Part shown: in pieces, positions 1-64,000 of the stretch | Layout of the letters: each line of letters starts with the position of its first letter | Numbering within the stretch: the stretch's first letter is position 1 | Assembly: GCA_022821985.1 (NCBI GenBank) | Contig: JAJECP010000036.1 | Span: 1 to 64,000 of the forward strand | Length of the DNA stretch: 64,000 bases | From: Acidimicrobiia bacterium | GTDB taxonomy: Bacteria; Actinomycetota; Acidimicrobiia; Acidimicrobiales; Poriferisodalaceae | Direction of reading: 5' to 3' | Notes under the pieces: model-generated | Database searches by the model: none | What the model saw: the letters and a program-made list of their open reading frames with translations, nothing else | What the model was told of the DNA's origin: nothing | Translations under genes and position numbers: made by a program

Positions 1-2
1 AG

Positions 3-83
3 TACCCGCGGTGGGTGGATCTGGTGGAGGAGCTGCCGCTGACCGCCACCGGCAAGGTCAAGCGCTACCTGCTCCGCGACTAG
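3..83 (+). CDS. C-terminal end of an acyl-CoA synthetase / AMP-dependent ligase (5' part outside window)
   Basis: Only the last 26 codons lie in the window. They read in one frame to a TAG and contain PLTATGKVKRYLLR. This is the A10 motif of ANL-superfamily adenylating enzymes, whose lysine contacts the acyl-adenylate during the adenylation half-reaction. The family activates carboxylic acids to acyl-CoA with ATP. The substrate cannot be judged from this fragment. It converges with the esterase gene that ends at 188, and a hairpin lies between them. The acyl-CoA ligase reading is good; the exact role is unknown. Confidence 0.75.
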   Translation, partial: YPRWVDLVEELPLTATGKVKRYLLRD

Positions 84-104
84 CTAGGTGCGCCCGCTGC
101 GAAG

Positions 105-166
105 GCGGCAGGACCCTCTGCGACCAGCGATCCAGCAGGTCGCAACGTCGCAGAGTCCCCTGCCGC
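105..166. terminator. Imperfect 20-bp palindrome between convergent genes, containing one copy of a dispersed 35-bp repeat
   Basis: Arms 105-124 and 147-166 are inverted copies matching at 17 of 20 positions, with a 22-base loop. The hairpin sits between two convergent genes (ends at 83 and 188), so it could stop transcription from both sides. It has no T-tract, as is common in G+C-rich genomes. Bases 132-166, read on the minus strand, recur at 61546-61580 with 34 of 35 identities, so this is also a repeat family member. Confidence 0.6.
132..166 (-). repeat. Dispersed 35-bp repeat, copy 1
   Basis: The reverse complement of 132-166 begins GCGGCAGGGG and ends GACCTGCTGG. It matches 61546-61580 with a single difference. 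Here the repeat is one half-plus-loop of the palindrome at 105-166, so the complete unit appears to be about 60 bp. At the second site the matching arm is missing. Whether this is a REP-type element or an attachment-related sequence cannot be decided from two copies. Confidence 0.75.
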
Positions 167-187
167 CTCCGCGGCTAGGGCATCCGT

Positions 188-1744
188 TCAGCCCCAAGCG
201 CGTGTGACAGCGCGGGGGAGTTCTTCGATCCACTGGATGAGGTCGTGGCCGCAGACACGCTCGGTCCAGTCGTGCGGCGATTTGGCGAAGTGCAGCCACG
301 CCGCCCACGCCTCGGTGGCCTGATGGAAGCCGCCCTCGAGCGTGCCAGCACAGAGATGCACGAACGGCGCCTCGGCGGCATTCCAGTTCATCTGCTCGTT
401 CGGCGGCATGCCGGTGGAGTACGCCATGGCGTGCCCGTACTTGTCGCGGTGCATGTGTCCGACCGCCAAGGCGTGGCCGCCGCCGTCGGATGCGCCGAAC
501 ACGCCCCGCTGGCTGCGGTCGTCGGAGACACCGAATGACTGCTCAGCCCAGGCCGACAGCTCTTCCACGAAGAAACGCTGGTGACGGTCGAAGCGATCGT
601 TGTCGAAGCCCGGCAGGTATTCCATGGCCCGCTCGTTCCCGTAGCCGCCCATCGGCGCGGAGTGGGCTGCGACCAGCACGAAGCGGGGAACCGTCTCATT
701 GGTGATGCCGGCGTCGAGTCGCCGGATGTAAGGGCCGATCATGCCGCCGTCGGTGGCATATAGCACCGGCAATCGCTCGGCGGGGGAGTGGTTGGGCGGC
801 AGGTACACGGTGATCGTGCGCTTGGTGCGCAGCGAGGTGCTGTCGAGCGTGTGCGCCTGGGTAACACCGCGCAGCTCGTCGTCGGGGTGAGACGGGAGCT
901 CGGCAGGCGCATCCGGGCCCCGGAAACGGTGCGGGACCGGGCCTCGCTGGCCGCCCAGCAGGCCTCCGCCGGCGTCGAGCGGCCAGAAGCCGTAGCCGAT
1001 GACGGCCTCGCTGAGCCGCTCGATGCGCACGCTGAGCGCCCACAGATCGCCGTCGCCGACGCCAGCGTTGCTGCTGCCATTGCCGTCTCCGGCACCGACT
1101 CGCCACATGGGCAATTCGATAACGGGACCGGGCAGCAGGCCGACATCGTCACTGCGGCATGCGAAGGTCAGCTCGTCGCCGTCGGCCCAGCAGCCTTCGG
1201 GGTGGGCGGCGAGCTGTGCAGTCAGGAATTCGGGAGAGGGGTCGCGCCACACACGGCACATGCGCTGACCCGGCGGCAGGCCGCCGTCAGCGGCACGTTC
1301 GCGGGCGAGCTCCCGGTTGCGCCGCTCGATCTCGGTACGCCGTTGGTCGAGGGTGGGCAGCCCCATCCGCTCTCGGGAGTCGTCGTCGACGCTGCCGTCG
1401 ACCGGTGCCAGCACCAAGTCGCCCAGGTGGGTCGTGACCACGGTCCCGAATTGCTGGGGCCTGCCGCTCAGCAGGCTCATCTTGTCGGCGCATTCGGCGA
1501 AGACGGCGCCGGCGCCCGGCACGCCGTCGCGGTGGGCGCGGGCAGCCAGCTCACCGGCGATGGAGAACATCTGCGGGCCGCCGTGGACGCTCAGCGCCCG
1601 GGCAGCTCGAAGGGCATTCGCTCCTTGGGCCTGCTGCAGTTCCGGTGTGCGGGCCAGGAGTTGCACGAGCATGGGCACCTCGGCTGGCTCGGCCATCTCG
1701 ATGCGGGCCAGCAGGTCGCCCACTTCGTCGCCGCTGCTGTTCAT
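188..1744 (-). CDS. Enterochelin-esterase-like alpha/beta hydrolase
   Basis: The 518-residue protein has a C-terminal esterase domain (about residues 300-518) of the esterase D / enterochelin esterase type. A nucleophile elbow GASDGG places the serine near residue 419. A CGHDLIQW motif near residue 500 supplies the catalytic histidine and resembles the GGHDWxxW ending of Fes-like enzymes. The first 300 residues are a less conserved region rich in Gly, Asp and Asn, perhaps a binding domain, as in Fes proteins. No signal peptide is obvious, so a cytoplasmic location is likely. No siderophore genes lie nearby, so enterochelin is not implied; the substrate is unknown. The ATG start at 1744 gives a full-length reading frame. 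Confidence 0.7.
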   Translation of the reverse strand: MNSSGDEVGDLLARIEMAEPAEVPMLVQLLARTPELQQAQGANALRAARALSVHGGPQMFSIAGELAARAHRDGVPGAGAVFAECADKMSLLSGRPQQFGTVVTTHLGDLVLAPVDGSVDDDSRERMGLPTLDQRRTEIERRNRELARERAADGGLPPGQRMCRVWRDPSPEFLTAQLAAHPEGCWADGDELTFACRSDDVGLLPGPVIELPMWRVGAGDGNGSSNAGVGDGDLWALSVRIERLSEAVIGYGFWPLDAGGGLLGGQRGPVPHRFRGPDAPAELPSHPDDELRGVTQAHTLDSTSLRTKRTITVYLPPNHSPAERLPVLYATDGGMIGPYIRRLDAGITNETVPRFVLVAAHSAPMGGYGNERAMEYLPGFDNDRFDRHQRFFVEELSAWAEQSFGVSDDRSQRGVFGASDGGGHALAVGHMHRDKYGHAMAYSTGMPPNEQMNWNAAEAPFVHLCAGTLEGGFHQATEAWAAWLHFAKSPHDWTERVCGHDLIQWIEELPRAVTRAWG

Positions 1745-1881
1745 TCCGCGCTCCGAGTTCCGTATCGTGCCTGATCGCGCTGCGAGGCTACTGTCGGCGC
1801 CTGAACCGCTGCCGGGGCCGCCGGCACCGGCGCCATACGCGGGTGCACTCCGGTGTACCCGCCTGAGACAGAGGAATCCCG

Positions 1882-2664
1882 GTGAGCGAAGAACCCCTGG
1901 TTTTGGTCGAACAGCGCGGCTACGTGCAGATCCTCACGCTGAACCGCCCGGATGCGATGAACGCTTTCAACATGGCGCTCTCAGAAGCGCTCGGCGAGGC
2001 ACTTGACGAGCTCGATGCCAATCCCGATGTGCGTGTCGGCGTGATCACCGGCGCCGGGCGGGGATTCAGCGCAGGCATGGATCTCAAGGCATTCGTCAGC
2101 GGCGGCGGGATCGATGCGATGCCGAACCCGGCCGGCCGCGGCTTCGGGGGCATCGCCGAACGCAGCGCGGCCAAGCCGCTCATTGCCGCGGTAGAGCGCT
2201 TCGCCCTGGCGGGAGGGCTGGAAGTGGCGCTGTCGTGCGATCTGATCGTGGCGTCGGAAGGCACCATGCTCGGCATTCCCGAGGTAGGTGTCGGGCTGTT
2301 CGCAGGTGCCGGCGCGCTGCTGCGCCTGCCGCGCCAGCTTCCCTACAGCCTGGCCATGGAGATGGCGCTGACCGCCGAGCCGATCACCGCCGAAGTGGCG
2401 CAGCAGCACGGCATGGTGAACCGGGTGTGCCCGAAGGGCGAGGCAGTGAACGTGGCTGTCGAGCTCGGCGAGCGCATCGCCCGCAATGCGCCGAAGGGCG
2501 TGCGTGCCTCCAAGGCGCTGATCCGCAATGTGCTGGGCGTGTCCGAAGACGACTTCTGGGCATTCCAGCAGCCCGCACTCGAGGATGTCTTTGCGTCGTC
2601 GGATGCCATCGAGGGCGCGACCGCCTTTGCCGAGCGGCGCGACCCGAACTGGGAGGACCGCTGA
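1882..2664 (+). CDS. Enoyl-CoA hydratase / isomerase (crotonase family)
   Basis: The 260-residue protein is of typical crotonase length. It shows LNRPDAMNAFN near the start, then GAGRGFSAGMDLKAF, which forms the oxyanion hole region and CoA loop. GGLEVALSCDLIVASE and the C-terminal KALIRN region follow. Members hydrate or isomerise enoyl-CoA esters, usually in fatty-acid or side-chain degradation. Translation probably begins at GTG 1882. The stop overlaps the putative CTG start of the methyltransferase at 2661, so the two are likely co-transcribed. The specific substrate cannot be assigned; some family members are racemases or dehalogenases. Confidence 0.9.
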   Translation: MSEEPLVLVEQRGYVQILTLNRPDAMNAFNMALSEALGEALDELDANPDVRVGVITGAGRGFSAGMDLKAFVSGGGIDAMPNPAGRGFGGIAERSAAKPLIAAVERFALAGGLEVALSCDLIVASEGTMLGIPEVGVGLFAGAGALLRLPRQLPYSLAMEMALTAEPITAEVAQQHGMVNRVCPKGEAVNVAVELGERIARNAPKGVRASKALIRNVLGVSEDDFWAFQQPALEDVFASSDAIEGATAFAERRDPNWEDR

Positions 2665-3257
2665 GCCGTTGGGCTGAACGAGGCGACATACCCCGCGGCG
2701 CCGACTACGACGACCGCTGGGCCCGCAAGGCGGCGCGTGGCGAATCGATTCACGGCGAAGCCGACTTGGTCGATTCGCTGCTGCCGCGAGGCGGCAGCGT
2801 GCTTGATGCAGGGTGCGGCACCGGCCGGGTCGCCATCGAGCTGGCCCGGCGCGGCCACCACGTCGTTGGCGTCGACTTGGACCCCGCCATGCTCGACCTC
2901 GCACGCAACAAGGCGCCCGAACTTGCGTGGATCCAGGGCGACCTGGCCAGCACCGGCATTTCGAGCGACACCGGCGAGCGGCGGCTGTTCGACGCTGCGG
3001 TGGCCGCGGGCAACGTGATGATCTTCCTCGAACGCGGCACCGAGGCCGCGGTGGTGACCAACATCGCTTCGCACCTGCGACCCGGGGGTGTGCTCGTGGC
3101 GGGCTTCCAGCTCAGCGACGGCTACCTGGCGCTGCACGTGTACGACGCACTTGCCGAACGCAATGGGTTGGAGCTTGAGGCCCGCTACTCAACGTGGGAA
3201 GGCGCCCCGTTCGACGGCGGCGACTACGCGGTGTCGGTCCACCGCCTCACAGGCTGA
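2661..3257 (+). CDS. Class I SAM-dependent methyltransferase
   Basis: Motif I VLDAGCGTGRVAIELA (about residues 47-62) is followed by VVGVDLDPAMLDLAR, the acidic loop that binds the SAM ribose. Downstream comes a FDAAVAAGNVMIFL motif. This is the Rossmann-like methyltransferase fold of the Methyltransf_25/11 type, about 198 residues long. The start is uncertain: the frame is open far into the preceding crotonase gene, no ATG or GTG sits before motif I, and CTG at 2661 overlapping the upstream TGA is the best site. The gene ends 3 bases before the convergent gene at 3261. The methyl acceptor is unknown. Confidence 0.8.
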   Translation: MSRWAERGDIPRGADYDDRWARKAARGESIHGEADLVDSLLPRGGSVLDAGCGTGRVAIELARRGHHVVGVDLDPAMLDLARNKAPELAWIQGDLASTGISSDTGERRLFDAAVAAGNVMIFLERGTEAAVVTNIASHLRPGGVLVAGFQLSDGYLALHVYDALAERNGLELEARYSTWEGAPFDGGDYAVSVHRLTG

Positions 3258-3260
3258 CGC

Positions 3261-3563
3261 TCAGTCGGTAGGCAGGCGGGCGAGGAGCTCGATCTTGCGC
3301 TCCTCGTACTCGTCAAAGCTGATCTCGTCGTTGTCGAATTGGGTCTGCACCTCTTCGACAAGGCGGATCAGATCTGCCGCAGACAGCTCCTCGTCGAGGT
3401 TGCCGTCGAGCACTGCGCCCGTGCCCTCGGGCTCGGGCGTCTCGTTGACCAGCGGACCGCTCTGGGGAATCTTGCCCATGCGCTTGGCGCGCTTGGCCTC
3501 GGCCTTCGCCTTCTTGGCCCGGTCCCTCTGCAGTTTCTCGAACGTTGTGCGACCGGCAGCCAT
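3261..3563 (-). CDS. Small hypothetical protein with basic N-terminus and SHOCT-like C-terminus
   Basis: The 100-residue protein begins MAAGRTTFEKLQRDRAKKAK and has a strongly basic, Lys/Arg/Ala-rich helix over residues 8-32. A Pro/Glu linker follows, then an acidic C-terminal helix pair, EEVQTQFDNDEISFDEYEERK, that resembles the SHOCT-type short C-terminal oligomerisation motif. The basic part could bind nucleic acid or membrane surfaces, which is inference. The ATG at 3563 was chosen because protein-like composition begins there. No enzymatic motif is visible. It lies downstream of the acyl-CoA synthetase on the same strand, 71 bases away. Confidence 0.65.
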   Translation of the reverse strand: MAAGRTTFEKLQRDRAKKAKAEAKRAKRMGKIPQSGPLVNETPEPEGTGAVLDGNLDEELSAADLIRLVEEVQTQFDNDEISFDEYEERKIELLARLPTD

Positions 3564-3634
3564 GTCAATACCTCGCGTCTGTCCAGCGGACCATGCTACT
3601 GGCGACCTGCCCCAATCCGAATGCAGGCGAGAGG

Positions 3635-5308
3635 TCAGCCGGAGGGCCAGGCGTGGTCGGCATAGTGGGTGCGCAGGAGTTTCTTGTCGATCTTTCCTGT
3701 GCCCGTCAGCGGGATCTCGTCTGCGACGACGATGTCGTCGGGAAGCCACCACGACGCCACCCGGGGCCTGATCGCGTCGAGCACGGCGCCGGCATCGAGG
3801 GTGGCACCGGCGGCGAGCTCGACGATGAGCAGCGGCCGTTCGCCCCAGCGCTCGTGCGGCAGGCCGATGACCGCAGCGGCCGCCACACCGGGCGCAATGA
3901 GCGCAGCGTTCTCCAGCTCGATCGAGCTGATCCACTCGCCGCCGCTCTTGATGACATCCTTCGATCGGTCGGTCAGGGTCAGGTAGCCCTCGGCGTCGAG
4001 AGCACCCACGTCGCCCGTGCGCAGCCACCCGCCCTCGGCGGGCGACAGGTGCGAGTCGGCGAACGCGCCGGGGTCGGCGAGTTCGCCGAGGTAGTACGCG
4101 CCGCACATCCACGGACCCCGTGCCTGTATCTCGCCGACGCTGCGACCGTCATGGGGCAAGACGTTGCCTTGGGCGTCGACCACGCGCAGCTCGATGCCAT
4201 ACAGCTCGCGGCCGGCTTTGGCCTGGCGGTCGCGCTGGGCGTCACGATCGCTGCGCTCGACCCGGTGCGTGAACCGACCCGACGTGCCCTGGGTCATCTC
4301 GGTCATTCCCCAGACGTGGCTGACCGTGACGCCGTAATCGTCCTCGAGCGTGTCGATGAGCACCCGTGGCGCGGCTGAACCTCCGACAGCCACTTTCTGC
4401 AAGGAGGGCACGCTTCGACCCGTGTCCTGCAGGTACTGCACGACGCCGAGCCAGATCGTGGGCACTCCCGCCGAGAACGTGATGTCCTCGGCTTCGATGA
4501 GATTCACGAGGGCCTCGGGGCTGAGGTCGGGGCCTGGCAGCACGAGCTTTGCGCCGCTCATCGCGGTGGCGAACGGCAGTGCCCAGCCGTTGACGTGGAA
4601 CATCGGCACGGTGCCGAGCACGGCGTGGCCCGAGTGGACGTCGTGGCCGTCACCGGTGCAGGTGGCCCAGGTCTGCAGCACGATCGACCGGTGGCTCTGC
4701 AGCACGCCCTTGGGGTTGCCGGTGGTGCCCGACGTGTAGCAGAGCGTTGCGGCCGCACGCTCGTCGAAGTCGGGCCACGCCGCAGGGCCCGGTGCGGCTG
4801 CGATCCAGTCCTCGTACGCGATCTCGCCGGGAAGGCCCGCAGGCGCATCGAGCCGGCCGAGCACCACCCAGCGGCGAACCGTCGGCGTGCGCGGGGCGAG
4901 GCGCACAGCGATCTCGACAAACGACTGGTCGACCAGCACCACGCTGTCGGCGGCGTCATTGAGGATGAAGGCGAGCTGGTCGTCATGCAGCCGGGGGTTG
5001 ACGGTGTGCAGCACGGCGCCGATGCCGGTGATGCCGTAGTAGGCCTCCAGGTGGCGGTGGTCGTTGCACGCAATGGTCGCGACGCGTTCGCCTGGCCCGA
5101 TGCCGTCGGCGACCAGCGCTCCGGACACCAATCGGGCCCGCTCGGCTACCTCCCGCCAAGTGCTGCGCGTGGTGACCCCCGCCGAGTCCACAGACACCAC
5201 ATCGGTGCTGGCATGGCTGCGGGCCGCATAGGAAATGAGGCTCGAGACCAGCAGCGGCCGATCCATGGTGTTGCCAGGCAGCATGGGCTCGGCGGGCTCT
5301 GTCGTCAT
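3635..5308 (-). CDS. Fatty-acid / long-chain acyl-CoA synthetase (AMP-forming)
   Basis: The 557-residue protein carries the ANL signatures in order: the P-loop-like [11 protein letters not shown] near residue 180, [14 protein letters not shown], the [16 protein letters not shown] motif, [15 protein letters not shown], and the C-terminal [11 protein letters not shown] with the catalytic lysine. It converts a carboxylic acid, ATP and CoA to acyl-CoA, AMP and pyrophosphate in the cytoplasm. The spacing and the sequence around SGGEWIS resemble the medium/long-chain subgroup. The ATG at 5308 leaves 37 bases after the upstream epoxide hydrolase, consistent with an operon. The frame stays open further upstream but loses protein-like sequence. 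Confidence 0.92.
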
Positions 5309-5345
5309 CTGGGGCAAGCCGGCGCCGGACCGAGGGGGCCTCCGC

Positions 5346-6476
5346 TCATCGGAGCAGGCTGAAGAAGGCGCGCACGTCGTCGACGAACAGCTCGGGCTGC
5401 TCGAAGGCTGCGAAGTGGCCGCCCGCGGGCATGTCGGTCCAGTGACGGATGTCGGAGTAGATCGGCTCAGACCATGAGCGCACCGGGGGGATGATCTCGG
5501 CCGGGAACTTGGCAACGCCGGTCGGAACGTCCACTGTCATGCGGGGGAGCTGCCGGAAGCTCTCCCAGTACAGGCGGCCCGACGAGGCTGCGTTGGCGTT
5601 CAGCCAGTACAGCATGACGTTGTCGAGCATCTCGTCGCGGCCCAGCGTGTTCTCTGGATGCCCGTCGCAGTCGGTCCAGGCCCAGAACTTCTCCAGGATC
5701 CACGCTGCCTGCCCGGCAGGCGAATCGGTGAGGCCGTAGCCCAGCGTCTGGGGGCGGGTGGACTGCTGCTTCGAATAGCCGGAGTCCCAATCGTTGTAGT
5801 GCTTGGCCTTGGTGAGGGCCGCAATCTCCTCGTCGTTGGGCTCACGATCCTTGGGGCGGCTGCCGCGCATCACCATGTTCAGGTGGATGCCGATGCAGCG
5901 GTCGGGGTGACGGCTGCCGAGAGCGCTGGTGACCGCTGATCCCCAGTCGCCGCCTTGCGCGCCGAAGCGGTCGTAGCCCAAGCCGGTCATGAGCTCGGCC
6001 CAGCAGTCGGCGATCTTCTCGATGCCCCAGCCGGGCTCGGTCGGCTTGGCGCTGAAGCCGTACCCGGGCAGCGATGGGCAGATCACATGGAAGGCATCGG
6101 ACGCATTGCCGCCGTGTGCGACCGGATCGGCGAGCGGCTCGATGACCTTGTGGAACTCCACCACCGAGCCGGGCCAGCCGTGAGTGATGACGATCGGCAT
6201 CGCGTCGGGCTCGGGGGAGCGGACGTGGATGAAGTGCACGTCCATGCCGTCGACGTCGGCCATGTACTGGTCGAACCGGTTGAGCGCGGCTTCGCTGGCT
6301 CGCCAGTCGTAGGTGTTGGCCCAGTAGTCGCAGACTTCCTGGACGTAGGCGAGGGGGATGCCTTGGGACCAGTCCTCCACCGGTTCGGCGTCTGGCCAGC
6401 GGGTTCTTGCCAGGCGGTCTTTGAGGTCTGCCAGCTGCTCGTCTGGGACGTTGATCTGGAACGGTTCGATCTGCAT
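5346..6476 (-). CDS. Epoxide hydrolase (EHN-domain, alpha/beta hydrolase)
   Basis: The 376-residue protein has the N-terminal EHN region (residues 1-105) of microsomal-type epoxide hydrolases, followed by an alpha/beta-hydrolase core. HGWPGS at 99-104 forms the oxyanion hole. GGDWG at 175-179 puts the nucleophilic Asp at 177, and GGHFAAFE near the end gives the catalytic His at 354. The enzyme opens epoxides to diols through an ester intermediate. It lies directly upstream of an acyl-CoA synthetase on the same strand and downstream of a double CoA-transferase. This suggests a shared degradative pathway, but the substrate cannot be named. Confidence 0.9.
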   Translation of the reverse strand: MQIEPFQINVPDEQLADLKDRLARTRWPDAEPVEDWSQGIPLAYVQEVCDYWANTYDWRASEAALNRFDQYMADVDGMDVHFIHVRSPEPDAMPIVITHGWPGSVVEFHKVIEPLADPVAHGGNASDAFHVICPSLPGYGFSAKPTEPGWGIEKIADCWAELMTGLGYDRFGAQGGDWGSAVTSALGSRHPDRCIGIHLNMVMRGSRPKDREPNDEEIAALTKAKHYNDWDSGYSKQQSTRPQTLGYGLTDSPAGQAAWILEKFWAWTDCDGHPENTLGRDEMLDNVMLYWLNANAASSGRLYWESFRQLPRMTVDVPTGVAKFPAEIIPPVRSWSEPIYSDIRHWTDMPAGGHFAAFEQPELFVDDVRAFFSLLR

Positions 6477-6537
6477 CCGAGCACGGTAGTCCGCTGGGTG
6501 CGTTTGCTCCCAGGGTGTGCCAGGGCAGGCGCAGCTG

Positions 6538-8913
6538 TCAGTCGTAGATGAAGCCGAGTTCGGCGGGCGCGGGGAGCTCGCCTCCGATGTGGCCGTCGGC
6601 CCGGAGGCTCTTGATCTCGGCGGGGGAAAAGCGGGCTACCTCGGCGAAGACCTCGTCTGTGTGTTGATCGAAGCGGGGGGAAGGGCCCGCTTGGTTCGGG
6701 CGGACTCCATCCAGAGTGAACGGTGACGCGATGTGGCGCATGGGGCCTGTTACTGGGTGATCGACCAGCTCTATGCGGTTGGCGACTGGTTGGTGGTCGG
6801 GTGCGGTCCATGGGTCCCAGCAGAACTCGGTGCGGGCGCCGGCGGCGTGCAGCGCCGTTTGCAGGTCAGCGCGGGTCCGGGCCGGTTGGCCGCCGTTGTT
6901 CTTGATCTCTTCGAGCAGGCCCTCGATCACGTTGACGGCGTTGGGCCCTAGTGACGGATCGTGAGCGTCGCCGTCGGCGATTACGGCTAGGTATCCGTCG
7001 GTGCCTCTTATGAAGCCGCTCCAGGCGGTGTTGGGTTCCCGGTTTCCCATGCGGCCGATGTCTCGGCCGGTTGTGGAGGCGAGTACGAGTGCTTCGCCGC
7101 TGTGCTGCCAGGTTCCTTCTTGCTGGGAGACGTCGATTTCTATGCCTCGACCGGTGTGCTCGGCGTGGTGCAGGCCGCTCAGCAGGGCGAAACCGGCGGT
7201 GATGCCGGCGATCGGGTCGGGGAAGTAGATGTTGGAGATGCGGGCGCCTTCGTGCTCGTAGCCCTGCCGGTGACCCATCCCGCCCATGGCCTCGATGATC
7301 GAGCCGAATCCCACAGCGCCCGCATAGGGGCCGTCGACGCCGAACGCGGGCATGCGCACCAGCACGATGCGTGGGTTGACCTCGGCCAGCGTCTCGAAGT
7401 CGAGCCCGAGCTGGGGCAGCACGTGGGCCGAGAAGTTGGCGACCAGAGCGTCGCAGTTGCGCACCAGCTCCATGAAGGCGGCGCGGCCCTCGGGCGTGGC
7501 GAGCGTGACGACGCAGTCGCGCTTGCCCTTGTTGACGGCGTTGAAATGCCCGCCTGCCTCGTAGAAGCGATTGTCGTGGACGAGATGCTCGAGGCCGGGC
7601 GCCATGCCGTGGTCGTAGGGCCGCTGGGTGCGGAAGCCGTCGAAGGGGTTCTGCGCCTCGATCTTGATGACGTCGATGCCGAGCGGTGTGAGCAGGTTGC
7701 CGATGTACGGCCCGGCCCACGCAATGGTCATCTCGATCACCCGCAGCGCACGCGCGGGTCGCAGTGCCGCCGTGGGCGTATCGGCAGCCGGGCATGCGTC
7801 GGCACCCCGATCGCTCACTCGTTGCATCGGCACGGGCAGGCCTGGTGCGGCGAAGGGCTGGATGGGCGCCAAGGCGGTTGCTGCTGGTGTCTCGACTTCG
7901 CCGAGGAAGCCGCGGTCGGCGAGATGTTCGTCTGCCAGCGCGTCGAGCGGCGTCATCACCATGCCGACTGCCCAGGGCGTCTCGAGCGCGAACTGGAACA
8001 GCTCCCGCTTGGTGCGGGCGGCATACCAGGGCTCGATGACCTCGCGGATCTTGTCGATGTGGCGGGCTCGGCGGTGGCGGTGGCTCAACTCGGGATCGTC
8101 GATCCACTCGGGCATGCCGAGATGCAGGCACTGCATCTCCCAGTCGTCCCGCCGGATCGAACCCGGGCACACGTAGCCGTCGGCGCAGCGGATCGCACCC
8201 GACGGGTAGGCCGTGGGCGGGTGCGGCCCCACCGGCGGCCGGCGCCGCTGGCAGTGCAGCGAATCGCAATAGCAGAGCTCGACGGCAGTCAGCAGCGCCC
8301 CCAGCCACGACACGTCCACGTGCGTCTCGGGCCGTCGCCGGATGAGGTGCGCGGCCCAGGCGGCAAGACCGCCTGCGCAGTACTGGGCCTGCCAGCCCGG
8401 AAGGCGCAGCGGTTCGGCACCCGCGTCGCCGTTGAAGCCCAGGAAGCCCGTGGCGGTCTGCACCAGCAGCTCGTCGGCGATGACGCCAGGGTCGTCGGCA
8501 TCAGCACCCCAGGCCGTCACCGTCACGAGCTTGGGCACGCGTTCGCCCTCGGCCGCACCGGCGGCCATCCGCTGGGGATCCCACGGTCCGCCGGCAAGCC
8601 CGGCCAGCGTGTCGCTGGCGATCACCACGTCCGGCCACGACCCCTCCACGCTGTCGGCGGCGCAGTTCAGCTTCGCCGCATTCAGATGCACATACAGCGG
8701 GCTGATCTCATCGGGCCCCAGCGGGACATCGTCAACCGGTTGACTCCGTGCAGGGTCCCCGCCCGGCGGCTCCACCTTGACCACGGTGGCCCCCGCACCC
8801 GCCAGCAGCCGTCCGGCATACGGCCCTGCGATGCCGGTGGCCAGCTCCAGCACACGCATCCCCGCGAGCGGCGGCGGCACAGTCTCGGCGGCTCCATCGG
8901 CCGGGGCAGGCAT
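6538..8913 (-). CDS. Double-length CaiB/BaiF-type class III CoA-transferase
   Basis: About 791 residues form two tandem CoA-transferase family III modules. The N-half begins LAGMRVLELATGIAGPYAGR and the C-half begins ARALRVIEMTIAWAGPYIGN near residue 385. Single family members are about 400 residues. The C-half keeps the FPDPIAGITAGF segment, where the Asp is the acyl-anhydride nucleophile. The equivalent N-half segment reads QYCAGGLAAWAAHL and lacks that Asp, so only one half may be catalytic. The start is uncertain between ATG 8913 and ATG 8958. The family moves CoA between carboxylates, often in steroid, carnitine or bile-acid metabolism. A similar double protein lies at 17414-19813. Confidence 0.9.
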   Translation of the reverse strand: MPAPADGAAETVPPPLAGMRVLELATGIAGPYAGRLLAGAGATVVKVEPPGGDPARSQPVDDVPLGPDEISPLYVHLNAAKLNCAADSVEGSWPDVVIASDTLAGLAGGPWDPQRMAAGAAEGERVPKLVTVTAWGADADDPGVIADELLVQTATGFLGFNGDAGAEPLRLPGWQAQYCAGGLAAWAAHLIRRRPETHVDVSWLGALLTAVELCYCDSLHCQRRRPPVGPHPPTAYPSGAIRCADGYVCPGSIRRDDWEMQCLHLGMPEWIDDPELSHRHRRARHIDKIREVIEPWYAARTKRELFQFALETPWAVGMVMTPLDALADEHLADRGFLGEVETPAATALAPIQPFAAPGLPVPMQRVSDRGADACPAADTPTAALRPARALRVIEMTIAWAGPYIGNLLTPLGIDVIKIEAQNPFDGFRTQRPYDHGMAPGLEHLVHDNRFYEAGGHFNAVNKGKRDCVVTLATPEGRAAFMELVRNCDALVANFSAHVLPQLGLDFETLAEVNPRIVLVRMPAFGVDGPYAGAVGFGSIIEAMGGMGHRQGYEHEGARISNIYFPDPIAGITAGFALLSGLHHAEHTGRGIEIDVSQQEGTWQHSGEALVLASTTGRDIGRMGNREPNTAWSGFIRGTDGYLAVIADGDAHDPSLGPNAVNVIEGLLEEIKNNGGQPARTRADLQTALHAAGARTEFCWDPWTAPDHQPVANRIELVDHPVTGPMRHIASPFTLDGVRPNQAGPSPRFDQHTDEVFAEVARFSPAEIKSLRADGHIGGELPAPAELGFIYD

Positions 8914-9014
8914 CGGATCACGGTACCGCCCGGCGGCCCCGGCACACCGGGCCGACATCGGCGCTGCCGTGCTTGCTGTGGCGGGCTCAGACGGGGGTTC
9001 AGTAGGGTCCGAAG

Positions 9015-9902
9015 ATGAGCTCCGAACAACCGTCCAACGGTCAGCACAACGGCGTCACCGTCTGTCTGAGCTTCGACTTCGATGCGGTCTCGATCTGGAC
9101 CGGCCCCCGAGGGTCACGATCGCCCAACCTGACCGCCCGCGGCGAGTTCGCCACCATCGGCGCGCACCGCCTGCTCGACCTGCTCGACGAACGCAGCCTC
9201 CCGTCCACCTGGTTCATCCCCGGCCACACCATCGACACTTTCGGCGACGTGTGCGCCCGGGTGGCTTCCGACGGTCACGAGGTGGGCTACCACGGCTACT
9301 GCCACGAAGCCCCGTCATCGAAGCGGGACGAAGCCGACGAGCGGGCCATCCTGACCCGTTCGATGGACTGCCTGGAACGGCTCGCTGGCGGGCCGCCGGT
9401 CGGGCACCGGGTGCCGGGCGGCAACTGCGGCGACCGCTGGATCAGCCTGCTCATCGAGCACGGCTTCTCCTACGACTCCTCCATGGCCCGCAACGACTAC
9501 GCGGCCACGTGGTGCCGGCTGGGCGACGTGCCCACCACCGACGGCCCGCACCAGTTCGGCGACGAGGTCGACTTGGTGCAGCTGCCGTTCGACTGGATCC
9601 TCGACGACTGGCCGTACTTCAGCTACGACGGGCCGACCGTGCAGGGGCTGCGCACGCCCGATCACGTCTATGACGTGTGGTCGGCCGAGTTCGACTACCT
9701 GAACGACCGGGTCGGCAGCGGGGTGTTTGTGCTCACCATGCACCCTCAGTGCATCGGGCGGGGCAGCCGGATGCTGATGCTCGAGCGGCTCATCGAACAC
9801 ATGGCAGCCCAGCCAAGCGTGACGTTCGCCACGATGGCCCAGGTCGCCGACGACTTCCGGGCTGCTGCCACGCCGGGGGACCGCGCCGGTCGTCGCCTGT
9901 AG
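9015..9902 (+). CDS. Polysaccharide deacetylase family protein (NodB / PuuE-like)
   Basis: The 295-residue protein has the NodB-fold motifs. LSFDFDA near residue 18 supplies metal-binding Asp, STWFIPGHT is motif-like, and HEVGYHGYCHE supplies the His-x3-His metal ligands. A later TMHPQCIGRG provides the terminal His. The lack of a signal peptide and the FDFDAVSIW start resemble the cytoplasmic PuuE/allantoinase-like branch, which acts on small amides and not on cell-wall sugars. It is divergent from the CoA-transferase gene. The substrate is not predictable here. Confidence 0.85.
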   Translation: MSSEQPSNGQHNGVTVCLSFDFDAVSIWTGPRGSRSPNLTARGEFATIGAHRLLDLLDERSLPSTWFIPGHTIDTFGDVCARVASDGHEVGYHGYCHEAPSSKRDEADERAILTRSMDCLERLAGGPPVGHRVPGGNCGDRWISLLIEHGFSYDSSMARNDYAATWCRLGDVPTTDGPHQFGDEVDLVQLPFDWILDDWPYFSYDGPTVQGLRTPDHVYDVWSAEFDYLNDRVGSGVFVLTMHPQCIGRGSRMLMLERLIEHMAAQPSVTFATMAQVADDFRAAATPGDRAGRRL

Positions 9903-9960
9903 CCGGCGGTCTGCGGACCACAGCCAGCAGCCAGCGGGTAGCTTGCCGCCGACACGGCGA

Positions 9961-10041
9961 CATGCTGGTGCGGCTGGCGCATGGGGGAATGCTGATGCTG
10001 GCGCATCACGAGGCAATGCTGATGCTGGCGCATCACGGGAG
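9961..10041. repeat. 27-bp tandem repeat upstream of hisC (two good copies, one degenerate)
   Basis: Units at 9988-10014 and 10015-10041 share a perfect AATGCTGATGCTGGCGCATC core. The 27 bases before them (9961-9987) are a weaker copy. The period is a multiple of three and the frame is open into hisC, so it would add a 9-residue ADAGASRGN-type repeat if translated. The repeat fills most of the 154-base gap between the deacetylase gene and the hisC start at 10057. Confidence 0.85.
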
Positions 10042-10056
10042 CGGGAAGGCGAGCGC

Positions 10057-11148
10057 ATGATCGGACGACCGAGAGCGGCGGTGGAGGGCCTTCCGCAGTA
10101 CAAGCCCGGCCGCTCCGCGGCTCAGGCCGAAGCCGAGCACAACCTGGTTGAGGCGATCAAGCTGGCATCCAACGAGAACGCCAACGATCCGCTCCCGTCG
10201 GTGGCCAAGGCAGTGTCCGAGGCCGCCTTGGGCATGAATCGCTATCCCGACCATCGCTGCATGGAGGTGCGCGAGGCGCTGGCCGACCGGCACGGCGTCG
10301 GGCTGGATGAGGTCACGGTGGGCTCCGGTTCGGTGGGGGTGCTGCAGCAGCTGTTCGCCGCCTACATCGATCCCGGTGACGAGGTGGTGTATCCGTGGCG
10401 TTCCTTCGAGGTGCACCCGGTGTTCTGCGCCATCTCGGGCGCTCAGGCGATGACGGTGCCGCTGGTCGACCACGCGTTCGATCTTGACGGCGTCGCCGCC
10501 GCGGTAACCGACCGCACCAAGATCGTTGTGCTCTCCACGCCGAACAACCCCACCGGCACGGTTTGCAGCACCGCGGAGCTGCAGCGCCTGCTGGCAGCGG
10601 TGCCGCCCGATGTGATCGTGGTGATCGACGAGGCCTACCGGGAATTCGTCACCGATCTCGCCGTGGCCGACCCGATCCAGACGGTGCTGCCGGACCACCC
10701 CAACGCCTTGGTGCTGCGCACGTTCTCCAAGGCGTACGGCTTGGCCAACCTGCGCGTCGGCTACGGCGTCGGGCACCCCGATGTCATCGGTGCGCTCGAC
10801 AAGGTGGCGCTGCCGTTCATCGTGAGCGGTATCGCTCAGGTAGCGGCGCTGGCCTCGCTCGAACCGCAGGCCGGCACCGAGCTGGAGGAGCGTGTCGCCG
10901 GCATCCTGGCCGAGCGCGACCGCGTCAGCGCTGCGATGTCCGATCTGGGCTGGCCGGTGGTGCCCAGCCAAGCCAACTTCGTGTACCTGCCGGTCGGCGA
11001 TGGGGCGATGGAACTGTTCGTCCGGCTGGAGAAGCAGGGTTTGGTGACTCGCCCCTTCGAGGGCGAGGGCGTGCGCATCAGCCTGGGCACTCCGGCCCAG
11101 AACGACCGGCTGCTGGCAGCGCTCGGACCGTTCGACCGGACCAGCTGA
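10057..11148 (+). CDS. hisC: Histidinol-phosphate aminotransferase
   Basis: The 363-residue fold-type I PLP enzyme shows LASNENANDPLPS near residue 37, STPNNPTGT at 160-168 and IDEAYREF with the PLP-contacting Asp at 191. RTFSKAYGLANLRVGY puts the Schiff-base Lys at 225. These match HisC, which transaminates imidazole-acetol phosphate in histidine synthesis. Some actinobacterial relatives also accept aromatic amino acids. ATG 10057 is preferred because GGGAAGG precedes it by 7 bases and the conserved sequence begins there. The upstream frame only encodes a tandem repeat. No other his genes are in the window. Confidence 0.9.
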   Translation: MIGRPRAAVEGLPQYKPGRSAAQAEAEHNLVEAIKLASNENANDPLPSVAKAVSEAALGMNRYPDHRCMEVREALADRHGVGLDEVTVGSGSVGVLQQLFAAYIDPGDEVVYPWRSFEVHPVFCAISGAQAMTVPLVDHAFDLDGVAAAVTDRTKIVVLSTPNNPTGTVCSTAELQRLLAAVPPDVIVVIDEAYREFVTDLAVADPIQTVLPDHPNALVLRTFSKAYGLANLRVGYGVGHPDVIGALDKVALPFIVSGIAQVAALASLEPQAGTELEERVAGILAERDRVSAAMSDLGWPVVPSQANFVYLPVGDGAMELFVRLEKQGLVTRPFEGEGVRISLGTPAQNDRLLAALGPFDRTS

Positions 11149-11176
11149 GCCGCGCCGGTCGAGTCAGGCCGCGGCT
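11148..11176. terminator. Hairpin between convergent hisC and decarboxylase genes
   Basis: AGCCGCG at 11148-11154 pairs with CGCGGCT at 11170-11176, and adjoining CC/GG extend the stem across a one-base bulge. It spans the end of both convergent genes. No T-tract follows, so this is a plausible but unproven bidirectional terminator. Confidence 0.4.
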
Positions 11177-12647
11177 AGACGGCGGCCTCGCTGATCGCCT
11201 TCCACAGCAGGTCCATCTGGGTGCGGTCGGTGCGCGACTGGCCAACTGCCACCCGGATGATGCTGCGCCCGTCGAGCTTCGACGGGGTCAGGTAGGCCAC
11301 GCCGCTGTCGTTCACCGCTGCCGCGACGGCGTCGGTGGCGCGGTCGGCAGCCTCGGCCGCCGCATCGCCGTCGGCCGCAGCGCGGCAGCGGAAGCACACC
11401 AGCGAGAACGGGTGCGGGGCCACGATCTCGAACCGGTCGTCTTCGCGAAGCCGCTGCGCAAACTCCTGGGCCATGGTCACGTGATGGCGCACCATCTGGC
11501 GGATCCCCGTTGCGCCGTAGCTGCGCAGCACCCACCACAGCTTGAGGGCCCGGAAGCGCCGGCCCAGCGGCACTTGCCAGTTGCGGTAGTCGATCACGTT
11601 GCCGGCATCGCTCTGGGTGTTGCGCAGGTAGGGCGGGTCGATCGACAGAGCGTCAGTCAGCGCCGCCTTGTCGGCGACGAAGAAGGCCGAGCAGTCGAAG
11701 TTCACCATCATCCACTTGTGCGGGTTGAACACGTAGCTGTCGACGAGCTCGACGCCGTCCTGGTGATGGCGGAACTCGGGACAGATCATCGCTGTGCCCG
11801 CGTACGCCGCGTCGACGTGGTGCCACAGGCTGTGCTTGATCGCGACGTCAGCGATGGCTTGCACGGGGTCGACCGCGGTGGTGCCGGTGGTGCCGATCGT
11901 CGAGCCAACGAAGGCCGGCACCAGCCCCGCGGCGAGGTCGGCTTCGATCGCTGACGCCAGGGCATCGGGGCGCATCGCCAGGCTCTCGTCGGTGTCGATG
12001 AGGCGCACGGTGCCGAAGCCGGCCACGTTGGCGCCCTTCTCCACAGAGCTGTGCGCTTGCGCCGAGGTGTAGGCCACCATCTGCGTCGCGGGCTGGCCGC
12101 TGCGCTCGGCAGCGCGGTGGCGGGCCGCCACCAGCGCGACGTGGGTGGCGTCCGACGCGCTGCCCTGCAGCACGCCGCCGCCGCTGGCCGTCGTCTTCCA
12201 GTGCTCAGGCAAGTCGAGCAGGTCGACGAGCCAATCCAGCATGTGGCTCTCGACCTCGGTCAGCGCCGGCGAGGCCGCCCACAGCAGACCGATCAGCCCG
12301 AGACCGGCCGACACCGTGTCTGCCAGCACCGAGGGCGGCGAGTTGTTGGCGGGGAAGTAGGCGAACCAGCCTGGGTGCTGCCAGTGGGTGACACCTGGCA
12401 CGACCACCCGATCCAGATCGGCAAGCAGGTCGTCGAACGGCTCGGGTTCTTCGGGCGCGGACTGGGGCAGCAGCTCCCTGATGTCACCCGGCTGCACGCT
12501 CGAGGCCACCGGCAGCGACTCGATGCGCTCCCAGTAGTCGGCGATCCAGTCGATGACCGCCCGTCCGTGCTCACGGAACTCCTCCGGCGTCATGTGCGGC
12601 GGAGGCGAGGTCGGCCCCGCGGACCCATTGGGCTCGATCGCGTCCAT
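11175..12647 (-). CDS. PLP-dependent group II decarboxylase (aromatic-L-amino-acid decarboxylase-like)
   Basis: The 490-residue protein matches the DDC/TDC family along its length. HPGWFAYFPANNSPPSVLAD sits near residue 91 and SAQAHSSVEKG holds His199, which stacks on PLP. VDAAYAG holds Asp279, and NPHKWMMVNFDCSAFFV holds the Schiff-base Lys311. Family enzymes decarboxylate aromatic amino acids such as Tyr, Trp and Dopa to amines. The active-site sequence is very close to the animal/plant AADC type. Substrate choice cannot be read from the sequence. It is convergent with hisC, and an ACAD10-like phosphotransferase gene diverges from its 5' end. Confidence 0.92.
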   Translation of the reverse strand: MDAIEPNGSAGPTSPPPHMTPEEFREHGRAVIDWIADYWERIESLPVASSVQPGDIRELLPQSAPEEPEPFDDLLADLDRVVVPGVTHWQHPGWFAYFPANNSPPSVLADTVSAGLGLIGLLWAASPALTEVESHMLDWLVDLLDLPEHWKTTASGGGVLQGSASDATHVALVAARHRAAERSGQPATQMVAYTSAQAHSSVEKGANVAGFGTVRLIDTDESLAMRPDALASAIEADLAAGLVPAFVGSTIGTTGTTAVDPVQAIADVAIKHSLWHHVDAAYAGTAMICPEFRHHQDGVELVDSYVFNPHKWMMVNFDCSAFFVADKAALTDALSIDPPYLRNTQSDAGNVIDYRNWQVPLGRRFRALKLWWVLRSYGATGIRQMVRHHVTMAQEFAQRLREDDRFEIVAPHPFSLVCFRCRAAADGDAAAEAADRATDAVAAAVNDSGVAYLTPSKLDGRSIIRVAVGQSRTDRTQMDLLWKAISEAAV

Positions 12648-12733
12648 GGTGCCGACGCTACTTGTGGCCCATCTCTGAGCCGCCGCCGGTCGTTGCCGTA
12701 GTGTGTGCGGGCTGAGCGAGAAGGAGAGGCGCG

Positions 12734-13804
12734 ATGACCGACGGGGCGGCAGGCGCAGCTGCGACTTCGGGTGTCGTCGGGTACGACGTTCCCGCCGTCG
12801 AAGCGTGGATCAGCGAGAACGTCGACGGTCTCGAGCCGCCGTTCGACTGGACGCAGCTCGAAGGCGGCCACAGCAACCTCACCTACAAGCTGACCGCCGC
12901 CGACGGCACCACCGCCGTGGTGCGCCGGCCGCCCATGGGCGAGCTGCTGCCCAAGGCGCACGACATGGGGCGGGAGTTCACGATCATCAGCGGTCTGGGG
13001 CCCACCGATGTGCCAGTCGCCATCGCGTACGGCTACTGCGAGAGCCCCGACGTGACCGGGGCGCACTTCTACGTCATGAGCTACGTCGAGGGCAAGCCGC
13101 TCTTCGAGTCTGCCGATGCCCGCGAGCACCTGACTGCCGAGGGCCGGGCCCATGTGGGCATGTCGTTCATGGACGTGCTGGCGGCGCTGCACTCGGTGGA
13201 TCCCGACGACGTCGGGCTGGGCGAGCTGGGCAAGAAGGAGGACTACGTCGGGCGGCAGATCCGCACGTGGTACCGCTCGTGGACCGCCTCGGCCGAGTCG
13301 GCCTCGTACGACACGCCGGTCGTGCATGAACTGCACGATTTCCTGCAGGAGCGCAAGCCAATCCAGGGTCCCGCCCGGGTGGTGCACGGCGATTACGGGC
13401 TGCACAACTGCCTGTTCAACCCCGCCGGCGAGCTGCAGGCGGTGCTCGACTGGGAGATCTCCACCCTCGGCGATCCGCTCGCCGACTTCGCCTATGCGCT
13501 CAACAGCTGGACCGAGCCGAGCGACGACATCCTGGAAGGCTCCGACCCGCCGACGCTGGTGGACGGCTTCGTCGGCCGCGCCGACCTCATCGAGCGCTAC
13601 GAGCAGCAAACCGGCGCCGACTTGTCAGACCTAGCGTACTACGTCAGCTTCAATCACTGGAAGTCGGCCTGCATCATCCACGGCGTGTACGCCCGCTACA
13701 TGCGGGGCCAGAAGCCGGCTGATGACGTCGATCTGGACTTGTACCGGGCCCGCATCGGGCGGGGCATCGAGCTGTCGGCCGCCGCCGCCGAGACGATCTC
13801 CTAG
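12734..13804 (+). CDS. ACAD10/11-like aminoglycoside-phosphotransferase-fold kinase
   Basis: The 356-residue APH-fold protein has the N-lobe segment LEGGHSNLTYKL and a Brenner motif VVHGDYGLHNCLFN with the catalytic Asp. LDWEISTLGDPLADFAY carries the metal-binding Asp. The combination matches the phosphotransferase domain of ACAD10/ACAD11, which phosphorylates 4-hydroxyacyl-CoA so that it can be degraded. In actinobacteria these genes usually travel with acyl-CoA dehydrogenases. A paralogue lies at 29454-30500. The start ATG 12734 follows GGAGAGG at a suitable distance. It ends 6 bases before ung. Confidence 0.85.
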   Translation: MTDGAAGAAATSGVVGYDVPAVEAWISENVDGLEPPFDWTQLEGGHSNLTYKLTAADGTTAVVRRPPMGELLPKAHDMGREFTIISGLGPTDVPVAIAYGYCESPDVTGAHFYVMSYVEGKPLFESADAREHLTAEGRAHVGMSFMDVLAALHSVDPDDVGLGELGKKEDYVGRQIRTWYRSWTASAESASYDTPVVHELHDFLQERKPIQGPARVVHGDYGLHNCLFNPAGELQAVLDWEISTLGDPLADFAYALNSWTEPSDDILEGSDPPTLVDGFVGRADLIERYEQQTGADLSDLAYYVSFNHWKSACIIHGVYARYMRGQKPADDVDLDLYRARIGRGIELSAAAAETIS

Positions 13805-13810
13805 CGGGGC

Positions 13811-14476
13811 ATGCCGCGCACCGACTGGAACCCGATCCTCCGGGGGGAATTCGACAAGCCGTACTGGCCGATCCTGCAGCAATTCGTGGCCGACGAGCGT
13901 GCCCAGGGCGCGGTGTACCCGCCCCACGACCAAGTCTTCGCAGCGCTGCACTTGACGCCCTACGCCGATGTGAAGGTGCTGATCCTCGGCCAGGACCCCT
14001 ACCACGGCCCCCGCCAGGCGCACGGGCTGTGCTTCTCGGTGCCGCATGGCATCCAGCAGCCGCCGTCGCTGCAGAACATCTTCGCCGAGCTGCGCGACGA
14101 CCTCGGCGTCGAGCCGCCGACGCACGGGAACCTGGAAGGGTGGGCGCGCCAAGGGGTGCTGCTGCTGAACGCGTTCCTGACCGTGCGTGCCCGCCAAGCT
14201 GCCTCGCACCGTTCGGCCGGCTGGGAGACGTTCACCGACGAGGTGATCCGGGCGGTCAGCGCCAAGCCCGAGCGCGTGGTGTTCATTTTGTGGGGCGCGT
14301 TTGCCCGACGCAAGAAATCGTTCGTCGACCTGACCCGCCATGTGGTCATCGAGTCGGCCCATCCGTCGCCGCTCAGCGCGCATAACGGATTCTTCGGCAG
14401 CAAGCCGTTCAGCCGGGCCAACGCCGCCCTCGCAGCCGCCGGCCGCCAGCCAATCGACTGGAGCCTGCCCGACTGA
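13811..14476 (+). CDS. ung: Uracil-DNA glycosylase, family 1
   Basis: The 221-residue protein contains the water-activating motif GQDPYHGPRQAHG with Asp62. It also has the DNA-intercalation motif HPSPLSAHNGFFGSKPFSRAN with catalytic His184. The ILWGAFARRKK segment between them binds the uracil. It excises uracil from DNA to start base-excision repair. The length is typical. It follows the phosphotransferase gene by 6 bases and may be read through from it. Assignment is secure. Confidence 0.97.
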   Translation: MPRTDWNPILRGEFDKPYWPILQQFVADERAQGAVYPPHDQVFAALHLTPYADVKVLILGQDPYHGPRQAHGLCFSVPHGIQQPPSLQNIFAELRDDLGVEPPTHGNLEGWARQGVLLLNAFLTVRARQAASHRSAGWETFTDEVIRAVSAKPERVVFILWGAFARRKKSFVDLTRHVVIESAHPSPLSAHNGFFGSKPFSRANAALAAAGRQPIDWSLPD

Positions 14477-14608
14477 CGCGGCGTCAGCCTTCAGTCATGC
14501 AGCGCTCTGTTAGTTTCGGAGCACCGTTCGAGCCCGGTCGGCTTCGCTGAGCGAGCCGGAAGCAGATCGGGTGAGATCTCAGGGGTCGCAGCAACGGGGG
14601 TGCATCGA

Positions 14609-14899
14609 ATGGCTGCATACATGATCGTGGTGGACAGCGAGGTGCATGATCGTGAACAGGCAGACAGTCTCTCGCTGCGCATCGCCGAGCTCATCGAAGC
14701 CCGCGGCGGCAAGTACCTGATCCGCGGCACTCCGACCCTGTCTCTGGGGCCCGGTGCGCCCCCGGCGAGCATCACCGTCTCGGAGTTCGAGACCTTGGAG
14801 GACCTCAAGGCGGCATTCGGGCAGGACGATGTGATCAAGCTCCGATTGGAACGCCGCGCATCAGTCGAGTCGGTGGCATTCATGGTGGAGGGCCTCTAG
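14609..14899 (+). CDS. DUF1330-type small protein
   Basis: The 96-residue protein begins MAAYMIVVDSEVHDREQAD and includes GGKYLIRGTP and ITVSEFETLEDLKAAF. This is the pattern of DUF1330, a dimeric alpha/beta-barrel family of unproven function. ATG 14609 is favoured over GTG 14600 because a G-rich ribosome-binding stretch lies 8-10 bases upstream and family members start with this strand. It lies 46 bases before the permease gene on the same strand. No catalytic role can be claimed. Confidence 0.75.
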   Translation: MAAYMIVVDSEVHDREQADSLSLRIAELIEARGGKYLIRGTPTLSLGPGAPPASITVSEFETLEDLKAAFGQDDVIKLRLERRASVESVAFMVEGL

Positions 14900-14945
14900 G
14901 CGACGCGGCACCCGCCGACAGGCCTCGCGCTGGCTCCACAACTCA

Positions 14946-16670
14946 GTGACAACAGACGACGCCTCCGTCCTCTACGAGCCGAATGATCGGTTGCCTGCCG
15001 GCCTGACGCTGGGCATGGGGCTGCAGGGCCTCCTGCTGTCGGTCACGACCACCGCACTGACGATCTCGCTGTTTGCCAACGCTGCCGGGCTCGACGATGA
15101 CGACCGGTCGTGGATGATCTTCGCCGCGCTTGCCGTCAACGGCGTCGCCACTGCGGCGCAGGCGACGCGCGGCGGGCCGATCGGCTGCGGGCACGTTCTG
15201 ATGGTCGGCACAGCACCGTCGTACCTCGCTGTCACGCTGCTCGCCGCTGAGCGGTCCGACGCACGCACGTTGGCCACGCTCATCGTTGTGTCGTCGTGCG
15301 TCCAGTTCATTCTGGCGAGATGGCTGCCACGAGCCCGGCAGATCATCACACCGTCGGTTGGGGGCATCGTGCTGATGCTGATAGCGGTCACCGTCGCCGG
15401 CGTGGCGGTCGGCAGGCTGGCCGGACCGCCCGGCGGCACGGCGTCGAGCGCAGGCCCGGCGGTGGCTGCGCTCACCGTCGCCGTCGCTGCGATGCTGGGC
15501 TTGCGAGCGAAAGGCCGGGTACGTCTGTGGTCGCCGCTCATCGGCATCGCAGTGGCGTGTGTCGTGGCGGCGCTGTTCGGCTTGTTCGACTCGACGAGGG
15601 TGTCGGCCGCTCGGTGGATTGCGCTGCCCGAACCGCAGCTGCCCGGCGTTGGACTGACCGCCAGCGCAGAGTTCTGGTCGCTGCTGCCGATGTTCGTGGT
15701 GGTGTCGATGGCTGCGGGGCTGCTCGCGATGAGCAGCGGAGTCATCATTCAGCAGGTCTCGTGGCGGAACCCGCCGGTGACCGATTTCCGATTGGTTCAA
15801 GGCGCCATGAACACCAACGGTGCGGCGACCCTGATCGGAGGCTTCTTCGGTGCGCTGCCCACTGTGGTCTACGGCCCGACGTCGGCGACCATGACGACGC
15901 TCACCGGCGTCGCATCGCGCCGGGTGGGCTACAGCGTCGGCGCCATGCTGGTGGCTGTCGCATTCGCGCCGAAAGCCACAGCCGTGCTGGCCTCGATTCC
16001 CGATGCAGTCACGGCCGGCTACTTGCTGGTCATCATGGGCATGGTCTTCGTGGAGGGGATGCGGGCGGTAGCCAGGGAAGGCCTGGCACGCCACAGGGCC
16101 CTGATTGTGGGCATCTCGCTGGGGATCGGCTTCGGACTGCAGGGCAGCAGCGTGGTGGCCGATCTGATCGGTGGGGCGTGGGGGGCACTGCTCGGCAACG
16201 GCATGGTGGCGGGCACGATCGCGGCCGTCGCCCTCACTGCATTCGTGGAGGTCAGCGGCCGGCGCCGCCAGCGGCTCGAGGTGGAGTTGCACATCGATTC
16301 GCTGGGGCCGATCAGCGAGTTCTTGGATTCGCTCGCCGCTGGGGCCGGGTGGAGCGAGGCGTCGCGCAATCGCCTGCGCCTGGTCGGCGAGGAAGCCCTG
16401 GCGAGCCTGCTCGAGGATCGCAGCGACGGGTCACAGGCCCGGCTCGTGGTGATCGCCCGGTCTGCCCCCAATTCGATCGAACTGCAGTTCCTGGCGGCGC
16501 TGGAGGAGCAGAATCTCGAAGAGCAGCTTGCCTGCCTCAGCGAACGGGCCGAGGTGCCCGAGGAGCGGACGATCTCGCTGCACCTGCTGCGGCACTTCGC
16601 CTCCACGGTGCGGCACCGCAAGTACAGCGGGATCGACATCGTCACCGTCGAGGTCGACCGGTCCCGCTAG
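14946..16670 (+). CDS. NCS2-type purine/pyrimidine permease fused to a degenerate GHKL/HATPase-like domain
   Basis: Residues about 20-435 form a hydrophobic permease with some 12-14 membrane segments and NCS2-like features. The segment VYGPTSATMTTLTGVASRRVG is the equivalent of the conserved QNxGxxxxT / NxG region. Residues about 440-574 are soluble. They read as a helix (RLRLVGEEALASLLE), a strand, then LHLLRHFASTVRHRKYSGID and a final strand VTVEV, in the order seen in RsbW-type HATPase domains. The usual N-box Asn and DxGxG are absent, so ATP binding is doubtful. The GTG start at 14946 lacks a clear ribosome-binding site. The nucleobase substrate is inferred. Confidence 0.7.
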   Translation: MTTDDASVLYEPNDRLPAGLTLGMGLQGLLLSVTTTALTISLFANAAGLDDDDRSWMIFAALAVNGVATAAQATRGGPIGCGHVLMVGTAPSYLAVTLLAAERSDARTLATLIVVSSCVQFILARWLPRARQIITPSVGGIVLMLIAVTVAGVAVGRLAGPPGGTASSAGPAVAALTVAVAAMLGLRAKGRVRLWSPLIGIAVACVVAALFGLFDSTRVSAARWIALPEPQLPGVGLTASAEFWSLLPMFVVVSMAAGLLAMSSGVIIQQVSWRNPPVTDFRLVQGAMNTNGAATLIGGFFGALPTVVYGPTSATMTTLTGVASRRVGYSVGAMLVAVAFAPKATAVLASIPDAVTAGYLLVIMGMVFVEGMRAVAREGLARHRALIVGISLGIGFGLQGSSVVADLIGGAWGALLGNGMVAGTIAAVALTAFVEVSGRRRQRLEVELHIDSLGPISEFLDSLAAGAGWSEASRNRLRLVGEEALASLLEDRSDGSQARLVVIARSAPNSIELQFLAALEEQNLEEQLACLSERAEVPEERTISLHLLRHFASTVRHRKYSGIDIVTVEVDRSR

Positions 16671-16743
16671 CGGGAGAGCGATCCCCAGGCGCGCAACAAG
16701 CGTCCGGCGCGGTGAGCCTGTCGGCGGTACCGCCTCTTGGTCC

Positions 16744-17367
16744 TCAGCGGAGCGTGACGCGGCCGTTGGGGGTGTCGAGCGTTGCCTCGAAGGTGACCGT
16801 GTCGCCTGCCGCCACGTCCACATCGATGCCGATCGCGCTGTGGAGCGCCCTGATGTGGTCGGGGTCGGGATGCGTGCCGCTGAGCGAGACGAGCGTGCAG
16901 CCAGTCGGGGTGACCGTGGCTGGATGGGTGGTGTTCCCCCATTCGATGACAAACGGGACCAATCCCGGTCCGGCTGACATGGTGAGCGACCAGTGGATTT
17001 CCTCGCCGTCGGGCTTCACCCGGCTCATCGCCGAGATCGGGCCGGGATCCTCGCCGCAGGCGGCCATGGCGGCGGTCACGTCCTCGATGGTCTCGCCTTC
17101 GGATGCGTGTATGGCAAACGTGATCAGCTGGCCCTCGCTCATGGCGTCGATGTCGAACGGGCGACCGTTCGGCGGATCGGGCTGTTCGGGGTCGGGTGCG
17201 ATGATTTCCAGATAGACGTCGTCGCCGAGCGACATGAGCGTGTTGCGAGTGCCCATGCCCGGATGCGGCCCGCCCGGCGCGGCCGACATGCCGACCAGCG
17301 CCTCGACGGCTGCGGTCCCGGCCGCAAGATTGGGCGCTGCGTACACGATGTGATCGATAGCTGCCAT
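16744..17367 (-). CDS. VOC-superfamily (glyoxalase-like domain) protein
   Basis: The 207-residue protein begins MAAIDHIVYAAPNLAAGTAAVE, the typical first strand-helix of the vicinal-oxygen-chelate fold with a metal-type His. It then shows HPGMGTRNTLMSLGDDVYLEII, as in Glyoxalase_3 family members. WSLTMSAG and VPFVIEWGNTTHPA follow. Such proteins are often uncharacterised metal-dependent isomerases or lyases. It lies 46 bases downstream of the double CoA-transferase gene on the same strand, reading towards the permease gene. The substrate is unknown. Confidence 0.75.
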   Translation of the reverse strand: MAAIDHIVYAAPNLAAGTAAVEALVGMSAAPGGPHPGMGTRNTLMSLGDDVYLEIIAPDPEQPDPPNGRPFDIDAMSEGQLITFAIHASEGETIEDVTAAMAACGEDPGPISAMSRVKPDGEEIHWSLTMSAGPGLVPFVIEWGNTTHPATVTPTGCTLVSLSGTHPDPDHIRALHSAIGIDVDVAAGDTVTFEATLDTPNGRVTLR

Positions 17368-17413
17368 GCGGGCACGTTAGCCACGGGCGGCAGGCCCGTC
17401 AGCGCCCGGCGTG

Positions 17414-19813
17414 CTAGTCGAAGGCTTCTGCTGCGGCCAGTTCGGCGACCTTGTCGGCGTCGTAGCCCAAGTGCTCGGTGAGCACGTCGTAGAGGTGTTC
17501 GCCGAGTGCGGGTGCAGCGCGTTCGGGCCACACACGGCTGCGTGACATCGTGAACCGGGGTGCTTCGATGATCGTGGTGCCGTGGGTGGAGTGGGGGACT
17601 TCGACCCAGTGGCCTCTGTGCGCTAGCTGCGGGTCGACCGCCAGCTCAGGGCTGTTCTGCACCCGGTGCGCGGCGATGCCTGCTGCTTGGCACTGCTCTT
17701 CGACGTCGGCCTCCTCAAGCTGGCTGGTCCACGTTGACACTGCCGTTTCGAGTTCTTCCCGGCGGGCGAGACGGTCGGCGAGTGGCAGCGTTGCGAGGTC
17801 GGTGCGCCCGATCAGGCCCGCCAGCGCAGCCCATGCGCTGTCGTCTTGGGCCACGACGGCCACCCAGCGGTCGTCGCCTACGGCCGGGAATACGCCGTGG
17901 GGGCAGTGGTGCTCGCTCTGGTTGCCCCGCCCGCTCACGACGTTGCCGTTACGCAGGTACTCCAGCACTGCCGGGGCGATGAAGTGCACCGACGCCTCTG
18001 CCTGGGAGAAGTCGAGGTAGCGGCCCTCGCCAGTGCGCCACCGGCGGTCGATGGCGGCCAGCAGGCTGGCTGTGGCCGGATGGGGTGAGGTGTAGTCGGT
18101 GATGGCGCCGTAGGGGCCGACCGGGGCACGGTCGGGCCAGCCGGTGATGTTGTAGAAGCCGACCATGGCGCCCGACAGGTTGCCGTACCCGCCGAAGTTG
18201 GCGAGCGGGCCGGACTGGCCGTAGAGGCAGCTCGACAGCATCACCACCGAGGGGTTGATCTTGCGCACGCTGTCGTAGTCGAGGCCCCAGGAGCGCATGA
18301 TGCGCGGCGTGTACGACTCGCACACCACGTCGGCCCACCGCACGAGGTCGTGCGCGACCTCGCGGCCCGCCTCGGTGGCCGGATTCAGCGTGATGCCGAG
18401 CTTGCCGGCGTTCATGTTGTTGAACGTGGCGCCGTTCTCAGGACCGGGGTCGTTGTCGATGAACGGCAGGAAGGTGCGGACGGCGTCGAGCTTGACCGAC
18501 GACTCCACCCGGATCACCGTCGCGCCTGCGTCGGCCAGCAGGCGAGACACGGTGGGTCCGGCCACTGCCCACATGAAGTCGAGCACCTTGAGCCCCTCGA
18601 GCGGTCGCTCGGGCACCGACGGCTCTGGCGGGGTGGACACTGCGGGCTGGCGCGGGCGAGCCAGGATCTCGGCGGTGTGCTCGCCGACGGCCGGTACGCG
18701 ATCGGCCGAGCCGTTGCTGGGCTCGGGCTTCATCCAGTGCCCCGGGTAGCGCTCGCCGTCGACGACGTCCCAGTAGTCACGTGAAGCGAGCTGCTCGGAG
18801 GCGACGAGATCGGCCGTGGTCGCGACCGGTGCGAGCAGCAGGCGACGCTCGAGGGCGAGGGCGAACAGCTCATCCTTGGTGCGCGAGGCCGTGAACGCAG
18901 CCACGCAGTCCTTGACCCGTTCGAACTCGTCGAGCGTCTCGCGGCCGTCGCCGAGCGCCATCCCGTACTGCACCCAGTCCTTGTTGGCTGTCGCCTCGTC
19001 GCAGAAGCCCGCTTCATGCACCAGCGCCATCATCCGGCCGGTTGCCGGCCCGATCGCCGCGCCGAAGACGTGCGTGAACGAGACGTACCCGTCCTTGGCC
19101 GGGTACACGACCCGCAGCCGGATGGGGCCGCTGCGGATGCCGCCGCCGCCCCGCAGCGTCAGCGGGGCATTGACCAGCGAGCACAGCACTGATGACATCG
19201 TCGAGTTCATCGCCACGGCCTGGGCCGACACGTCGATGTGCTGGCCGAGCCCGGACCGGCTTCGCTCGACGAGCGCGAGCACCGTCGCTGCGGCGGCTTG
19301 GCCTGCTGCGTGCAGGAATGCCTGCGGCACGCCGACGCCCAGCGGCGCCCGGTCCTCGTCGCCGCACATGTGCATGGGGCCGCCCGATGCCCACACGGTC
19401 AGGTCGGTTGCCGCCCAACCTGCCTTGGGGCCGGTCTGGCCGAACGGCGAGATCGAGGCCACGACGAGTGCGGGATTGATCTCGGCGAGTGCTTCGGGCC
19501 CGAGGCCGAGCGAGGCCATGTGGCCGGGCGGGGCAGATTCGATGAGTACGTCCGCACCGGCAGCGAGCTGCCGCAGCGCAGCGGCACCGCCCGGGGTGGC
19601 GATGTCGAGCTCGACGGATTTCTTGCCGCGTGCGTAGGAGGCGTGGGTGAGCGAGGCGCCGTTCCCATCGAACGGCCCCAGCCGCCGAACAGGGGAGCCG
19701 CCCGGCGGCTCGACTGTGATCACCTCGGCGCCGAGCCTCGCCAGGATGAACCCGGCGAGATGCCCGCGATCATCCGTCAGGTCGAGCACCCGGTACGGCG
19801 ACAGCAGCGTCAT
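17414..19813 (-). CDS. Double-length CaiB/BaiF-type class III CoA-transferase
   Basis: The 799-residue protein has two CoA-transferase III modules. The N-half begins LSPYRVLDLTDDRGHLAGFI. The C-half begins EGLKVLDFMWAVAGPTVSRL near residue 407. The C-half retains AITDYTSPHPA, with the likely catalytic Asp. The N-half equivalent VGVPQAFLHAAGQAA has none, the same pattern as the protein at 6538-8913, though the two sequences differ widely. The start ATG overlaps the stop of the Kef-type antiporter in an ATGA, implying translational coupling. The gene probably acts in activation of an unusual carboxylic acid; this is inference. Confidence 0.9.
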   Translation of the reverse strand: MTLLSPYRVLDLTDDRGHLAGFILARLGAEVITVEPPGGSPVRRLGPFDGNGASLTHASYARGKKSVELDIATPGGAAALRQLAAGADVLIESAPPGHMASLGLGPEALAEINPALVVASISPFGQTGPKAGWAATDLTVWASGGPMHMCGDEDRAPLGVGVPQAFLHAAGQAAAATVLALVERSRSGLGQHIDVSAQAVAMNSTMSSVLCSLVNAPLTLRGGGGIRSGPIRLRVVYPAKDGYVSFTHVFGAAIGPATGRMMALVHEAGFCDEATANKDWVQYGMALGDGRETLDEFERVKDCVAAFTASRTKDELFALALERRLLLAPVATTADLVASEQLASRDYWDVVDGERYPGHWMKPEPSNGSADRVPAVGEHTAEILARPRQPAVSTPPEPSVPERPLEGLKVLDFMWAVAGPTVSRLLADAGATVIRVESSVKLDAVRTFLPFIDNDPGPENGATFNNMNAGKLGITLNPATEAGREVAHDLVRWADVVCESYTPRIMRSWGLDYDSVRKINPSVVMLSSCLYGQSGPLANFGGYGNLSGAMVGFYNITGWPDRAPVGPYGAITDYTSPHPATASLLAAIDRRWRTGEGRYLDFSQAEASVHFIAPAVLEYLRNGNVVSGRGNQSEHHCPHGVFPAVGDDRWVAVVAQDDSAWAALAGLIGRTDLATLPLADRLARREELETAVSTWTSQLEEADVEEQCQAAGIAAHRVQNSPELAVDPQLAHRGHWVEVPHSTHGTTIIEAPRFTMSRSRVWPERAAPALGEHLYDVLTEHLGYDADKVAELAAAEAFD

Positions 19814-21576
19814 ACGTCGTCGTTGCTTGCTGCGTCGGGGCCGAGCTCTGAGTGGAGCACCGCGTGGGTGACGGCTTCTGTGTCGGGTTCGGGCAGCTCG
19901 AAGTGGCCGAGCGCATGGGCGATGAGCGCGTCGTGGGCGGCTTGGCGCTCGGCAACGACGTGATCGACGAGGCCGTCGCGCTCGAGGTCGGCTGCGTCGG
20001 CCGGATCAGCGGCCCAGGCGAGCACCGCGATATCGGGGTTGTGCTCGCGGGCGATGCGGGCGAACTGCTCGACCGCTGAGGGCGGGCTGTCGACCGCCAG
20101 CGCGATGCGGGCGTCACGCAGGCCCGCGCGTTCGGCGATCACGTGGCGCGACACGTCGCCGACGAGCACGCTCCGTCCGGTGGATGCGGCCCACCGCTGG
20201 GCCTCGGGGTCGAGCGACACGATGGTGTACGGGATGTGCGCCAGCTCGAGCGCCGAGACGATGCGCTGTGCCCGGGGGCCGAAGCCGTTGACGACGGCAT
20301 GGTCCTGCAGGGGTTCATAGTCGCCGGGATCTCGCTGATCGGACGGCCTGACGGCGTTGCTGTCGTGCGGCCGACCGCGCCGGCCGCCGCTGAGGTCGGC
20401 GTCGGATCGTGCTGCGAGCGACTGGCCCCAGCGGGCGCCGAAGGGGCTGAATGCCATCAGCAGCACGGTGACGGCGATGAATGCGTCGGTGCCGTCGGCC
20501 AGTCCCGCCGGAACGAGCCCGACGTCTTGGCCAGCTCGCTCCAGCACGAAGGAGAACTCGCCGATCTGCGCCAGCACGATCGCCCCCGAGATCGCCACCG
20601 CACGCCGCTGGCGCACCAGCAGCGCCGCCGTGGTGGTCGCGAGCATCTTCACCACGACCACGGCTGCGGCCAGGCCGATCACGAGCGGCAGATTGCGCAC
20701 CAGGTAGCCGACATCGAGCAGCATGCCGATCGACACGAAGAAGGTCGCCGAGAACAGGATCTGCAGCGGCATCACTTCGCCGAGTGCCCGCGCAGCCACC
20801 CGGCTCTCGCTGACCATCAGCCCGGCGAGGAATGCCCCCAGCGAGATCGAGACATCCAGCAGGCTGGTGGCGTACGCCGTGCCGAAGCAGATGGCCAGCA
20901 CGGTCAGCAGGAAGACCTCGGCCGACTGGATCCGCGAGACGTACTTCAGCACGGCGGGCACCAGCGTGCGTGCCACCACGATCACCGCCACCACGATGCC
21001 GGCGGCTTTGGCGAAGGCGATCAGCACGTCGGACGGGCCGGTGATCTCGCCGCCGAGCAACGGCACCGCCAGCACCATGGCCACAATCGCCAAGTCCTGG
21101 AAGATGAGCAATGCCACCGACACGTTGCCCACCGGCGACGTGGTGGCTCGCCGCTCAGCGAGCACCTTCAGCACGATGGCCGTGCTGCTGAGCGACACGA
21201 GCAAGCCGGTGAACACTGCCGTTCGCCAGTCCACGCCGAAGGCGGCCACGACCCCGGCAACGATGCCGGTGGTCAGGCCCACCTGCACCGCCCCGCCCAC
21301 CAGGAACAGCGATGCCAGCCGCCGCACACGTTCGAGGCTGAACTCGATGCCGAGGGTGAACAGCAGCAGCATCACACCGATATCGGCCGATTGGTTGACC
21401 AGATCGATGTCGCTGATGAGGCCGGTGCCGCTGGGCCCGATGATCGTGCCGGCTGCGAGGAAGCCGACAATCGGCACCACACCCAGACGCGTCGACACGA
21501 AGGCGATCAGCGTCCCCGCAACCAGCAGGATCGCCAGCTCGGTGAACAACGGCGGTGCCGACGCAGCCAACAGCAC
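19810..21576 (-). CDS. CPA2-family monovalent cation:proton antiporter with RCK/TrkA-N domain (Kef-type)
   Basis: The 588-residue protein has a long hydrophobic region (about residues 5-395) with CPA2 features: LGVVPIVGFLAAGTIIGP, GVMLLLFTLGIEFSLERV, VSLSSTAIVLKVLAER and LLIFQDLAIVAMV. The FQDLA segment holds the conserved Asp. A cytoplasmic Rossmann domain follows from residue 430 (HAVVNGFGPRAQRIVSALE), with DP at the end of the second strand as in RCK domains that bind nucleotide. It exchanges K+ or Na+ for H+ at the membrane. It starts at GTG 21576 and is coupled to the CoA-transferase by a 4-base overlap. Confidence 0.9.
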   Translation of the reverse strand: MLLAASAPPLFTELAILLVAGTLIAFVSTRLGVVPIVGFLAAGTIIGPSGTGLISDIDLVNQSADIGVMLLLFTLGIEFSLERVRRLASLFLVGGAVQVGLTTGIVAGVVAAFGVDWRTAVFTGLLVSLSSTAIVLKVLAERRATTSPVGNVSVALLIFQDLAIVAMVLAVPLLGGEITGPSDVLIAFAKAAGIVVAVIVVARTLVPAVLKYVSRIQSAEVFLLTVLAICFGTAYATSLLDVSISLGAFLAGLMVSESRVAARALGEVMPLQILFSATFFVSIGMLLDVGYLVRNLPLVIGLAAAVVVVKMLATTTAALLVRQRRAVAISGAIVLAQIGEFSFVLERAGQDVGLVPAGLADGTDAFIAVTVLLMAFSPFGARWGQSLAARSDADLSGGRRGRPHDSNAVRPSDQRDPGDYEPLQDHAVVNGFGPRAQRIVSALELAHIPYTIVSLDPEAQRWAASTGRSVLVGDVSRHVIAERAGLRDARIALAVDSPPSAVEQFARIAREHNPDIAVLAWAADPADAADLERDGLVDHVVAERQAAHDALIAHALGHFELPEPDTEAVTHAVLHSELGPDAASNDDV

Positions 21577-21666
21577 TTGCTCCCGAGACTATTGGCGCAG
21601 ACGCCGCACGGGACCTGCAGGCTCCGCGTGTCGCGGATCATCGCCGCTCGGTGACGTGAGTGGGCG

Positions 21667-23118
21667 TCAGCGAACCTCGAACGCATCGAGGTGAAGGTCG
21701 CGCATCTCGCGACGGAAGCGGGTCCAGCTGCCGGGGAAGAACGGCAGGATGCGACCGTTGCGGTCGCGGTACCAGCCGGGGCAGTCGCCCGCCCAGCTCA
21801 TCTCCTGCAGCTCCGCTTGGGTGGCTTCGGCCCATTCGTGGGTCGCGTCTCGGCGAGCCTCGATGGCGCTCGCGCCGCGGGCGAGCAGGTGTTGGATCCA
21901 GCGGCCGATGTAGTTGGTGGCGACCTCGGCCGTCATGAACACCGGAGCATGGCCTGGGGATCCGTTGACACCAGCGACGGTGAACCAATTCGGGAAGCCC
22001 GGGATGGCGACGCCCCGGAATGCTTCGGGCGCCCGAGCGAAGGCTGTGCGCAGGTCGAGACCGTCGCGCCCGTAGATCTCCAGCGCAGGCCCGCCATCGG
22101 CCCGGCCGCCCAGCTTGTACCCGGTGCAGAAGATGACGACGTCGACATCGACCTCGGTGCCGTCGGCGCTGACCACGCCGCTCGGGGTCAACGCGGTGAC
22201 GCCGTGCGGAACGAGCGTCACGTGATCCAGCGCCAGGGCGGGGTAGTAGTCGTCGGAGACCAGGATGCGTTTGCACCCCGGGTCGAACGAGGGCGTCAGT
22301 GCGGCGATCGTGTCCGGATCGGAGATCGCAGCGCGCATCTGGTCCATGACCTCAGCGCGCAGCTCCTCGATGGCGTCGGTCTTCTTCTCGAACGCCCGTT
22401 GCCACAGCATGGTGTCGCGGTACTGCTGGCGCCGAGCACGGTGCCAACCCTCGTCGGTGGCCAGCTCCGCCTTCTCCTCATCGGTGTAGAAGCGGTTGCG
22501 GCGAGGGCGAACCCAGTTGGGCGTGCGCGAGTACACGAAGACCTCGGCCGCGTCCTTCGCCACCTCGGGAACCACCTGGACCGCGGCCGCTGCGCTGCCC
22601 ACCACCGCGACCCGACGCCCGGCGAGCTCGACGTCGTGGCGCCACGACCCGGCGTGCCACACCAGGCCTTCGAAGGAGTCGAAGCCGTCGAGGGTGGGGT
22701 AGTGGGGTTCGGTGAGGCCACCAGTGGCTGAGACGACGAAGCGGTGACGGAGCCGTTCGCCCTCTGCCAACTCGAGTTCCCAGCAGGCGTCGTCAGGCTG
22801 CCACGATGCCCGTTCGACGGTGGTGTTGAGCCGGATGTGGTCGGCGATGCCGTACTTCTCGGCGCACGACCTGATGTAGGCCTGGATCTCGGGTTGGCCG
22901 GAGAACACCATCGAGAAGTCGGGGTTCGGCTCGAAGCTGTAGCAGTAGATGTGCGACGGGATGTCGCAGTGCAGGCCGGGGTAGGTGTTGCGCAGCCACG
23001 TCCCGCCGACATCGGACTGCTTCTCATAGACGACGAAGTCGTCGATGCCCAGACGCTTGAGCTGGATGCCCATCACCACGCCGCTGAGGCCCGCGCCCAA
23101 GATCCCGACCAACGCCAT
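21667..23118 (-). CDS. Flavin-dependent monooxygenase (Baeyer-Villiger type)
   Basis: The 483-residue protein starts with the FAD motif GILGAGLSGVVMG, then DVGGTWLRNTYPGLHCD as in type I BVMOs. The BVMO fingerprint FxGxxxHxxxW is met exactly by FEGLVWHAGSW near residue 150. The second Rossmann motif, VAVVGSAAAAVQVVPE, departs from the usual GxGxSG. The enzyme would use NADPH and oxygen to turn a ketone into an ester or lactone. It is divergent from the acyl-CoA dehydrogenase gene at 23165. The substrate is not assignable. Confidence 0.88.
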   Translation of the reverse strand: MALVGILGAGLSGVVMGIQLKRLGIDDFVVYEKQSDVGGTWLRNTYPGLHCDIPSHIYCYSFEPNPDFSMVFSGQPEIQAYIRSCAEKYGIADHIRLNTTVERASWQPDDACWELELAEGERLRHRFVVSATGGLTEPHYPTLDGFDSFEGLVWHAGSWRHDVELAGRRVAVVGSAAAAVQVVPEVAKDAAEVFVYSRTPNWVRPRRNRFYTDEEKAELATDEGWHRARRQQYRDTMLWQRAFEKKTDAIEELRAEVMDQMRAAISDPDTIAALTPSFDPGCKRILVSDDYYPALALDHVTLVPHGVTALTPSGVVSADGTEVDVDVVIFCTGYKLGGRADGGPALEIYGRDGLDLRTAFARAPEAFRGVAIPGFPNWFTVAGVNGSPGHAPVFMTAEVATNYIGRWIQHLLARGASAIEARRDATHEWAEATQAELQEMSWAGDCPGWYRDRNGRILPFFPGSWTRFRREMRDLHLDAFEVR

Positions 23119-23164
23119 GGCACTAGTGTCTCAGCGGAGGCCGCGGGGACGGGCAGGCTCGAAC

Positions 23165-24370
23165 ATGACGGTCTACGACGAAGCGCACGAGTGGTACTCG
23201 GCTCACTGGGATGCCGAGATGCCCGTGGGGGACTGGTGGCGGCTCATCGCCGAGTCCGGATGGGGCTATCCGTTCTGGCCGGCCGATCGGTTCGGTCGCG
23301 GCCTCAGCCACGTCGAAGCCACCGAAGCCGATCGCGCCCGAGATGACGTCGGGGCGTTCGGGCCTCCGAACGGGGTGTCGGTGACGCTTGTGGCGCCCAC
23401 ACTGTTTGAACACGGTCCCGACCTGCTCCTCGATCGCTACCTGCCCAAGATCGCCACAGGTGAAGAGCTCTGGTGTCAGCTCTTCTCCGAGCCCGGCGCC
23501 GGATCGGACCTGGCAGGGCTGCGGACCACCGCCGAGCGAGATGGCGACGAGTGGATCATCAACGGCCAGAAGGTCTGGACCACTGCCGCTCACACGGCCG
23601 ATCGGGCCGTCGTGATGGCGCGCACTGATCCCGATGTGACCAAGCACCAGGGCATCTCGTTCTTCTGCATCGACATGGGCCAGCCCGGCGTCGAGGTTCG
23701 CCCCTTGCGGGACATGACCGGTGACTGCGAGTTCAACGAGGTCTTCATGGACAACGCCCGCGTGCGTCACGACGATGCGATCGGCGGGCTGAACAACGGC
23801 TGGCGGGCGGCCATGACGATGCTGGCCGTCGAGCGCGAGCTCGATGCCGTGGGCCACGACGGTGGCGGTGACGTCGTCAACGACGTCGACCTCTCGGCGC
23901 CTGTCGGAGTGGTCCAGCATGAGCAGGCCACCAGCACCGGCATCTCGGGTTTCAGCTACACCACAGGCGCCATGAAAGACCGGGTCGTCCGATCGTTGCT
24001 CGACGACGAAGATCGAACCGATCCGCTGCTGCGGCAGGCGTTGGCCAACGCACATATCGAACGAGCTGTCCTGGACTGGAACGGCGCTCGACAGGTGAAT
24101 CCGTCGCTCGGCAAGCTCGCCAACTCGCTGTTGTGCCGCACCCTGCGCGATCTGGGCTTCTCCGGCAAGGGCATGCCCGCACAGCTCGGCCGCGACGATC
24201 AGCCCGACGGCGGCCACTTCCTGAAGACGGCACTGTTCGCCCAGGGCATGGCCATTGCCGGCGGTACCGACGAGATCCAGCGCAACCTCATCGGCGAGCG
24301 AGAACTCGGTCTTCCCAAAGAGCCTGATCCAACCCGGGGTCTGGCGTTCAACGAACTCCCCGACCCCTAG
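23165..24370 (+). CDS. Acyl-CoA dehydrogenase
   Basis: The 401-residue protein has LWCQLFSEPGAGSDLAGL (FAD-contacting), INGQKVWTTAAHTAD, and the C-terminal GGTDEIQRNLIGERELGLP typical of ACADs. It dehydrogenates an acyl-CoA at alpha-beta, passing electrons to ETF. The section around residues 230-270 (DGGGDVVNDVDLSAPVG) is unusually Asp/Gly-rich for the family. The ATG at 23165 was chosen because conserved sequence begins there. A SnoaL-like gene follows 9 bases later, so they form an operon. Confidence 0.9.
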   Translation: MTVYDEAHEWYSAHWDAEMPVGDWWRLIAESGWGYPFWPADRFGRGLSHVEATEADRARDDVGAFGPPNGVSVTLVAPTLFEHGPDLLLDRYLPKIATGEELWCQLFSEPGAGSDLAGLRTTAERDGDEWIINGQKVWTTAAHTADRAVVMARTDPDVTKHQGISFFCIDMGQPGVEVRPLRDMTGDCEFNEVFMDNARVRHDDAIGGLNNGWRAAMTMLAVERELDAVGHDGGGDVVNDVDLSAPVGVVQHEQATSTGISGFSYTTGAMKDRVVRSLLDDEDRTDPLLRQALANAHIERAVLDWNGARQVNPSLGKLANSLLCRTLRDLGFSGKGMPAQLGRDDQPDGGHFLKTALFAQGMAIAGGTDEIQRNLIGERELGLPKEPDPTRGLAFNELPDP

Positions 24371-24379
24371 GAGAAGCCA

Positions 24380-24853
24380 ATGCCCTACACCGCAGAACAA
24401 CTGTCGGACCTGCAGGACATCCGCGACGTCCTGCACTCGTACTGCCGCGCCATCGATGACAACCGTCCCGACGACGTGGTCGAGCTGTTCACCGATGACT
24501 GCGAGTACGACTACGGCGGCGATCTCGGGACGTTCAACGACAAGGCGTACGCGTACAAGTTCTTCCGGGCGGGGACCGACAAGATCTACAAGCGGTCTGC
24601 GCACTACGTGAGCAACATCGAGGTCAGCTTCAACGGCGAGGACTCGGCCGAGACGGTGACCTATCTCGACGCGTGGCACGAGTTCCACGAGGACATCGAC
24701 AACGCGTGGGTCTTCGGCCGCTACGTCGACTCGTTCGTGCGCACCGACGCGGGTTGGAGGATCTGCAAGCGCCAGGTGCTCACGATGGGTCAGGAAGCGT
24801 GGCCCCGCGAGGTCGACTACATGGCGCGCCACGTGTTGCCGCCTCGTCGCTGA
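24380..24853 (+). CDS. SnoaL-like / NTF2-fold protein
   Basis: The 157-residue protein shows the SnoaL_4-type layout: DLQDIRDVLHSYCRAIDDNRPD, then VVELFTDDCEYDYGG, a His-rich mid part (SAHYVSNIEVSF), and WRICKRQVLTMGQEAWPR. The cone-shaped fold serves small-molecule hydratases, isomerases and ring-hydroxylating dioxygenase beta subunits. A perfect AGGAGA sits 6 bases before the ATG. It follows the acyl-CoA dehydrogenase by 9 bases, so it probably works on the same substrate class. Confidence 0.85.
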   Translation: MPYTAEQLSDLQDIRDVLHSYCRAIDDNRPDDVVELFTDDCEYDYGGDLGTFNDKAYAYKFFRAGTDKIYKRSAHYVSNIEVSFNGEDSAETVTYLDAWHEFHEDIDNAWVFGRYVDSFVRTDAGWRICKRQVLTMGQEAWPREVDYMARHVLPPRR

Positions 24854-24889
24854 GGTTCGCCACGCCGTTGGGGGCCGCCGCCTCGCCGG

Positions 24890-26113
24890 TCAGCTGACGC
24901 CCGACGGCACGCCGTCGATCATCACACCGGTGTCGTGCAACTTGTCGATCTGCTCTTCGGACAGCCCCAGCTCCGCCAGGACCTCGCGGTTGTGCTCGCC
25001 CTGGAACGGTGCCAGGCCGGCCTCGGGAAGCTCGCCCGCGCTGAACTTCCAGGGCGGCGACGGGACGCGAGCGGTGCCCCCGGCACGGTCGTCGACCTCG
25101 CGGATGGCTCCACGTTCGGTGGCCCACTCGGACTCGGCGATCTCCGACACCGTGCGGATGGTGCCCACCGCTAGCCCAGCCTCACTGACTTGGGCCTCGA
25201 GCTCTTCGATGGTGCGGAACGTCAGCACCCAATCGCGGATCTCGGCATGCAGCTCGGCCCAGTTCTCGCGCCGGAATTCGGGGGTGATGAACCGGATGTC
25301 GAGCAGCAGGTCGTTGCGGCGCATCATGGCGCAATAGCGCTGGAACACGAACGTGGCGACGGGGCTGGCCGCAATCGTGATGAGCTGGCCGTCGGGGAGC
25401 TCGAACACCGGCGATTCAGGCGCGCTGAGGGCCAGCGGTTCTCCTTCGACGTCGATGTCCGATAACTCGTAGCTCACGCGGTCGTTGACAGCGAGCATCG
25501 AGTGCACCATGGCCACGTCGACGTGTTGCCCTTCGCCGGTGCGGTCGCGGTGCGCCAGCGCGGCCAGCGTGGCGATCACGCCCTGGAGGCCGGTGTAGAC
25601 GTCGGCATGGTTGTACGCGTCGTTCTCGACCGAGGTCAACGTGTCGCCATAGTGGCGCGAGATGATCTCCGTGAACCCCGACTCGGCCTGCACCGTCGGG
25701 GCGAACGCCGGCCGGTTGCGCCACGGACCGGTCTGGCCGTATCCGCTGATCGACACCATGATCAGTGTCGGGTTGACGGCGAGAAGATCCTGGTATCCGA
25801 GGCCGAAGCCGTCGAGCGTGCCGGGCCGGAAGTTCTCCACCACGATGTCGGCCTCGGCCACCAGCTGGCGCACGATGTCCTGGGCTTCGACGAAGTTGAG
25901 GTCCAAGCTGATGGCGCGCTTGCCGCTGTTCTGCTGGGCGAAGTAGAGCGACATCGGTCCGACGTGGGGCTGGCCGCTCCGGCCCGTGTCCGGTGCGGGG
26001 GGCTCGATCTTGACCACCGATGCGCCCAGGTCGCGCAGTTGCTTGGTGCAATGGGGGCCGGCGAGCACCCGGGTGAAGTCGACGATCTTGACGCCGTCCA
26101 GCGGGGCGGTCAT
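24890..26113 (-). CDS. CaiB/BaiF-type class III CoA-transferase (single-module)
   Basis: The 407-residue protein has the normal family length. The N-terminus is LDGVKIVDFTRVLAGPHCTK with VVKIEPP following. NSGKRAISLDL, VENFRPGTLDGFGLGY and SGYGQTGP come in order, and HADVYTGLQGV carries the likely catalytic Asp. It transfers CoA between organic acids. The ATG overlaps the stop of the upstream enoyl-CoA hydratase in an ATGA, so the pair is translationally coupled and likely acts in one pathway. It converges with the SnoaL-like gene. Confidence 0.93.
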   Translation of the reverse strand: MTAPLDGVKIVDFTRVLAGPHCTKQLRDLGASVVKIEPPAPDTGRSGQPHVGPMSLYFAQQNSGKRAISLDLNFVEAQDIVRQLVAEADIVVENFRPGTLDGFGLGYQDLLAVNPTLIMVSISGYGQTGPWRNRPAFAPTVQAESGFTEIISRHYGDTLTSVENDAYNHADVYTGLQGVIATLAALAHRDRTGEGQHVDVAMVHSMLAVNDRVSYELSDIDVEGEPLALSAPESPVFELPDGQLITIAASPVATFVFQRYCAMMRRNDLLLDIRFITPEFRRENWAELHAEIRDWVLTFRTIEELEAQVSEAGLAVGTIRTVSEIAESEWATERGAIREVDDRAGGTARVPSPPWKFSAGELPEAGLAPFQGEHNREVLAELGLSEEQIDKLHDTGVMIDGVPSGVS

Positions 26114-26871
26114 CGGCCCTGGAAGATCGCGGTACCGGGACCGGTCTCGGCGAAGGCGGTCATACCGGTCTGGAGGTCTTCTGAGGCCCACACGGGCTTC
26201 GCGGCCTCGTCCTGGACCACATCGGCGGCTCGCACACCCTCGCTGGTGGTGATAGCAGCCAGGCGTTTGATGGCGGCGTAGGAGACGTTCGGGCCCGTCG
26301 CCAACTGGCGGGCCCACGACAGTGACGCATTCTCCAGTTCGTCGTCGTCCACCACGACGTTCACGATGCCCCACTTCTCGAGCAGCACAGGATCGTGGCG
26401 GCGAGCGAACATTGCGATCTCTTTGCCGCGGCTCGCGCCGGCTCGATCCACGACGCGTTGCACTCCGCCGAGCAACGGCATCAGGCCCAGGGTGGCTTCC
26501 ACGAGTCCGAGCCGGGCCGAGGCTCCGCAGATGATGAAGTCGCAGGCCAAGGCGACCTCGAATCCGCCACCGAGCGCGAGGCCGTGGACGGCGGCGATGG
26601 TGGGAAGCGGCACGCCCTCGAGTCGTTCGAGGACGGCGGCCGCGTTCTGGGAGCGGCCTTCTTCCGATCCGAACCCGTCGACGTCGGCTCCGGCCGAGAA
26701 GTGCTTCATCTCGCTGCGGAGCAGGATCGAGCGGCCGCCGGCGTCTGCTGCGCTCTCGAAGGCCCCGATCAGCTGGTCGATGAAGGCGCCGTTGAGCAGG
26801 TTGTGCGGTGGCTTGGCCATCGTGATCACGGCGACGGCGCCGTCTATCTCGAGCCGGACATGGTCGGACAT
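26110..26871 (-). CDS. Enoyl-CoA hydratase / isomerase (crotonase family)
   Basis: The 253-residue crotonase has AVAVITMAKPPHNLLN at the start, RSEMKHFSAGADVDGFG as the oxyanion-hole and CoA loop, and HGLALGGGFEVALACDFII. GLVEATLGLMPLLGGVQRV follows, where Glu near residue 140 is the usual catalytic glutamate position. It acts on enoyl-CoA esters. The ATG at 26871 gives normal length; the frame is open further but not conserved. The pairing with a CoA-transferase through a 4-base overlap is typical of acyl-CoA degradation operons. Confidence 0.9.
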   Translation of the reverse strand: MSDHVRLEIDGAVAVITMAKPPHNLLNGAFIDQLIGAFESAADAGGRSILLRSEMKHFSAGADVDGFGSEEGRSQNAAAVLERLEGVPLPTIAAVHGLALGGGFEVALACDFIICGASARLGLVEATLGLMPLLGGVQRVVDRAGASRGKEIAMFARRHDPVLLEKWGIVNVVVDDDELENASLSWARQLATGPNVSYAAIKRLAAITTSEGVRAADVVQDEAAKPVWASEDLQTGMTAFAETGPGTAIFQGR

Positions 26872-26982
26872 GAGCCAAGTTTGCCCGACGCTCGGCTGTC
26901 CCCGCAGAACTTCGAAAACCATGCCGCTGGGGCCGCAACACCTCAGTACGGTCGTTGAGGCGATCCCGATCGGAATACAGCC

Positions 26983-27810
26983 ATGCCCAAACGCTCGCAA
27001 GCCCCAGTCTCGACTGATATCGCGACACGGTGCGAAGTCGGTCCTCGGGGTCGGCAGGAAGATCGCGTTCGCACAGTCGTGAACAACGACGGTTCGTGGA
27101 TGATGGCGGTGGCAGACGGGCTGGGCGGCCATCCGTTCGGAGATGAGGCGGCGCAGGCGGCGGTGGATGCGTTGCCAGAACGGATCAGCAGGCCCGCCGA
27201 GATGGCGGCGGCGTTCGATGCGGCCAACGCGGCGACGTGGGCGCTGCATCCGGAGATGAGGAGCCCCGACGAGGGTCTGTCGTCAGTGATCGCATTGACA
27301 ACGTTGGTGGTTGCAGCGTGGACTCCCCAGAGCGGCCTGTTGGTGTCGTGGGTGGGGGATTCGATGGCGTTCTTGGTGCCGGTAGCTGGCGGGCCGGGGT
27401 GGCACAGCACCCCGCACGGCGGTCCCATGGGATTCGTGAGCCGTGGCATCGGCGTGTTCCGTGCGGGTCATGGCGACGGTTACGAGCTGCCGCCTGGCCA
27501 TCTCGAGAATCTGAGCGACGATGTCCCGGCTGGACGTGTCGAGGGCTGGATCGACGATCAGGGGCTGCTGGTGGTGCTGGCGAGCGACGGACTGTTCGAC
27601 CCGGTCCTGATGGCTCACGACAGGGGCTGGTTCGGCGACGATCCCGACGACCTCAGCCTCGGCTTCGCGCTGCCGCCCGACCAGCGGGGCTCCGCCGATG
27701 CCGTGGCCGACACGTTGATGGACACCGCCCAGTTCGCCGGCCTGATCGACAACACCACCATCGCAGTGGCCCGCATCGCCGGAACTGGGAGTGGAGCTAA
27801 GGGGAATTGA
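26983..27810 (+). CDS. PP2C-family (PPM) protein serine/threonine phosphatase
   Basis: The 275-residue protein carries the PPM motifs: VGPRGRQEDRV (motif 1, with QED in place of the common NQD), VADGLGGHPFGDEAA (motif 2), VSWVGDSMAF, VVLASDGLFD with a metal Asp, and DNTTIAV at the end. It would remove phosphate from Ser/Thr residues in a Mn/Mg-dependent way. No kinase gene is nearby. The last 19 bases, including the stop, overlap the 3' end of the convergent tRNA-Ala gene. Confidence 0.88.
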   Translation: MPKRSQAPVSTDIATRCEVGPRGRQEDRVRTVVNNDGSWMMAVADGLGGHPFGDEAAQAAVDALPERISRPAEMAAAFDAANAATWALHPEMRSPDEGLSSVIALTTLVVAAWTPQSGLLVSWVGDSMAFLVPVAGGPGWHSTPHGGPMGFVSRGIGVFRAGHGDGYELPPGHLENLSDDVPAGRVEGWIDDQGLLVVLASDGLFDPVLMAHDRGWFGDDPDDLSLGFALPPDQRGSADAVADTLMDTAQFAGLIDNTTIAVARIAGTGSGAKGN

Positions 27811-27864
27811 ACCCCTGACCTCTTCCATGCCATGGAAGCGCTCTACCAACTGAGCTATAGCCCC
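27792..27864 (-). tRNA. tRNA-Ala (anticodon GGC)
   Basis: The minus strand folds as a cloverleaf of 73 bases. The acceptor GGGGCTA pairs with TAGCTCC, the D-arm includes AGCTCAGTTGGTAGAGC, and the anticodon stem CTTCC/GGAAG encloses ATGGCAT with anticodon GGC. The T-arm is GGGGTTCAATTCCCC. The discriminator is A, and no CCA is encoded. The G3-U70 wobble in the acceptor is the identity element of alanine tRNA. The 3' end overlaps the stop of the PP2C gene. Confidence 0.96.
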
Positions 27865-27964
27865 GAGGCTCCACGACGATACCAGCGCGCTGCTCAGAAC
27901 TGAGAGTGGATCGAGAGGGCGATCGGGCGCGCAAGCGGTGCGCTGCGGGCATATCGTCGGGCAC

Positions 27965-28351
27965 ATGAGCATCCCCGTGGAGCCCGGCGACATCGGCAAG
28001 CAGATGGAGCAGTTCGGCGACGCTGCGTACGTGCTGACGGTGCGCGACGATGCCACGCCGCACATCGCCCACTTGGCGATGCGGCTCGACGGCGAGGTGC
28101 TGCGGTGCGGCGCCAGCCGTTCGGCTGCGGCCAACGTGGCGCAGCGGCCGACGATCTCAGTGCTGTGGCCGCCGTACGAGCCGGGCGGCTACTCGATGAT
28201 CGTCGACGCCGTGGCCCGCACGGTCGACAGTGCCGACGGGCCCGAGCTGGAACTGCGGCCGACCAATGGCGTCCTGCACCGGCCTGCAACGCCGGCAACC
28301 CCGGCGACCAATCCCAACTGCAGCTCCGACTGCGCCCCGCTCAGCGCCTGA
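27965..28351 (+). CDS. Pyridoxamine-5'-phosphate-oxidase-fold (FMN/F420-binding-type) protein
   Basis: The 128-residue protein has a split-barrel pattern: FGDAAYVLTVRDDATPHIAHL, then VLRCGASRSAAANVAQRPTISVLW. The pattern of AANV followed by RPTISVLWPP is typical of PNPOx-like flavin or F420 split-barrel proteins. The last 35 residues (Pro/Ala/Thr-rich, with a Cys pair) are low complexity. ATG 27965 is preferred over upstream in-frame codons. The reaction is unknown. Confidence 0.7.
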   Translation: MSIPVEPGDIGKQMEQFGDAAYVLTVRDDATPHIAHLAMRLDGEVLRCGASRSAAANVAQRPTISVLWPPYEPGGYSMIVDAVARTVDSADGPELELRPTNGVLHRPATPATPATNPNCSSDCAPLSA

Positions 28352-28437
28352 GCCAGCGGGCGCTAGCTCTCCAGGTCCGCTGCTGCGCCTGATGCTTCAG
28401 CGACGCTTCGAGCTAGCTGGCGCTAGCTCTTCAGGTC
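28351..28437. repeat. 27-bp direct repeat flanking the 3' end of the LLM oxidoreductase gene
   Basis: Bases 28351-28377 and 28411-28437 match at 24 of 27 positions, both ending in GCGCTAGCTCTYCAGGTC. The second copy contains the stop codon (28423-28425) and last codons of the minus-strand oxidoreductase gene. The first copy therefore looks like a duplicated gene end 60 bp downstream. The rest of the 71-base gap holds no gene. Confidence 0.85.
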
Positions 28438-29436
28438 GTTGAAGATCGTCTCCCAGCGGGAGCGGTCACCCTTGTAGGGGGCGTAGAAGCTGACCCGGTC
28501 GACGACGTCGTCGAATCGGCGCTTCAGCTCGGTGGCCACCTGCTCGGGCTCGGCCACTACGGCGAACGCATCGAGGATGTCGTCGTCCACCAGGTTGGCC
28601 ATCTCGACCCAGCGGCCCTCCTTGGACATGGCGTTCAGCTCGGTCTGCATGTCGCCCCAGCCATGGCAGTCCAAGACCGGCCGGTACGCCGGCGTGGAGC
28701 CGTAGAACGCCACCTGCTGCTTGGTGGCCTGGCGCGCCTTCTCCATGTCCTCTTCGGTGTTGCCGGTCACGATGAACGACGGCCCCGAGATGGTGATCTC
28801 GCTCGGGTCGCGGCCGGCCCGGGCAGCACCCCGCTCGAGCGCCGGGATCGTTTCCTCGCGCAGGTACTTCTCGGTGGTGAAGCCGTGGCAGAGGAAGATG
28901 TCGCAGGTTTCGCCCGCCACAGCGGTCATCAGCGGGCCCACACCCGCCAGCGCCAACCGGGGGGTGCCGTAGGGATTCGGACCGGGATCGAAGAACGGCG
29001 TCATCAGCGTGTGCTCGTAGAAGTCGCCGCGGAAGTTCAGCTTCTCGCCGTTGTTCCAGCAGTCCCAGATGGCCTTGATCGCCATGATCATCTCGCGCAT
29101 GCGAGCAGCCGGCTTGGACCACTCCATCGAGAACCGCCGGGTGATGTGCGGGCGGATCTGGCTGCCCAACCCCAGGATGAACCGCCCTTCCGACAGCGTC
29201 TGGATGTCGTTGGCGCTGTAGGCCAGCGTCATCGGGTTGCGGGCAAAGCCCACCGCGATGTTCGTGCCGAGGTCCACCGTCTCGGTTGCGTGCGCGATGA
29301 GCGGGAGCATCGTGAACGGATCGTGGCTGGTCTCTGGCACCCACAAACCGTCGTAACCCAATGCTTCTTGTTCTCGACTCGACTCCATCAGGTTGTCGAA
29401 TCCGCTTGTGACTCCGAGGCCGCCGTCTACCTTCAT
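28423..29436 (-). CDS. LLM-class (luciferase-like) F420-dependent oxidoreductase
   Basis: The 337-residue TIM-barrel protein begins MKVDGGLGVTSGFDN and carries ALGYDGLWVPETSHDPF, GTNIAVGFARNPM, LSEGRFILGLGSQIRPH and a late GPSFIVTGNTEEDMEKAR. This matches the actinobacterial F420-dependent LLM family (TIGR03617-like). Most use coenzyme F420 and not FMN for hydride transfer. The ATG at 29436 is the conserved start; the frame is open upstream. The phosphotransferase gene at 29454 lies just upstream on the same strand, so an operon is likely. Confidence 0.88.
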   Translation of the reverse strand: MKVDGGLGVTSGFDNLMESSREQEALGYDGLWVPETSHDPFTMLPLIAHATETVDLGTNIAVGFARNPMTLAYSANDIQTLSEGRFILGLGSQIRPHITRRFSMEWSKPAARMREMIMAIKAIWDCWNNGEKLNFRGDFYEHTLMTPFFDPGPNPYGTPRLALAGVGPLMTAVAGETCDIFLCHGFTTEKYLREETIPALERGAARAGRDPSEITISGPSFIVTGNTEEDMEKARQATKQQVAFYGSTPAYRPVLDCHGWGDMQTELNAMSKEGRWVEMANLVDDDILDAFAVVAEPEQVATELKRRFDDVVDRVSFYAPYKGDRSRWETIFNDLKS

Positions 29437-29453
29437 GGCCGGGAGAGTAGCGG

Positions 29454-30500
29454 CTAGAGGTTTGCCAGCACCGACTCGGCTCGCTCGGCCAGCGACACGA
29501 TGCTCTGCGGGAATTCGTGGACCTCTGGGGGAATCTCGGGGATCGCGCCGCCCACGTAGCGCGCATGGACGCCCTCGAGGATGCAGGCCAGGCGCCAGCT
29601 CGCAAAGGCGAAGTGCCATTCGATGTTGCTGATGTCGCGGCCGGTCAGCTCGGCGTAGGCGTGAGCGAGCTGGTCGCGGGTCCAGAAGCCCTCGGCCGAG
29701 GTGGCGTCGTGCCCCAGCGGGTTGAAGCCGTCGTCGGCCTCGACCCAGTAGCCGAGCAGGAATCCCAGCTCCGCGACCGGGTCGCCCAGCGTGGAGATCT
29801 CCCAGTCCAGCACGGCCGCCAGGTCTCCGTCGGTGGTGGAGAGGCAGTTGTCGAGGCGGTAGTCGCCGTGGACCAGGGTGGCCTCGGTCTGCGGCGGGAT
29901 CGAGGCCACCAGCACATCGTGGACGCGTTCGATGATCGGCAGGTCCCGCGACGTCATGGCGTTGAACTGGCGCCGCCAGACGTGGAGCTGGCGAGCCACG
30001 TAGTCCTCCGGCCGACCGAGCGTGGCGAGCCCCGTGGCCTCCAAGTCGGTGCCGTGGATAGCGGCGAGCACCTCCACCATCCGCAGGCTCAGCGCCCCGC
30101 GGGCCTCAGGGGTGAGCGTCTCGGCGTCGTCGTGCGAGCGCAGCACTGTGCCGTCGACGAAGTCGGTCACATAGAAGTCGGCGCCGTTCACCTCGGCGTC
30201 AGTGCACAGGCCCACGACCGGCGGAGTAGGGACCCCGGTGGGCTCCAGCGATGACAGCAGGCGATGCTCGCGCACCATGTCATGCGCCCCAGCCAGCAAG
30301 TGCGCCAGCGGCGGGCGGCGCAGCACCCACCGGCAGCCCGCGGCGTCGCTGACGCGGTAGGTGAGGTTGGAGTGCCCGCCGGCGATGATCTCGAACTGCA
30401 GTGGCGGGCTGAGCTCGACTCGTTCGGCCATCCACGCCGTGACCGGCCCGGGATCGATGCCGGCGACCGGACTGCTGGCATCGGAGACTGCGTCAGACAC
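29454..30500 (-). CDS. ACAD10/11-like phosphotransferase (APH fold)
   Basis: The 348-residue protein has IAGGHSNLTYRVSDAAG, the catalytic LVHGDYRLDNCL and LDWEISTLGDPVAELGFLLGYW. It is a paralogue of the gene at 12734 with the same motif set. By analogy with ACAD10/11 it may phosphorylate 4-hydroxyacyl-CoA so that the hydroxyl can be eliminated. It is upstream of the LLM oxidoreductase by 17 bases and divergent from the MFS gene. Confidence 0.85.
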   Translation of the reverse strand: MSDAVSDASSPVAGIDPGPVTAWMAERVELSPPLQFEIIAGGHSNLTYRVSDAAGCRWVLRRPPLAHLLAGAHDMVREHRLLSSLEPTGVPTPPVVGLCTDAEVNGADFYVTDFVDGTVLRSHDDAETLTPEARGALSLRMVEVLAAIHGTDLEATGLATLGRPEDYVARQLHVWRRQFNAMTSRDLPIIERVHDVLVASIPPQTEATLVHGDYRLDNCLSTTDGDLAAVLDWEISTLGDPVAELGFLLGYWVEADDGFNPLGHDATSAEGFWTRDQLAHAYAELTGRDISNIEWHFAFASWRLACILEGVHARYVGGAIPEIPPEVHEFPQSIVSLAERAESVLANL

Positions 30501-30591
30501 CGTCGTTCCCTCGTCGCGTCGACCTCACAGCGCTCCATCATGGCCGCCGCGATGCCGTAGTGCCCACCGCCAGCGCCAATACGCTTCGCCG

Positions 30592-31749
30592 GTGCTGTTC
30601 GTGACGATCTACACCACGCAGTTCCTCGTCACGGCCTCGATGGGCGTCATCTTCGCCTACCTGGCGGACCTGCAGGATCGATACGGCCTCTCCCACCTGG
30701 AGCTGGGCATGGTGGCCGCCGCCGGCTTCGTTGCCGGCTTGGCAGCGCAGCTGCTGCTCTCGCCGCTGGTCGACCGGGGCCACCACCGTCTCGTGGCATG
30801 GATCTCGGTGGCTGCAGCAGTGTTCGGCGCTTTTGGATTCGTGTTCGCGGAGGACACATGGTCGCTGGTGACGAGCCGGGCCTTGGCCGGCCTCTCCTTC
30901 GGACTGTTCGGTCTCGTTGCGCGCAAGGCGCTGATCGGGCGCGACATCAGCGGCAGCGGCGCCAAGGTGGGAGGCCTGCTGTCGTGCGCTGTGGCGGGAT
31001 TCATCAGCGGTCCAGCGATCGGGGCGGCGCTCAGCAGCGTTTCGTTCGAGGCCCCGTTCCTTCTCACCGGCACGCTGATGCTGGCGCTCGGACCGGTTGC
31101 GGCAGTGCTGATCTCGAAGTCGCCGATCGCCGCGGCCGCGGTGGACTACTCGCATCTCGCGAACCTGCTCCGCCGCCCGCGGGTCCAGGCGGCCATCTGC
31201 GTACACGTCGGCGTGTGGGGCCTGATCGGCATCTTCGACGCGACCGTCGACCGTTACCTCACCGACGTGGGATTGTCGTCGGCAGAACTGGCCGTGGGGC
31301 TGCTCATCATCGGCATCCCGCTGATGGCGTTGCCGCCGTACACCGGCGCCCTGGCCGAACGCCTCGGCGGAGGTCGCGTCGGTGTCCCCGCACTGCTGCT
31401 CTTTGTCCCGGCTGTGCTGCTGTATGGCTGGATCGGGGGACTGGCGAGCTTCATCGCCGTCGGCCTCGCCGAAGCGGTCACCGAGTCGTATGGCGTGATG
31501 GGTGCCCAAGTGCTCGTGCTCGAGGCCACGGGTGCCGAGCAAGCGGCCATGGGGACCGGGGTGCTGGAGGCTGTCGGCCTGCTCGTCGCGGCTGGCGCCG
31601 CATTCGGCGGCCCGCCGCTGTACGGCCAGTTCGGGCCGCGTTGGCTGTTCGGCGGCTGGGCGGTGGCGTGCCTGTTCCTCGCGGTGATCGCGATGCTGAG
31701 ACTGAAAGCAGTGAAAATCCCACCAAAGGTCATCACACAGCCTCACTAG
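30592..31749 (+). CDS. Major facilitator superfamily transporter
   Basis: The 385-residue, very hydrophobic protein has about 12 predicted membrane segments and MFS layout. DRGHHRLV after the second segment stands for the GxxxDRxGRR loop-2/3 motif. ARKALIGRD follows segment 5, and ERLGGGRVGVP is the second-half repeat of the loop. The GTG at 30592 begins the first membrane helix; upstream sequence in this frame is not protein-like. The cargo is unknown. It ends 10 bases before comEA. Confidence 0.8.
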   Translation: MLFVTIYTTQFLVTASMGVIFAYLADLQDRYGLSHLELGMVAAAGFVAGLAAQLLLSPLVDRGHHRLVAWISVAAAVFGAFGFVFAEDTWSLVTSRALAGLSFGLFGLVARKALIGRDISGSGAKVGGLLSCAVAGFISGPAIGAALSSVSFEAPFLLTGTLMLALGPVAAVLISKSPIAAAAVDYSHLANLLRRPRVQAAICVHVGVWGLIGIFDATVDRYLTDVGLSSAELAVGLLIIGIPLMALPPYTGALAERLGGGRVGVPALLLFVPAVLLYGWIGGLASFIAVGLAEAVTESYGVMGAQVLVLEATGAEQAAMGTGVLEAVGLLVAAGAAFGGPPLYGQFGPRWLFGGWAVACLFLAVIAMLRLKAVKIPPKVITQPH

Positions 31750-31759
31750 GGTCGCGTTC

Positions 31760-32419
31760 ATGCGGGCGCCGGGCCCAGGGCCCTCAGCACATGGGCGCTC
31801 CACCGACTGGCGTTCTGTGGCGACTGAGGCAGCCGGTTTCGCTCGGCGGATCGGCATGGTGCCGGCTTTGGTGCTGCTCAGTGCTGTCGGCGCGATGGTT
31901 GCTGCAGGATTTCTGGCCGGGGTGCGGCACGGCTCGCCCGAGCCCATCGAGCTGCCCCTCGCAGCGGCCGAAGCACCGCTCCCGGTAGCGACGACGCAGC
32001 CGTCGCTGCTGAAGGTGCACCTCGCCGGCGCGGTGCGCCAGCCAGGGCTCTACGACGTCCCTGCCGGGTCGCGAGTAGGTGACTTGGTCGACACAGCCGG
32101 TGGGCTCGAAGCCGACGCCGATGACGCAGCGGTCAACTTGGCAGAGCGGCTGAGCGACGGGCAGCAGATCTATGTGCCGGTGGAGGGCGAGCTGCCTGCC
32201 GGCGAGGAGCCGGGTTCAGATCTCGCCGGACCGATCGACGTCAACACCGCCACGGCATCGCAGCTCGACGAGCTGCCGGGCATCGGCCCATCCCTGGCGA
32301 CGGCAATCATCGCCTACAGGGCCGAGCACGGGCCGTTCGCGACGCTGGATGCGCTTGAGCAGGTACCCGGGATCGGGCCCTCCAAGCTGTTGCGGCTACG
32401 GCCCCATGCAACCGTCTGA
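31760..32419 (+). CDS. comEA: ComEA-like DNA receptor for transformation (SLBB + helix-hairpin-helix)
   Basis: The 219-residue protein has one N-terminal membrane anchor (about 33-52, VPALVLLSAVGAMVAAGFLA). An SLBB domain follows (LKVHLAGAVRQPGLYDVPAG). A tandem helix-hairpin-helix domain (IDVNTATASQLDELPGIG, then LEQVPGIGPSKL) ends it. ComEA binds incoming double-stranded DNA outside the membrane. It lies directly before comEC and their frames overlap (comEC ATG at 32406), typical of the competence operon. Confidence 0.92.
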   Translation: MRAPGPGPSAHGRSTDWRSVATEAAGFARRIGMVPALVLLSAVGAMVAAGFLAGVRHGSPEPIELPLAAAEAPLPVATTQPSLLKVHLAGAVRQPGLYDVPAGSRVGDLVDTAGGLEADADDAAVNLAERLSDGQQIYVPVEGELPAGEEPGSDLAGPIDVNTATASQLDELPGIGPSLATAIIAYRAEHGPFATLDALEQVPGIGPSKLLRLRPHATV

Positions 32420-34352
32420 ACCGTCCTTGTCGCCGATGCCGTCGTACCGGCCGGTCCTGTCCGCTCCGCCGTTCCGATCGGGCCCGCCACGGGCGGCGCC
32501 TCGGCGGTTTGGGGGTCTCAGCGCCGTTGCCGACCGGTGGCTGGTGGCAGGCGCAATCGCCACCGCCGCAGGTGCATTGTGGGCGCCCCCGGTGTCGCTG
32601 TGGCGGGGATCGTGGTGGTGGAGCGCCGCTCTGGGCATCGGGCTCGGTGCCGCGGGCATTGCGACCCGTGCGCGCCTGCTCATCCCGGCCGGCTTGCTGG
32701 TGCTCGCCGTGGTCGCCATGAGCGCCCAGGTCGCCCAGCTGAGCGCCGTGACCGGGGGAGACTTCGACGGCGAGGTGCACCTGGTCGGCGATCCCCGGTG
32801 GCGGTCTGGCGCATTGGTCGTGCCGTTCGGCGCCGAGATCGACGGTGCCCAGCACCGGTGGGAGGGCTGGGCACGGGGACCGGCGGCATGGCGGCTGGAA
32901 GACGCAGCGATGGGGGAGCGCTGGCGCCTGAGCGTGAGCGCGGAACCGGCAGAGCCCGCCGACCGTCCCTTCCTGTGGCCTCGGCATCTCGCAGGGACTG
33001 CACAGATCCGCACAGCGCACCGTCTCGACGGCGGCGGCGCGCCGTTCCGCATCGCGAACTCGCTGCGCGGGCTCGTGGAGGCGTCGGGCCAATCGCTGTC
33101 GCAGCGGGATGCAGCGCTGCTCGCCGGCTTCGTGTACGGCGACGACCGGGGCCAGCTTCCCGAGGTCGTTCACGACTTCCGGGAGACGTCGCTCACCCAC
33201 CTGCTCGCCGTGTCGGGTTCGAATGTGGCGTTCGTGCTGCTGCTGTTCGCACCCTTGCTGGCCGGGCTGCCACCGCGGACCCGGCTGGTCGCCGTGGCAG
33301 TGTTGCTCGTTCAGTTCGCCGTGCTGACCAGGGGTGAGCCCTCGGTGCTGCGAGCGTGCGTGCTCGCATCTCTCGCCGTGGGCGCGCACGCCGTCGGCCG
33401 GCGGGCATCGGCGGCGCGGCTGCTGGCGCTGGCGATCATCGTGCTGCTGCTCGTTGACCCGCTGCTCGTCCGCTCGGTGGGCTTCCAGCTGTCGGTTGCC
33501 GCCACTGCCGCAATCGTGATCGGGGCTCGCCGCGTCGCCCGCCTGCTGTGGGGGCCGCCGTGGCTGCGCTTGGCGCTTGCAGCCACCCTGAGCGCACAGG
33601 CGGGGGTGCTGCCCGTGCAGCTCGCCGTCTTCGGCTCGTTGCCGCTCGTGAGCATTCCCGCCAATGTCCTGGCGGGACCCGTCGCAGGCCCAGCCATGGT
33701 CTGGGGCCTCGTCGGCGGCCTCACGGGCGGCTTGGCCGGCGATGCAGTCGCATCGGTGCTGCACCTGCCGACCAAGTTGATGATGGGGTGGGTTGCGGGG
33801 GTGGCACGTTGGGGTGCATCACTGGGCTGGCCGCAGATCGAGGCCGCTGAATTGACCGCCGTGGCTGCGGTTGCCGGATGCTGCACTGGGCTGTATGTGA
33901 TGGCACCGCGCCTGTTCGGGAGCCTGGCCGGCGCGCTGCGCAGCCTGTCGATGGTCGCGGCCGGCGTCGGAGTCTGGGCCGCAGCCAGCACCCACCGACC
34001 TGCGCCTCCGGCGGGGCTGCACCTTGCCGTCCAGCACACCGACCCTGTTGTCGTGGTGGTGGATCGCCCGGATCCGGCACGTGCGCTCGGCCAGCTCGCC
34101 GCCGCGGGAATCGACCGCATCGACGTGCTCATAGCGCGCTCGGCGAGCCGTGCCGGGCGCGAAGCGGTACGCGCCCTCGACGCCCGGCACGACATCTCCC
34201 AGGTCTTCGCACCGGTGGGCCTCGGCGGCCGGGTCCCGTATGACGCAGTGACCGCGCCCGTCGCAGTCGCAGGGCTCACGGTGGAGCCCACCGCAGAGCG
34301 CCTGCACGTCTCAGCAGAACTAGCGTCGACAGAATGGCAGGCGGTGCCGTGA
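32406..34352 (+). CDS. comEC: ComEC/Rec2-family DNA-uptake channel, apparently without a functional metallo-beta-lactamase domain
   Basis: The 648-residue protein has N-terminal membrane helices, a soluble OB-like domain, and the competence core. In the core, ALLAGFVYGDDRGQLP and TSLTHLLAVSGSNVAFVLLL are the family signature. More helices follow. The C-terminal about 120 residues (HLAVQHTDPVVVVVDRPD) occupy the place of the beta-lactamase-like nuclease domain but lack HxHxDH, so nuclease activity seems lost. ComEC moves single-stranded DNA into the cytoplasm. It overlaps both comEA and holA. Confidence 0.9.
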   Translation: MQPSEPSLSPMPSYRPVLSAPPFRSGPPRAAPRRFGGLSAVADRWLVAGAIATAAGALWAPPVSLWRGSWWWSAALGIGLGAAGIATRARLLIPAGLLVLAVVAMSAQVAQLSAVTGGDFDGEVHLVGDPRWRSGALVVPFGAEIDGAQHRWEGWARGPAAWRLEDAAMGERWRLSVSAEPAEPADRPFLWPRHLAGTAQIRTAHRLDGGGAPFRIANSLRGLVEASGQSLSQRDAALLAGFVYGDDRGQLPEVVHDFRETSLTHLLAVSGSNVAFVLLLFAPLLAGLPPRTRLVAVAVLLVQFAVLTRGEPSVLRACVLASLAVGAHAVGRRASAARLLALAIIVLLLVDPLLVRSVGFQLSVAATAAIVIGARRVARLLWGPPWLRLALAATLSAQAGVLPVQLAVFGSLPLVSIPANVLAGPVAGPAMVWGLVGGLTGGLAGDAVASVLHLPTKLMMGWVAGVARWGASLGWPQIEAAELTAVAAVAGCCTGLYVMAPRLFGSLAGALRSLSMVAAGVGVWAAASTHRPAPPAGLHLAVQHTDPVVVVVDRPDPARALGQLAAAGIDRIDVLIARSASRAGREAVRALDARHDISQVFAPVGLGGRVPYDAVTAPVAVAGLTVEPTAERLHVSAELASTEWQAVP

Positions 34353-35305
34353 GGTTGGTCAGCGGTGCTGACGAGATTCTCACAGCCGAGGCGGTGCGAA
34401 CTGCCGTCGCCGAGCTCGTGGGCGATGCCGACCGGGCAGAAGTGCTGGATGAGTTCGCCGGCGACGAGTACACGCTGAACGATGTCGTCATCTCGGCATC
34501 GACGCCGCCGATGCTGGCAACCCACCGAGTCGTCGCCGCACGGGGGCTCAGCCGCTTCGGCGCGGCGGATCTTGCCCCGCTGATCGCGTGGCTGGACGAT
34601 CCCTGCCCCACCACCGACCTGGTGCTCGAGTGGGACTCCGGTCGTGTGCCGCGCCCGCTGGCCGAAGCCGTCGAGGCCAGCGGAGGGCACCGGGTCGCAT
34701 CCGATGTGCCCGGCGGGGCGCGCAATCGCCGGACCTGGCTGGAGGAGCGCCTCGCGGAGGCACCGGTCCAGCTCGATGCCCGAGCCCGAGCGAGCCTCGT
34801 CGACCACCTCGGCGCCGAACTCAGCCGCCTCGGAGCGCTGCTCGACACGCTGGCAGCGGTCTTCGGCGAAGGCGCCCGTCTGGATGCCGACGACGTGCTG
34901 CCCTACCTCGGCGCCGAGGGCGATGTGCCGCCGTGGGAGCTGACCGACGCGATCGACCGGGGGAACGTGAATGCGACCCTCGCAGTGCTGCAGCGCATGT
35001 GGGGTGCGGGCCGGCACCCCTTGGCAGTCACGGCCACCGTCGCCAACCACATCACCCGGATGGCCCGCCTGGACGGCGCCGGCGCCGCTAACGAAAAGGA
35101 GGCCGCTGCCGTGCTGGGCCTGCGCGGCTCCACGTTTCCGGCCCGCAAGGCGATGGATGGATGCCGACGGCGGGGCAGCGAGGGGATTGCCCGAGCCGTC
35201 GAGCTGCTCGCAGCGGCCGACATGGACATGCGCGGGCGGTCCGGACTCGACGCTCGCTGCGTTGCCGAGATCCTGTGTGCGCGGCTCGCCGCCGGCGCCC
35301 GCTGA
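34334..35305 (+). CDS. holA: DNA polymerase III delta subunit
   Basis: The 323-residue protein aligns in layout with HolA of actinobacteria: VRLVSGADEILTAEAVR at the start, a Rossmann-like segment, ARASLVDHLGAELSRLGALLDTLA in the middle, and VTATVANHITRMARLDGA with an MDGCRRRGSEG region near the end. The delta subunit opens the beta clamp in the clamp loader. Its position after comEC and opposite rpsT is the standard actinobacterial arrangement, which strengthens the call. The start overlaps comEC by 19 bases. Confidence 0.9.
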   Translation: MAGGAVRLVSGADEILTAEAVRTAVAELVGDADRAEVLDEFAGDEYTLNDVVISASTPPMLATHRVVAARGLSRFGAADLAPLIAWLDDPCPTTDLVLEWDSGRVPRPLAEAVEASGGHRVASDVPGGARNRRTWLEERLAEAPVQLDARARASLVDHLGAELSRLGALLDTLAAVFGEGARLDADDVLPYLGAEGDVPPWELTDAIDRGNVNATLAVLQRMWGAGRHPLAVTATVANHITRMARLDGAGAANEKEAAAVLGLRGSTFPARKAMDGCRRRGSEGIARAVELLAAADMDMRGRSGLDARCVAEILCARLAAGAR

Positions 35306-35313
35306 GGGAAGCG

Positions 35314-35577
35314 CTAGACGCCGTTGCGCGATACCGAGCGAGTGATCAGACGCGACTTGCGCCGGCCCGCCTCGTTCCGGTGGATGACACCCTTGGCGGC
35401 GGCCTTGTCGAGCCGCTTCTGAGCGAGACGGATGAGCTCGTCGGTGGGCTCGCCCGCCTCGGCGGCTGCCATCACCGCCTTCTCGCGCGTCCGCAGTTCT
35501 GAGCGCACGGCACGATTGCGCACGCGTCGCGCCTCGTTCTGACGATTGCGCTTGATCTGGCTCTTGATGTTGGCCAC
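35314..35577 (-). CDS. rpsT: 30S ribosomal protein S20
   Basis: The 87-residue basic protein begins with GTG and reads ANIKSQIKRNRQNEARRVRN, then ELRTREKAVMAAAEAG and KGVIHRNEAGRRKSRL, the normal S20 sequence. It binds 16S rRNA near the 5' domain and helix 44. GGAGAG lies 8 bases beyond a spacer before the GTG. It converges with holA, 8 bases apart, and diverges from lepA. Confidence 0.97.
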   Translation of the reverse strand: MANIKSQIKRNRQNEARRVRNRAVRSELRTREKAVMAAAEAGEPTDELIRLAQKRLDKAAAKGVIHRNEAGRRKSRLITRSVSRNGV

Positions 35578-35724
35578 GAAGGCATGCTCTCCGTCTCGAA
35601 ACCGGCCCCGCAGGGTACCGTGCGCCCTGCGATGCCCCACGTGCCCCCAAGAGGCTGAGCCGAACGGCGAAGCCGTGGCCCGAGCGGCCCGTGAGCGGAG
35701 CGAACAAGAGCGGGAAGTAACCAG

Positions 35725-37518
<1,794 letters not shown>

Positions 37519-37593
37519 GTTGCGCCGGCCCGAAGCTGGCCTGAAGGGGGTCGGTAGCATCGGGTTATTGCGGGTACGGCCTGCGGAGGGGTG

Positions 37594-38676
37594 ATGGACG
37601 AGCGCAGAGCCACGGTGCTGCAGGCGGTGGTCGAGAACTTCATCGAGAGCGCGCAGCCGGTCGGATCGGCCGCGGTGCTCGAGTTGACCCGCCTCGATGT
37701 GTCGCCCGCGACCGTCCGCAATGACCTCGCAGCGCTGGAGGCCGGCGGCTATTTGATGCAGCCGCACACCAGCGCCGGTCGGGTGCCGACTGAGGCGGGC
37801 TACCGGTACTTCGTGGACGGTCTGGGGCCGGGTTCGCTCGACAACACCGAGGTCCGGCAGGTGCGGGCGTTCTTCGCCCATGCCCAGGGGCAGATCGAGG
37901 AGCTGCTCGCCGACACCAGCCGGCTGCTGTCGGACCTGACCGAGTACGCGGCGATGGTGGTGGCCCCCCGGCACGACCGAGACAGCATCCGGTCGGCCCA
38001 GCTCGTGGACCTTGGCGGCGGCCGGCTGCTCGTTGTGCTCGTGATGTCGTCGGGCGTCGTGGAGCGCACCTACGTCGACGTCTACAACAACCGGGAGCTG
38101 GCCGACGCGGCTCAAGGGCCGGCCGCAGGAGCAGCCTCCGCGATCCTGGCCGAGGCGCTGGTGGGGCATACCCGGTCGCAGCCACCGTCAATTCCCGAGA
38201 CGGGCGATGCGGCAACCGATGCGCTGGTGGCGGCTGCGCTGGCCGCGCTGGCCGACGACCAATCGCACCCCAGCGAGCTCTACGTGGGCGGCACAGCCAG
38301 GATCACCGAGCAGTTCGAGGCCGTGTCGTCGCTTCGTTCGGTTCTGTCTGTGCTGGAAGAGCAGCTGATGGTGGTGACGCTGCTGCGCAGCCTCGTTGAT
38401 CGCGGCCTCAGCGTGGCCATCGGGTCTGAGACGGGCATGAAGCCGCTGGCGGACTGTTCGGTGGTGGTAGCGCCCTACGAAGTCGACGGTCGCACGGTCG
38501 GCAGCGTGGGATTGCTGGGCCCGACGCGGATGGACTACTCGAAAGCGCTGGCGGCGGTGCACACGGTGAGCCGGCGACTGTCGGCCTCGCTCGGCGACGG
38601 CGACGGTGCGCATGCTCTCGGCGACGGTGACGTCGCGCAGGCACCCGTGGGCATCTCGCCATCGATCCCGCAATAG
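37594..38676 (+). CDS. hrcA: Heat-inducible transcription repressor HrcA
   Basis: The 360-residue protein starts MDERRATVLQAVVENFIES, then has the HTH part QPVGSAAVLELTRLDVSPATVRNDLAALE. HTSAGRVPTEAGYRYFVD is the HrcA signature, and a long GAF-like core ends it. It represses chaperone genes at CIRCE elements. ATG 37594 follows a GGAGGG closely; GTG 37591 is a possible alternative. It lies directly before dnaJ, the usual order. No CIRCE element was recognised near here. Confidence 0.95.
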   Translation: MDERRATVLQAVVENFIESAQPVGSAAVLELTRLDVSPATVRNDLAALEAGGYLMQPHTSAGRVPTEAGYRYFVDGLGPGSLDNTEVRQVRAFFAHAQGQIEELLADTSRLLSDLTEYAAMVVAPRHDRDSIRSAQLVDLGGGRLLVVLVMSSGVVERTYVDVYNNRELADAAQGPAAGAASAILAEALVGHTRSQPPSIPETGDAATDALVAAALAALADDQSHPSELYVGGTARITEQFEAVSSLRSVLSVLEEQLMVVTLLRSLVDRGLSVAIGSETGMKPLADCSVVVAPYEVDGRTVGSVGLLGPTRMDYSKALAAVHTVSRRLSASLGDGDGAHALGDGDVAQAPVGISPSIPQ

Positions 38677-38687
38677 ATCTGCCACAG

Positions 38688-39893
38688 ATGCCTGCCGACT
38701 ACTACGAGCTGCTCGACGTAGGCCGCGATGTCAGCGAGGGCGACCTCAAGCGCGCCTACCGGCAGAAGGCCCGGGAGCACCACCCCGATGCGAACCCGGG
38801 CGACGCGCAGGCCGAGGCGCGCTTCAAGGAGATCAGCGAGGCATATGCCGTGCTCTCCGACCCTGAAGCGAGGGCCCGCTACGACCGCTTCGGGCATGAA
38901 GGCCTGCGTGGCGGGATGGGTGGCCCGGCATTCGATTTCGATCTCAGCGACATCTTCGAGTCGTTCTTCGGGGGGAACCCCTTCGGCGGCGGCCGATCCC
39001 GCCGAGCGTCGGGCCCGCCGCGTGGCGATGATCACGAGACGGTGGTGGATCTCGACTTCGCCGAGGCCGTCTTCGGCGTCGACCGGCAGATCGAGGTGCG
39101 GACGCTGGTGTCGTGTGACGATTGCGGCGGATCGGGCGCCGCGGAGGGCACGTCGCCGACGGTGTGCAGCGTCTGCGGGGGCGCAGGGCAGGTGCGCCAG
39201 GTGCGCCAGAGCCTGCTGGGCCAGATGGTCACCACTGCGCCGTGCGGCCAGTGCCGCGGGACCGGCATGGAGATTATTGACCCGTGCAGATCCTGCCGCG
39301 GGGAAGGCCGCCGGGCCGAGCATGTCTCGCTCGTCGTGCGGGTGCCGCCCGGCGTCGAGGGGGGTGCCACGCTTCGTCTGAGCGGCCGCGGATCGGTGGG
39401 ACCCCGCGGCGGTCCTGCCGGCGATCTGTATGTGCACCTTCGTGTCGCCGAATCCGATGTATTCGTACGGCAGGGCGAGAGCCTCGTGGCCGAGCTGCCG
39501 GTGACGATGCTGCAAGCTGCCCTGGGAGCGAAGGTGACGTTCGAGACGCTGGACGGACCACGGGAACTGGCGGTGAAGGCCGGCACCCAGCCGAATGACA
39601 CCATCCGGTTGAACGGGCTCGGCGTGCCGCGCGCCAATGGGCGTGGGCGCGGTGACCTGCATGTGGTGGTCCGTGTGGACATCCCGAAGAAGCTCTCGAA
39701 ATCCGAGGTGGCCAAGCTGAGAGAAGTCGCCAGCGAACGTGGGGAACAGGTGGACGGGATCGTTGTCGATCGGTCTCCGCCAGACGCATCGCACGATCGT
39801 GAACAAGCGCGTGTCGAGGCTCGGGCTGAGCGATCCAAGTCTCGCGGCAGCACTGAAGCCCGGCAACGGCGCATGCGTCGCAGCAAGAGCTGA
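38688..39893 (+). CDS. dnaJ: Chaperone DnaJ (type I Hsp40)
   Basis: The 401-residue protein has a J-domain with HPD at 32-34, a Gly/Phe-rich part with FGGNPFGGG, and four zinc repeats CxxCxGxG (CDDCGGSG, CSVCGGAG, CGQCRGTG, CRSCRGEG). A client-binding C-terminal domain follows (GGPAGDLYVHLRV). It stimulates DnaK. The C-terminal tail after residue 355 is unusually long, charged and Arg/Ser-rich. It ends 2 bases before the HTH gene start. Confidence 0.96.
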   Translation: MPADYYELLDVGRDVSEGDLKRAYRQKAREHHPDANPGDAQAEARFKEISEAYAVLSDPEARARYDRFGHEGLRGGMGGPAFDFDLSDIFESFFGGNPFGGGRSRRASGPPRGDDHETVVDLDFAEAVFGVDRQIEVRTLVSCDDCGGSGAAEGTSPTVCSVCGGAGQVRQVRQSLLGQMVTTAPCGQCRGTGMEIIDPCRSCRGEGRRAEHVSLVVRVPPGVEGGATLRLSGRGSVGPRGGPAGDLYVHLRVAESDVFVRQGESLVAELPVTMLQAALGAKVTFETLDGPRELAVKAGTQPNDTIRLNGLGVPRANGRGRGDLHVVVRVDIPKKLSKSEVAKLREVASERGEQVDGIVVDRSPPDASHDREQARVEARAERSKSRGSTEARQRRMRRSKS

Positions 39894-39894
39894 C

Positions 39895-40185
39895 ATGCCT
39901 GTCGACCGCCGGCACGTTGATGCGCTGGTGGGGGACCGGCTGCGGGCGGTGCGCAAATGGCGGCGCATGACGCTGGCGCAGGTCGAGGAGGCCTCCGGCG
40001 GCGAATTCCGCACCTCGGTGCTGGGGGCGTATGAGCGCGGCGAGCGGGGGTTGGCCGTGACCCGGCTGCTGCGCTTGGCACAGCTCTACGACGTGCCGCC
40101 ATCCGAGCTGCTGCCAGAGGACGATCAGGACAGCGAACAAGACGATGCGGCATTGCAGCGCTTCCCGCCCGATTCAGTGCTGTGA
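39895..40185 (+). CDS. BldD-like XRE-type HTH protein, DNA-binding domain only
   Basis: The 96-residue protein is essentially one HTH domain: GDRLRAVRKWRRMTLAQVEE, then VLGAYERGERGLAVTRLLRLAQLYDVPPSELLP. The YERGxRxLxVxxL pattern is close to the N-terminal domain of BldD, the developmental master regulator of Streptomyces. BldD itself is about 167 residues with a c-di-GMP-binding C-terminal domain that is missing here. The short acidic tail is unlike it. The stop overlaps the hemW GTG by 4 bases (GTGA). Confidence 0.85.
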   Translation: MPVDRRHVDALVGDRLRAVRKWRRMTLAQVEEASGGEFRTSVLGAYERGERGLAVTRLLRLAQLYDVPPSELLPEDDQDSEQDDAALQRFPPDSVL

Positions 40186-41264
40186 CTGAGTCCGCCTGCG
40201 CATCGCCCGCATTCGGCGTCTACTGCCATATCCCGTTCTGCACGCACCGCTGCGACTACTGCGCATTCGCGACGTGGACCGACCGCAGCCACCTCATCGA
40301 CGACTACATGGCGAGCTGCCGCCGGCAGGCACGGGAGCTGGCGGCCGGCATGCCGCCGGTGACCTCGGTGTTCTTCGGCGGCGGCACGCCGAACCTCGTG
40401 CAGCCCTCGCTGCTCGGCGATGTGCTGGCGGAACTGCCCCTGGCAGAGGGCGCTGAGATAACGGTGGAGTGCAATCCGGACTTGGTCACGCGGGAACAAA
40501 TGCAGGCGTACGGGGATCTGGGCGTGAACCGCATCAGCCTCGGCGTGCAGTCGGCGGTGCCCCATGTGCTCGACGCGCTGGGCCGCCGCCACGACCCGCC
40601 GATGGTGGCTGCGGCGGTTGATGCCGTTCGTCAGGCCGGCATTGGCCAGCTCAACTTGGACCTGATCTACGGCTCGCAGGCCGAATCGTTGCCCGACTGG
40701 AAGCGCACGCTGGTCGAGGCCATCGATCTTGGGCCCGATCACGTGAGCGCGTACGGCCTGACGCCGGAGCCAGGAACGCCGCTCGGCGACGACCCGTCGC
40801 GACATCCCGACGAAGACGAGATGGCCGACAAATACCTGCTCGCCGACGAGCTGCTCGCCCGAGCGGGCTACGAGATCTACGAGATCTCCAACTGGGCTCG
40901 GCCCGGCTCGCAATGCCGGCACAACCTGCTGTATTGGCGGCAGGGTGCCTATGTGGGCATCGGCTGTGCCGCGCACAGCCACCGCGACGGCCGCCGGTAC
41001 TGGAGCGTCCGCACGCCCGAGCGGTTCATTGCGGCGATCTCGGCCGGCACCTCGCCGATGGCAGGCAGCGAGGAGTTGGGTCCGGACGAGCGTCGTACGG
41101 AGGCCTTGCAGCTTGCATTGCGCACGTCGGTCGGTGTTCCTGTCGGCGCAGTGCCTGGCGACGTGGCGCACCTGCTGGAACCTGCCGCCGAGGGCCGCCT
41201 CAAGCTGACTGCTCGCGGGCGTCTCCTGGCCAACGAGGTGGCCGTGAGGCTCAGCCTTCCGTAG
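40182..41264 (+). CDS. hemW: Radical-SAM heme chaperone HemW (coproporphyrinogen III oxidase-like)
   Basis: The 360-residue protein has the radical-SAM cluster motif CTHRCDYC (Cys20, 24, 27) after FGVYCHIPF. FFGGGTPNLVQPSLL, VECNPDL, GVNRISLGVQS and HNLLYWRQGAYVGIGCAAHS follow. The last is the HemW-specific tail region. Family members insert or hold heme and are not true HemN oxidases. The GTG at 40182 overlaps the HTH gene. It converges with the tad operon, 14 bases apart. Confidence 0.9.
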   Translation: MTESACASPAFGVYCHIPFCTHRCDYCAFATWTDRSHLIDDYMASCRRQARELAAGMPPVTSVFFGGGTPNLVQPSLLGDVLAELPLAEGAEITVECNPDLVTREQMQAYGDLGVNRISLGVQSAVPHVLDALGRRHDPPMVAAAVDAVRQAGIGQLNLDLIYGSQAESLPDWKRTLVEAIDLGPDHVSAYGLTPEPGTPLGDDPSRHPDEDEMADKYLLADELLARAGYEIYEISNWARPGSQCRHNLLYWRQGAYVGIGCAAHSHRDGRRYWSVRTPERFIAAISAGTSPMAGSEELGPDERRTEALQLALRTSVGVPVGAVPGDVAHLLEPAAEGRLKLTARGRLLANEVAVRLSLP

Positions 41265-41278
41265 GAGCAGTAGCGGGC

Positions 41279-41722
41279 CTAGCCGGAGAGCCGGACATGC
41301 CCGATCGCCTCTGCGGCGACGGGCCGGCTCGCTTGCCCACTGACGTTCCCGATCAAGCCGATGACCCGCCGTGCCGAACCTTCCACCGACACGCGCACTG
41401 CTGCCGGACCCGCCGCGTGGATGGCCACCGAGACCGATCCGGGCTCGAACACTGCCGACAACCGATCCCGCGCCGCCCGCAGGCTCCACGGCTCCAACCG
41501 CCGGAGCCGGGAGGCGGAGAGGCGGTAGGACCCGTGATGACGAAGCGAGGATTCGTCGAGGGCAAGTGAGACGAGGTCGTTGGCCAACGAAGACGCTGCT
41601 GCTTGTGCCTCGCGCTGCGCCAGGAAGGCAGCCGTGCTGTCGACGGCGATACTGGCCAGCAGCGCCACGATCAGTACGCCGGCAGGCACGAGCAGCAGCG
41701 CGGAGCCGCGTTCACTGCCCAC
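41279..41722 (-). CDS. Tad-associated pseudopilin-like / TadG-like protein
   Basis: The 147-residue protein has RGSALLLVPAGVLIVALLASIAVD near the start, one membrane segment of the type found in TadE/TadG minor pilins. A short exported region rich in Arg, Ser and Ala follows. It is the last gene of the minus-strand pilus cluster and overlaps the TadE-like gene by 11 bases. The function as minor pilin is inferred from context and topology, not from a diagnostic motif. Confidence 0.65.
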   Translation of the reverse strand: MGSERGSALLLVPAGVLIVALLASIAVDSTAAFLAQREAQAAASSLANDLVSLALDESSLRHHGSYRLSASRLRRLEPWSLRAARDRLSAVFEPGSVSVAIHAAGPAAVRVSVEGSARRVIGLIGNVSGQASRPVAAEAIGHVRLSG

Positions 41723-42176
41723 AGGGAGCCCGCCCGTCGAGGCCGTGCCGGAAGGGATCGACGATCTCGCTGGCGCGAGCGCTGACGGTCACCGGTGACC
41801 ATCTGCCGCCGAACAGCGCTAAGCGGGGGACATCCCGCGTGGCTTCGAAGGTCACCCGCTCGCAGCGACGCAACTGGGTCGTGCCGACCGGCTGAACCGA
41901 TGCCGAGCCGCTCAGCCGGTAGCCCGACATCGCCTGCCCGCCGGCGTTGGTCGCCGCGCGGACTGCATCACCGAGGGGAGGCCCGTGATGCTCGACGAAT
42001 GTCCGCGCTGCTTCCCGCGCGCCGGCGACAGCAGCGATCTTGGCGTCGAGTGCTGCCCAGGCCTGGGCGAACACCAGCGTGCCCCCGATGAAGACCAATA
42101 CGACGAAGGGCAGCACTTCGGCCCCGACGACGCCCGAAGCGTCACGCCGGGCGCATCTGGCGGCGATGCGCCTCAT
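41712..42176 (-). CDS. TadE-like pilus protein
   Basis: The 154-residue protein has a basic start, then GVVGAEVLPFVVLVFIGGTLVFAQAWAALDAK, the TadE pattern of a Glu five residues into the hydrophobic stretch. AREAARTFVEHH follows, as in many TadE proteins. A C-terminal exported domain has one Cys pair candidate (CERV and CGQ). The gene overlaps the next one by 4 bases. It is likely a minor pilin or assembly factor. Confidence 0.7.
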   Translation of the reverse strand: MRRIAARCARRDASGVVGAEVLPFVVLVFIGGTLVFAQAWAALDAKIAAVAGAREAARTFVEHHGPPLGDAVRAATNAGGQAMSGYRLSGSASVQPVGTTQLRRCERVTFEATRDVPRLALFGGRWSPVTVSARASEIVDPFRHGLDGRAPCGQ

Positions 42177-42589
42177 GGCGAGCCGGCGAAGCGAGCCAGC
42201 TCGCGCCGTACCTCGAACCGGCGCTCGACAGTCTGCAGGCCGATCAGCGCATCAGCATCGATGAGCACCGTCGGGGGTCTCGCTGCCAGCTCCAGCGCGA
42301 CGGTCTCGCCGGTGGTGCGCCAGCGGAGCCGCTCGATGTCCACTGCAGGACCGATGGCCGAGCGCAGCCATCGCTCAGCATCGACGATTGCCGCAGGGCT
42401 GCCACCGCCGAACGCTGCCCGGCGCGTTGCATCGTGGCCGACCGCCGTGAGAACCGAGGTGCTGTAGAAGTACACGGCAGCCTGGACTGCCAGCGTGAGA
42501 AACGTCAGGAACGCCAAGACAGCCCACGGCAGGGCAACGAGGCCGGCACCGCGCTCGTCGCGGCACGGCTTCGCGTGCAGACGGGTCAT
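42173..42589 (-). CDS. TadE-like pilus protein
   Basis: The 138-residue protein contains ERGAGLVALPWAVLAFLTFLTLAVQAAVYFYS, a membrane segment in the position and composition of TadE-type pseudopilins. VLTAVGHDATRRAAFGGG follows. It overlaps both neighbours by 4 bases, so it is made with them. The Glu is outside the membrane core, so processing by a prepilin peptidase is only possible. No peptidase gene is in the window. Confidence 0.65.
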   Translation of the reverse strand: MTRLHAKPCRDERGAGLVALPWAVLAFLTFLTLAVQAAVYFYSTSVLTAVGHDATRRAAFGGGSPAAIVDAERWLRSAIGPAVDIERLRWRTTGETVALELAARPPTVLIDADALIGLQTVERRFEVRRELARFAGSP

Positions 42590-42849
42590 TTGCCGATCTT
42601 CGCGATCTCAGAATTCGTCGTTTCCTCGGCGTTCTCCCAGAGCGTCTTGAAGCCGACCCACATGAGGGCGCCAAGCGAGGCGATGATCAGCACGGCGATG
42701 GCCGCCGAGATCACTCCCTCGCCTCGTTCGTTGTGTCGTGCGCCCTGCCGTACGCCCTTCCGGGTGGCCCCCGCAGCGGCAAGCGCGGCGGCACATGCCG
42801 CGCTGAGCGCAGCCGCTATCGGAGCCGTGTAGATGAGGCTGTCGTACAT
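42586..42849 (-). CDS. Candidate Flp-type major pilin
   Basis: The 87-residue protein has a hydrophobic N-terminal helix, a basic middle (RKGVRQGARHNERGEG) and a second helix GVISAAIAVLIIASLGALMW ending in FKTLWENAEETTNSEIAKIG. The second part (about 47 residues) has the size and Glu-Gly before a hydrophobic helix expected of Flp pilins, so the mature pilin may be that part. It lies between the TadC-like and TadE-like genes. The first helix is atypical, so the start could be internal. Confidence 0.55.
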   Translation of the reverse strand: MYDSLIYTAPIAAALSAACAAALAAAGATRKGVRQGARHNERGEGVISAAIAVLIIASLGALMWVGFKTLWENAEETTNSEIAKIGK

Positions 42850-42872
42850 GGGATTGTCCTTTCATTGCTGGC

Positions 42873-43598
42873 TCACAGCGCCGCATACCCGCTGAGGGCG
42901 TCGCTGAACGGGATCGCGAGCAGGACGCACCCGGGCACCAGCGCCGCGACGGTGACGGGAATCCACACCTGCTCGCTTCGACGCTCGATGTGGGTGATGA
43001 GGCGCCGGTGCGCCTCCATGCGCGCCGAACGGGCCTCGTCTGACACCAGTGCAGCGACATCGGTCGCGTCCTCGTGCAGGGTGAGCACGCCGACGAATCT
43101 GCGGATCTCCGCCGAACCGGCAGCGTCCGCCCACTCGGCCAGCGCCACCTCGACTGCAGCGCCACCGGCGACGCGGGCGCCGACACGTTCCAGTCCCTCG
43201 GCGCAGATGCCGTGCCCACGCCGGGCGACGGCATCCAGTGCGCTGGTGAGCGACATGCCGCTCGCGAGCAGCATGCCGGTCTGCTCGGCGACGATCGGCA
43301 GTTCTTCGGTGATCTGCGTTTGCCGCGACGACATCGACCTGCTGAGCAGGTGTTGGGATGTGCCGTAGGCAGCGGCAGCCACCCCGAGCGCCCCGGCGAG
43401 CGCGAGCAGCGGTCTGATGCCGATGGCACCGAGTGCCGCTCCCGAAACGACGAAAGCCGCGGTTACGCCGCCGACCTGCCGTACGCGGAACTCGAACGGG
43501 GACCGGGCCATGCCGGCTTCGCGCAGCCGGACAGCGAGTTCGGCATCGGCATTCGCCAGCGAGGCGATGCGCTGCACCAACGATGCTGCTGCGATCAC
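42873..43598 (-). CDS. tadC: TadC-like membrane protein (type II secretion F family)
   Basis: The 241-residue protein has membrane segments near residues 45-75 and at the end (VWIPVTVAALVPGCVLLAIPF). Between them lies the F-domain helical core ELPIVAEQTGMLLASGMSLTSALDAVA, followed by EVALAEWADAAGSAEIRRFV. It forms the inner-membrane platform of the Tad pilus. GTG 43598 overlaps the TadB stop in GTGA, which decides the start over the longer open frame. Confidence 0.85.
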   Translation of the reverse strand: MIAAASLVQRIASLANADAELAVRLREAGMARSPFEFRVRQVGGVTAAFVVSGAALGAIGIRPLLALAGALGVAAAAYGTSQHLLSRSMSSRQTQITEELPIVAEQTGMLLASGMSLTSALDAVARRGHGICAEGLERVGARVAGGAAVEVALAEWADAAGSAEIRRFVGVLTLHEDATDVAALVSDEARSARMEAHRRLITHIERRSEQVWIPVTVAALVPGCVLLAIPFSDALSGYAAL

Positions 43599-44452
43599 TG
43601 CAGGAACACTCGCTTCCGCACAGGGATCGCCATGATCCGCCCAGCCCACAGCCAGCAGGCGGCCACGGCGAGCACGCTGAACGCCACGAGCAGCTGACCG
43701 TCGCCCGACTCGTAGGCCTGCCGACCGCGCCCGATGCTCAGGCCGATCACGGCCATGAACGCAGGTACCGACGCGACGAAGCTGCGTGCGAACCGGGCCC
43801 CGGCCTGCTTGGCTCGGGCGTCGGAGCGAGCGGCAGCCTCAGCTTGGGCGGCCTCGGCCAGCGCACGCAGTCGAGCATCGATCCGCACCCCGCCGATCTG
43901 GTGTGCGGCCAGCAGCGTCTCGCAGACAGCGTCCGCAGTCGGGTCCGCGAGCGATGTCTTGAGAACGCGCAGCGCGGCTTCGAAATCGGTGCTCAACGAC
44001 CAGGTGCGCGCCGCTTCGGAGAACGCCGGCCGCATGGCGTCGGGAGCATGCTTGCCCGCGGCGAACAGTGCGGCCGGGATCGACCGACCCTGGTGGGCCA
44101 CCAGCACCCGGATCTCCGCGAGCAATCGAGGCCACGCTTGCCAGGAGTCCACAGCGCGGCGACGGCGCCGTTGTGTCACAGCGCACGGAGGGATGGCCGC
44201 ACCGAGCAAGGCCACGAGGGCGGGTGCCACCACGCCGCCGAACAGCGCCCAAGCGCCGATCCATGCGGCGACGGCCGTGGCGGCGCCAGCCAGCGCGCCG
44301 TGCAGCAGGAGCACCGAAGTCGGGGGAGCTGTCGATGGTGACCGACGCGCTGATGCACGTCGCCACGCGGCGCTGGTGGCCGGGCCGCCGCCGGGGGTTG
44401 ACAGCAGCCACACGCCTGCGGCGCCAGCGGCAATGAACGCCAGAGCGGTCAC
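43595..44452 (-). CDS. tadB: TadB-like membrane protein (type II secretion F family)
   Basis: The 285-residue protein has N-terminal membrane segments (FIAAGAAGVWLLST and GALAGAATAVAAWIGAWALFGG). The F-domain core SWQAWPRLLAEIRVLVAHQGRSIPAALFAAG follows, with two helices at the end. With TadC it makes the platform on which TadA works. GTG 44452 overlaps the tadA stop by 4 bases. It is the standard second gene after the ATPase. Confidence 0.85.
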   Translation of the reverse strand: MTALAFIAAGAAGVWLLSTPGGGPATSAAWRRASARRSPSTAPPTSVLLLHGALAGAATAVAAWIGAWALFGGVVAPALVALLGAAIPPCAVTQRRRRRAVDSWQAWPRLLAEIRVLVAHQGRSIPAALFAAGKHAPDAMRPAFSEAARTWSLSTDFEAALRVLKTSLADPTADAVCETLLAAHQIGGVRIDARLRALAEAAQAEAAARSDARAKQAGARFARSFVASVPAFMAVIGLSIGRGRQAYESGDGQLLVAFSVLAVAACWLWAGRIMAIPVRKRVFLQ

Positions 44453-45741
44453 GTCGGCGCACCCACCTCACCCTCGCTGGGCGGGGGCATCTCCCTCCCG
44501 GCGGCGGAGAGCCGTGACGTCATCCGCCGGGAAATGTGCGAGGTTCTCACCGGGGGCTGGCCGTGGCGTGCTGGCGCGTAGAGCGGCGTCGTGTCGAACG
44601 AGATACTGCCGTCGCCCACCGGTTCTTCTACCGCTACGACCTCTGTGACCTCCACAGCGGCGGGAGCGCGCCGCAGGTGGACCACGATGTCGATCGATTC
44701 GGCCACGAGCTGGGTGATCGCCGCCGCGGGCATCTCGCCCACATCAGGTGCGAGCTGGCACATGAGCCGCAGCCGGCCGAGCGCCTGGCGTGCGGATCCC
44801 GCGTGGATGGTCGCGTAGCCGGTGACTCCACTGGAGAGCGCGAGCAGCAAGGGCACCGCTTCGCGGTCTCGCACCTCGCCCACGATGGCCACATCCGGCG
44901 CCATTCTCAGGAAGCCGGCCACCAGGCGCCGCAAGTCGACGGGAGCTCGCTCGGTCCGGCCCGGCCGGGTCTGCATTCCGGCGACGTTGGGCAGCCCGAT
45001 GTCGAGCTCGAACACTTCCTCGGCGGTGACCACCCGCAGGCTCGGGTCGAGTTCGGCAGCGCAGCATCCCAACAGCGTTGTCTTGCCGCTGCCGGGTGCG
45101 CCTGCGATCAGAATCGACAGCCGGGCACGCACAGCAGTGCGCAGGAACTCGGCGATCTCGCCGGTCAGCGTCCCGACCGAAGTCAGCTCGCCCAGGCTCG
45201 AGAATGCGACCCCGGTGAACTTGCGGATGTTGAAGATGAGGTGACCGCCGCGGCCGATGTCGGGATGGACGATGTGCAGGCGGGCGCCATTGTCGAGTTG
45301 TGCGTCCTGCAGTCCCTCGCTGGGATCCAGCTTGCGGTGGGATGCCGTCGCGTCGTCGATGATTCTCGTCAGCGTGCGTCGGACGTGTTCGTCATCGTGG
45401 AACGACTCGTCGTGCTGACCGCTCGGACCGTGGTGGCGCTTGACGAAGATCTCATGGGGGGCATTGACCATGATCTCCCAGACATCGGCATCGGCCAGCG
45501 GCGCTTCGAGCGGTCCGTAACCGAGCAGGTTGCGCACGACCCGGTCGGCAACGGCGTCGGCGTCGTCGATCGCACTGCTGTGAACGCCGCTCTTGAAGCC
45601 GAGATTCCAGCGCCGGATCTCCTCGTGGGCGAGTCCTCTGACTGCCCGATGCGCGCCTGACCCGCGCGGGTCCAGGCCGCAGTGCCGGGCGCGCTCCGAA
45701 ACCGACCGTTCGATCTCGGCGAGGGTTGGCGGATCGGTCAT
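44449..45741 (-). CDS. tadA: TadA/CpaF-type pilus assembly ATPase
   Basis: The 430-residue type II/IV secretion ATPase has Walker A GAPGSGKT at 214-221 and an Asp box. AFLRMAPDVAIVGEVRDREA is the Walker B, and TIHAGSARQALGRL the His-box region. YGPLEAPLADADVWEIMVN is the CpaF-type N-domain sequence. It powers Flp pilus assembly in the cytoplasm. The ATG overlaps the cpaB-like stop by 4 bases. Confidence 0.95.
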   Translation of the reverse strand: MTDPPTLAEIERSVSERARHCGLDPRGSGAHRAVRGLAHEEIRRWNLGFKSGVHSSAIDDADAVADRVVRNLLGYGPLEAPLADADVWEIMVNAPHEIFVKRHHGPSGQHDESFHDDEHVRRTLTRIIDDATASHRKLDPSEGLQDAQLDNGARLHIVHPDIGRGGHLIFNIRKFTGVAFSSLGELTSVGTLTGEIAEFLRTAVRARLSILIAGAPGSGKTTLLGCCAAELDPSLRVVTAEEVFELDIGLPNVAGMQTRPGRTERAPVDLRRLVAGFLRMAPDVAIVGEVRDREAVPLLLALSSGVTGYATIHAGSARQALGRLRLMCQLAPDVGEMPAAAITQLVAESIDIVVHLRRAPAAVEVTEVVAVEEPVGDGSISFDTTPLYAPARHGQPPVRTSHISRRMTSRLSAAGREMPPPSEGEVGAPT

Positions 45742-46466
45742 GGCGCCACCTGTGGTGATGCTCCCCAGGGACGGATCAATGTGATGGAACCCGCGTCGGC
45801 GGCTGCGGCAACCGAGACCGCGGCAGCGCGGTCGTGCACCTGCAGGGTGACGGTGACTGTGCCCGACGGCTGTCCTGCGCCGGCGAAGTCGTCGACATCG
45901 AGCACGAGGGCGTCGGCTGCCACGAGACTTGACGCATGCGAGGCGGCTGTAGCGACGAGGTTGGAACCCGTGACGACGACGTCGACTCGTTCGCCGGCCG
46001 CGATCAGCCCGTTGAGGGCCCCGGGACGATCGAGCTCGACAGCAACGGCATAACCCGCGTCTCGACCGGCAGTTGATCGGCGCGGACCGACGTCACCCCG
46101 GGCGAGCAATTCCCCGGCGTGAATGGCTTCGAGCACCACGCTGCCCACCACGTCATCGCCGTCGCCCTCGCCGAAGACGGTCGCTTCGATCTCGGCTGGC
46201 AAGCGGATGGAGACCAAGGCAACATCTGCCGGCTCGATCACCCTGCCCGGAGCGAGCCGCGTCCGCGCGACCACGTAGCTGGTTTCGGGCGCAGCCGCTG
46301 ACTGCTCGAACGCCCACCACAGTCCCAGGGCTGCAGCACTGCACAAGACCGCACCTGCGATGACGCGTGGGCGAAGCGATGACCGGCTACCTCCGCTGGG
46401 GCGGCTTGTGGCAGGTGCAGGCGGCAGAGCCCGATGATCGGTTGGCGACAGCGGATCTGCGGGCAC
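45738..46466 (-). CDS. cpaB: CpaB/RcpC-like SAF-domain pilus protein
   Basis: The 242-residue protein has one N-terminal membrane anchor (VIAGAVLCSAAALGLWWAFE). An SAF domain follows (YVVARTRLAPGRVIEPADVALVSI, then AGELLARGDVG), and the RcpC region with GLIAAGERVDVVV. CpaB proteins sit outside the membrane in the Tad system. It starts at GTG 46466 and is the first gene of the operon, directly after the AT-rich control region. Confidence 0.85.
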   Translation of the reverse strand: MPADPLSPTDHRALPPAPATSRPSGGSRSSLRPRVIAGAVLCSAAALGLWWAFEQSAAAPETSYVVARTRLAPGRVIEPADVALVSIRLPAEIEATVFGEGDGDDVVGSVVLEAIHAGELLARGDVGPRRSTAGRDAGYAVAVELDRPGALNGLIAAGERVDVVVTGSNLVATAASHASSLVAADALVLDVDDFAGAGQPSGTVTVTLQVHDRAAAVSVAAAADAGSITLIRPWGASPQVAP

Positions 46467-46682
46467 GCCGCAGACTTAACCATGTTGGTGTGAAGTCACC
46501 AAATAATTATCAAAACTTCAGCAAACTGACTCAGTAGGTCGCATAGATATGGCGGTATAGCGCGTAATATCAATGGTTGATGTTGAAATGCACGTTGGCC
46601 GCCGGTTCGCGCACTAGCGTTGGCCCGCAGGGATCGATCACGTCCCTCGAGCGCCAACAGCCGACCGACTGCGAGGTGCGAG
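46467..46682. promoter_or_regulatory. AT-rich divergent control region between the tad operon and the HTH gene
   Basis: This 216-base gap contains a stretch (about 46495-46610) that is clearly A+T-rich against the G+C-rich surroundings. It holds inverted repeats. TGGTG TGAAGT CACCA lies at about 46486-46501. ATCAA TGG TTGAT lies at about 46569-46581. Both are candidate operators. Promoters for both directions are expected here. The adjacent HTH gene product is a plausible regulator, which is inference. Confidence 0.6.
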
Positions 46683-46997
46683 ATGGCTGAGGAGCCGACC
46701 GAATCAGGCGACAACGGTGCAGCAGGCGAAGAACAGCACCAGGTTCCCTACGAAGAGATCGTCTGGCTGTCGACGCTGAAGGCCGCAGACCGCATGGGCA
46801 TCACCACCCGGACGCTGTACCGCTTCATTGACCGGGGTGACCTGCCGGCGTACCGGTTCGGACGTGTCATCCGGTTGCGATTGAGCGATGTGGACACGTT
46901 CATCGAGGAATGCAGGGTCGAGCCGGGAAGCCTCGAGCACCTCTATCCCGAAGCCCGCCCGGACGATCCCGACGAAGACGACGAAGAAGCCGGGTAG
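46683..46997 (+). CDS. Small excisionase-type (HTH_17) DNA-binding protein
   Basis: The 104-residue protein has WLSTLKAADRMGITTRTLYRFIDRGDLPAYRFGRVIRLRLSDVDTF in one stretch, the winged HTH of MerR/excisionase type found in phage Xis and BldC-like regulators. Acidic tails flank it on both sides. The ATG 46683 follows a GAGG at 8 bases. It is divergent from the pilus operon and may regulate it. Its own neighbours downstream are unrelated. Confidence 0.8.
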   Translation: MAEEPTESGDNGAAGEEQHQVPYEEIVWLSTLKAADRMGITTRTLYRFIDRGDLPAYRFGRVIRLRLSDVDTFIEECRVEPGSLEHLYPEARPDDPDEDDEEAG

Positions 46998-47008
46998 GTC
47001 GACGGCGC

Positions 47009-47800
47009 TTGAGCAACGAGGGCACTCCACCCGCTGACGCCGGCGCGCCAGGGGGCGTGTGGAGCACGATCAGCCCGCGCTTCGGCGCTCATCCGGACTG
47101 GCGCGCCGCCACGAATCGGAGGCACTGGCCCGGGGGCCTCGCCCTGCTGTTCGTCATCGGGCTCGGCGGCTCGCTCGCGTTGCTCGTGGTGTCGCTGCTC
47201 GCGGCGCGAACCGGCTATGTGAACACCCTCGAGACCGAGTTGCTCGAACGGCCCCTCGTGGAGCAATTGCTGCTCGTCGCGCTGATCGCGCCCGTGATCG
47301 AGGAGTTCGTGTTCCGGCTCCCTCTGGCCGCCCGCCTGCGCCTGGGCGTGCTCGCAGCCACCGGGGCATTCGGGTTGCTGAACTTTGCGGGCGGCGGCGG
47401 TCCCGTCATCGTCGTTGCGGCCGTCTTCGCCCTCATCGTGCTGCTCTCGGGAGCCCTGTGGATCCAGTCGCTCGTCGCCGGGGTGGCGCGGCCCGATGCC
47501 GCGGTCGATGCCGGGCCGGAGCCTCCGACTTGGCGTGGCAGCGTTGCTCGCTGGTGGGAGGCTCATCCGCGCTGGCCGGTGTGGTGCTCGCTCGCCGCGT
47601 TCGGCGTCGTGCATCTCGCCAACTACGACGTGAGCTGGACCTTCGCCACTGTTGTCGTGGCACCGCTGGTGGTGAGCCCGCAGATCTGGCTGGGCCTCAT
47701 GTTCACCATTGCGCGGGTGCGGTACGGCTGGTGGGCGGGTCTGGTGCTGCACGCGTTCCACAACCTCGCGGTCTGGAGCGTGACCATCGCTGCCGGCTGA
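47009..47800 (+). CDS. CPBP-family intramembrane metalloprotease
   Basis: The 263-residue membrane protein has the CPBP/Abi motifs: IEEFVFR (EExxxR), FGVVHLANY (FxxxH), and HAFHN (HxxxN) near the end. At least four membrane helices are visible. Family members cleave prenylated proteins or act in bacteriocin immunity and stress. The start is uncertain: TTG 47009 is the likely first codon, GTG 47059 an alternative. It ends 69 bases before cysS. Confidence 0.8.
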   Translation: MSNEGTPPADAGAPGGVWSTISPRFGAHPDWRAATNRRHWPGGLALLFVIGLGGSLALLVVSLLAARTGYVNTLETELLERPLVEQLLLVALIAPVIEEFVFRLPLAARLRLGVLAATGAFGLLNFAGGGGPVIVVAAVFALIVLLSGALWIQSLVAGVARPDAAVDAGPEPPTWRGSVARWWEAHPRWPVWCSLAAFGVVHLANYDVSWTFATVVVAPLVVSPQIWLGLMFTIARVRYGWWAGLVLHAFHNLAVWSVTIAAG

Positions 47801-47869
47801 AGAGAAAATCCAGGGTTCGCCTCTGAACCGCATCGGTACCCTTGCAGCCCGATCGGGACTCCGGCATCA

Positions 47870-49309
47870 GTGAGCTTGCAGATCTTCGACACGATGACGC
47901 GGCGCAAGACCGCCTTCGTCCCGCGGACGCCGGGCGAGATCTCCATGTATGTCTGCGGTCCGACGGTCTATGACGTGCCCCACCTCGGCCACGGCCGCAC
48001 TGCGCTGACCTACGACGTCATCCGGCGCTACTTGGAGTGGTCTGGATATGAGGTGACGTTGGCATCGAATGTCACCGACATCGACGACAAGATCGTGGAG
48101 CGCGCCCAGCGCGAGCAGCGCTCCGAGGCCGATGTCGCTGCAGAATTCACAGCCGCATATGACGAGCAGATGGATCGGCTCGGCGTGCTGCGGGCCCATT
48201 CGCGGCCTCACGCCACACACTTCATCTCGCAGATGATCGACGTGATCGCTGAGCTGCGGTCGCTCGGTGCCGCGTACGACGTGCCGGGCAAGGGCGTGTA
48301 CTTCGCCGTCGACGCTGCCCGTGGGTACGGCGATTTGGCGGGCCGGACAACCGAGCAGCTCAACGCGGATGCTGGCGCGCGCGTCGACGTCGACCCCGAC
48401 AAGCGTTCACCGCTGGACTTCGCGCTCTGGAAGGCCGCGCAGCCGGGAGAGCCGCGCTGGGAAACGCCGTGGGGGGAGGGCCGGCCCGGCTGGCACACGG
48501 AGTGCGTGGCGATGTCGCTCAGCGCGCTCGGGCCCGGCTTCGACATCCACGGAGGGGGAGACGACCTGGTCTTTCCCCACCACCAGAACGAGTGCGCCCA
48601 GGTGACCGCCATGGGCGAGGCGTTTGCCCGCTACTGGGTGCACAGCGCCATGGTGAACGTCGGCAGCCAGAAGATGGCCAAGTCGCTGGGCAACTACACC
48701 CAGCTCGCCGAAGCGATCGACGCAGTCGGCCCCCGCGCTGTGCGCCTGCTGGTGCTGCAGACCCACTACCGCCGGACCATGGAGATGGGGTCCGACTCGC
48801 TTGAAGCGGCCCGCAGCGCTGTCGGCCGGCTCGATGCGTTCGCCCGCCGGGTCTCCGCTGCAGGCTTCCCGGACGGCATCGAGGCTGCAGTGCGGCGGCC
48901 TGACATCGAACGCGGGTCTGTTCCCGACGTGGATGTCGAAGCCGTGACGGCGTTCGCAGCGGCCATGGACGACGATTTCTCCACGCCCACAGCGCTCGAC
49001 GTGATCTTCCGCCTCGTGCGCCGGGCGAACGCTTCACTCGACGGAGCAGCGCCTGCCGAGGCTTCCCGATCGGCTCGCACGGCACTCCACCTGCTCGGCG
49101 TGGTGGGGCTCACCTGCGGTGATGACGGCGGCGAAGATCACCGCGACGGCGGGCTCGCCGATGCCGAGGTGGACGTATTGCTGGCACAGAGGGCTGCGGC
49201 GCGATCAGCTCGCGACTTCGACACCGCCGACCGTATCCGGGACGATCTGGCGGCCGTAGGCATCGTCGTCGCCGACGGCCCCGACGGCGCCACCTGGCAC
49301 CGCGCCTGA
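47870..49309 (+). CDS. cysS: Cysteinyl-tRNA synthetase
   Basis: The 479-residue class I synthetase has MYVCGPTVYD with zinc-ligand Cys29 and the HIGH motif as HLGH at 38-41. WHTECVAMS and GGGDDLVFPHHQNE carry further zinc ligands. The KMSKS loop reads KMAKS. It charges tRNA-Cys. It is not the MshC ligase because it keeps the anticodon-binding C-terminal part. GTG 47870 fits the first strand. It converges with nudC with no gap. Confidence 0.96.
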   Translation: MSLQIFDTMTRRKTAFVPRTPGEISMYVCGPTVYDVPHLGHGRTALTYDVIRRYLEWSGYEVTLASNVTDIDDKIVERAQREQRSEADVAAEFTAAYDEQMDRLGVLRAHSRPHATHFISQMIDVIAELRSLGAAYDVPGKGVYFAVDAARGYGDLAGRTTEQLNADAGARVDVDPDKRSPLDFALWKAAQPGEPRWETPWGEGRPGWHTECVAMSLSALGPGFDIHGGGDDLVFPHHQNECAQVTAMGEAFARYWVHSAMVNVGSQKMAKSLGNYTQLAEAIDAVGPRAVRLLVLQTHYRRTMEMGSDSLEAARSAVGRLDAFARRVSAAGFPDGIEAAVRRPDIERGSVPDVDVEAVTAFAAAMDDDFSTPTALDVIFRLVRRANASLDGAAPAEASRSARTALHLLGVVGLTCGDDGGEDHRDGGLADAEVDVLLAQRAAARSARDFDTADRIRDDLAAVGIVVADGPDGATWHRA

Positions 49310-50131
49310 TCAGCCGGCTGCGGTTCGCTTCAGCCAGTCGTCGATGAGCCAGCCGGCAATCGACATCCCGCCGCGCGGGCACGGGGGCAGGCTGTCTGCG
49401 GTGTACCAACCGGCTTCGACGATCTCTTCGGGGTCGATCTCGATCTCGCCGGCTTGCCATTCGCAGGTAAAGCCGCACATCAGCGAGTGCGGGAATGGCC
49501 ACGGCTGGCTTCCGAAGTAGCGGACGTTGTCGACCGTGATCTGGACTTCCTCGTAGACCTCCCGGGCCACGGCGTCCTCGAGGCTCTCACCGGGTTCGAC
49601 GAAGCCGGCGAGTGCGCTGTAGAAGCGGCCGGGGAACTGCCGGCCCCAGGCGAGCAACACCTCGGGGCCGCGTTCGACGAGAACGATCATGGCGGGGCTG
49701 AGCCTCGGAAACGCCATGTGACCGCAGTTGCTGCAGACTCTTGCCCGATCTGAGGCGTTGGTGTTCGTCAGGCTCCCGCAACGTCCGCAATAGCGATGGG
49801 TTCTCTCGAACTCCACGATCTGTGCGGCGCGGCCGGCGATCTGCCAGTGCTCGTCGGGAATGCGGCCGTAGAGCTTGCGCAGCGGCACGGGCTCGAGATC
49901 ACCCTCGTCCAGCGGCGGCCCGTCGGCCGGATCCATGTCGACAGCCCAGACGCCGAGGCCATCGAGCACGCCGAGAAAAGAGGCGGAAGGCGAGCCATCG
50001 CCGACGGGCGCCGTGGGGCTCGCGCACAGGCCGCTGCCCGGCTCGGTGAACACCGTGCCTGAACGGACGGGGATCCACACGCGCGATGTGTCGTCGAGAT
50101 CGTCAGGCGGCTGGGTCAGAACCGTGAACAC
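49310..50131 (-). CDS. nudC: NADH pyrophosphatase / NAD-cap hydrolase NudC
   Basis: The 273-residue Nudix protein has a zinc ribbon (CGRC at 115-118, CSNC at 133-136) and a Nudix box from residue 176, GFVEPGESLEDAVAREVYEE. The NudC-specific SQPWPFPHS lies at 208-216. It cleaves NADH to NMNH and AMP and removes NAD caps from RNA. It starts at GTG 50131. Between it and lexA lie a hairpin and tandem repeats, so it is probably transcribed apart or by read-through. Confidence 0.95.
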   Translation of the reverse strand: MFTVLTQPPDDLDDTSRVWIPVRSGTVFTEPGSGLCASPTAPVGDGSPSASFLGVLDGLGVWAVDMDPADGPPLDEGDLEPVPLRKLYGRIPDEHWQIAGRAAQIVEFERTHRYCGRCGSLTNTNASDRARVCSNCGHMAFPRLSPAMIVLVERGPEVLLAWGRQFPGRFYSALAGFVEPGESLEDAVAREVYEEVQITVDNVRYFGSQPWPFPHSLMCGFTCEWQAGEIEIDPEEIVEAGWYTADSLPPCPRGGMSIAGWLIDDWLKRTAAG

Positions 50132-50160
50132 CGGTCAAGTTGAGCACACAGCGCTTACAA

Positions 50161-50224
50161 GCGCCGCTGTGTCGAATTGCCCGCCGCTATAGGCGCCGCT
50201 GCGTCGAATTGTCCGCCGCTACAG
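50161..50224. repeat. 32-bp tandem duplication at the 3' end of lexA
   Basis: Units 50161-50192 and 50193-50224 match at 29 of 32 positions, each starting GCGCCGCTGYGTCGAATT. The second unit carries the lexA stop and last codon (50219-50224). The three differences lie ten bases apart. A shorter third trace (GCGCTTACAA) precedes them. Bases about 50147-50171 also form an inverted repeat CACAGCG/CGCTGTG that could end lexA transcription. Confidence 0.9.
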
Positions 50225-50875
50225 GCGGCGGATCACCGTCACGACCTTTCCGTAGATGGTGACTTCGTCGGCGGGGCGGATGATCGGACCGTGGCTTTGA
50301 TTTGCCGGTTCGAGGACGACGTTGTCGCCGTCGCGCCGGTAGCGCTTGACGGTGCCCTCTTCGCCATCGATGCCGGCCACGACGATGTCGCCGACCTCCG
50401 CGTCGGGCTGGTGGCGCGCCACCACGTAGTCGCGATCCCAGATGCCGACATCGATCATCGAGTCGCCCCGCACTCGCAGCATGAAGAGCTCGCCGCTGCC
50501 CGTGAAATCGGCCGGCAGCGGCAGCAGCTCCTCGACGTTCTGCTGGGCGAGCACGTCGGTGCCTGCTGCAACCTCCCCGATGAGCGCCACGTGACGGGCC
50601 GGTCGCCGCTCGCCCTTCACTCCTGTCTGCCAGTCGCAGTTGATGATGAGCGCCCTGGGCCGCGATGGGTCGCGCCGGATCCATCCGTCGGCCTCGAGCG
50701 TTCGCAGGTGGCGGTGCACGGTCGCAGGCGAGTTGAGATTGACCTCGTTGCCGATCTCGCGGACCGACGGGGGATAGCCGCGCTCGCGCTGCGTCACGTC
50801 GATGAAGTCGAGCATGGCGCGCTGACGCTCGTTGAGGTGTGCGATCCGCTGACCTGCGGCACTGGCTGCTTGCAT
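50219..50875 (-). CDS. lexA: LexA repressor (SOS response)
   Basis: The 218-residue protein has the N-terminal winged helix (QRERGYPPSVREIGNEVNL). The self-cleavage site is Ala104-Gly105 within GEVAAGT. Ser139 in RGDSMIDVGI and Lys177 in GTVKRYR form the catalytic pair. It represses DNA-damage genes and cuts itself when RecA is active. ATG 50875 is the conserved start. Two candidate LexA boxes lie upstream (50983-50994, 51003-51014), so autoregulation is expected. Confidence 0.97.
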   Translation of the reverse strand: MQAASAAGQRIAHLNERQRAMLDFIDVTQRERGYPPSVREIGNEVNLNSPATVHRHLRTLEADGWIRRDPSRPRALIINCDWQTGVKGERRPARHVALIGEVAAGTDVLAQQNVEELLPLPADFTGSGELFMLRVRGDSMIDVGIWDRDYVVARHQPDAEVGDIVVAGIDGEEGTVKRYRRDGDNVVLEPANQSHGPIIRPADEVTIYGKVVTVIRRL

Positions 50876-50982
50876 GGTGAACCTTTCGGGTCGGTCCCGG
50901 CGGGCCCGGCATCTGCTGCCGGCCAGATCGGGTGCTCCCATCGAAGGGAAGGAACTCTCGTTCCGATCAGTCAGTACACTAA

Positions 50983-50994
50983 CAACAAATGTTC
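50983..50994. promoter_or_regulatory. Candidate LexA (SOS) box 1
   Basis: CAACAAATGTTC matches the actinobacterial/Bacillus SOS consensus GAACNNNNGTTC in 7 of its 8 fixed positions, with one mismatch in the left half. It lies about 110 bases upstream of the lexA start and next to an AT-rich stretch likely to be the promoter. Confidence 0.7.
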
Positions 50995-51002
50995 CAAACA
51001 GC

Positions 51003-51014
51003 GCGCATTTGTTC
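51003..51014. promoter_or_regulatory. Candidate LexA (SOS) box 2 (weak)
   Basis: GCGCATTTGTTC has a perfect right half TTTGTTCGA but two mismatches in the left half. It is centred 20 bases from box 1, two helical turns, which would put two dimers on one DNA face. It lies just before the 3' end of the RibD-like gene. Confidence 0.45.
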
Positions 51015-51020
51015 GATGCT

Positions 51021-51749
51021 TCAGTGCCGAGAGCGCACCCAGCGCACGAAGAGCACATCGTCGTGGGCGATGACTTGCTCGAGCGCGAATGCGCGGGGCG
51101 CGGCGGCCGGCGAGTCGCCGCCGGGCGCAGAGGCGATGCGCGGGGCGTCAGTCGCCACGGCCAGCGGCGCGTGCGTCAGGTTCACCTCGTCGACGAGGTC
51201 GGCCGCCAGCAGGCTGGCGTTGAGCGCTGGCCCTCCCTCACAGAGCACAACGCGCGCCCCCAGCGAGCCCAGGCGTCTCAACGACGCAGGCAGATCCACC
51301 GAGTCGGTGCCGGCGCGCACGAGCTCCGCGCGGTCGGCCAGCCGTTCTGCGGCGTCGCAGTCTGCGCCGACGGTGGTGACCACCAGCGGCAACGGTGCTG
51401 CGGGCGGGTCTGGCGGCTGGCTGAACAGCGGCAAGTCCGGGTCGACACTGAGCGATCCGCTGACCACGGCAATGCGGGCACCAGATCGCCGCGCCGGGCG
51501 GTACCGCTCGGCGTTCGCCGTGCGCGCACCGACCAGGATCGTGTCGGCCTGCGCGCGCAGCGCCCCGAACATCGCCTTGTCGGGTTCGCTCGAGAGCCCC
51601 CCCGACACGCCGTCGATCGCTGCGGCCCCGTCGATGCTCGCAACCATGTTGAGCATCACCCAGGGACGATCGGCGTGCGGTGCACGTTGGCGACTGGCGG
51701 CGTGCGCAGCGTCGATGGGTTCGGGGGGCAGCGGGTACAGCCGGTGCAC
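51021..51749 (-). CDS. RibD C-terminal-domain / DHFR-like reductase
   Basis: The 242-residue protein has VMLNMVASIDGAAAIDGVSGGLSSEPD near the start, DTILVGARTANAERYRP, and VVLCEGGPALNASLLAADLVDEV. This matches RibD_C proteins, the reductase part of riboflavin synthesis and its stand-alone relatives. The deaminase half is absent, so it may not act in riboflavin synthesis. It starts at GTG 51749 and ends inside the lexA upstream region. Confidence 0.85.
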   Translation of the reverse strand: MHRLYPLPPEPIDAAHAASRQRAPHADRPWVMLNMVASIDGAAAIDGVSGGLSSEPDKAMFGALRAQADTILVGARTANAERYRPARRSGARIAVVSGSLSVDPDLPLFSQPPDPPAAPLPLVVTTVGADCDAAERLADRAELVRAGTDSVDLPASLRRLGSLGARVVLCEGGPALNASLLAADLVDEVNLTHAPLAVATDAPRIASAPGGDSPAAAPRAFALEQVIAHDDVLFVRWVRSRH

Positions 51750-51797
51750 GCGGCGAGTCTGCCACCCGTTCGTCCCGGCAGGCGTTGTCGCCGGCGG

Positions 51798-51826
51798 TTA
51801 TCCACAGCATCTGCCAGTTATGCACA
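51798..51826. promoter_or_regulatory. Two DnaA boxes upstream of nrdJ
   Basis: TTATCCACA at 51798-51806 is a perfect DnaA consensus, and TTATGCACA at 51818-51826 also fits TTWTNCACA. Same orientation, 20 bases apart. A partial TTCCACAG lies near 51868. They sit in the 229-base gap before nrdJ, so DnaA may tie nucleotide reduction to replication. No riboswitch was recognised in the rest of the gap. Confidence 0.65.
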
Positions 51827-51978
51827 GGAAAGTCCCCGTGAAGGCCTGTTCATTGCCCCTTTCGTTCCACAGGGGAGCGGCCGTAGCGTGCGCCTGTCAC
51901 CGTCGGCCGCACGGCCCGCGGGCGCGTCCCGGCGGGTCGACTCCGGTTTGCGACACTGGTGCAGGAGGTCAGCGGTAA

Positions 51979-54834
51979 GTGGCGATGACCGAGGAGCAGC
52001 GGGTGCGGGGCCACGGCCCCGGGCACCGGTCTGCCGGCGCGCCTCTGCGTCTGCAGCGGCATTTCACCGCTGATGGCGCCCATCCCTATGACACGGTGCG
52101 GTGGGAGCGCTTCGATGCCTCCATCACGAACGCGGTCGACGGATCGGTTGCGTTCTCGCAGCCCGACGTTGAGTTCCCCGCCGATTGGAGTCCCACGGCG
52201 GTCAACATCGTTGCCCAGAAGTACTTCCGCGGCACCATCGGCACGCCGGAGCGGGAGCAGTCGCTGCGCCAAGTCATCGACCGCGTTGCGGGCACCGTCA
52301 CCCAGTGGGCGGCCAGCGACGGCTATTTCGCATCTCCGGACGAGGCGGCGACATTCGAGGCAGAGCTGGCGTGGCTGCTGGTTCACCAGCGGGTGGCGTT
52401 CAACAGCCCGGTCTGGTTCAACATCGGCGTGAAGGGTGTGCCCCAGCAGGCGTCGGCCTGCTTCATCCTTGCTGTCGACGACGAGATGGAATCGATCCTG
52501 GACTGGTACGTCACCGAGGGCCGGATCTTCAAGGGCGGCTCGGGCGCCGGGGTAAACCTGTCGGCGCTGCGGGCATCGTGCGAGCCGCTGTCGGGCGGCG
52601 GCACGGCGAGCGGTCCGGTCAGCTTCATGCGCGGCGCCGATGCGTCGGCGGGCACGATCCGCAGCGGCGGCAAGACCCGGCGCGCCGCCAAGATGGTCCT
52701 GCTCGACGCCGATCATCCCGATGTCGAGGCCTTCGTGTGGTGCAAGGCACGCGAGGAGCGCAAGGCACGCGCCTTGGACGCCGCCGGATTCGACATGGAT
52801 GTCGACGGCGCCGACTCGTTCTCGGTGCAGTACCAGAATGCGAACAACTCGGTCCGGCTGTCCGACGAGTTCATGGAGGCGGTCGCGGCCGACGGCACTT
52901 GGGAGCTGCGGGCGCGCACCACGGGCGAGATCACCGCCGTCATGCGTGCGCGGGATCTCCTCGGCCAGATTGCCCAAGCGGCCTGGGAATGCGCCGACCC
53001 TGGCGTTCAGTTCTCCACCACGATCAACAGCTGGCACACGGCGCCCGCCCACGGCCCGATCAGCGCCAGCAACCCATGCAGCGAGTATGTCCACCTCGAC
53101 AACTCGGCCTGCAACCTGGCGAGCGTCAACCTGTTGCCCTTCTTTGGGGATCACGCCGCCGGCCGCGATTTCGATATCGAGGGCTTCCGCCAGGCGGTGC
53201 GCATCACGTTCATTGCCCAGGACGTGCTGGTGAGCCACGCCGACTACCCGACGGAGCTGATCGGCGAGACTTCCCGGCGCTTCCGCCAGCTCGGGCTGGG
53301 CTTCACGAATCTGGGTGCGCTGCTGATGGCAGCGGGCGTTCCCTACGACTCTCCGCAGGCGAGGGCGCTAGCGGCATCGCTCACGGCGCTCATGTGCGGG
53401 GAGGCATACGCCACCTCAGCCGACTTGGCCGAGCGGCTCGGAGCCTTCGACGGCTTCGACGCGAATGCCGATGCGATGTGCGGCGTTCTGGGCCGGCATC
53501 GCGACTCGCTGGACAGCATCGAGGTGCGCGCCGAGCCGGCGGACACCGGCGCAGGCATGGCGGCGCTGACCGAGGATCTGCGTGCCGCCGCGCGTGCTCG
53601 CTGGAACCATGCCATCGCGGGCGGCGAGTCTCATGGCGTTCGCAATTCCCAGGCCACCGTGATCGCGCCCACCGGAACGATCTCGTTCATGATGGACTGC
53701 GACACCACCGGGATCGAACCCGATCTGGGCTTGGTGAAGCACAAGAAGCTGGTGGGCGGCGGCGATCTGCGCATTGTGAACTCGACAGTGCCCGTCGCGC
53801 TGAACAGGCTCGGCTACTCGCTCTCAGACATCGCTGACATTGAGGCGCACATCCTCGCTACGGGCCACATCGCCGGCGCGCCGCACTTGGCGGACGCTCA
53901 CCGGGCGGTGTTCGCCTGCTCGATCGGCGCCGATGCCATCTCGCCGCAGGGCCACGTTGCGATGATGGCGGCCTGCCAGCCCTTCGTCTCGGGTGCGATC
54001 TCCAAGACCGTCAACCTGCCCGAGTCGGCATCCGCCGGCGACATCGAGGACCTCATCGTCGAATCGTGGCGGCTTGGGCTCAAGGCGGTGGCGATCTACC
54101 GCGACAACTGCAAGGTGAGCCAGCCCCTGTCGGTCGGGCCGGCGACCTCCGCTGGCACACCGGCTCTCGGCACACCGGCCATGGGTGCATCGGCCCAGGG
54201 GGCCGCAGCATCCGCTGCCGCCGCGTTGGGGGGAGCGGTGGTGCCGCCGCGCAACCGGCTGCCACGCAGCCGCCGGTCGCGCACGTTCTCCTTCCGGGTC
54301 ACCGACTGCCACGGCTACATGACCGTCGGCGAGTACGACGACGGCCGGCCCGGGGAGATCTTCCTCACCGTGGCGAAGCAGGGCTCCACGCTGGCCGGGA
54401 TCATGGATGCATTCGCCATCTCGGTCAGCCACGGCTTGCAGTACGGGGTGCCGCTGCGTTCCTACGTGGACGCCTTCACCAACATGCGGTTCGAGCCTGC
54501 GGGGCTCACCGACGACCCCGAGCTGCGCATTGCCACGAGCATCGTCGACTACATCTTCCGCCGCCTGGCGCTCGAGTACCTGTCGTTGGAAGAGCGCACC
54601 GAGTTGGGAGTGCTCAGCGTCGACGAGCGCACTGATCCGCCGCTGCCGGGGCTCGAGAGCGCAACGGTCGAGACCGCGATCGGCGCCGAGCCGGCACCAG
54701 ACCCGCCGTCGCACCGCTCTGAGACCCGCGGATATGCCGATGCACCGCTGTGCATGACCTGCGGCGACCGGATGGTGCGCGCCGGCTCATGCTTCGCCTG
54801 CCGCTCCTGCGGCGCAACCAGCGGCTGCGGCTGA
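51979..54834 (+). CDS. nrdJ: Adenosylcobalamin-dependent class II ribonucleotide reductase
   Basis: The 951-residue protein has FNSPVWFNIGVKG, QASACFILAVDDEM, FKGGSGAGVNLSALR and NPCSEYVHLDNSACNLASVN as in NrdJ. A zinc-type tail CMTCGDRMVRAGSCFACRSC ends it. It reduces ribonucleotides using B12 and needs no oxygen. GTG 51979 has GGAGGT 9 bases before it. Residues about 715-755 form a Gly/Ala/Pro linker (GTPALGTPAMGASAQG) of repeat-like sequence, a variable spot in the family. No other reductase is seen here. Confidence 0.96.
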   Translation: MAMTEEQRVRGHGPGHRSAGAPLRLQRHFTADGAHPYDTVRWERFDASITNAVDGSVAFSQPDVEFPADWSPTAVNIVAQKYFRGTIGTPEREQSLRQVIDRVAGTVTQWAASDGYFASPDEAATFEAELAWLLVHQRVAFNSPVWFNIGVKGVPQQASACFILAVDDEMESILDWYVTEGRIFKGGSGAGVNLSALRASCEPLSGGGTASGPVSFMRGADASAGTIRSGGKTRRAAKMVLLDADHPDVEAFVWCKAREERKARALDAAGFDMDVDGADSFSVQYQNANNSVRLSDEFMEAVAADGTWELRARTTGEITAVMRARDLLGQIAQAAWECADPGVQFSTTINSWHTAPAHGPISASNPCSEYVHLDNSACNLASVNLLPFFGDHAAGRDFDIEGFRQAVRITFIAQDVLVSHADYPTELIGETSRRFRQLGLGFTNLGALLMAAGVPYDSPQARALAASLTALMCGEAYATSADLAERLGAFDGFDANADAMCGVLGRHRDSLDSIEVRAEPADTGAGMAALTEDLRAAARARWNHAIAGGESHGVRNSQATVIAPTGTISFMMDCDTTGIEPDLGLVKHKKLVGGGDLRIVNSTVPVALNRLGYSLSDIADIEAHILATGHIAGAPHLADAHRAVFACSIGADAISPQGHVAMMAACQPFVSGAISKTVNLPESASAGDIEDLIVESWRLGLKAVAIYRDNCKVSQPLSVGPATSAGTPALGTPAMGASAQGAAASAAAALGGAVVPPRNRLPRSRRSRTFSFRVTDCHGYMTVGEYDDGRPGEIFLTVAKQGSTLAGIMDAFAISVSHGLQYGVPLRSYVDAFTNMRFEPAGLTDDPELRIATSIVDYIFRRLALEYLSLEERTELGVLSVDERTDPPLPGLESATVETAIGAEPAPDPPSHRSETRGYADAPLCMTCGDRMVRAGSCFACRSCGATSGCG

Positions 54835-54857
54835 GAGGCTGAGCTGCCGGTCGGCCG

Positions 54858-57269
54858 TCAGGCGCCTCGCTCGAGCGGGCAGCACCCCGGAGCGCAGCTG
54901 TCCGGGCGCGGTCCCAGCCGGCCGACCGCGGGCCGTTCGGCTCGCAGACCTGCCGTCTCCTCCACGAGATCCACCAGCGCCTCCACGAACAATGGATGCG
55001 TGCCGACCGACCGAGCACGCACCATGGTGATGCCAGCGCGGGCGGCTGCGGCACGCGCCTTGGTGTCGAGGTCGACAAGCACTTCCATGTGGTCGGAGAC
55101 GAAGCCGAGCGGCACGACGAGGACGGTACGGCAGCCCGCCGAGCCGAGCTGGGCGAGCCGGTCGTTGACGTCGGGTTCCAGCCACGGCACGTGCGGTGGA
55201 CCGCTGCGCGACTGGTACACCACCTCGATCTGGCCGCTCAGGCCCGCCATGCCGGCGACTGTCTCGGCGGCATCGCGGAGCTGCGCCTCGTAGTCGCACG
55301 ATGCAGCCATCCGGCTCGGCAGGCTGTGCGCGGTGAACAGGGTGTGCACATCGCTGCGCAGGCGAGCGCCGTCGAGTGCCTCTCGGATGCGCTCAGCGAG
55401 GGCGCCGGCGAATCCGGGGTGATTGCCATAGACCCGCACCCGCGACAGGCGTGGTGCTCCGGGCACCTCGCTGGCAGCTTGTGCGAGATCTTCGTGATAT
55501 TGGCGGCAGCCCGAATACGAGCTGAATGCGGAGGTCACGATCACCGCCGCGTGGCGGCGTCCTTCGCTGGCCATCTGGCCGACGGCGTCACGCAGGTACG
55601 GGTGCCAGTTGCGATTGCCCCAGTAGCACGCCAATGGCGTGCCCCGGCGAGCGAGTTCGCCCGACAGCGCCGCCAGCAAAGCGCGGTTCTGCTCGTTGAT
55701 CGGGCTCACGCCGCCATGACGCAGGTACTGCTGAGCGACCTGGGCGAGTCGCTCTGCTGGAACGTCGCGTCCCCGAGTGACGTTCCGCAAGAACGGCATC
55801 ACGTCGTCGGGACCTTCCGGCCCTCCAAACGACAGCAGCAGCACGGAGTCGATCGACTCGGGTCCGAGGGCTTCTTGGGCCGGTGCAGCCCGGAAAGACT
55901 GCACCGTGACCGGCCCGCGCTGCCCGAGCCCAGCGGCAGGCGCTGCATCGCTCAGAGGGACCGCGGCAGCGGCATCGCCCGCACGGGCCGCCGGCGCCGT
56001 CGGGAACTGTTCGCGCTGTGCCGGCGTCGTGGCGCGGGCGGCGGTCTCACCGGTGCCGACGGTGGCGAGGGGGACGACGCGGGCGCGCCCGGAAGCGACC
56101 AGCAACGGCACCGATGTGAGCGCAATGATCATCGCCGCCACGATCGTCACGCGGTAACCGGCGCCGTCAATCAGCAGCCCTGCCAACGGCGGCCCGACAA
56201 GCCCGCCGATGCCTGCAGCGGTGTACAGCGCACCCAAGACGCCGCCGAGTCCGGCGAGCCCGAAGAGTTCTGCGGCAACCGCAGGAGACAGGGCGATGAA
56301 GCCGCCGTAGCTGCAGCCCATCACCAGCGTGTAGATCACGAGCACCGTGTAGTTGTCGCCGGCAAAGAGCCAGATCAGGTAGCTCAGCCCCATGATCGTG
56401 AAGGAGAGCTGGTACAGCCGCATGAGCGGCAGCACGGTGCCGAGTGCACCGAGTGCCAGCCGCCCGAGCAGCGAGGCCAGGCCGATGATGCTGATAAGCC
56501 ACTGACCGCCTGGCTTGCCGAGGTCGTCGAGGTAGTCCTTGATGTAGATGATCGGGACGAACAGGCTGGCGCTCAGCAGCATCATCGAGAAATAGAGCAG
56601 CGTGTACCGCCGGTTGTGCATGAGCCTGCGCAGCGACGGCATCTCGCTCGGGGGCGCGACATGGGGCGGACGCCGAGCGGCGATCGCAGCCAGCATGAGC
56701 AATCCCGTCGACACGACAGCGAGCACCCGGTAGGTGTCGCGCCAGCCGTAGAGCTCGATGAGCCATTCCGCAGCCCAGGCGCCGGCGAAGTGACCCAGTC
56801 CGATCCCAGCCACGGCCACGCCCAGTGCCGCTGTGCGGTGACGTTCGAACCAGCCGCCGACCACCGAGACCATCGGGACGTATACACACGCCACGCTGAT
56901 CCCCACGCCGAGCACGTAGGTCGTCATCGCTAGCCACAGGCTCTGGGCCAGGCTGGTCGCCCAGAGGCCGACTCCGAGGGCGACGGCGCCAGCGAAGAGC
57001 ACACGTCGGGGTCCGTAGCGGTCGCCGAGGCGACCGGTGAACACACCGAGCACGAAATAGAGGAACGTCGGAATCGCGAAGAGCAGCGACGCCAAACCGG
57101 TGCCGATGCTGAACTCGTCGCGGATGGAGGCGAGCACGACCCCGAAGCTGTAGGCCACGGCGAAGACCGCGAACGTGGCGAGCGAAGCCGACAGCGCGAC
57201 GGCCCATCCGGCAGCCGAGTCCAGCTGGAGGCTGCGGGCGGTGGCGCCCTCGTCGGCGGTTGTGCTCAA
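54858..57269 (-). CDS. hemH: Fusion of an MFS transporter with a (copro)porphyrin ferrochelatase
   Basis: One uninterrupted 803-residue frame. Residues 20-405 are an MFS transporter with 12 membrane helices (FTGRLGDRYGPRRVL is the loop 2-3 motif). Residues 405-470 are an Ala/Pro-rich linker. Residues 471-803 are a complete ferrochelatase: LLLSFGGPEGPDDVMPFLRN, FTAHSLP with catalytic His648, YQSRSGPPHVPWLEPDV, and GFVSDHMEV with Glu729. Cys588 (SYSGC) and Cys792/796/797 at the end fit the [2Fe-2S] set of actinobacterial enzymes. A porphyrin or heme cargo for the MFS half is inference. An internal GTG before the ferrochelatase half could also be used. Confidence 0.9.
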   Translation of the reverse strand: MSTTADEGATARSLQLDSAAGWAVALSASLATFAVFAVAYSFGVVLASIRDEFSIGTGLASLLFAIPTFLYFVLGVFTGRLGDRYGPRRVLFAGAVALGVGLWATSLAQSLWLAMTTYVLGVGISVACVYVPMVSVVGGWFERHRTAALGVAVAGIGLGHFAGAWAAEWLIELYGWRDTYRVLAVVSTGLLMLAAIAARRPPHVAPPSEMPSLRRLMHNRRYTLLYFSMMLLSASLFVPIIYIKDYLDDLGKPGGQWLISIIGLASLLGRLALGALGTVLPLMRLYQLSFTIMGLSYLIWLFAGDNYTVLVIYTLVMGCSYGGFIALSPAVAAELFGLAGLGGVLGALYTAAGIGGLVGPPLAGLLIDGAGYRVTIVAAMIIALTSVPLLVASGRARVVPLATVGTGETAARATTPAQREQFPTAPAARAGDAAAAVPLSDAAPAAGLGQRGPVTVQSFRAAPAQEALGPESIDSVLLLSFGGPEGPDDVMPFLRNVTRGRDVPAERLAQVAQQYLRHGGVSPINEQNRALLAALSGELARRGTPLACYWGNRNWHPYLRDAVGQMASEGRRHAAVIVTSAFSSYSGCRQYHEDLAQAASEVPGAPRLSRVRVYGNHPGFAGALAERIREALDGARLRSDVHTLFTAHSLPSRMAASCDYEAQLRDAAETVAGMAGLSGQIEVVYQSRSGPPHVPWLEPDVNDRLAQLGSAGCRTVLVVPLGFVSDHMEVLVDLDTKARAAAARAGITMVRARSVGTHPLFVEALVDLVEETAGLRAERPAVGRLGPRPDSCAPGCCPLERGA

Positions 57270-57395
57270 GGTCGTTCGCCCGGTGCTGTGCAGTCAGTGC
57301 CACCGCTGTCGACTCACCAGTGGCGCGAACGGGCACATTACTGCCGTACCGTTGCACCGGGAGGAGCCGATTCTGACTCGGAGGGGACCAGCGAG

Positions 57396-57677
57396 ATGAC
57401 CGCCCAGACCCTCAGCGATGGCGTCAGCAGCATTCCAGTCGCCAGCGGCGCTGCTGCGGGCAGTCCCGACGTCATCGAGCGCCCCGACACCCGCACGACA
57501 GACGGCGATCACGACCGCTTCTCTCACTACGTCAACAAGACGGCGCTGACCCGCTCGGCCGTCAGCGGCGAAGCGGTTGTGGCGCTGTGCGGCAAGAAGT
57601 GGGTGCCGACGCGAGACGGCGAGCGCTACCCGGTGTGCCCGGCCTGCAAGGAGATCTATGCCGGACTGCGCTCGTGA
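57396..57677 (+). CDS. DUF3039 family protein
   Basis: The 93-residue protein ends HYVNKTALTRSAVSGEAVVALCGKKW, then RYPVCPACKEIYAGLR, the DUF3039 pattern with a CxxC likely to bind zinc with the earlier Cys. The family is restricted to actinobacteria and has no known job. GGAGGGG lies before ATG 57396. The first 40 residues are low complexity. It is divergent from the transporter-ferrochelatase gene. Confidence 0.85.
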   Translation: MTAQTLSDGVSSIPVASGAAAGSPDVIERPDTRTTDGDHDRFSHYVNKTALTRSAVSGEAVVALCGKKWVPTRDGERYPVCPACKEIYAGLRS

Positions 57678-57822
57678 CGCAAGAAATTGGACAATGGCAG
57701 ATCGCGGGACGCGACTAGCCTTGCGACCATCGTGACCGAACCAACCGTCGGCAAGTCTGGTTGCCGTCTGCGCGCCACCGACTCATGAGTGCTGCGCTGA
57801 CGACTTACTGCGCCGGAGCCCA

Positions 57823-58785
57823 GTGACCGACACACAGGTCCGGATACACGTGCCGGGCAATCACCTCATGGTCGGGGTGCTAGGGCAGCGCGACGAGCAC
57901 CTGCGGCTGGTGGCAGACCACTTTGCAGATGCCGACATTCACGTGCGTGGCAACGAGATCACCGTGGCGGGGCCCAGCGCAGCGCTCGTCGGGCAGGTCT
58001 TCGAGGAGATGGTGCACGTGCTCGAGGCCGGCCAGCGCATCGAGCCCGAGATGCTCGACCGTGTCATCGACATGGTCGAGGCCGACGAGAGCCCGAGCGA
58101 CGTGCTGTCTGCCCCGATCGTGCGCGCGCCCAACGGCAGGGTGGTGCGGGCGAAGAGCGCGGGCCAGAAGCGCTACGTGGAGATGATCCGCTCGAACATC
58201 GTGACGTTTGCTGTCGGGCCGGCCGGCACCGGCAAGACGTGGCTTGCGGTGGCGCTTGCCGTCGATGCGCTGATGTCGAAGGCCGTGCGGCGCATCGTGC
58301 TCACCCGTCCGGCTGTGGAAGCGGGCGAACGGCTGGGCTTCCTGCCAGGGGATCTGATGGCCAAGATCGACCCGTATCTGGCCCCGCTGTATGACTCGCT
58401 GTACGACATGCTCGATGTGGAGACTGCCGCCAAGCTGCTCGAGCGCAAGACGATCGATGTGGCGCCGCTGGCATTCATGCGCGGCCGCACGCTGAACGAC
58501 AGCTTCATCATCCTCGACGAGGCGCAGAACACCACACCCGAACAGATGAAGATGTTCCTGACCCGCATCGGCTTCGGCTCCAAGGTGGTGGTGACCGGCG
58601 ACCGCACGCAGATCGACGTGCCCGGTGGCAAGAGCGGGCTGATCGACGTGGAACAGGCGCTCGACGGCATTCCCGGGCTTGCGTTCGCTCGCCTCGGCAG
58701 GCGGGACATCACCCGGCATCGCATCGTCGGCGACATCGTGGCGGCATATGACCGGCGTGACGCGAAACGCAACGGCAGCGAGTGA
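57823..58785 (+). CDS. phoH: PhoH-family ATPase
   Basis: The 320-residue protein has Walker A GPAGTGKT at 132-139, [27 protein letters not shown] as Walker B and sensor, and [18 protein letters not shown]. An N-terminal KH-like part precedes. PhoH is an RNA-linked ATPase; with YbeY it belongs to a conserved RNA cluster. GTG 57823 overlaps the stop of a 13-codon open frame at 57785-57826. It is first in the phoH-ybeY-corC-era run. Confidence 0.93.
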
Positions 58786-58789
58786 ACGA

Positions 58790-59290
58790 GTGGCTGGTGG
58801 CGGCACCGGCACCGACGGCGTGCTGATCGCAGATCGTCAGAACGACGTGCAGATCGATGCCCGGCGCTACCGCGTGCTGGTGCGGCAGATGCTGGACGCC
58901 GAGGGTGTGCCGCCGGGCACTGAAACCGCCGTGACGTTCGTGGGCCGCGACGAGATGGCCGAGCTGAATGAAGCTCACATGGGTCACACCGGGCCGACCG
59001 ACGTTCTCGCCTTCCCGCTGGATCTCGTGCCGGGCCCGCAGGTGCCGGACGGGGCCAGCATCCGGCTGGCCGGCGACATCGTCGTGTGCCCAGCCGTCGC
59101 TGCGGTGAATGCGGAGGCAGGCGAGGGGTCTCGCCCGGGTCACGACGGCAGCGTCACCGCGGAAATCGATTTGCTCGTCGTGCACGGCGTGCTGCACTTG
59201 CTCGGCATGGATCACGCGGAGCCTGCCGAAGCCGCTGCCATGCGAGCCCGCGAGACTGAGCACTTGCGCAGCTTGTGGAGCCGGTCATGA
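58790..59290 (+). CDS. ybeY: Endoribonuclease YbeY
   Basis: The 166-residue protein has the zinc motif HGVLHLLGMDH (HxxxHxxxxxH) and DEMAELNEAHMGHTGPTDVLAFPL, the YbeY signature. It matures rRNA and helps in ribosome quality control. GTG 58790 just after the phoH stop is preferred; an ATG at 58748 would overlap phoH by 38 bases. The stop overlaps the corC ATG. Confidence 0.93.
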   Translation: MAGGGTGTDGVLIADRQNDVQIDARRYRVLVRQMLDAEGVPPGTETAVTFVGRDEMAELNEAHMGHTGPTDVLAFPLDLVPGPQVPDGASIRLAGDIVVCPAVAAVNAEAGEGSRPGHDGSVTAEIDLLVVHGVLHLLGMDHAEPAEAAAMRARETEHLRSLWSRS

Positions 59291-60621
59291 ACTGGGTGCT
59301 GGGCGCTGTCGCGGCGGCGATCCTGCTCACGGCGGCCATGTTCCTGCGACTGGTCGAGGCGACGTTCGTGCGTCTGGGCCGAGCCCGCGCTTCGGGCCTC
59401 GACGAATCCAATGGCAACGGAGAGCGTCACAACGGCGACCGCGACAACGGGCATCCGAGCGTCCCGCCGAAGGCCTCGCTGGAGCAGCTCGTGGAGGACC
59501 GCGAGGTCGTGCTGGGTCCCGTCTCGCTGCTGCGAGTGCTGGCCCAGGTGACGCTGGTGGGTGGTGTCACCTGGGTGGCCGCGAGCCGTACGGGTGCAGC
59601 GGGCATCGTGGCTGCTATGGCCGTGACAGCCATCGTGCTGTTCGGCGTGACCGAGGCGATGCCCCGGCGGTGGGGGGTCGAGGCCAACGACCGCATGGCG
59701 CGGGTGCTCGCGCCGATCGCTCGCGTGTTGAGTCGCACCGGACCGCTCGCTTGGGTTGCCCGGCTGCTGGCATTCCCCGCGCGCGCTGTAGGACCTGCCG
59801 CTACACAGGGCGACAGCGGCGAGGTCACCGAGGACGAGCTCGTGGCGCTGGCATCGGCTGCAGCGCAGGCCAGCCTGATCGAGGACAGCGAGGCCGAGCT
59901 GATCGGCCAGATCATGGAGCTCGGCGACACCATCGTGCGTGAGGTGATGGTGCCTCGCCCCGACATGGTCACCGTGAGCCTCGATGACAGCGTCGCTGAT
60001 GCGCTGGAGCAAATCATCGCCTCGGGCTTCACACGCCTGCCGGTGACCGCCGCCAGCGTCGACGACCTGCGGGGCATCGTGCTGGCGAAGGATCTCGTTG
60101 CGGCCTACCTGCACGGCACACCAACGAAGGGGCCTGGCTCGGACGGCGTAGTCACCTGCGCACAGGTGCTGCGGCCAGCCACCTTCGTGCCGGAAACCAA
60201 GCGTGTCAGCGACCTGATGCGCGAGATGCAGGAATCCAAGTCTCACTTGGCTATCGCCGTGGACGAGTACGGGGGCGTGGCAGGGCTGGTCACGCTCGAG
60301 GACATCATCGAAGAACTGGTGGGCGAGATTGCCGACGAGTACGACGCCGACGAGGCGCTCGTCCAGGAAGTAGACGACGGCGCGTTTATGTTCTCGGGGC
60401 GGCTGCCCGCGTCGCGGCTGGCCGAGGTTCTGGAGCTTCGACTGCCCGAGGGTGACTGGGACACGGTCGGCGGGTTGCTGCTCGACCGCATGGGCCACGT
60501 GCCCGAAACGGGCGAGACCACGGAACTCGACGGCTGGTGCCTGTCTGCGCTTGAGGTAGAAGGCCGGCGCATCAACCTCGTCGGCGCCCGGCGAGGAGCC
60601 GATCCGGCGGGTTCCGGGTAG
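59287..60621 (+). CDS. CorC/HlyC-type CBS-domain membrane protein
   Basis: The 444-residue protein has membrane segments in its first 150 residues (WVLGAVAAAILLTAAMFL, then GIVAAMAVTAIVLFGVTEAMP). A pair of CBS domains follows (VREVMVPRPDMVTVSLDD, FVPETKRVSDLMREMQES) and a C-terminal CorC_HlyC domain ending LEVEGRRINLVGARRG. Family members move or sense Mg2+/Co2+. The first part is shorter than a full DUF21. ATG 59287 overlaps ybeY by 4 bases. Confidence 0.9.
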   Translation: MNWVLGAVAAAILLTAAMFLRLVEATFVRLGRARASGLDESNGNGERHNGDRDNGHPSVPPKASLEQLVEDREVVLGPVSLLRVLAQVTLVGGVTWVAASRTGAAGIVAAMAVTAIVLFGVTEAMPRRWGVEANDRMARVLAPIARVLSRTGPLAWVARLLAFPARAVGPAATQGDSGEVTEDELVALASAAAQASLIEDSEAELIGQIMELGDTIVREVMVPRPDMVTVSLDDSVADALEQIIASGFTRLPVTAASVDDLRGIVLAKDLVAAYLHGTPTKGPGSDGVVTCAQVLRPATFVPETKRVSDLMREMQESKSHLAIAVDEYGGVAGLVTLEDIIEELVGEIADEYDADEALVQEVDDGAFMFSGRLPASRLAEVLELRLPEGDWDTVGGLLLDRMGHVPETGETTELDGWCLSALEVEGRRINLVGARRGADPAGSG

Positions 60622-60635
60622 GCCCGGAGCGGGCG

Positions 60636-61517
60636 GTGCGCTCAGGCTTTGTGACCCTCGTGGGGCGCCCGAATGCAGGCAAGTCGACATTGCTGAACTG
60701 CTTGGTGGGCAGCAAGATCAGCATCACCTCCGCCAAGCCCCAGACCACTCGGCTGCGTGTCATGGGCGTGCGGCACCTTCCCGACGCGCAGATCGTTTTC
60801 GTCGACACGCCCGGCATCGCCAAGCCGGTGACGCCGCTGGGCGAGCAGCTCAACGAGACCGCCCGCACCGCCGTCAACGAGCTGGAGCCGGTGGACGTGA
60901 TCTGCATGGTGCTCGATGCCACAGCGCCGCTCGGTCGCGGCGACCGGCTCATCTGGGAGTCGCTGCCGTCGGGCATCTCCAAGGTGGTTGCAGTCACGAA
61001 ATGCGACCGGGCGTCGAGGGCCCAAGTGCTGGATCAGCTTTCTGCCGCTGGGGAGTTCGACGCCGATGCGTATTTCCCCGTGTCGGGAGTGAGCGGCGAA
61101 GGCACTGATGCCCTGATCAATCACTTGGCGGCCGGACTGGACGAGGGTCCTGCGTACTTTCCTCCCGAGAGCATCACCGATCTGCCCGACGCGTGGCGCA
61201 TCTCCGAGGCGGTGCGCGAGCAGTTGCTGGCGCGGCTGGGCGACGAACTGCCCTACAGCATCGCGGTCCGTGTCACCGAGTGGGAGCCCGACCGCATCCG
61301 CTGCGACATTGCCGTGGAGCGGCCCTCGCAGAAGGGCATCGTGATTGGCAAGGGCGGGCGGATGCTGCGAGACGTAGGCACAGCGGCACGCCGCGAGCTG
61401 GGCCTCGACGGTGTCTATCTGGAGCTGCGGGTGCGTGTAGAGCCGGACTGGCAGCGCACCCCTGACGCGGTCGCGCGCATGCTCGCTCCTAACGCCCCTT
61501 CCGAGCCCTCCGATTGA
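60636..61517 (+). CDS. era: GTPase Era
   Basis: The 293-residue protein has G1 GRPNAGKST, the switch KISITSAKPQTTR, G3 DTPG and a C-terminal KH domain (GIVIGKGGRMLRDVGTAARR). G4 reads TKCD in place of NKxD, a change seen in other actinobacteria. It binds 16S rRNA and guides 30S assembly. GTG 60636 leaves 14 bases after corC. It is the last gene before the integrative element. Confidence 0.95.
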   Translation: MRSGFVTLVGRPNAGKSTLLNCLVGSKISITSAKPQTTRLRVMGVRHLPDAQIVFVDTPGIAKPVTPLGEQLNETARTAVNELEPVDVICMVLDATAPLGRGDRLIWESLPSGISKVVAVTKCDRASRAQVLDQLSAAGEFDADAYFPVSGVSGEGTDALINHLAAGLDEGPAYFPPESITDLPDAWRISEAVREQLLARLGDELPYSIAVRVTEWEPDRIRCDIAVERPSQKGIVIGKGGRMLRDVGTAARRELGLDGVYLELRVRVEPDWQRTPDAVARMLAPNAPSEPSD

Positions 61518-61545
61518 CGACGTACAGATGTCATAGCGGAGGAGG

Positions 61546-61580
61546 GCGGCAGGGAACTCTGCGACGTTGCGACCTGCTGG
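61546..61580 (+). repeat. Dispersed 35-bp repeat, copy 2 (half of the palindromic unit), next to the integrase
   Basis: Matches the minus strand of 132-166 with one mismatch (34 of 35). Unlike copy 1 it is not followed by the inverted arm: homology stops right after CTGCTGG at 61580. It lies 28 bases after the era stop and 180 before the integrase start, where an attachment site would be expected. The remainder of 61518-61759 holds no gene; an inverted repeat GGTAT/ATACC lies just before the integrase. Confidence 0.75.
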
Positions 61581-61731
61581 TTTGCAATCGCGCGAAGCCG
61601 GTAGGCGCTCGGCGGACGCTGGCGGACACCTACGAACAGACAAACAAGCAGATCAGACGCTATTTCTGTGTGTCGCGGAGTCCGCAGCCGTGCGCCAGCG
61701 TGCCACGCCGTTCGCCGTCGTTATGGTATAT

Positions 61732-61751
61732 TCGTTGGCATACCGGCGAAA
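61732..61751. promoter_or_regulatory. Inverted repeat upstream of the integrase (possible operator)
   Basis: GGTAT and ATACC form a short inverted repeat separated by 10 bases (ATTCGTTGGC), set in a locally A+T-rich spot with a TATATT-like -10 sequence. It lies 10-30 bases before the integrase ATG at 61760. This would suit an autoregulated integrase promoter, but the repeat is short. Confidence 0.35.
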
Positions 61752-61759
61752 GGGATGCC

Positions 61760-62992
61760 ATGCCGAAGCTCAGCAAGCCGCTCACGACGAAGTTCGTGCG
61801 CGACGCCAAGCCCAAGCCCGACGGCCGGCCCGCCACCTACGGCGACGGCCGCTACGGGCTTGCGCTCAAAGTCGAATGGGGCAAGTCGGGCCACATCCTC
61901 AAGCGCTGGGTTCAGAAGGTCACCCTGCCCGACGGGCGGCGCAGCTTCGTCGGCCACGGCAATGCCGACCTTGTGCCGCTGGCACAAGCAAGGCGGCTCG
62001 CGGCGGACACTGCCGCCGCGGCGGGCCGCGGCGAGGATGTCCGCACCCGCAAGACAGCCCAGCCGGGCGCACTCACATTCGAGGCGGCGTGGCGCGCGAT
62101 GCACGACAAGATGTCAGCGGCCAACAGCGCCGCCCGCACCGTCGAAGGCCGAGCGCAAAGGTTCCGCGACTACATGGCCGACACGCTGGGCACCAAGCCC
62201 GTCGCCGCCGTCACTCACCAAGACATCGTGCGCGTGCTTGAGCCGATCTGGCACGACAAGCCCGGAGTAAGCAAGAACGTGCGCTTGGACATCCTGCGGG
62301 CGCTGTCGGGCGCAATCGGCCAAGGTCTCGACGCGATGCCGACATCGAAAGAGGCGCTCGAAGCCACGCTCGGGCCGAAGCAACGCCGCGAAGTCAAGCG
62401 GCGCAAAGCCGTTCGCTACGGCGACATTCCGAACGCTGTTGCTGCCATCTTGGCTAGCGGATCGGCGGCGCAGGCCAAAGCGGCAACGCTGTTCACGATT
62501 CTGACAGCGGGGCGCAGCATCGAGACTCGCCGCGCTGACTGGGCCGAATTCAACTTCGACACTGCGGTATGGACACAAGACGGCGAGCGCATGAAAGCCG
62601 GAAAGACTCACCGCGTGCCGCTTTCGGCACCGGCGCTGAGGCTGCTCGAAGCCGTCGGCATCGCACAGCAAGGCCAAGTGTTCGCCGGACTTGCCGACTC
62701 GGCCATGCGCACCGTCGCCAAGGCTGCCGGACTGACAGACGTCGACGGCGAGCAAGCCGACGTTCACGGCTTCCGCACATCGTTCGCAGAATGGGCGCAG
62801 GAAACAGGCCAAGACGAGACGGCTGCCAAGCTCGCCATAGCGCACGGCAACGGCGCACAGTCAGACTCTGACGCTGCCTACTTCCGCAGCGACAAGCTCG
62901 ACGCCCGCCGCGAGATCATGGCCGCATGGGCCAGCTACGCCATGAGCGCCGTAGAGGATCATGAGGCAGCATGGGCGGCGTTGGCTGACTGA
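61760..62992 (+). CDS. P4-type tyrosine recombinase / integrase
   Basis: The 410-residue protein has an N-terminal arm-binding domain (residues 1-95, YGLALKVEWGKSGHILKRWV, LPDGRRSFVGHG; DUF4102-like). A core-binding domain follows (about 105-200). The catalytic domain has Arg252 (LTAGRSIETR), His336-x-x-Arg339 (HGFR), His362 and nucleophile Tyr374 (AAYFRSD). It integrates an element at an attachment site. GGG at 7-9 bases precedes ATG 61760. All catalytic residues are present, so it may be active. Confidence 0.92.
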   Translation: MPKLSKPLTTKFVRDAKPKPDGRPATYGDGRYGLALKVEWGKSGHILKRWVQKVTLPDGRRSFVGHGNADLVPLAQARRLAADTAAAAGRGEDVRTRKTAQPGALTFEAAWRAMHDKMSAANSAARTVEGRAQRFRDYMADTLGTKPVAAVTHQDIVRVLEPIWHDKPGVSKNVRLDILRALSGAIGQGLDAMPTSKEALEATLGPKQRREVKRRKAVRYGDIPNAVAAILASGSAAQAKAATLFTILTAGRSIETRRADWAEFNFDTAVWTQDGERMKAGKTHRVPLSAPALRLLEAVGIAQQGQVFAGLADSAMRTVAKAAGLTDVDGEQADVHGFRTSFAEWAQETGQDETAAKLAIAHGNGAQSDSDAAYFRSDKLDARREIMAAWASYAMSAVEDHEAAWAALAD

Positions 62993-63011
62993 CACAGCGC
63001 CACAGCGACAC

Positions 63012-63049
63012 AAGCCGCCAGAACGCCGCTGGGGCGCTTCTGGCGGCTT
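63012..63049. terminator. Strong hairpin after the integrase gene
   Basis: AAGCCGCCAGAA at 63012-63023 pairs perfectly with TTCTGGCGGCTT at 63038-63049, and further G:C pairs close the loop. It begins 20 bases after the integrase stop. There is no T-tract. It would end transcription from both sides, as the next gene is convergent. Confidence 0.7.
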
Positions 63050-63057
63050 CGTCGCGT

Positions 63058-63139
63058 CAAGGCACGCTGTCCAAGCTGCTACGCCGCCAGCAGCCTCACA
63101 ACGCCGCTGCAGCGTCTCAGGCTGCGGCGGCGTGCCTTG
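63058..63139. repeat. Large inverted repeat / stem-loop in the integrase-cargo gap
   Basis: CAAGGCACGC (63058-63067) is the perfect reverse complement of GCGTGCCTTG (63130-63139). Inside, CCGCC/GCAGCCT and AGGCTGCGGCGG add a further near-perfect stem. The spacing leaves an asymmetric internal loop. It could be a second terminator, a structured RNA or a recombination site; nothing decides between them. Confidence 0.6.
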
Positions 63140-63184
63140 GTACGCCCAGCGGCTCAGGACGCGCCCAGCAGCCTCAGAACGGCG

Positions 63185-63448
63185 CTAGGCGTTGCGCTGG
63201 CGCAGTACGGCCAAGTCGCCGCCTTCTATCCATCTTGTCGGCGTGTCGGCAATCAGTCCGCTGCCTAGGCCGTAGTCGAGCCTCAGCCGCAGGACATGGT
63301 CGACGGCGTAAGCGTTATGCACATTGTGAGCACCCGCGTCGTCGTGATGCACGCGCAAGCTGTCCGGCTCGCCTACTGCCCAAGCAGCCGTATTGATGCT
63401 GCCGCCGCACACAGCGCAGAACAGCGTCTCGGCAGGCTCGGCGCTCAC
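63185..63448 (-). CDS. Small unknown protein of the integrative element
   Basis: The 87-residue protein begins MSAEPAETLFCAVCGGSIN, with a CxxC like a zinc knuckle. It holds LRVHHDDAGAHNVHNAYAVDHVL, rich in His and Asp. A metal-binding or HNH-like role is conceivable but no full motif is present. GTG 63448 overlaps the upstream stop in GTGA, so it is translated with the preceding gene. No function is claimed. Confidence 0.6.
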   Translation of the reverse strand: MSAEPAETLFCAVCGGSINTAAWAVGEPDSLRVHHDDAGAHNVHNAYAVDHVLRLRLDYGLGSGLIADTPTRWIEGGDLAVLRQRNA

Positions 63449-63945
63449 GGCAAGTTGGCGGCGGCGTAGGCCGCAGTGTCGCCTTGCTCGGCGCGTGACA
63501 CAAGCTCCAACGATGCCCTGAAGTCGCCAGCGGCGGCAGCCGTGGCCACGTCCGCCGTGGACGGCGCAGACGCGGCGGCGGGCGCAGCCTCAGCGTCGCC
63601 GCCGCCTTTGACGTCGCGGAATATCTGCTCCGCGATCCGGTCGGCATTAGCGCGCTGAGCCGGTGCGGCGGCAGCGTCGGCTTCTGACTGCTCACGCCAG
63701 TAAGCCTCGCTGTCGGCAAGCGTGCCGCTGGCAGGCTGATTCAGCACGTCCGCGCTGGCCGCAGCGTCGAATGCTGCCGCTGACTGGCGGCGAAGCTCGG
63801 CGGCTTGCTCGGCCAGCGCCGCCGACTCCGCGGTGTGGAATCCGCCGTTGTTCTGACGGCGGACTCTCGCCGCTGTCTCCAGCCGAGTGGCTGCGCTGTC
63901 GGCTTCTGCGAAGTTCAGCCCGGCAGTTGTTTCGGTAGTGGTCAT
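63445..63945 (-). CDS. Ala-rich helical unknown protein of the integrative element
   Basis: The 166-residue protein is very rich in Ala, Glu, Gln and Arg, predicted mostly helical or coiled (ESAALAEQAAELRRQSAAAF). Stretches such as GDAEAAPAAASAPST are disordered. It begins MTTTETTAGLNFAEADSAAT with GGAGG 10 bases before the ATG. Size, composition and place before a small protein are reminiscent of phage head or scaffold genes, but that is a guess. Confidence 0.6.
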   Translation of the reverse strand: MTTTETTAGLNFAEADSAATRLETAARVRRQNNGGFHTAESAALAEQAAELRRQSAAAFDAAASADVLNQPASGTLADSEAYWREQSEADAAAAPAQRANADRIAEQIFRDVKGGGDAEAAPAAASAPSTADVATAAAAGDFRASLELVSRAEQGDTAAYAAANLP

Positions 63946-64000
63946 GTCTCTGATTCCTCCAAAAGTTCGGTTTCTTCGAGTGTGATTGTCTCAATGTCGC

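Follow-up and report, generated by a model that had tools for sequence, protein, structure and literature searches.

An SLC16-type transporter and a ferrochelatase share one reading frame in the examined genomes of a genus of uncultured Acidimicrobiia

Results

Organization of the fused gene

The window, a stretch of 64,000 nucleotides, belongs to a draft genome of 3.3 Mb (G000), assembled in 41 contigs and 90% complete. A gene of its minus strand, running from a TTG start at the 57269 end to a TGA stop at the 54858 end, encodes both an MFS transporter domain and a ferrochelatase domain, each scoring far above its Pfam cut-off in a single protein (Table 1). This bears out the original prediction of one 803-residue frame holding a transporter, an Ala/Pro linker and a ferrochelatase, and the same frame was found in 12 gene copies; the strand had been left unspecified in that prediction. 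A frame of 645 aa on the plus strand opposite the fusion (54996-56933) looks like the shadow frame that a GC-rich coding strand can produce.

Table 1. Features of the fused gene and of its neighbours in the window (residue numbers refer to the fused protein)
Feature	Position	Strand	Basis
Fused MFS-ferrochelatase gene, 803 aa	54858..57269	minus	Open reading frame and Pfam; kept in 11/11 genus genomes
MFS transporter domain, residues about 20-398, 12 helices, SLC16/monocarboxylate-transporter-like	56076..57212	minus	Pfam MFS_1; nearest solved structures SfMCT and MCT8; SfMCT residue matches
Ala/Pro-rich linker, residues 399-472, predicted disordered	55854..56075	minus	Comparison across copies; pLDDT
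Ferrochelatase domain, residues 473-803, probably coproporphyrin ferrochelatase CpfC	54861..55853	minus	Pfam Ferrochelatase and TIGR00109; closest solved entries are ferrochelatases
Catalytic His648	55326..55328	minus	133/133 aligned ferrochelatases
Catalytic Glu729	55083..55085	minus	133/133 aligned ferrochelatases
C-terminal Cys792-x3-Cys796-Cys797, putative [2Fe-2S] ligands with Cys588	54879..54896	minus	Alignment; comparison with PMC8529089
GTG (Val456), candidate internal start for a separate ferrochelatase	55902..55904	minus	GTG in 11/12 copies
B12-dependent ribonucleotide reductase (NrdJ), synteny marker downstream of the fusion	51979..54834	plus	Profile search, gene-order comparison
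DUF3039 gene, divergent, synteny marker upstream of the fusion	57288..57677	plus	Pfam, gene-order comparison

The fused frame is conserved in the genus

In order to determine whether the fusion is real, we compared it across the genus of uncultured Acidimicrobiia to which the window belongs. The fused frame is present in all 11 genomes examined. The linker preceding a conserved (P)VTV motif measures 22-81 residues, with 11 different lengths in the 12 copies. Linker length, whose conservation the original prediction had named as a check, thus varies freely, while the reading frame is kept in every copy. Indeed, the 587 linker codons contain no in-frame stop, against 15 stops in the two other frames together and an expectation from shuffling of 6.9 per frame. 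The genus genomes whose provenance is visible are metagenome assemblies, a source in which two genes might be joined by a sequencing or assembly artefact; however, eleven genomes with linkers of many lengths, every one in frame, rule out an assembly indel as the source of the fusion and make an artefact of any kind exceedingly improbable. The original prediction had also considered that close relatives might have two genes, joined here by an indel. The fusion is instead found in all members of the genus, and the separate genes of sister genera have opposite-strand genes between them rather than a linker indel.

Both domains are under purifying selection. Pairwise dN/dS, leaving out one very close pair, is about 0.08-0.14 in the MFS half and 0.14-0.18 in the ferrochelatase half; these low values show that both halves are maintained. 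The linker is looser (0.17 to 1.3). Two side observations were made on individual genomes. Besides its first copy, the genome G005 carries another fused gene (G005:C67:61014-62663), truncated at a contig edge and 71% identical to the window protein; it is either a duplicate or a stray contig of another species. In another genome (G008) the two halves are discordant: its MFS half is 92% identical to that of G003 and its ferrochelatase half 82%, while relative to G000, G010, G009 and G007 the ferrochelatase half is 90-92% identical and the MFS half 71-72%. Such discordance suggests recombination within the fused gene.

The fusion probably arose by loss of intervening genes

In five sister genera (g2, g4, g5, g6 and g7), orthologues of the MFS and ferrochelatase halves occupy this place as separate genes. 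Their order is grx, DUF3039, MFS, cupin, a small gene, HemH, thymidine kinase and NrdJ, with MFS and HemH pointing one way and all the others the opposite way; the cupin gene is absent from g5, and in one genome (G022) thymidine kinase and NrdJ fall beyond the stretch examined. In G018 and G012, which represent outgroup genera of the family, the small gene, HemH, thymidine kinase and NrdJ follow one another in the same orientations, with no MFS gene there. At this place the window genus retains only DUF3039, the fused gene and NrdJ, again with the fused gene opposite in direction to the other two. In the MFS tree, the 12 fused copies form a clade that is sister to the 16 unfused MFS neighbours of HemH from sister genera (support 90/95). 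The small gene beside HemH in sister and outgroup genera encodes 104-139 aa on the opposite strand (for instance L128:4509-4823 and L119:4257-4676); it has no Pfam match and was found in none of the 11 genomes of the window genus.

Because sister genera hold the separate orthologues in place and outgroups have no MFS gene there, the fusion appears to have arisen once, by gene loss. An MFS gene would first have come near HemH in an ancestor, and loss of the oppositely oriented intervening genes would then have joined the two frames, once, in the ancestor of the genus. With opposite-strand genes between them, MFS and HemH were not an operon beforehand, and the common argument from a fusion to a shared pathway is weakened accordingly. 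The comparison with sister genera thus provides a clear example of fusion by loss of the genes between two separate transcription units, and a warning that not every fusion reflects a functional link.

A class-wide search returned other Acidimicrobiia ferrochelatases in open frames of 650-1444 aa. No MFS match was found in any of 13 such long-frame loci, and in the seven that were read out the extension is an arginine/proline-rich, out-of-frame reading of the upstream sequence, apparently hemE. For these loci we therefore rejected independent fusions elsewhere in the class, as the long frames seem to run out of frame through the gene before the ferrochelatase. In the window fusion, by contrast, a homologous MFS domain precedes the enzyme in the same frame. 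A second ferrochelatase type of other Acidimicrobiia (L146-L158), which is 30-37% identical and has no cysteine tail, often lies in such long frames and could be misread as a fusion.

The ferrochelatase half

The enzyme half matches Pfam Ferrochelatase (PF00762) over residues 475-772 (4.9e-82; 275.9 bits for a cut-off of 27). It scores above the HemH cut-off of TIGR00109 (144.1 against 124.6) and falls just short of that of the narrower equivalog NF000689 (401.9 against 408). Its structure is predicted with confidence, most ten-residue blocks having a pLDDT above 85, and the predicted fold matches CpfC of Listeria and B. subtilis with a TM-score of up to 0.89 by target length. The catalytic His and Glu and the four cysteines of the original prediction are all present. 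Whereas the two catalytic residues are invariant among the aligned ferrochelatases, the cysteines are widely but not universally conserved: Cys588 is found in 120, Cys792 in 119, Cys796 in 108 and Cys797 in 118 of the 133 sequences, the main exceptions being the tail-less second type of the class. The published motif of [2Fe-2S] ferrochelatases is a C-terminal CX(1,11)CX(1,11)C plus a fourth cysteine (PMC8529089). The C-x3-CC tail does not match this strict spacing, but conservation of the four cysteines across the clade makes a [2Fe-2S] cluster on Cys588, Cys792, Cys796 and Cys797 plausible.

No second ferrochelatase was detected in the 90%-complete window genome, where the fused copy is the only one found. 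Matches to HemQ, of the coproheme decarboxylase family, and to a CgoX/HemY-type oxidase occur in all 11 genus genomes, the latter above its curated cut-off in 10. On contig C41 of the window genome, hemE and the CgoX/HemY-type oxidase gene lie side by side. HemQ is a separate gene, also on contig C41, and the fused protein has no Chlor_dismutase domain in Pfam searches. The presence of HemQ, CgoX and HemE makes a coproporphyrin-dependent pathway most likely, and the enzyme half is thus most likely a CpfC, its specificity for coproporphyrin being predicted from these pathway genes. HemB (ALAD) was found in the ten other genus genomes and not in G000, probably because that assembly is 90% complete and the gene falls in a gap.

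The transporter half

The fused protein matches Pfam MFS_1 at 1.1e-39. In a model of the full-length protein, this half has about 12 helices at low confidence (pLDDT about 35-75, shallow alignment), too weak a basis for placing the two domains relative to each other. The nearest solved structures are SfMCT, an L-lactate transporter, and human MCT8, and we used the former for a residue comparison. In the alignment, Y130, R270, Y321 and D368 correspond to SfMCT Y119, R280, Y331 and D378, whose roles have been described and include a carboxylate-binding Tyr/Arg/Tyr set (PMC6573034). These four, which include the TM8 arginine (R270) of SLC16-type carriers, are shared by all 12 fused copies, all 16 unfused neighbours and four orthologues that are more distant. 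At the SfMCT positions N276, H250, L145 and F335 the residue differs, and fused and unfused proteins have the same replacement except for Tyr/Phe variation at H250; N276 becomes Ser, H250 Tyr or Phe, and F335 Ile. SfMCT D257, which is needed there for activity (PMC6573034), is kept in 9 of the 12 fused copies and in none of the 16 unfused neighbours. Conservation of the carboxylate-site residues in fused and unfused proteins alike makes a carboxylate substrate likely and indicates that the site was little altered by the fusion.

We thus consider that the MFS half most likely carries a carboxylate, probably a small one, although the absence of D257 from three fused copies and from the unfused neighbours counts against this reading. 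The MFS half does not belong to the L-lactate transporter equivalog NF049980, its score of 138.1 lying far below the threshold of 320 bits. MCT8 carries large ligands. Given its place among the closest structures, a bulky substrate is compatible with the pocket residues.

No conserved heme neighbourhood of the MFS was found. In an outgroup genome (G018), the unfused orthologue overlaps a gene for an HMGL-like lyase and follows one of the carboxymuconolactone decarboxylase family, neither of them a heme gene. When 83 ferrochelatase loci were searched together with their flanks, only the five from the window genus had an MFS relative nearby. Searches of Pfam and NCBIfam profiles gave no match of the MFS half to an iron-chelate or porphyrin family, nor to any family named for PefA, PefB or HatT.

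One protein or a separate ferrochelatase

The frame is continuous, but its enzyme half could be released, either by an internal start at a GTG (Val454/Val456) or by cleavage of the linker, so that the fusion would be nominal. The codon of Val456 is GTG in 11 of the 12 copies, and in the twelfth a GTG stands at Val454. Indels are absent between this codon and the enzyme, in contrast to the freely varying stretch of linker that precedes it. The linker is predicted to be disordered, with a pLDDT of about 30 for most of residues 393-468. Other features speak against release: the open frame and linker indels in multiples of three imply that the linker is translated; no Shine-Dalgarno-like sequence stands out before the GTG; 6 of 28 all-Val columns are equally uniform in GTG; and Val456 with the tail that follows it also fits a simple domain boundary. 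We regard a nominal fusion, including the exclusive use of an internal start that the original prediction had considered, as possible but rather unlikely, though a separate enzyme could also be made in addition to the fused one, given the near-constant in-frame GTG by the start of the ferrochelatase.

Discussion

Probable tethering without obligatory coupling

The product is most likely one membrane protein made of a 12-helix SLC16-type carrier, a flexible Ala/Pro tether in the cytoplasm and a C-terminal ferrochelatase. As the termini of MFS proteins are cytoplasmic (PMC6573034), the ferrochelatase would be suspended by its disordered tether on the cytoplasmic side of the membrane. The carrier would most likely still move a small carboxylate, and the sole detected ferrochelatase would work as usual, held at the inner membrane face and feeding HemQ. 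The explanation as a whole, in which gene loss produced a fusion once and a ferrochelatase was by chance joined to a small-carboxylate carrier that holds it at the membrane, seems to us slightly on the probable side.

The original prediction had proposed that the fusion could couple transport of a porphyrin, heme or iron chelate with metal insertion. The MFS half would then export coproporphyrin, coproheme or heme, or import porphyrin or an iron chelate, with direct handover between carrier and ferrochelatase at the membrane, as proposed for the LplT-Aas pair. There are precedents: MFS carriers such as PefAB and HatT have been linked to heme or porphyrin efflux (PMC12670364), and the transporter LplT forms a complex with Aas, to which it is fused in some bacteria (PMC11416262). 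Retention of the carboxylate-binding residues would suit coproporphyrin, which has four carboxylates. Both halves are constrained in a fusion that is fixed in the genus, and genus-wide retention of a transporter-enzyme fusion can by itself point to a functional link. However, the proposal is unsupported by our comparisons. The closest relatives of the MFS half are monocarboxylate transporters, and the substrate-site residues hardly differ between fused proteins and unfused orthologues. Before the fusion the two genes belonged to different transcription units, divided by genes on the other strand; the proximity of an MFS relative to a ferrochelatase is restricted to the window genus among the loci searched, and no porphyrin or iron-chelate family claims the carrier. 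Porphyrin auxotrophy as a reason for import is also unsupported: the genus has HemE, CgoX and HemQ, with HemB in 10 of 11 genomes, so there is no visible need for imported porphyrin. By analogy with the systems above, coupling in this general sense is conceivable but unlikely, and a dedicated transport-metallation machine, in which the MFS half would move (copro)porphyrin, coproheme or an iron chelate and pass it directly to or from the ferrochelatase, is more unlikely still. Tethering, probably without obligatory coupling, is the best-supported view.

Comparison with known systems

No description of an MFS-ferrochelatase fusion was found in the openly accessible literature that was searched, in line with the original prediction, which was not aware of one. 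If one protein is made, an entire genus has the iron-insertion step of heme synthesis tied to a carrier, and this offers a natural test of whether supply of porphyrin or iron at the membrane matters for ferrochelatase.

A survey of 482 ferrochelatases found lengths of 270 to 683 aa, with the ferrochelatase-ChdC fusion of Cutibacterium acnes at the upper end (PMC8529089). As here, this HemH-ChdC protein joins a coproporphyrin-pathway ferrochelatase of an actinobacterium to a second protein (PMC8529089). The partner in the 683-aa protein is the next enzyme of the pathway, whereas the 803-aa protein described here has, at its N-terminus, a 12-helix transporter that is not known to be linked to the pathway. 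Another addition to ferrochelatases, the CAB domain, spans the membrane. Cyanobacterial and plant ferrochelatases carry it as an extra domain (PMC8529089), but it is a short chlorophyll-binding-type segment at the C-terminus, while the transporter described here is at the other end of the enzyme. The LplT-Aas pair likewise combines a transporter with a cytoplasmic enzyme; many bacteria have the two genes side by side, and others apparently have a single open reading frame for both (PMC11416262). Coupling is documented for LplT-Aas; in contrast, the two halves studied here were separate transcription units before fusion and have no known common substrate. For the carrier itself, the closest solved bacterial relative is the SLC16 homologue SfMCT, the L-lactate transporter of Syntrophobacter fumaroxidans. 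Set beside these systems, the fused protein joins familiar domains in an order for which no description was found, and its origin is clear.

What the first reader, a model, noticed from the sequence alone, without database searches (positions are those of the whole stretch)
61546..61580. Half-palindrome at the island edge: the integrative element may have inserted into a dispersed repeat
Seen: 34 of 35 bases match 132-166 (opposite strand). At copy 1 the repeat is part of a palindrome with its other arm; at copy 2 the homology stops after CTGCTGG and the integrase region starts. Inference: the chromosome had a full palindromic repeat after era, and the element recombined within its loop, leaving half on each side.
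Basis: partly seen in the sequence, partly recalled or inferred. Interest (0 to 1): 0.7.

Follow-up and report, generated by a model that had tools for sequence, protein, structure and literature searches.

The report
Mobile island inside a dispersed palindrome
A mobile DNA island in this bacterium has inserted itself exactly into the loop of a hairpin-like repeat that is scattered around the chromosome, and related islands in sister species sit in other copies of the same repeat, so the repeat appears to serve as a set of ready-made landing sites.

Summary
61546-61580 is one arm of a ~94-nt imperfect palindrome, present as many dispersed copies in all 11 held genomes of this Acidimicrobiia genus. 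The predicted missing arm lies on another contig of the same genome (C22:~89000), between the island's other end and the helicase gene that follows era in relatives. The closest relative (G008) has the intact palindrome at that spot. attL and attR meet at a 7-bp core (CTGCTGG/CTGTTGG); the attP core read from them is a perfect inverted repeat (GCAAA-CTGTTGG-TTTGC), and a tyrosine integrase gene starts 180 bp inside. So the palindrome loop, not the era locus, is the attachment site of a family of integrative elements. What spreads the palindrome is unknown. Closest analogues: IS elements in REP sequences, and the Nf1/MDA filamentous phage in Neisseria dRS3. Weak points: fragmented MAG assemblies, decayed sister islands without a linked integrase, cores not always identical.

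The parts
60636..61517 (+). era (GTPase), left chromosomal flank
   Evidence: ORF of 293 aa; orthologs in 11 of 11 genus genomes at 85-100% identity
61528..61580 (-). Half palindrome (positions 43-94 of the 94-nt repeat), left side of attL
   Evidence: full palindrome at the orthologous place in G008
61569..61585 (+). attL core region GCGAC-CTGCTGG-TTTGC; 7-bp overlap CTGCTGG at 61574-61580
   Evidence: comparison of attL, attR (C22:89013-89029) and the empty site of G008
61581..64000 (+). Left part of the integrative element (continues to C5:~66020, then an IS; other part on C22)
61760..62992 (+). Tyrosine integrase, 410 aa (Arm-DNA-bind_3, Phage_int_M, Phage_integrase)
   Evidence: Pfam, all three above cut-off; 46% identical relative in G009 only, others 31-37%
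63445..63945 (-). Element ORF of unknown family
   Evidence: no Pfam match
90..183 (+). Full palindromic repeat copy 1 (unoccupied)
127..143 (+). attB-like core in copy 1: GCGAT-CCAGCAG-GTCGC
   Evidence: sequence; same core in the occupied sites

Best explanation
A ~12-kb integrative element with a tyrosine integrase and a P4-family primase entered the chromosome by conservative site-specific recombination between its attP (GCAAA-CTGTTGG-TTTGC) and an attB formed by the loop of a dispersed palindromic repeat (GCGAC-CTGCTGG-ATCGC) between era and the neighbouring convergent helicase gene. This split the palindrome into one arm at each end. The palindrome loop is the attB of a family of related elements in this genus, so each genome offers many mostly intergenic landing sites. 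Shown: the split palindrome, the intact palindrome at the empty site, the shared core, the inverted-repeat attP, the integrase next to attL, recurrence at other loci. Inferred: that this integrase does it, that attP forms a circle, that the process is or was active, and that intergenic targeting spares genes.
For: Split palindrome with both halves found; intact palindrome in the empty site of G008; integrase domains and start 180 bp from the core; P4-family primase above cut-off, TIGR01613, and D5_N. Junction pattern GCAAACTG-N(1-3)-GATCGC: 8 matches in 11 genomes against 0 for the reversed control; 6 of 8 join a half palindrome: G000:C22, G002:C59, G007:C16, G007:C126, G008:C33, G008:C148; the other two (G009:C55, G005:C74) do not. 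attL-type half palindrome with the same TTTGC edge in G001:C92. Element-side DNA of these loci is homologous: G000:C22 matches G008:C148, G007:C126 and G007:C16; the 29-36-nt ends are shared by all but G000. Occupied/empty pairs: G000 vs G008; G008:C33 vs G007:C35; G007:C126 vs G002:C67 and G000:C18; G007:C16 vs G003:C28 and L159.
Against: Cores are not always identical: CTGCTGG (attL) vs CTGTTGG (attR) in G000; G002:C59 and G007:C16 are one base shorter. None of the five other attR loci has an integrase in the fetched DNA; their islands look decayed. Left ends are irregular: G008:C116, the left flank of the C33 island, is cut at CTCTGCGAC, 15 nt before the core's end, and G001:C46 joins the half palindrome to the inside of a helicase gene at CTGCTGG. 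C5 and C22 are not joined in the assembly; the IS at their ends has 9 exact copies of its left end in the genome. No orthologous empty site was found for G008:C148 and only a right-arm remnant (G000:C34) for G002:C59.
Confidence: 0.88

Rival explanations
1. Homologous or microhomology-mediated recombination between dispersed repeats, not an integrase, produced the half palindromes; the CTGCTGG edge is a short homology.
For: G001:C46 joins a half palindrome to a helicase gene at a CTGCTGG that is natural to that gene; cores differ by a base in some loci.
Against: The element side carries a conserved end (GCAAACTG) next to the core at six loci, and in G000 an inverted-repeat attP plus an adjacent integrase; 0 matches in the reversed control.
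Confidence: 0.07
2. The half repeat is a decayed copy of the palindrome that happens to lie at an island edge whose true attachment site is elsewhere (e.g. the 3' end of era).
For: Decayed or truncated palindromes without an island exist, e.g. L014, L017, L092-L094.
Against: The complementary half lies at the other island end and the two halves rebuild the G008 palindrome; era stays intact and other islands of the family sit at other loci but at the palindrome.
Confidence: 0.02
3. The repeats are the islands' own products: solo att sites or scars left behind or carried about by the elements, rather than a pre-existing host repeat that the integrase came to use.
For: Repeat and element family share one genus; the loop (the att core) is the best conserved part, 94.5% vs 89.7% for the arms and 68.6% for the 3' tail.
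Against: Palindromes are far more numerous (117 exact-core sites by my count of the rows) than occupied sites (8 loci), are present at 37 places in G005 with no occupied site found, and the att core needs no 28-bp stem.
Confidence: 0.15

Closest known systems
IS elements that insert into REP sequences (ISPsy8, ISPa11, ISPpu9, ISPpu10, ISRm22, ISRm19; PMC1525189, abstract read)
   Same: Dispersed, mostly intergenic palindromes serve as specific targets for a mobile element.
   Different: There the enzyme is an IS transposase; here a ~12-kb element with a tyrosine integrase and att cores splits the palindrome conservatively.
Nf1 / MDA filamentous phage in dRS3 repeats of Neisseria meningitidis (PMC3898611, passages read)
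   Same: A dispersed repeat with inverted ends and a spacer is the chromosomal target of an integrating element, giving many landing sites per genome.
   Different: dRS3 is 20 bp with 646-725 copies per listed genome (269-327 of the targeted subtype); the element is a filamentous phage whose enzyme, from recall, is an IS110/Piv-like recombinase, not a tyrosine integrase.
P4-type tyrosine-integrase islands at tRNA/tmRNA genes (Islander abstract PMC4383910 seen in a search listing; ICE targets PMC4701971, passages read)
   Same: Integrase domain make-up, integrase next to att, P4-family primase.
   Different: Usual targets are tRNA/tmRNA or housekeeping gene ends; two relatives of this integrase in the same genus sit at a tmRNA and a tRNA, this one does not.

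Membership tests
P4-type integrative element with tyrosine integrase | Integrase with Arm-DNA-bind_3, central and catalytic domains | tested here: met
   all three above the curated cut-off
P4-type integrative element with tyrosine integrase | P4-family primase/helicase | tested here: met
   TIGR01613 165.8 bits against a cut-off of 108.7
P4-type integrative element with tyrosine integrase | Direct repeat core at both ends that matches attB | tested here: met
   7-bp core, one mismatch between attL and attR
P4-type integrative element with tyrosine integrase | Integration in a tRNA or tmRNA gene (common, not required) | tested here: not met
   Only tRNA of the window is at 27791-27864; the att site is intergenic
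P4-type integrative element with tyrosine integrase | Excision as a circle | not testable with these tools
   no reads or cultures
REP sequence mobilised by a RAYT | Dispersed palindrome in intergenic space | tested here: met
   62 of 73 copies outside ORFs by a rough caller
REP sequence mobilised by a RAYT | Y1 transposase (PF01797) in the genome | tested here: not met
   0 of 11 genus genomes; control rings in 5 of 14
dRS3/Nf1-type targeting | Filamentous phage with Piv-like enzyme | tested here: not met
   enzyme is a tyrosine integrase; the Piv-like nature of the Nf1 enzyme is recalled
Integron attC (folded single-strand site) | R'/R'' boxes and IntI-type integrase | not tested
   considered only as a mechanistic analogy

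The most novel reading that the evidence does not exclude
The palindrome and the element family are co-adapted: a genus-specific mobile hairpin distributes ready-made attB sites through intergenic space, and its stem matters for recombination (for example the integrase prefers the extruded or single-stranded hairpin, as integron attC does). The 72-nt module found in the loop of some copies within a base or so of the core edge would be a second passenger of that site.
Probability: 0.13. Interest if true: 0.8.

Novelty: new variant of a known kind. Interest (0 to 1): 0.55.

Why it matters
Tyrosine-integrase islands are usually thought of as having one or a few targets, mostly tRNA or housekeeping gene ends. 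Here the target is a dispersed palindrome with about 1 to 37 exact-core copies per genome (my count of the rows), so one element family gains many, mostly intergenic landing sites and can make different islands at different loci in sister species. It also gives a natural set of attB variants for studying integrase specificity, and explains half repeats at island edges.

Tried and rejected
C28's half repeat looked like the other island end; it is only the 141-nt assembly overlap with the start of C5. The integrase was not found in viral contigs nor the repeat core. Rfam gave only sub-threshold miRNA-type matches to the hairpin. RNAalifold on the MAFFT alignment gave a poor structure with 9 pairs; a hand-set 29-pair stem gave 84.1% paired cells and 40 double-change cells against a shuffle mean of 11.4, maximum 19, but pairs with a double change (10, shuffle maximum 11) and extra pair types (29, shuffle maximum 29) did not exceed all shuffles; so the stem is probably maintained, but not proven to be an RNA. 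No RAYT found. The attL-type match at G002:C93 is not next to a half palindrome and lies at a gene end; G005:C41 is a chance match with no half palindrome. The 72-nt loop module was considered as a mini-element integrated by the same enzyme and rejected for lack of a duplicated core. No PDB match for the integrase. In one search the row L112 set against G002:C59 is not orthologous (only the repeat matched) and is not counted. Row dropped before counts: L097 (internal deletion).

Literature: nine searches. I saw listings of these, passages of PMC3898611 and PMC4701971, and the abstract of PMC1525189. In the searches aimed at it I found no listed title or abstract start of a tyrosine-integrase element that uses a dispersed palindrome; most subscription papers are not held.

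Full report
What was checked. The 35 bases at 61546-61580 match the reverse complement of 132-166 with one mismatch; the 24-nt part occurs nowhere else in the window within 3 mismatches. In the whole genome the 64-nt repeat has 13 matches at E<=1e-7, two of which are the same place, since C28's end overlaps the start of C5.

The repeat. A 94-nt version finds matches in 12 of 41 genomes searched: 11 of 11 of the genus (7 to 45 matches each, counting reverse matches of the palindrome to itself) and one weak match in 30 others. An exact 25-nt core pattern in the 84,980-species collection gives 90 stretches; the 80 listed are all from MAGs labelled Acidimicrobiia, Acidimicrobiales, Acidimicrobiaceae or Microthrixaceae. 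Alignment of 57 short copies (56 used for counts) shows arms of about 28 bp round a loop that holds GCGATCCRGCWGGTCGC; the loop is better conserved (94.5%) than the arms (89.7%) and the 3' tail (68.6%). With a rough ORF caller, 62 of 73 copies lie between genes and 23 of these 62 between convergent genes (baseline 50 of 228 pairs in 40 of the same loci), 11 of 73 overlap an ORF call, and 8 further copies were too near a locus edge to be used.

The island. The left junction is at 61580/61581. The integrase gene (61760-62992) has the three expected Pfam domains. C5 runs on to 66158 and ends in an IS of about 1.0 kb whose left end has 9 exact copies in the genome; C22 ends in the right end of the same IS type, and a full copy on C31 carries both ends. 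C22 read backwards holds a D5/P4-family primase, a WhiB-like protein and other ORFs and reaches the right junction at C22:~89027, directly beside the helicase gene that follows era in the relatives. The island is thus about 12.3 kb (4.4 + 1.0 + 6.8), if C5 and C22 are joined by a single IS copy, which the assembly does not prove.

Empty site. After era, G008 has the full palindrome; G007 keeps only the outer tip; the other eight genus genomes have none. attL reads GCGAC-CTGCTGG-TTTGC, attR GCAAA-CTGTTGG-ATCGC, the empty site GCGAC-CTGCTGG-ATCGC; the attP core read from these is GCAAA-CTGTTGG-TTTGC, a perfect inverted repeat round 7 bases.

Recurrence. The attR-type pattern gives 8 matches in 6 of 11 genomes and none in the reversed control. 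Six of 8 continue into a half palindrome: G000:C22, G002:C59, G007:C16, G007:C126, G008:C33, G008:C148; the five beside G000 share the island end ...GCTGACCTGCGGGTTTCAGCAAACTG with small changes. G001:C92 has an attL-type half palindrome beside TTTGC. The flanking genes differ, so the shared feature is the palindrome. Orthologous places with intact palindromes exist for G008:C33 (in G007:C35), G007:C126 (in G002:C67 and G000:C18) and G007:C16 (in G003:C28 and L159) besides the era locus; for G002:C59 only a remnant (G000:C34), for G008:C148 none. Element-side DNA of G000:C22 is homologous to that of G008:C148 (83.7% over 172 nt), G007:C126 and G007:C16. A helicase gene beside the G001:C92 attL occurs, whole or broken, in G000, G001, G002 and G008 (4 of 11 genomes).

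Against. The sister islands are decayed and show no integrase in the DNA fetched. G008:C116, whose flank matches the left side of the G008:C33 site, is cut at CTCTGCGAC rather than at the core, and G001:C46 joins a half palindrome to the inside of the helicase gene at CTGCTGG. Two cores are a base shorter. These fit later deletions or imprecise events but weaken the claim of one clean mechanism at all loci.

What moves the palindrome is open. It is absent from the era gap in most of the genus and from the orthologs of a G004 locus in L137 and G000:C28; no Y1 transposase is present in 11 genomes.

Judgement. Dispersed repeats as targets are known for IS elements and for a Neisseria phage (PMC1525189, PMC3898611); a tyrosine-integrase island family doing so was not seen in the searches made. 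Hence a new variant of a known kind.

Noticed in passing
G000:C23:144773-144940 (L013); also L083-L087, L089: Seven palindrome copies in four genomes (G000, G004, G008, G010) carry a related ~72-nt module in the loop, next to the att core; at orthologous places of several of them other species have the short form (e.g. L013 long, L042/L202/L055 short; L083 long, L044/L103 short).
   Followed up: partly
L087 (G008:C40) vs L052 (G007:C170) and L032 (G006:C10): At one orthologous place the palindrome lies in opposite orientation in different species, tails included.
   Followed up: no
L002 (G000:C1:133160-133316) and L096 (G004:C14:46129-46290): A half palindrome ending at GGT, a 17-19-nt spacer and then a full palindrome in the same orientation.
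   Followed up: no
L266 (G001:C46) around 7830-7850: Half palindrome joined to the inside of an element helicase gene exactly at a shared CTGCTGG; a pseudo-att event or microhomology.
   Followed up: partly
G000:C5:66022-66158: End of an IS of about 1.0 kb with 9 exact copies of its left end in the genome, several at contig ends; it explains some of the assembly breaks.
   Followed up: yes
L024:4078-4830 (-): HNH protein of the element with a weak, far sub-threshold match to Cas9d, limited to the HNH region.
   Followed up: no
L082:2299-3966 (-): Element ORF with a signal-like start and a long Gly-Thr repeat; its start resembles a protein beside the attR of G007:C126.
   Followed up: no
upstream of integrases L068, L070-L073, L077: The motif GCAGGTCA/TGACCTGC recurs upstream of several genus integrases and near the shared attR end; a possible arm-type site, seen by eye only.
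   Followed up: no
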